A stretch of 6,671 bases of DNA from positions 1 through 6,671 of the forward strand of contig JAGLYR010000253.1 of the NCBI GenBank assembly GCA_023132135.1. Reading direction: 5' to 3'. Both the position numbers and the translations under genes were made by a program. Below the pieces are notes generated by a model. It searched no databases. It was not told the origin of the DNA and saw only the letters and a program-made list of their open reading frames with translations. This DNA is from Candidatus Eiseniibacteriota bacterium. Lineage in GTDB: Bacteria > Arandabacterota > Arandabacteria > JAGLYR01. Below, in pieces: positions 1-6,671 of this stretch (within the stretch, counting starts at the first letter, position 1; each line of letters starts with the position of its first letter).

Positions 1-138
1 CACCTGGCCAGTTGCCGGAGTCAGAGTCCTTACCCTTCCACCCGACACCGTGTTCATCCCGCGGGGCCCTCAATACCATCTCAGGCTGGTGAGAAATGCG
101 GGCTCATGCCCCTTCCATCCCGGGCAGCGAGTTTCGTA

Positions 139-166
139 TTGTGTCCTCCGCACCCGTTGTGATACT
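139..166 (+). promoter_or_regulatory. Candidate sigma70-like promoter for the rhomboid gene
   Basis: TTGTGT at 139-144 and GATACT at 161-166 are separated by 16 nt, and a TG one base before the second hexamer gives an extended -10 (TGTGATACT). The predicted transcript start would lie about 30 nt before the rhomboid ATG. Both hexamers are imperfect, so this is only a plausible site. The rest of 1-138 shows no gene, only a small hairpin (TCTCA/TGAGA arms at 79-83 and 90-94). Confidence 0.3.
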
Positions 167-201
167 GTCGCCCCACCTCAAATCGAAAGGACAGTCGTCG
201 A

Positions 202-1008
202 ATGCGAGGCAACTACAGACAGAGCTCCGGCGGACTGGCGGGGCAATTCACACCCGTGGTCAAGAAACTCATCATTGCAAATGTCGCCGTCCACTTTTTC
301 TCCATGATCATCGGGCCCGACGGATTGGGTTTGCTGCGCTACTACTTTGCCCTGGTGCCCGGCCTGATCTCGCACAAGTTCTTCCTCTGGCAGTTTTTCA
401 CCTATATGTATCTCCACGGCAGCTTTTCCCACTTGCTCTTCAACATGTTCGCTCTGTGGATGTTCGGGAGCATGATCGAGTCCGTGTGGGGCAGCCGCCG
501 GTTCTTCACCTACTACACCATCTGCGGAATTGGCGGCGGTGCCTGCACCTGGCTTCTCTCCCACAACTGGATGGGACCCACACTGGGCGCGTCGGGCGCG
601 GTGTTCGGCCTTCTGCTGGCCTACGGAATGCTCTTTCCCAGGAACTACATCTACCTGTGGTTTGTGATCCCCATCAGGGCAAAACACTTCGTGATTCTCT
701 TTGGTGTGATCGAGCTGCTGGCGGGCATGAGCCACACGCCGGACGGGATCGCCCATTTCGCGCACCTGGGCGGCATGCTCTTCGGGTACATCTACATCAA
801 GCGAGGATTCCAGCTGCCCATGGGGATCAAGATCCGCATGCCAAAGAAACCGGGCATCAGCATAGTGCGAGAACAACCGCCCCCCGCTCGGACCCGGCGG
901 AGCGGTGTTGATGAGGTTCTCGACAAAATCACAACTCAGGGGATTGATTCCCTCACGCCGGAAGAGAAACGGATTCTGGAAGAAACGGACCAGGAAGAGG
1001 ATTGGTAG
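202..1008 (+). CDS. Rhomboid family intramembrane serine protease
   Basis: A 268-residue polytopic inner-membrane protein that should cleave transmembrane substrates within the bilayer. The rhomboid signature is complete. The HGSFSHLLFN segment (residues 72-81) supplies the TM2 His and Asn (H77, N81) that shape the oxyanion hole. GASGAVFG (129-136) carries the nucleophile S131. AHLGGMLFGY (187-196) carries the general base H188. The E-x-x-x-GS-x-RFF loop (93-102) between the first helices is also typical. About six hydrophobic segments span residues 23-200, which fits the basic six-helix bacterial form. After the last helix comes a charged cytosolic tail of about 70 residues ending in a short predicted helix (235-264, DEVLDKI...LTPEEKRILEE). 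Similar tails occur in rhomboids of FCB-group bacteria, and their role is not known to me. The ATG is preceded by AAAGGA at 186-191. The gene stands alone, 318 nt before the secretion unit, and nothing shows that it processes those products. Confidence 0.93.
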   Translation: MRGNYRQSSGGLAGQFTPVVKKLIIANVAVHFFSMIIGPDGLGLLRYYFALVPGLISHKFFLWQFFTYMYLHGSFSHLLFNMFALWMFGSMIESVWGSRRFFTYYTICGIGGGACTWLLSHNWMGPTLGASGAVFGLLLAYGMLFPRNYIYLWFVIPIRAKHFVILFGVIELLAGMSHTPDGIAHFAHLGGMLFGYIYIKRGFQLPMGIKIRMPKKPGISIVREQPPPARTRRSGVDEVLDKITTQGIDSLTPEEKRILEETDQEEDW

Positions 1009-1056
1009 CTGCGGGCCGCCTCCCGACTGCCGGATCTGGCACCGAAGACCTCTTAT

Positions 1057-1159
1057 CCCTATTTCCTGCATTCTATTTCCTACTTCCCCACTTGGTTTTC
1101 GCCTCTGCCCAAGCCTCCGGCTCGTATGGAAACGCGGAAGTAGGAAATAGACAATAGGG
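1057..1159. repeat. Long imperfect inverted repeat with a perfect 15-bp stem
   Basis: CTATTTCCTACTTCC at 1073-1087 is the exact reverse complement of GGAAGTAGGAAATAG at 1136-1150. After an asymmetric internal loop (9 nt against 2 nt), the flanks pair again: CCCTATT at 1057-1063 with AATAGGG at 1153-1159. A smaller hairpin lies inside the loop (CTTGG at 1091-1095 with CCAAG at 1109-1113). The left arm also contains CTATTTCCT twice (1059-1067 and 1073-1081). The element is more AT-rich than its surroundings and lies between two same-strand genes. It could be a dispersed palindromic repeat (REP- or MITE-like), or it could end rhomboid transcription or stabilise that mRNA's 3' end. No T-run follows as in a classical intrinsic terminator. 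The pairing is directly visible; the function is not. Confidence 0.7.
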
Positions 1160-1223
1160 TATTATGGATTTTTCTTAAAGGAGCAGCCCGAATCAGCCGA
1201 TCCTTATGGACGTTGAGCAAAAA

Positions 1224-1258
1224 GCATATCTCCATGGTGGAGCTATGCGCGCTATGAT
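1224..1258 (+). promoter_or_regulatory. 25-bp dyad (possible operator) next to a -10-like box
   Basis: The left arm GCATATCTCCA (1224-1234) and right arm TGGAGCTATGC (1238-1248) are reverse complements at 10 of 11 positions around a TGG centre. Five nucleotides downstream is TATGAT (1253-1258), one mismatch from the sigma70 -10 consensus, but no good -35 hexamer sits 16-18 nt upstream of it. The box is about 70 nt before the start of the first secreted-subunit gene. The dyad would overlap the polymerase footprint, so an activator or repressor site is a reasonable reading; an RNA hairpin in a longer transcript is the alternative. No T-run follows, which argues against a terminator. Apart from this dyad and the inverted repeat at 1057-1159, I see nothing in the 1009-1326 gap. 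Confidence 0.4.
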
Positions 1259-1310
1259 CGGGGACATGCGACGCCCTGGCTGGGTTCACTGGGCAGACCC
1301 TGTGCCACAA

Positions 1311-1316
1311 GAGGAG
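1311..1316 (+). promoter_or_regulatory. Ribosome binding site of the first subunit gene
   Basis: GAGGAG lies 10 nt before the ATG at 1327. It is the clearest Shine-Dalgarno match among the secretion genes, consistent with this being the most strongly translated product. Confidence 0.65.
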
Positions 1317-1326
1317 AGATCGCGAA

Positions 1327-1863
1327 ATGAGCGTTAATCGGATGTTTACGTCCTCAATCACCGCATTCGCTATCGTGTTGGTGCCGTGTACACAGGCTCT
1401 TGCCGCCACCTCTGGAACGTCGGACGTGGTTCTGCAAGCCGCCGCCACGGTGGAAATCAACATCGTGGATGCCAGTATCACACTCACACCGGGGCAAGGT
1501 GACTACGAGACGACCTACATCTCTGCCGAAGCGGCCGCGGGTATCGACCTTCGGATTCGCACCAACAGTTCCACCGGAGCGGTGCTGAGTGTGAAGTGCA
1601 CCGACGCATCTCCGCAAATCGCACTCACGGATCTGCTCTTCAAAACTCAGACCGCGGCCGGAGGCTCGGGCACCACACAGAGCACATACGGAGCGATTAC
1701 TGCGGTCGATCAGACCCTGTGGACGACGACGACCACCTCTGCAACCTGGACGACCGTACAGACGGATATTCGGGTTCAGGATCTGTGGGACTACTCCGAC
1801 GCCAGCGGGGGCGGCACGACGGCGTACACAAACACGCTAACTTACACCATTGCAGTACAGTAG
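1327..1863 (+). CDS. Small secreted beta-rich protein, candidate fibre subunit (paralogue 1)
   Basis: This is a 178-residue exported protein of no family I can name. Residues 1-26 form a Sec signal peptide ending ALA, with cleavage expected before A27. The mature part is rich in Thr, Ser, Ala and alternating hydrophobics, as in an all-beta Ig-like subunit, and has one cysteine (C91), so no internal disulfide. It is paralogous to the next gene, about 40% identical by my hand alignment. Shared motifs are DYE (59-61), DASP (93-96), DLL, and a C-terminal block from 146 (TD-x-R-x-Q-x-LW-x-Y-x-DA-x-GGG, then LTYT). This copy has about 14 extra residues after the signal peptide (27-40), absent from paralogue 2. 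A donor-strand N-terminal extension would look like that. The C-terminal strand resembles pilin or spore-coat-U type ends in style, but the classical pilin Gly-14 and penultimate aromatic pattern is missing. The downstream chaperone and barrel genes support a role as exported structural subunit, by context only. Confidence 0.72.
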   Translation: MSVNRMFTSSITAFAIVLVPCTQALAATSGTSDVVLQAAATVEINIVDASITLTPGQGDYETTYISAEAAAGIDLRIRTNSSTGAVLSVKCTDASPQIALTDLLFKTQTAAGGSGTTQSTYGAITAVDQTLWTTTTTSATWTTVQTDIRVQDLWDYSDASGGGTTAYTNTLTYTIAVQ

Positions 1864-2007
1864 CGGATCACACCTGCTGCAGCCGTCCTCGTCCGGAACA
1901 CTCTTGCAACCCTTGCTCTTTCCGCGCGCTCGTTGATTCTCCTTTAGTTTTTTAAACAACCAGCCGAATACAGGTACGAAGGGATCTACTCCGAGCCATC
2001 CGCAGAA

Positions 2008-2565
2008 ATGCGGACCAGGATCGCGGGGACCAAGGAAGGCGGGGAATTGCGGCAGAATCGCGCGGGCTTCAGAGATCTTGTGAATGCCGGACTTCGAAGG
2101 ACGACGGTCGTTCCGGTACTGGTACCGTGCATCGTCTTTCTGGTGACCTCCTCTGCGATGTGTGCGTCCAGCATCACGGTGCTGGATGCGAACGTCGTTC
2201 TGTCGCCGTTGCAACTGGACTACGAAGCTGGATATGTGGAAGACACCGCTCCCGGCGGGATTGAGGTTCAGGTCACGACCGACAACGTCGCAGGCGTGAT
2301 CATCTACGTTCGCAGCGACGATGCATCACCGGAAGTCGCCTTTGCCGATCTGTTGGTCAAGTGCCCGACGGCCGGGACTTCCATGGGGTCTTACACTTCG
2401 GTCTCGGGTACGGATCAGGCCCTCTGGTCAACCAGTACTACAGTGACAGGCTACAGCGTGTTCACCGACGTCCGGATTCAGAACCTCTGGGTCTATCCGG
2501 ACGCCGCCGGCGGCGGCGCAACGCTGCACACGGACGCGTTGACCTACACAGTGGTGGAGCAGTGA
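2008..2565 (+). CDS. Small secreted beta-rich protein, candidate fibre subunit (paralogue 2)
   Basis: Paralogue of the preceding gene, 185 residues from the ATG at 2008. The conserved core runs from LDA (59-61) through DYE (71-73), DASP (105-108), DLL and the C-terminal TD-x-R-x-Q-x-LW block (from 153) to the end. The hydrophobic signal sequence lies at residues 32-53, with likely cleavage after AMCA (53), giving a mature chain of about 132 residues that starts almost directly at the first shared strand. It therefore lacks the N-terminal extension of paralogue 1. The start is unresolved. The ATG at 2008 has no good ribosome site and gives an unusually long n-region. TTG at 2047 has a strong AAGGAAGG 7 nt upstream. 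GTG at 2080 would give an ideal 29-residue signal peptide but has only a weak AGAG. The stop is 2 nt before the chaperone start, so the two genes are probably translationally coupled. A 144-nt gap with a T/A-rich patch (about 1943-1956) separates it from paralogue 1, and I see no clear terminator or promoter there. Confidence 0.7.
   Translation: MRTRIAGTKEGGELRQNRAGFRDLVNAGLRRTTVVPVLVPCIVFLVTSSAMCASSITVLDANVVLSPLQLDYEAGYVEDTAPGGIEVQVTTDNVAGVIIYVRSDDASPEVAFADLLVKCPTAGTSMGSYTSVSGTDQALWSTSTTVTGYSVFTDVRIQNLWVYPDAAGGGATLHTDALTYTVVEQ
2032..2039 (+). promoter_or_regulatory. Shine-Dalgarno-like site that may set a TTG start at 2047
   Basis: AAGGAAGG ends 7 nt before an in-frame TTG at 2047-2049. The in-frame ATG at 2008 lacks a comparable site. 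If used, this site shortens the paralogue 2 precursor to 172 residues with a 40-residue leader. Confidence 0.4.
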
Positions 2566-2567
2566 TC

Positions 2568-3422
2568 ATGCGCGCTCGGAGAGCCATAGCGGGAGTCCTG
2601 ATCTGTACCACAGCTGCGATCCTCCTCGTGTCGGGTACGGCCGCCGGGGGCCTCCGCATGGGAGTTTCGCCCATGAAGATTCTCCTGTCTCTTCAGCCCG
2701 GCGAGGAGCGCCGCCTGGCGATCAATGTGTTCAACAACGGCGACGATGCAATCCGCGTGGTAACGGAGATCGGGGACTGGCTGGCTACACGCGACGGGAA
2801 TATCCAGCTGCTGCCGACGGGATCGCACGAGAGGGCGGCGTCGGGCTGGGTGAGCGTTGACCTGGCGGAATTCACCGTCCCGGCTCACAGCACTCAGGTG
2901 GTTCGGTTGACGGTGAACTTCCCCGTTGACGTGGAGGGATCCTACTGGACGATCGTTTTCTTCGAGGCTCAGTCCGGACAGGCCCGAAACCGGCTGGGAC
3001 TGAGAACCAAGGTTCGAATGGCAACGACCGTCTACCTGACGGCGGAGGGGACGGAAATCCGGGACGACACGCTGACGGACATGCTGGTGGAGGCAAATCC
3101 CGAGGACGGAACCATACAACTGGGTGCTTCCCTTGCGAACCGCGGCAATGTCCACTACTACCCGCAGGGATGGTTCCAGATCCTGAACCCCAAGGGGCTC
3201 GTGGTTTTTGAGAAGGAACTTCCCTGCCGCGTTTGTCTGCCGGGCACGGAGACGACGTATCTCGCGCCATGGCAACCCGAGGGTGCAGGGAAATACACCT
3301 TCGTCGTCACCGTCGACACGGGACAAGAGACACTACTCCAGGGGATCAAGCACTTCGATGCCTCCGATCTACTACCGGATGAGGCGCTTCCGGAGCAGAC
3401 ACAGATCACGCGAGTAAAGTGA
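2568..3422 (+). CDS. PapD-like periplasmic chaperone (chaperone-usher type)
   Basis: 284 residues, a little longer than the usual 230-250 of pilus chaperones. Residues 1-27 are a signal peptide (Arg-rich start, hydrophobic 6-26, ending GTAAG). The first Ig-like domain follows the PapD plan. An N-terminal strand GVSPMKILL (32-40) precedes LQPGEERRLAINVFNNGDDAIRV (42-64), then a W71 strand, VPAHSTQVVRLTVNFP (104-119), and SYWTIVFFE (125-133). A strand equivalent to PapD G1 follows, LGLRTKVRMATTVYLTAEG (143-161). K148 aligns with the cleft lysine of PapD (ALQTKIKLFYRP context), and K37 sits where PapD has its cleft arginine. These residues anchor a subunit C-terminus in the classical family; equivalence here is inferred by eye. 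A second beta domain fills about 165-270. The start is chosen at the ATG 2 nt after the paralogue 2 stop, with GGAG at 2556-2559 inside that gene. It probably folds and delivers the two upstream subunits to the barrel encoded next. Confidence 0.78.
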   Translation: MRARRAIAGVLICTTAAILLVSGTAAGGLRMGVSPMKILLSLQPGEERRLAINVFNNGDDAIRVVTEIGDWLATRDGNIQLLPTGSHERAASGWVSVDLAEFTVPAHSTQVVRLTVNFPVDVEGSYWTIVFFEAQSGQARNRLGLRTKVRMATTVYLTAEGTEIRDDTLTDMLVEANPEDGTIQLGASLANRGNVHYYPQGWFQILNPKGLVVFEKELPCRVCLPGTETTYLAPWQPEGAGKYTFVVTVDTGQETLLQGIKHFDASDLLPDEALPEQTQITRVK

Positions 3423-3446
3423 TTCCCTGTTTCTTTGGAGAGGCGG

Positions 3447-6095
3447 ATGGTGGGAAGGCGCCAGGATTCTCCTTGGGTTGTCGTTGCACTGCTGGCCGCC
3501 TTCTGGCTCGTACCCGCTACCCTCGTATCTTTTCAGGCTGCGGTTCCCTCCCCACAGGTCGGTTCGGCGACCGAGCTGCCCGCCATCGAGGAGCGGGCGA
3601 CCGCATGGTCTTCTGCGCCGTCGCGAGACAATGAATCCCTTCCGGCCCCCGATCCCTTCATCCTCTCCGGGCCGCCCTCCCCCGTCTCTCAATCCCCGCT
3701 GCAGGAAACTGTCCCCGCCCCCGTGAGGACCCCACCCACCACGACACCGAAGCCACATCAGCGCAGGCGACTTCCCCCCGCGTATCGGCGCACCGACGCC
3801 CCCTCGGCGGCGCGCGACGCCAACGCTGAAGCCGATGGTGAGACAGCGCCCGAGACGACGAAGGTCACGTCTCTTGCCTCGCGAGCCGAGGACGGTGGAG
3901 CGGCTTTCTCTGTGCGGCGGATCCAGCGGTCGGAATTCCCTCCGGCGAGCACTCTTCGCAAGGGGAAGCCCAGATTGCACGCAGCCTCCAACCGCCACAA
4001 CCTGCTCTCAGGGTCAGAGAACACTGGAGCGGGAAGCTTCTCGCTGTGGGACGATCTACGCGTGCGACTTTCCGGCACCGTCTCCCGGCCGGCCGAAGGT
4101 TCCCCGGCCCGTCAATCGGACACTCGCCTCGCGCTCACCAAGATTCTCTCCGTCGGCAGGCTGCACTTCCAGGCCGATTTCGTGGACAGAGAGGGTAGAC
4201 TCTTCGTGGCCCGGAGGAGCGTCGGCCTGGAGACATTCGGCAGGTGGTGGCTTGCGGCAGGAGATCACGCGATTCCTCCCGGCGCCGCGGGGCTGAACGG
4301 AACCCAGGCGCGCACCCTGATCCTGGAGCGACGCGCACCCGGTCCCGGCTCATCCGCCAGGTGGAGGGCAGGTGGCCTGCTGGGGCGGCTGCCCTTGAGC
4401 TATCTCAACATGGAGCGAAGCGTCTTTCCGAGGAACATCGCCGCGGTCTACGGCAGAATCGAGCAGCCCAACCGGTTCCATTTTCACGGGCTTCTTTACT
4501 CGTTGTCCGACCGGGAGGGTTTCGAAGTCACATCGGGCCCGCCGATCCACAGGGGCATCGGAATCGGTCTGTCCAGCGCTATTCGAAACCAGCGGTTCAA
4601 CCTTCGGGGCCAGCTGCACAGCTCGCATCTGGACCTTCACCAGCGGGATGACGGGATTTCTGTGGCTGCCAACCTGAGCGGCGGCGGACAGCTCGGGCCC
4701 TTTGGTCTGGGGGCCCGTCTGCAGGGAACTCGCGGGACCCCCTATGAAATCGACCATCACGGTGGTCTGCAGCCCACGCCCGGCCTGATCCAGGAGGGGA
4801 ATCTGTCCTTCCGCTCGCGCGTCGGTCTCATCATGAACGCATGGGCCGGACGATGGGCGAATCCCGTGATCTCCGAGAACAGCATCGAGGGTCCGGTCAT
4901 TCGCCAGGTCTCTGCTTCGGGACAACTGGCGGGAGCAAGGGGGACGTGGAAGATCGGAAAGACCGGAACGGCGATTTCCTTCTCGAGGGAACACCGCCGG
5001 CGCGAGCGGGACGGGGATGCCCAGAACACGGTCAGCACAGGGACCTCGATCTCCCAGCAGATCCGCCGCGGCATCGCAACCTCGCTTCGCTGGAATCGAA
5101 TCTCATACAGCGATCGCGGTTCCCACAACTACGTGACGGGCGATCTGAGTTTTCGTCTCGGGCGAAGGCTCCTGGTATCGCTTCAGCAACGAACCCTGTG
5201 GCGAGAACCCTATGGAGCGCGGCTCGAGTCGATCCTTGATGTTTCGGGAGTCCGCCTCCTCGACGGACGCCTGTCTCTTTCCAGCCAGATGGCTCTGACC
5301 CAGGATCGTTCGGACGCCCAGGAATTTCGACAGTCCCAGTGGCAGAGCAGGTTCCATGCGGACTTCCATCTGAGCGAGCGGTTCCGGCTGACGTCCCGGT
5401 ACCACATGATTCACTCCGACTTCGGGGCCGTTCACAATTTCCACATCGGGCTCGCCCATTCCCCGAATCCCACTCGCAGCGAGCCTCCTGGTGCGTCGGG
5501 CAGGATCCTGTTCGAGCGCCAACTCGTGCGGGGCCATGTATTCGAGGACGTGAACGGAGACGGGAAACGGCAGGAGGGGGAACCCGGAATCCCCGGGGTC
5601 GAGGTGGCTGTTGATGAAAACACGCGTCAGCCACTCACCTGTGATGTCGAGGGCGCGTGCCGCGCCCTGATTCTTCCGGGCCGCCACACGGTTCGTGTGA
5701 TTCCCGCGTCGGTTCCCACAGAGTACATGCTGCGAGGGACCGGGCCCATCGAGATCGAAGTGATGCATGATCGACCAACGGAGTTTGCGTTTCCTCTCAA
5801 GCGACGCATCGGCGCCATTTACGGGCGCGTTGTTGACGACAACACGGGTGAAGGACTCCGGGACGTCAAGGTTCTCCTGGGCGAGCACGATTTCGCCTTC
5901 ACAGGCAGAAATGGCGCCTTCCGCTTCGTCTCTCTGCCCGCCGGCGAATACGAGCTGCGGATGGACGCCCGGACGCTGCCCTTCGGCTACCGCCCCAGGC
6001 AGGAAACCAGGCAGGTGCGGGTGGGAGGCGAGAGCTCGGGCGAGGATCTTCAGATCCTTAATGCATACCGCCCGATTCGGCGGGTGGAATTTTGA
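3447..6095 (+). CDS. Usher-like outer-membrane beta-barrel protein with two C-terminal Ig-like domains
   Basis: 882 residues from ATG 3447, preferred because GGAGAGG (3437-3443) precedes it; TTG at 3435 lies in the same frame but has no such site. Residues 10-28 are a signal sequence. Residues about 33-190 are low-complexity, rich in Pro, Ser, Thr, Ala and Arg, and probably disordered. Residues about 195-672 alternate polar and hydrophobic or aromatic residues in hairpin-length strands, as expected for a large outer-membrane barrel, about the size of a 24-stranded usher pore. Two beta-sandwich domains follow. The first (about 694-785) opens with GHVFEDVNGDG (696-706) and E-x-E-P-G-x-P-G-V, a SdrD-B/CNA-B-like calcium loop (D701, N703, D705, E712). 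The second (about 789-870) resembles a carboxypeptidase regulatory-like fold (GRVVDDNTGEGLRDVKV, then GAFRFVSLPAGEYEL). Classical ushers also end in two beta-sandwich domains, and operon position after a chaperone fits. Unlike them, it has no visible folded N-terminal domain, no obvious plug and no cysteine pair at the C-terminus. A different barrel scaffold is possible. Confidence 0.7.
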   Translation: MVGRRQDSPWVVVALLAAFWLVPATLVSFQAAVPSPQVGSATELPAIEERATAWSSAPSRDNESLPAPDPFILSGPPSPVSQSPLQETVPAPVRTPPTTTPKPHQRRRLPPAYRRTDAPSAARDANAEADGETAPETTKVTSLASRAEDGGAAFSVRRIQRSEFPPASTLRKGKPRLHAASNRHNLLSGSENTGAGSFSLWDDLRVRLSGTVSRPAEGSPARQSDTRLALTKILSVGRLHFQADFVDREGRLFVARRSVGLETFGRWWLAAGDHAIPPGAAGLNGTQARTLILERRAPGPGSSARWRAGGLLGRLPLSYLNMERSVFPRNIAAVYGRIEQPNRFHFHGLLYSLSDREGFEVTSGPPIHRGIGIGLSSAIRNQRFNLRGQLHSSHLDLHQRDDGISVAANLSGGGQLGPFGLGARLQGTRGTPYEIDHHGGLQPTPGLIQEGNLSFRSRVGLIMNAWAGRWANPVISENSIEGPVIRQVSASGQLAGARGTWKIGKTGTAISFSREHRRRERDGDAQNTVSTGTSISQQIRRGIATSLRWNRISYSDRGSHNYVTGDLSFRLGRRLLVSLQQRTLWREPYGARLESILDVSGVRLLDGRLSLSSQMALTQDRSDAQEFRQSQWQSRFHADFHLSERFRLTSRYHMIHSDFGAVHNFHIGLAHSPNPTRSEPPGASGRILFERQLVRGHVFEDVNGDGKRQEGEPGIPGVEVAVDENTRQPLTCDVEGACRALILPGRHTVRVIPASVPTEYMLRGTGPIEIEVMHDRPTEFAFPLKRRIGAIYGRVVDDNTGEGLRDVKVLLGEHDFAFTGRNGAFRFVSLPAGEYELRMDARTLPFGYRPRQETRQVRVGGESSGEDLQILNAYRPIRRVEF

Positions 6096-6191
6096 AGGGA
6101 AAGGGCAACACCAAATCGTCAACGGAGCGACTCGGCTCTGAGCTGGTCAGGGCATAGTGCCGTTTAGCCTGCGGAATGCTGCCCTGTTTCC

Positions 6192-6225
6192 TCGACACTC
6201 GACACTTGTCACTCGCCCTCGTCAC
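6192..6225. repeat. Degenerate heptamer tandem tract
   Basis: The tract reads TCGACAC, TCGACAC, TTGTCAC, TCGCCC, TCGTCAC: four 7-nt units and one 6-nt unit with a common TCG-nCAC pattern. It lies in the noncoding region between two convergent genes. No function can be assigned. Confidence 0.5.
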
Positions 6226-6240
6226 ACAGACGGGGCGCCT

Positions 6241-6272
6241 GGCCTTTGGCCTCACGCTCCGAAGGCCCTTTT
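6241..6272 (+). terminator. Weak candidate terminator for the secretion operon
   Basis: GGCCTT (6241-6246) can pair with AAGGCC (6262-6267), and CTTTT follows at 6268-6272. The stem is only 6 bp and the loop 15 nt, and a competing GGCC/GGCC hairpin overlaps it. The position, between convergent genes, is right; the structure is poor. Confidence 0.2.
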
Positions 6273-6273
6273 A

Positions 6274-6289
6274 CTCCGTGGCTCCGTGG
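6274..6289. repeat. CTCCGTGG direct repeat, two copies
   Basis: CTCCGTGG occurs at 6274-6281 and again immediately at 6282-6289, followed by TGAG. Phrases of this kind (CTCCGTGGTGA) resemble a dispersed intergenic repeat I recall from other uncultured bacterial genomes, which I cannot confirm here. It ends 5 nt before the stop codon of the minus-strand decarboxylase gene. Confidence 0.45.
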
Positions 6290-6294
6290 TGAGT

Positions 6295-6671
6295 TTATAG
6301 TTCTTCCGCCTTTTCCACAAACAGCCGCCAGGCTTCCTCCACCTCCTCGCGCGTGGTCCTGAGCTGCCCGATCGACATCCGGATGACGTAGCGTCCCTCC
6401 AACTTCGTGTGGGTGAGATGCACGCGGCCTGTCTCGTTGACGGCCTCCAGGAGCCGCGCGTTCCGCTGCTCGAGAGCCGCTTCGTCGAGGTGCTCCTTTG
6501 CAGGCCGGTACCGGAAACACACCAACCCGAACTTGACCGGCGCCATTACCTCGAAATCCATATGCTCGCCCACCCAGGTCGCAAACTCCTGAGCGAGCTG
6601 AATGTGATTTCTCAGGATCCGCCGAATCCCCTCCACCCCGTACGTCCGGATCACGAACCAGAGCTTCAGCG
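6295..6671 (-). CDS. PLP-dependent group II decarboxylase (aromatic-L-amino-acid type), C-terminal part
   Basis: The gene enters from the right edge and only its last 124 or so codons are present. The PLP-lysine and most of the active site lie outside. What is seen is the small C-terminal domain typical of aromatic-L-amino-acid, tyrosine and related decarboxylases. LKLWFVIRTYGVEG reads open up to the window edge, so the GTG at 6654 is internal and not a start. It is followed by IRRILRNHIQLAQEF, KFGLVCFRYRP, and the closing strand and helix RMSIGQLRTTREEVEEAWRLF. The family forms dimers and decarboxylates amino acids to amines with pyridoxal phosphate; which amino acid cannot be told from this part. 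It ends at a TAA (6295-6297) and converges on the secretion operon across 199 nt, so the two are not co-transcribed and no functional link is implied. Confidence 0.9.
   Translation of the reverse strand, partial: LKLWFVIRTYGVEGIRRILRNHIQLAQEFATWVGEHMDFEVMAPVKFGLVCFRYRPAKEHLDEAALEQRNARLLEAVNETGRVHLTHTKLEGRYVIRMSIGQLRTTREEVEEAWRLFVEKAEEL

What the first reader, a model, noticed from the sequence alone, without database searches (positions are those of the whole stretch)
1327..6095. Non-canonical chaperone-usher-like export unit with unfamiliar subunits
The sequence shows two paralogous secreted beta proteins, then a PapD-like chaperone (2-nt gap), then a large barrel with two C-terminal beta-sandwich domains (24-nt gap). 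This is the gene logic of chaperone-usher pili, but the subunits match no pilin family I recognise and the barrel protein departs from the classical usher. It may be a divergent fibre or surface-layer system.
Basis: partly seen in the sequence, partly recalled or inferred. Interest (0 to 1): 0.7.

Follow-up and report, generated by a model that had tools for sequence, protein, structure and literature searches.

The report
Overlooked plugless chaperone-usher fibre system
This stretch encodes a complete but unrecognised kind of fibre-building machine (two building-block proteins, their chaperone, and an outer-membrane pore), distantly related to the machinery that makes bacterial pili and present across many bacterial phyla, whose pore appears to lack the plug that closes the textbook version.

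Summary
In detail: two paralogous secreted beta proteins (43% identical), a PapD-like chaperone 2 nt downstream, and an outer-membrane barrel protein with two C-terminal beta-sandwiches 24 nt after that. The interpretation also holds. In a survey anchored on the chaperone alone, 75 of 77 testable loci carry the barrel gene directly downstream and 70 of 74 carry subunit genes upstream. The loci span many phyla and include three cultured species. Chaperone and barrel connect to E. coli chaperones and ushers by profile-profile comparison, and reversed-sequence controls fail. An AlphaFold2 model of a same-class relative's barrel (pLDDT 87) has FimD ushers as its best PDB matches. No barrel tested matches the Pfam usher model. 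The plug between strands 6 and 7 is missing in all 50 aligned barrels and not apparent in the window's, but four divergent relatives keep one. The chaperones lack both known subunit-anchoring residue sets. Subunits distal to the chaperone carry an N-terminal extension (median 14 residues); the chaperone-proximal one does not (median 1; p about 2e-15), as expected for donor-strand exchange with one terminal subunit. sub1 and sub2 fit this. Best reading: a divergent, largely plugless branch of the chaperone-usher superfamily. Fibre formation and gating are inferred.

The parts
1327..1863 (+). sub1: secreted beta subunit with an N-terminal extension (mature start about ATSGTSDVVLQAAATVEINI); proposed fibre subunit that donates a strand
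   Evidence: paralogue of sub2; extension by position; orthologues in L125 and L128 keep ATTGTSDVILEASATAQLNI
2008..2565 (+). sub2: paralogous subunit without the extension (mature start about SSITVLDANVVLSP), next to the chaperone; proposed terminal (tip) subunit
   Evidence: 0 residues before the core; orthologues LSITIVSASTSLSP and LSITISDASVSLLP
2568..3422 (+). PapD-like two-domain periplasmic chaperone
   Evidence: WxLIP E 3e-7 over both domains; E. coli chaperones, Prob 95.7, E 1e-8; reversed control 0.2; shared N56, P119, N191, P225, D250
3447..6095 (+). usher-like outer-membrane barrel protein: signal peptide, Pro-rich disordered N-tail (about residues 30-200), barrel (about 205-690) without an apparent plug, then two beta-sandwich domains
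   Evidence: (547 columns, E 2.8e-14 to the family)
5523..5810 (+). C-terminal beta-sandwich 1 (SdrD_B-like; position of usher CTD1)
5811..6080 (+). C-terminal beta-sandwich 2 (carboxypeptidase-regulatory/transthyretin-like; position of usher CTD2)
   Evidence: the Pfam-recognised usher in L161 also matches CarboxypepD_reg near its C-terminus
3906..3953 (+). conserved short motif in the disordered N-tail (FSVRRIQRSEFPPAST), repeated in variant form in L125; candidate docking motif

Best explanation
The four genes are a complete assembly unit of a divergent branch of the chaperone-usher superfamily. Proposed mechanism: (1) sub1 and sub2 enter the periplasm by signal peptide. (2) The PapD-like chaperone lends a beta-strand to complete each subunit's unfinished Ig-like fold. 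(3) Chaperone-subunit complexes dock at the barrel protein, possibly through its disordered N-tail motif in place of the folded usher N-terminal domain. (4) sub2, which has no N-terminal extension, goes first and becomes the distal tip. Each following sub1 inserts its extension into the groove of the subunit ahead, displacing the chaperone (donor-strand exchange). (5) The growing fibre leaves through the large barrel, with the two C-terminal sandwiches holding its base. The barrel descends from ushers but has lost the plug, so the resting pore must be closed some other way. Shown: gene order, homology of chaperone and barrel, loss of the plug in the aligned family, extension pattern. Inferred: strand donation, polymerisation, secretion, gating.
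For: Order: 75/77 loci have the barrel and 70/74 have subunits, across many phyla. Chaperone family versus E. coli chaperones: Prob 95.7, E 1e-8, reversed control 0.2; positions N56, P119, N191, P225 and D250, shared with the E. coli chaperones, are 89-99% conserved in 110 family members. The nearest solved relative, WxLIP, is itself predicted to donate a strand that completes the WxL beta-sandwich (PMC10599100). Barrel chain: window type to plugless family E 2.8e-14 over 547 columns; plugless to plugged relatives E 6e-23; plugged relatives to E. coli ushers E 1.7e-8, or 5e-10 over 552 columns with L160; reversed controls all Prob below 1. Model of the L163 barrel: pLDDT 87, about 26 barrel strands, strands 6 and 7 joined by a 3-residue turn; top Foldseek hits FimD, E 1.5e-12. 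The motif GD..Y...L......RG.Q before the plug position in FimD is kept. N-terminal extension: median 14 residues at position -2, 1 at position -1, p 2e-15; the window and both close relatives follow it. In L067, L124 and L126 the -1 subunit looks like a two-domain tip adhesin.
Against: No Pfam usher or PapD hit in the window's proteins or genome, and direct comparison of the plugless barrels with E. coli ushers is weak (Prob 35), so usher homology rests on intermediates and on structure. In the structural re-ranking MtrB (26 strands) scores above ushers for the barrel alone (Z 21.1 versus 16.9). The window's own barrel could not be folded (pLDDT 44). The window chaperone has Leu where the superfamily-invariant Pro is. 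No subunit structure was predicted, so the missing strand is not shown.
Confidence: 0.8

Rival explanations
1. A Gram-negative counterpart of the WxL surface complex: the PapD-like protein is not a recycled chaperone but a lasting structural partner that holds the small beta proteins on the cell surface or wall; the barrel exports or anchors them, with no long fibre.
For: The nearest solved relative of the chaperone is WxLIP, described as a permanent partner of WxL (PMC10599100). Chaperones of the close relatives L125 and L128 carry a C-terminal SPOR-like extension and 9 of 50 barrels have a SPOR domain, hinting at wall anchoring.
Against: No WxL domain match and no C-terminal membrane helix in the window chaperone. 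A near-universal large barrel and the extension-bearing versus extension-less subunit split are not expected of a static complex.
Confidence: 0.1
2. The barrel is an MtrB-type or other large export porin that merely neighbours a chaperone-subunit pair; resemblance to ushers is generic to large barrels.
For: MtrB is the top barrel match after re-ranking (Z 21.1); the predicted strand count (about 26) equals MtrB's; there is no plug.
Against: No c-type cytochrome motif (CxxCH) in the subunits (sequence). The two C-terminal sandwiches are constant. Plug-bearing relatives align with E. coli ushers through the plug itself. Foldseek ranks FimD first.
Confidence: 0.06
3. A member of the archaic (sigma) chaperone-usher class that Pfam misses through sequence drift.
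For: Archaic systems occur in many phyla (PMC9452303) and have the same gene order.
Against: The archaic/alternative anchor Arg89 is never present in 110 chaperones (Ser, Ala, Gly, Thr or Cys instead). No Pfam pilin or spore-coat-U match. Each window subunit has a single mature cysteine. The plug is missing.
Confidence: 0.08

Closest known systems
Classical chaperone-usher pathway (Fim/Pap: FimC, FimD, FimA-H)
   Same: Gene order; two-domain PapD-like chaperone; large barrel with two C-terminal periplasmic sandwiches; subunits with N-terminal extensions and one without; GD...RG.Q motif before the plug position
   Different: No plug between strands 6 and 7; no recognisable usher N-terminal domain (disordered tail here, two NEW3-like Ig domains in most relatives); Arg8/Lys112 anchor not conserved; C-terminal domains of SdrD_B/CarboxypepD_reg type; subunits of no known pilin family
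Archaic (Csu) and alternative (Ecp, Cfa) chaperone-usher pathways
   Same: Wide phylogenetic spread (archaic); chaperone weakly similar to EcpB (E 0.12)
   Different: Arg89 anchor absent; no spore-coat-U domain; no cysteine pair; no plug
WxL interacting protein (WxLIP, DUF916-DUF3324) of Gram-positives
   Same: Nearest solved sequence relative of the chaperone over both domains (E 3e-7); also predicted to complete its partner's beta-sandwich with its own strand
   Different: WxLIP has a C-terminal membrane helix and WxL partners and no outer-membrane barrel
MtrB (Mtr electron conduit)
   Same: About 26-stranded plugless barrel (Z 21.1)
   Different: No C-terminal sandwich domains, no chaperone or subunits; its partners are multihaem cytochromes (own knowledge)

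Membership tests
Chaperone-usher superfamily | PapD-like two-domain periplasmic chaperone | tested here: met
   Profile-profile against E. coli chaperones Prob 95.7, E 1e-8, 193-198 columns, reversed control 0.2; shared invariants
Chaperone-usher superfamily | Subunit(s), chaperone and outer-membrane usher encoded together | tested here: met
   75/77 and 70/74 loci; window
Chaperone-usher superfamily | Match to the Pfam usher model PF00577 | tested here: not met
   Window barrel none; none among the families reported for 50 relatives; none in the genome, while the E. coli control rings
Chaperone-usher superfamily | Usher-type large barrel with two C-terminal sandwich domains | tested here: met
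   L163 model pLDDT 87 with FimD top in Foldseek; homology chain to the window. Strand count about 26 against 24 in ushers
Chaperone-usher superfamily | Plug domain between barrel strands 6 and 7 | tested here: not met
   Strands 6 and 7 are joined by a short turn in all 50 aligned relatives and in the model; no plug apparent in the window type; plug-like insert found in L064, L076, L143, L160
Chaperone-usher superfamily | Folded usher N-terminal domain that recruits chaperone-subunit complexes | tested here: not met
   The window N-terminus is Pro-rich with no Pfam domain and no predicted strands before residue 195; most relatives have NEW3-like Ig domains instead
Chaperone-usher superfamily | Subunits with N-terminal donor extension, and a terminal subunit without one | tested here: met
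   Median 14 versus 1 residues, p 2e-15 over 152 subunits; window and two relatives follow
Chaperone-usher superfamily | Subunit Ig fold missing one strand, completed by the chaperone | not testable with these tools
Chaperone-usher superfamily | Invariant proline in chaperone strand D1 (PMC4654587) | tested here: not met
   Pro in 77 of 110 family members; Leu in the window
Classical chaperone-usher class | Arg8/Lys112 carboxylate anchor in the chaperone | tested here: not met
   Lys112 position is Gln in 79 of 110 and Lys in 7; Arg8 position mixed
Archaic/alternative chaperone-usher classes | Arg89 (CsuC/EcpB) carboxylate anchor in the chaperone | tested here: not met
   Ser/Ala/Gly/Thr/Cys in all 110
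WxL/WxLIP complex | WxL-domain partner proteins and C-terminal membrane helix on WxLIP | tested here: not met
   No WxL Pfam match in the subunits; no C-terminal helix in the window chaperone

The most novel reading that the evidence does not exclude
A separate class of the chaperone-usher superfamily, spread over many phyla and hidden because no curated model detects it. Its usher lost the plug, and in the window's subtype also the folded N-terminal domain, so pore gating and complex recruitment work by a mechanism not known from classical, alternative or archaic systems. Its chaperone uses a third way of gripping the subunit C-terminus, possibly the family-wide Arg150.
Probability: 0.6. Interest if true: 0.78.

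Novelty: new variant of a known kind. Interest (0 to 1): 0.68.

Why it matters
[quoted passage not shown] This family puts a related but undetected machine in Zixibacteria, Krumholzibacteriota, KSB1, Ignavibacteria, Bacteroidota, Armatimonadota, Planctomycetota, Verrucomicrobiota, Bipolaricaulota, Deltaproteobacteria-type MAGs, purple sulfur bacteria and Halanaerobia. Plugged and plugless forms in one family make the long-studied question of what the usher plug does directly testable by comparison. It also links Gram-negative pilus chaperones with the Gram-positive WxLIP proteins. It gives a fibre candidate for many uncultured bacteria, with three cultured species to test in.

Tried and rejected
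AlphaFold2 on the window's own barrel with 13 divergent relatives gave pLDDT 44 and only the C-terminal domains were usable. Searching the phyla of L125 and L128 for more window-type barrels found no further copies, so the second and last structure job went to a same-class relative. A genome-collection scan with the window barrel alone found nothing. The subunit profile against the PDB gave only chance hits, and against E. coli pilins only a signal-peptide-sized match. Single-sequence comparisons of the plugged relatives with E. coli ushers were not significant; only alignments were. Many first barrel hits (L080-L084, L088-L092) share just the sandwich domains and were set aside. The sigma-70/terminator scan showed nothing above shuffles. 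Literature searches found no description of this system, but only open-licence PMC papers are held. A polysaccharide-export origin of the barrel was considered: AlgE-type porins appear lower in the structure lists and there are no such gene neighbours in the window.

Full report
WHAT IS IN THE WINDOW. The window is one whole contig (C172) of a 3.4-Mb assembly, 96% complete. It carries a rhomboid protease (202-1008), the four genes of the finding, and the end of a PLP-dependent decarboxylase on the other strand. sub1 and sub2 are 43% identical. Pfam sees nothing in the subunits, a sub-threshold WxLIP hit in the chaperone, and SdrD_B plus CarboxypepD_reg domains at the barrel's C-terminus. The genome has no Pfam usher or PapD hit at all, while the E. 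coli control rings.

THE UNIT IS CONSERVED. Searching the chaperone and barrel separately through 193 genomes hit the same places in five genomes outside the window's own. A chaperone profile found the family in 62 of 386 sampled genomes. A chaperone-only pattern scan of 84,980 species genomes found 115 relatives; 80 were kept, from many phyla and including Thiohalocapsa marina, Thiococcus pfennigii and Orenia metallireducens. Because these were chosen by the chaperone alone, their neighbours are an independent test: 75 of 77 loci with enough sequence have a barrel-family gene directly downstream, and 70 of 74 have subunit-family genes upstream. Two clusters, L125 and L128, are full-length matches to the window's own subtype: barrels 37-38% identical, and each with the same two subunits, chaperone and barrel.

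THE CHAPERONE. The family profile matches WxLIP of Enterococcus faecium over both domains (E 3e-7) and EcpB weakly. Against seven E. coli chaperones the profile comparison gives Prob 95.7, E 1e-8 across both domains; the reversed control gives 0.2. Asn56, Pro119, Asn191, Pro225 and Asp250 are shared with all E. coli chaperones that align there. The subunit-anchoring residues of the known classes are not kept: the classical Lys112 position is mostly Gln, and the non-classical Arg89 position is always a small residue or Cys. A family-wide Arg150 (93%) is a candidate replacement; that is inference. WxLIP itself is predicted to insert a strand that completes WxL (PMC10599100), so strand donation is plausible on both sides of this family.

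THE BARREL. No member of this family that was scanned matches the Pfam usher model. A three-step chain of profile comparisons links the window to ushers: window type to the plugless family (50 sequences), E 2.8e-14 over 547 columns; plugless to three relatives with a plug-like insert (L064, L076, L143), E 6e-23; those three to E. coli ushers, E 1.7e-8 across the GD/RG.Q motif and the plug, rising to 5e-10 over 552 columns when L160 is added. All reversed controls are below Prob 1. These E-values are for single comparisons, not database searches. The AlphaFold2 model of the L163 barrel (same class as the window) has pLDDT 87, about 26 barrel strands, two N-terminal Ig domains and two C-terminal sandwiches. 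FimD structures are its best Foldseek matches (E 1.5e-12, about 800 columns). In the DALI-like re-ranking MtrB leads for the barrel alone (Z 21.1), then FimD and PapC (Z 16.9 and 16.6). The plug site is a short turn in all 50 family members. The window subtype also lacks a folded N-terminal domain; its disordered tail keeps a motif F.VR.I..S[ED]FP that recurs in variant form in L125.

THE SUBUNITS. Across 152 subunits, those at position -2 and beyond have a median of 12.5-18 residues before the conserved core (consensus TATQTVTxEVxAINEISVSG). Those at -1, next to the chaperone, have a median of 1 (p 2e-15; related sequences are not independent, but the sample spans many phyla; signal cleavage was set by a simple rule). 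sub1 and sub2 of the window, L125 and L128 follow the rule. In L067, L124 and L126 the -1 gene has about 160 extra N-terminal residues before the subunit domain, as a tip adhesin would. This is the signature expected of donor-strand exchange with one terminal subunit that only receives. That the subunit fold lacks a strand was not shown.

READING. The simplest account is a divergent branch of the chaperone-usher superfamily that assembles a thin surface fibre from sub1 with sub2 at one end. It works like a chaperone-usher system and, by chaperone and barrel homology, descends from the same stock. It fails several features that define the known classes: Pfam usher model, plug, N-terminal domain, anchor residues. 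I therefore do not file it in any of the classical, alternative or archaic classes. How a plugless pore stays closed is the open question. Literature searches found no earlier description, within the limits of the held library.

Noticed in passing
G000:C6 (L007:204-3965) and G000:C179 (L008:4515-8668): Tandem PapD-like proteins (two chaperone modules, 560-579 aa) sit beside true secretins (PF00263, E 6e-41 and 1e-37) and a small secreted beta protein; tandem chaperone-family proteins of similar size also occur in L072, L073 and L141. Possibly a chaperone-secretin system.
   Followed up: partly
G000:C304 (L006:420-2001): A second chaperone of the same family next to a small secreted beta protein in the window's genome, without a barrel gene in the stretch read.
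   Followed up: no
L125:5662-6807 and the L128 chaperone; 9 of 50 barrels of alignment A6: SPOR-like (peptidoglycan-binding) extensions on some chaperones and SPOR domains in some barrels of this family, suggesting the assembly site is tied to the cell wall.
   Followed up: no
L067:4663-5646, L124:4257-5243, L126:7056-8045: The subunit next to the chaperone has about 160 extra N-terminal residues (no Pfam match for L067), like a two-domain tip adhesin.
   Followed up: partly
L125:6842-8400 (barrel N-tail): Several variant copies of the F.V(R/S)R motif in a long low-complexity tail; a possible repeated docking motif.
   Followed up: partly
window 202-1008: Rhomboid-family intramembrane protease directly upstream of the cluster (PF01694, E 2e-32); no sign that it belongs to the unit.
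   Followed up: no
L080:6443-9406, L081:4994-7648, L083:1950-4880, L084:4394-7333: Very large prepilin-like proteins (N-terminal GFT.IE motif) carrying SdrD_B-like repeats, among type IV pilin-like genes in same-class genomes.
   Followed up: no
L235 and L242 (Chlorobi): The only two testable loci where the chaperone is followed by other genes (about 250-274 aa and 560-620 aa) instead of the barrel.
   Followed up: no
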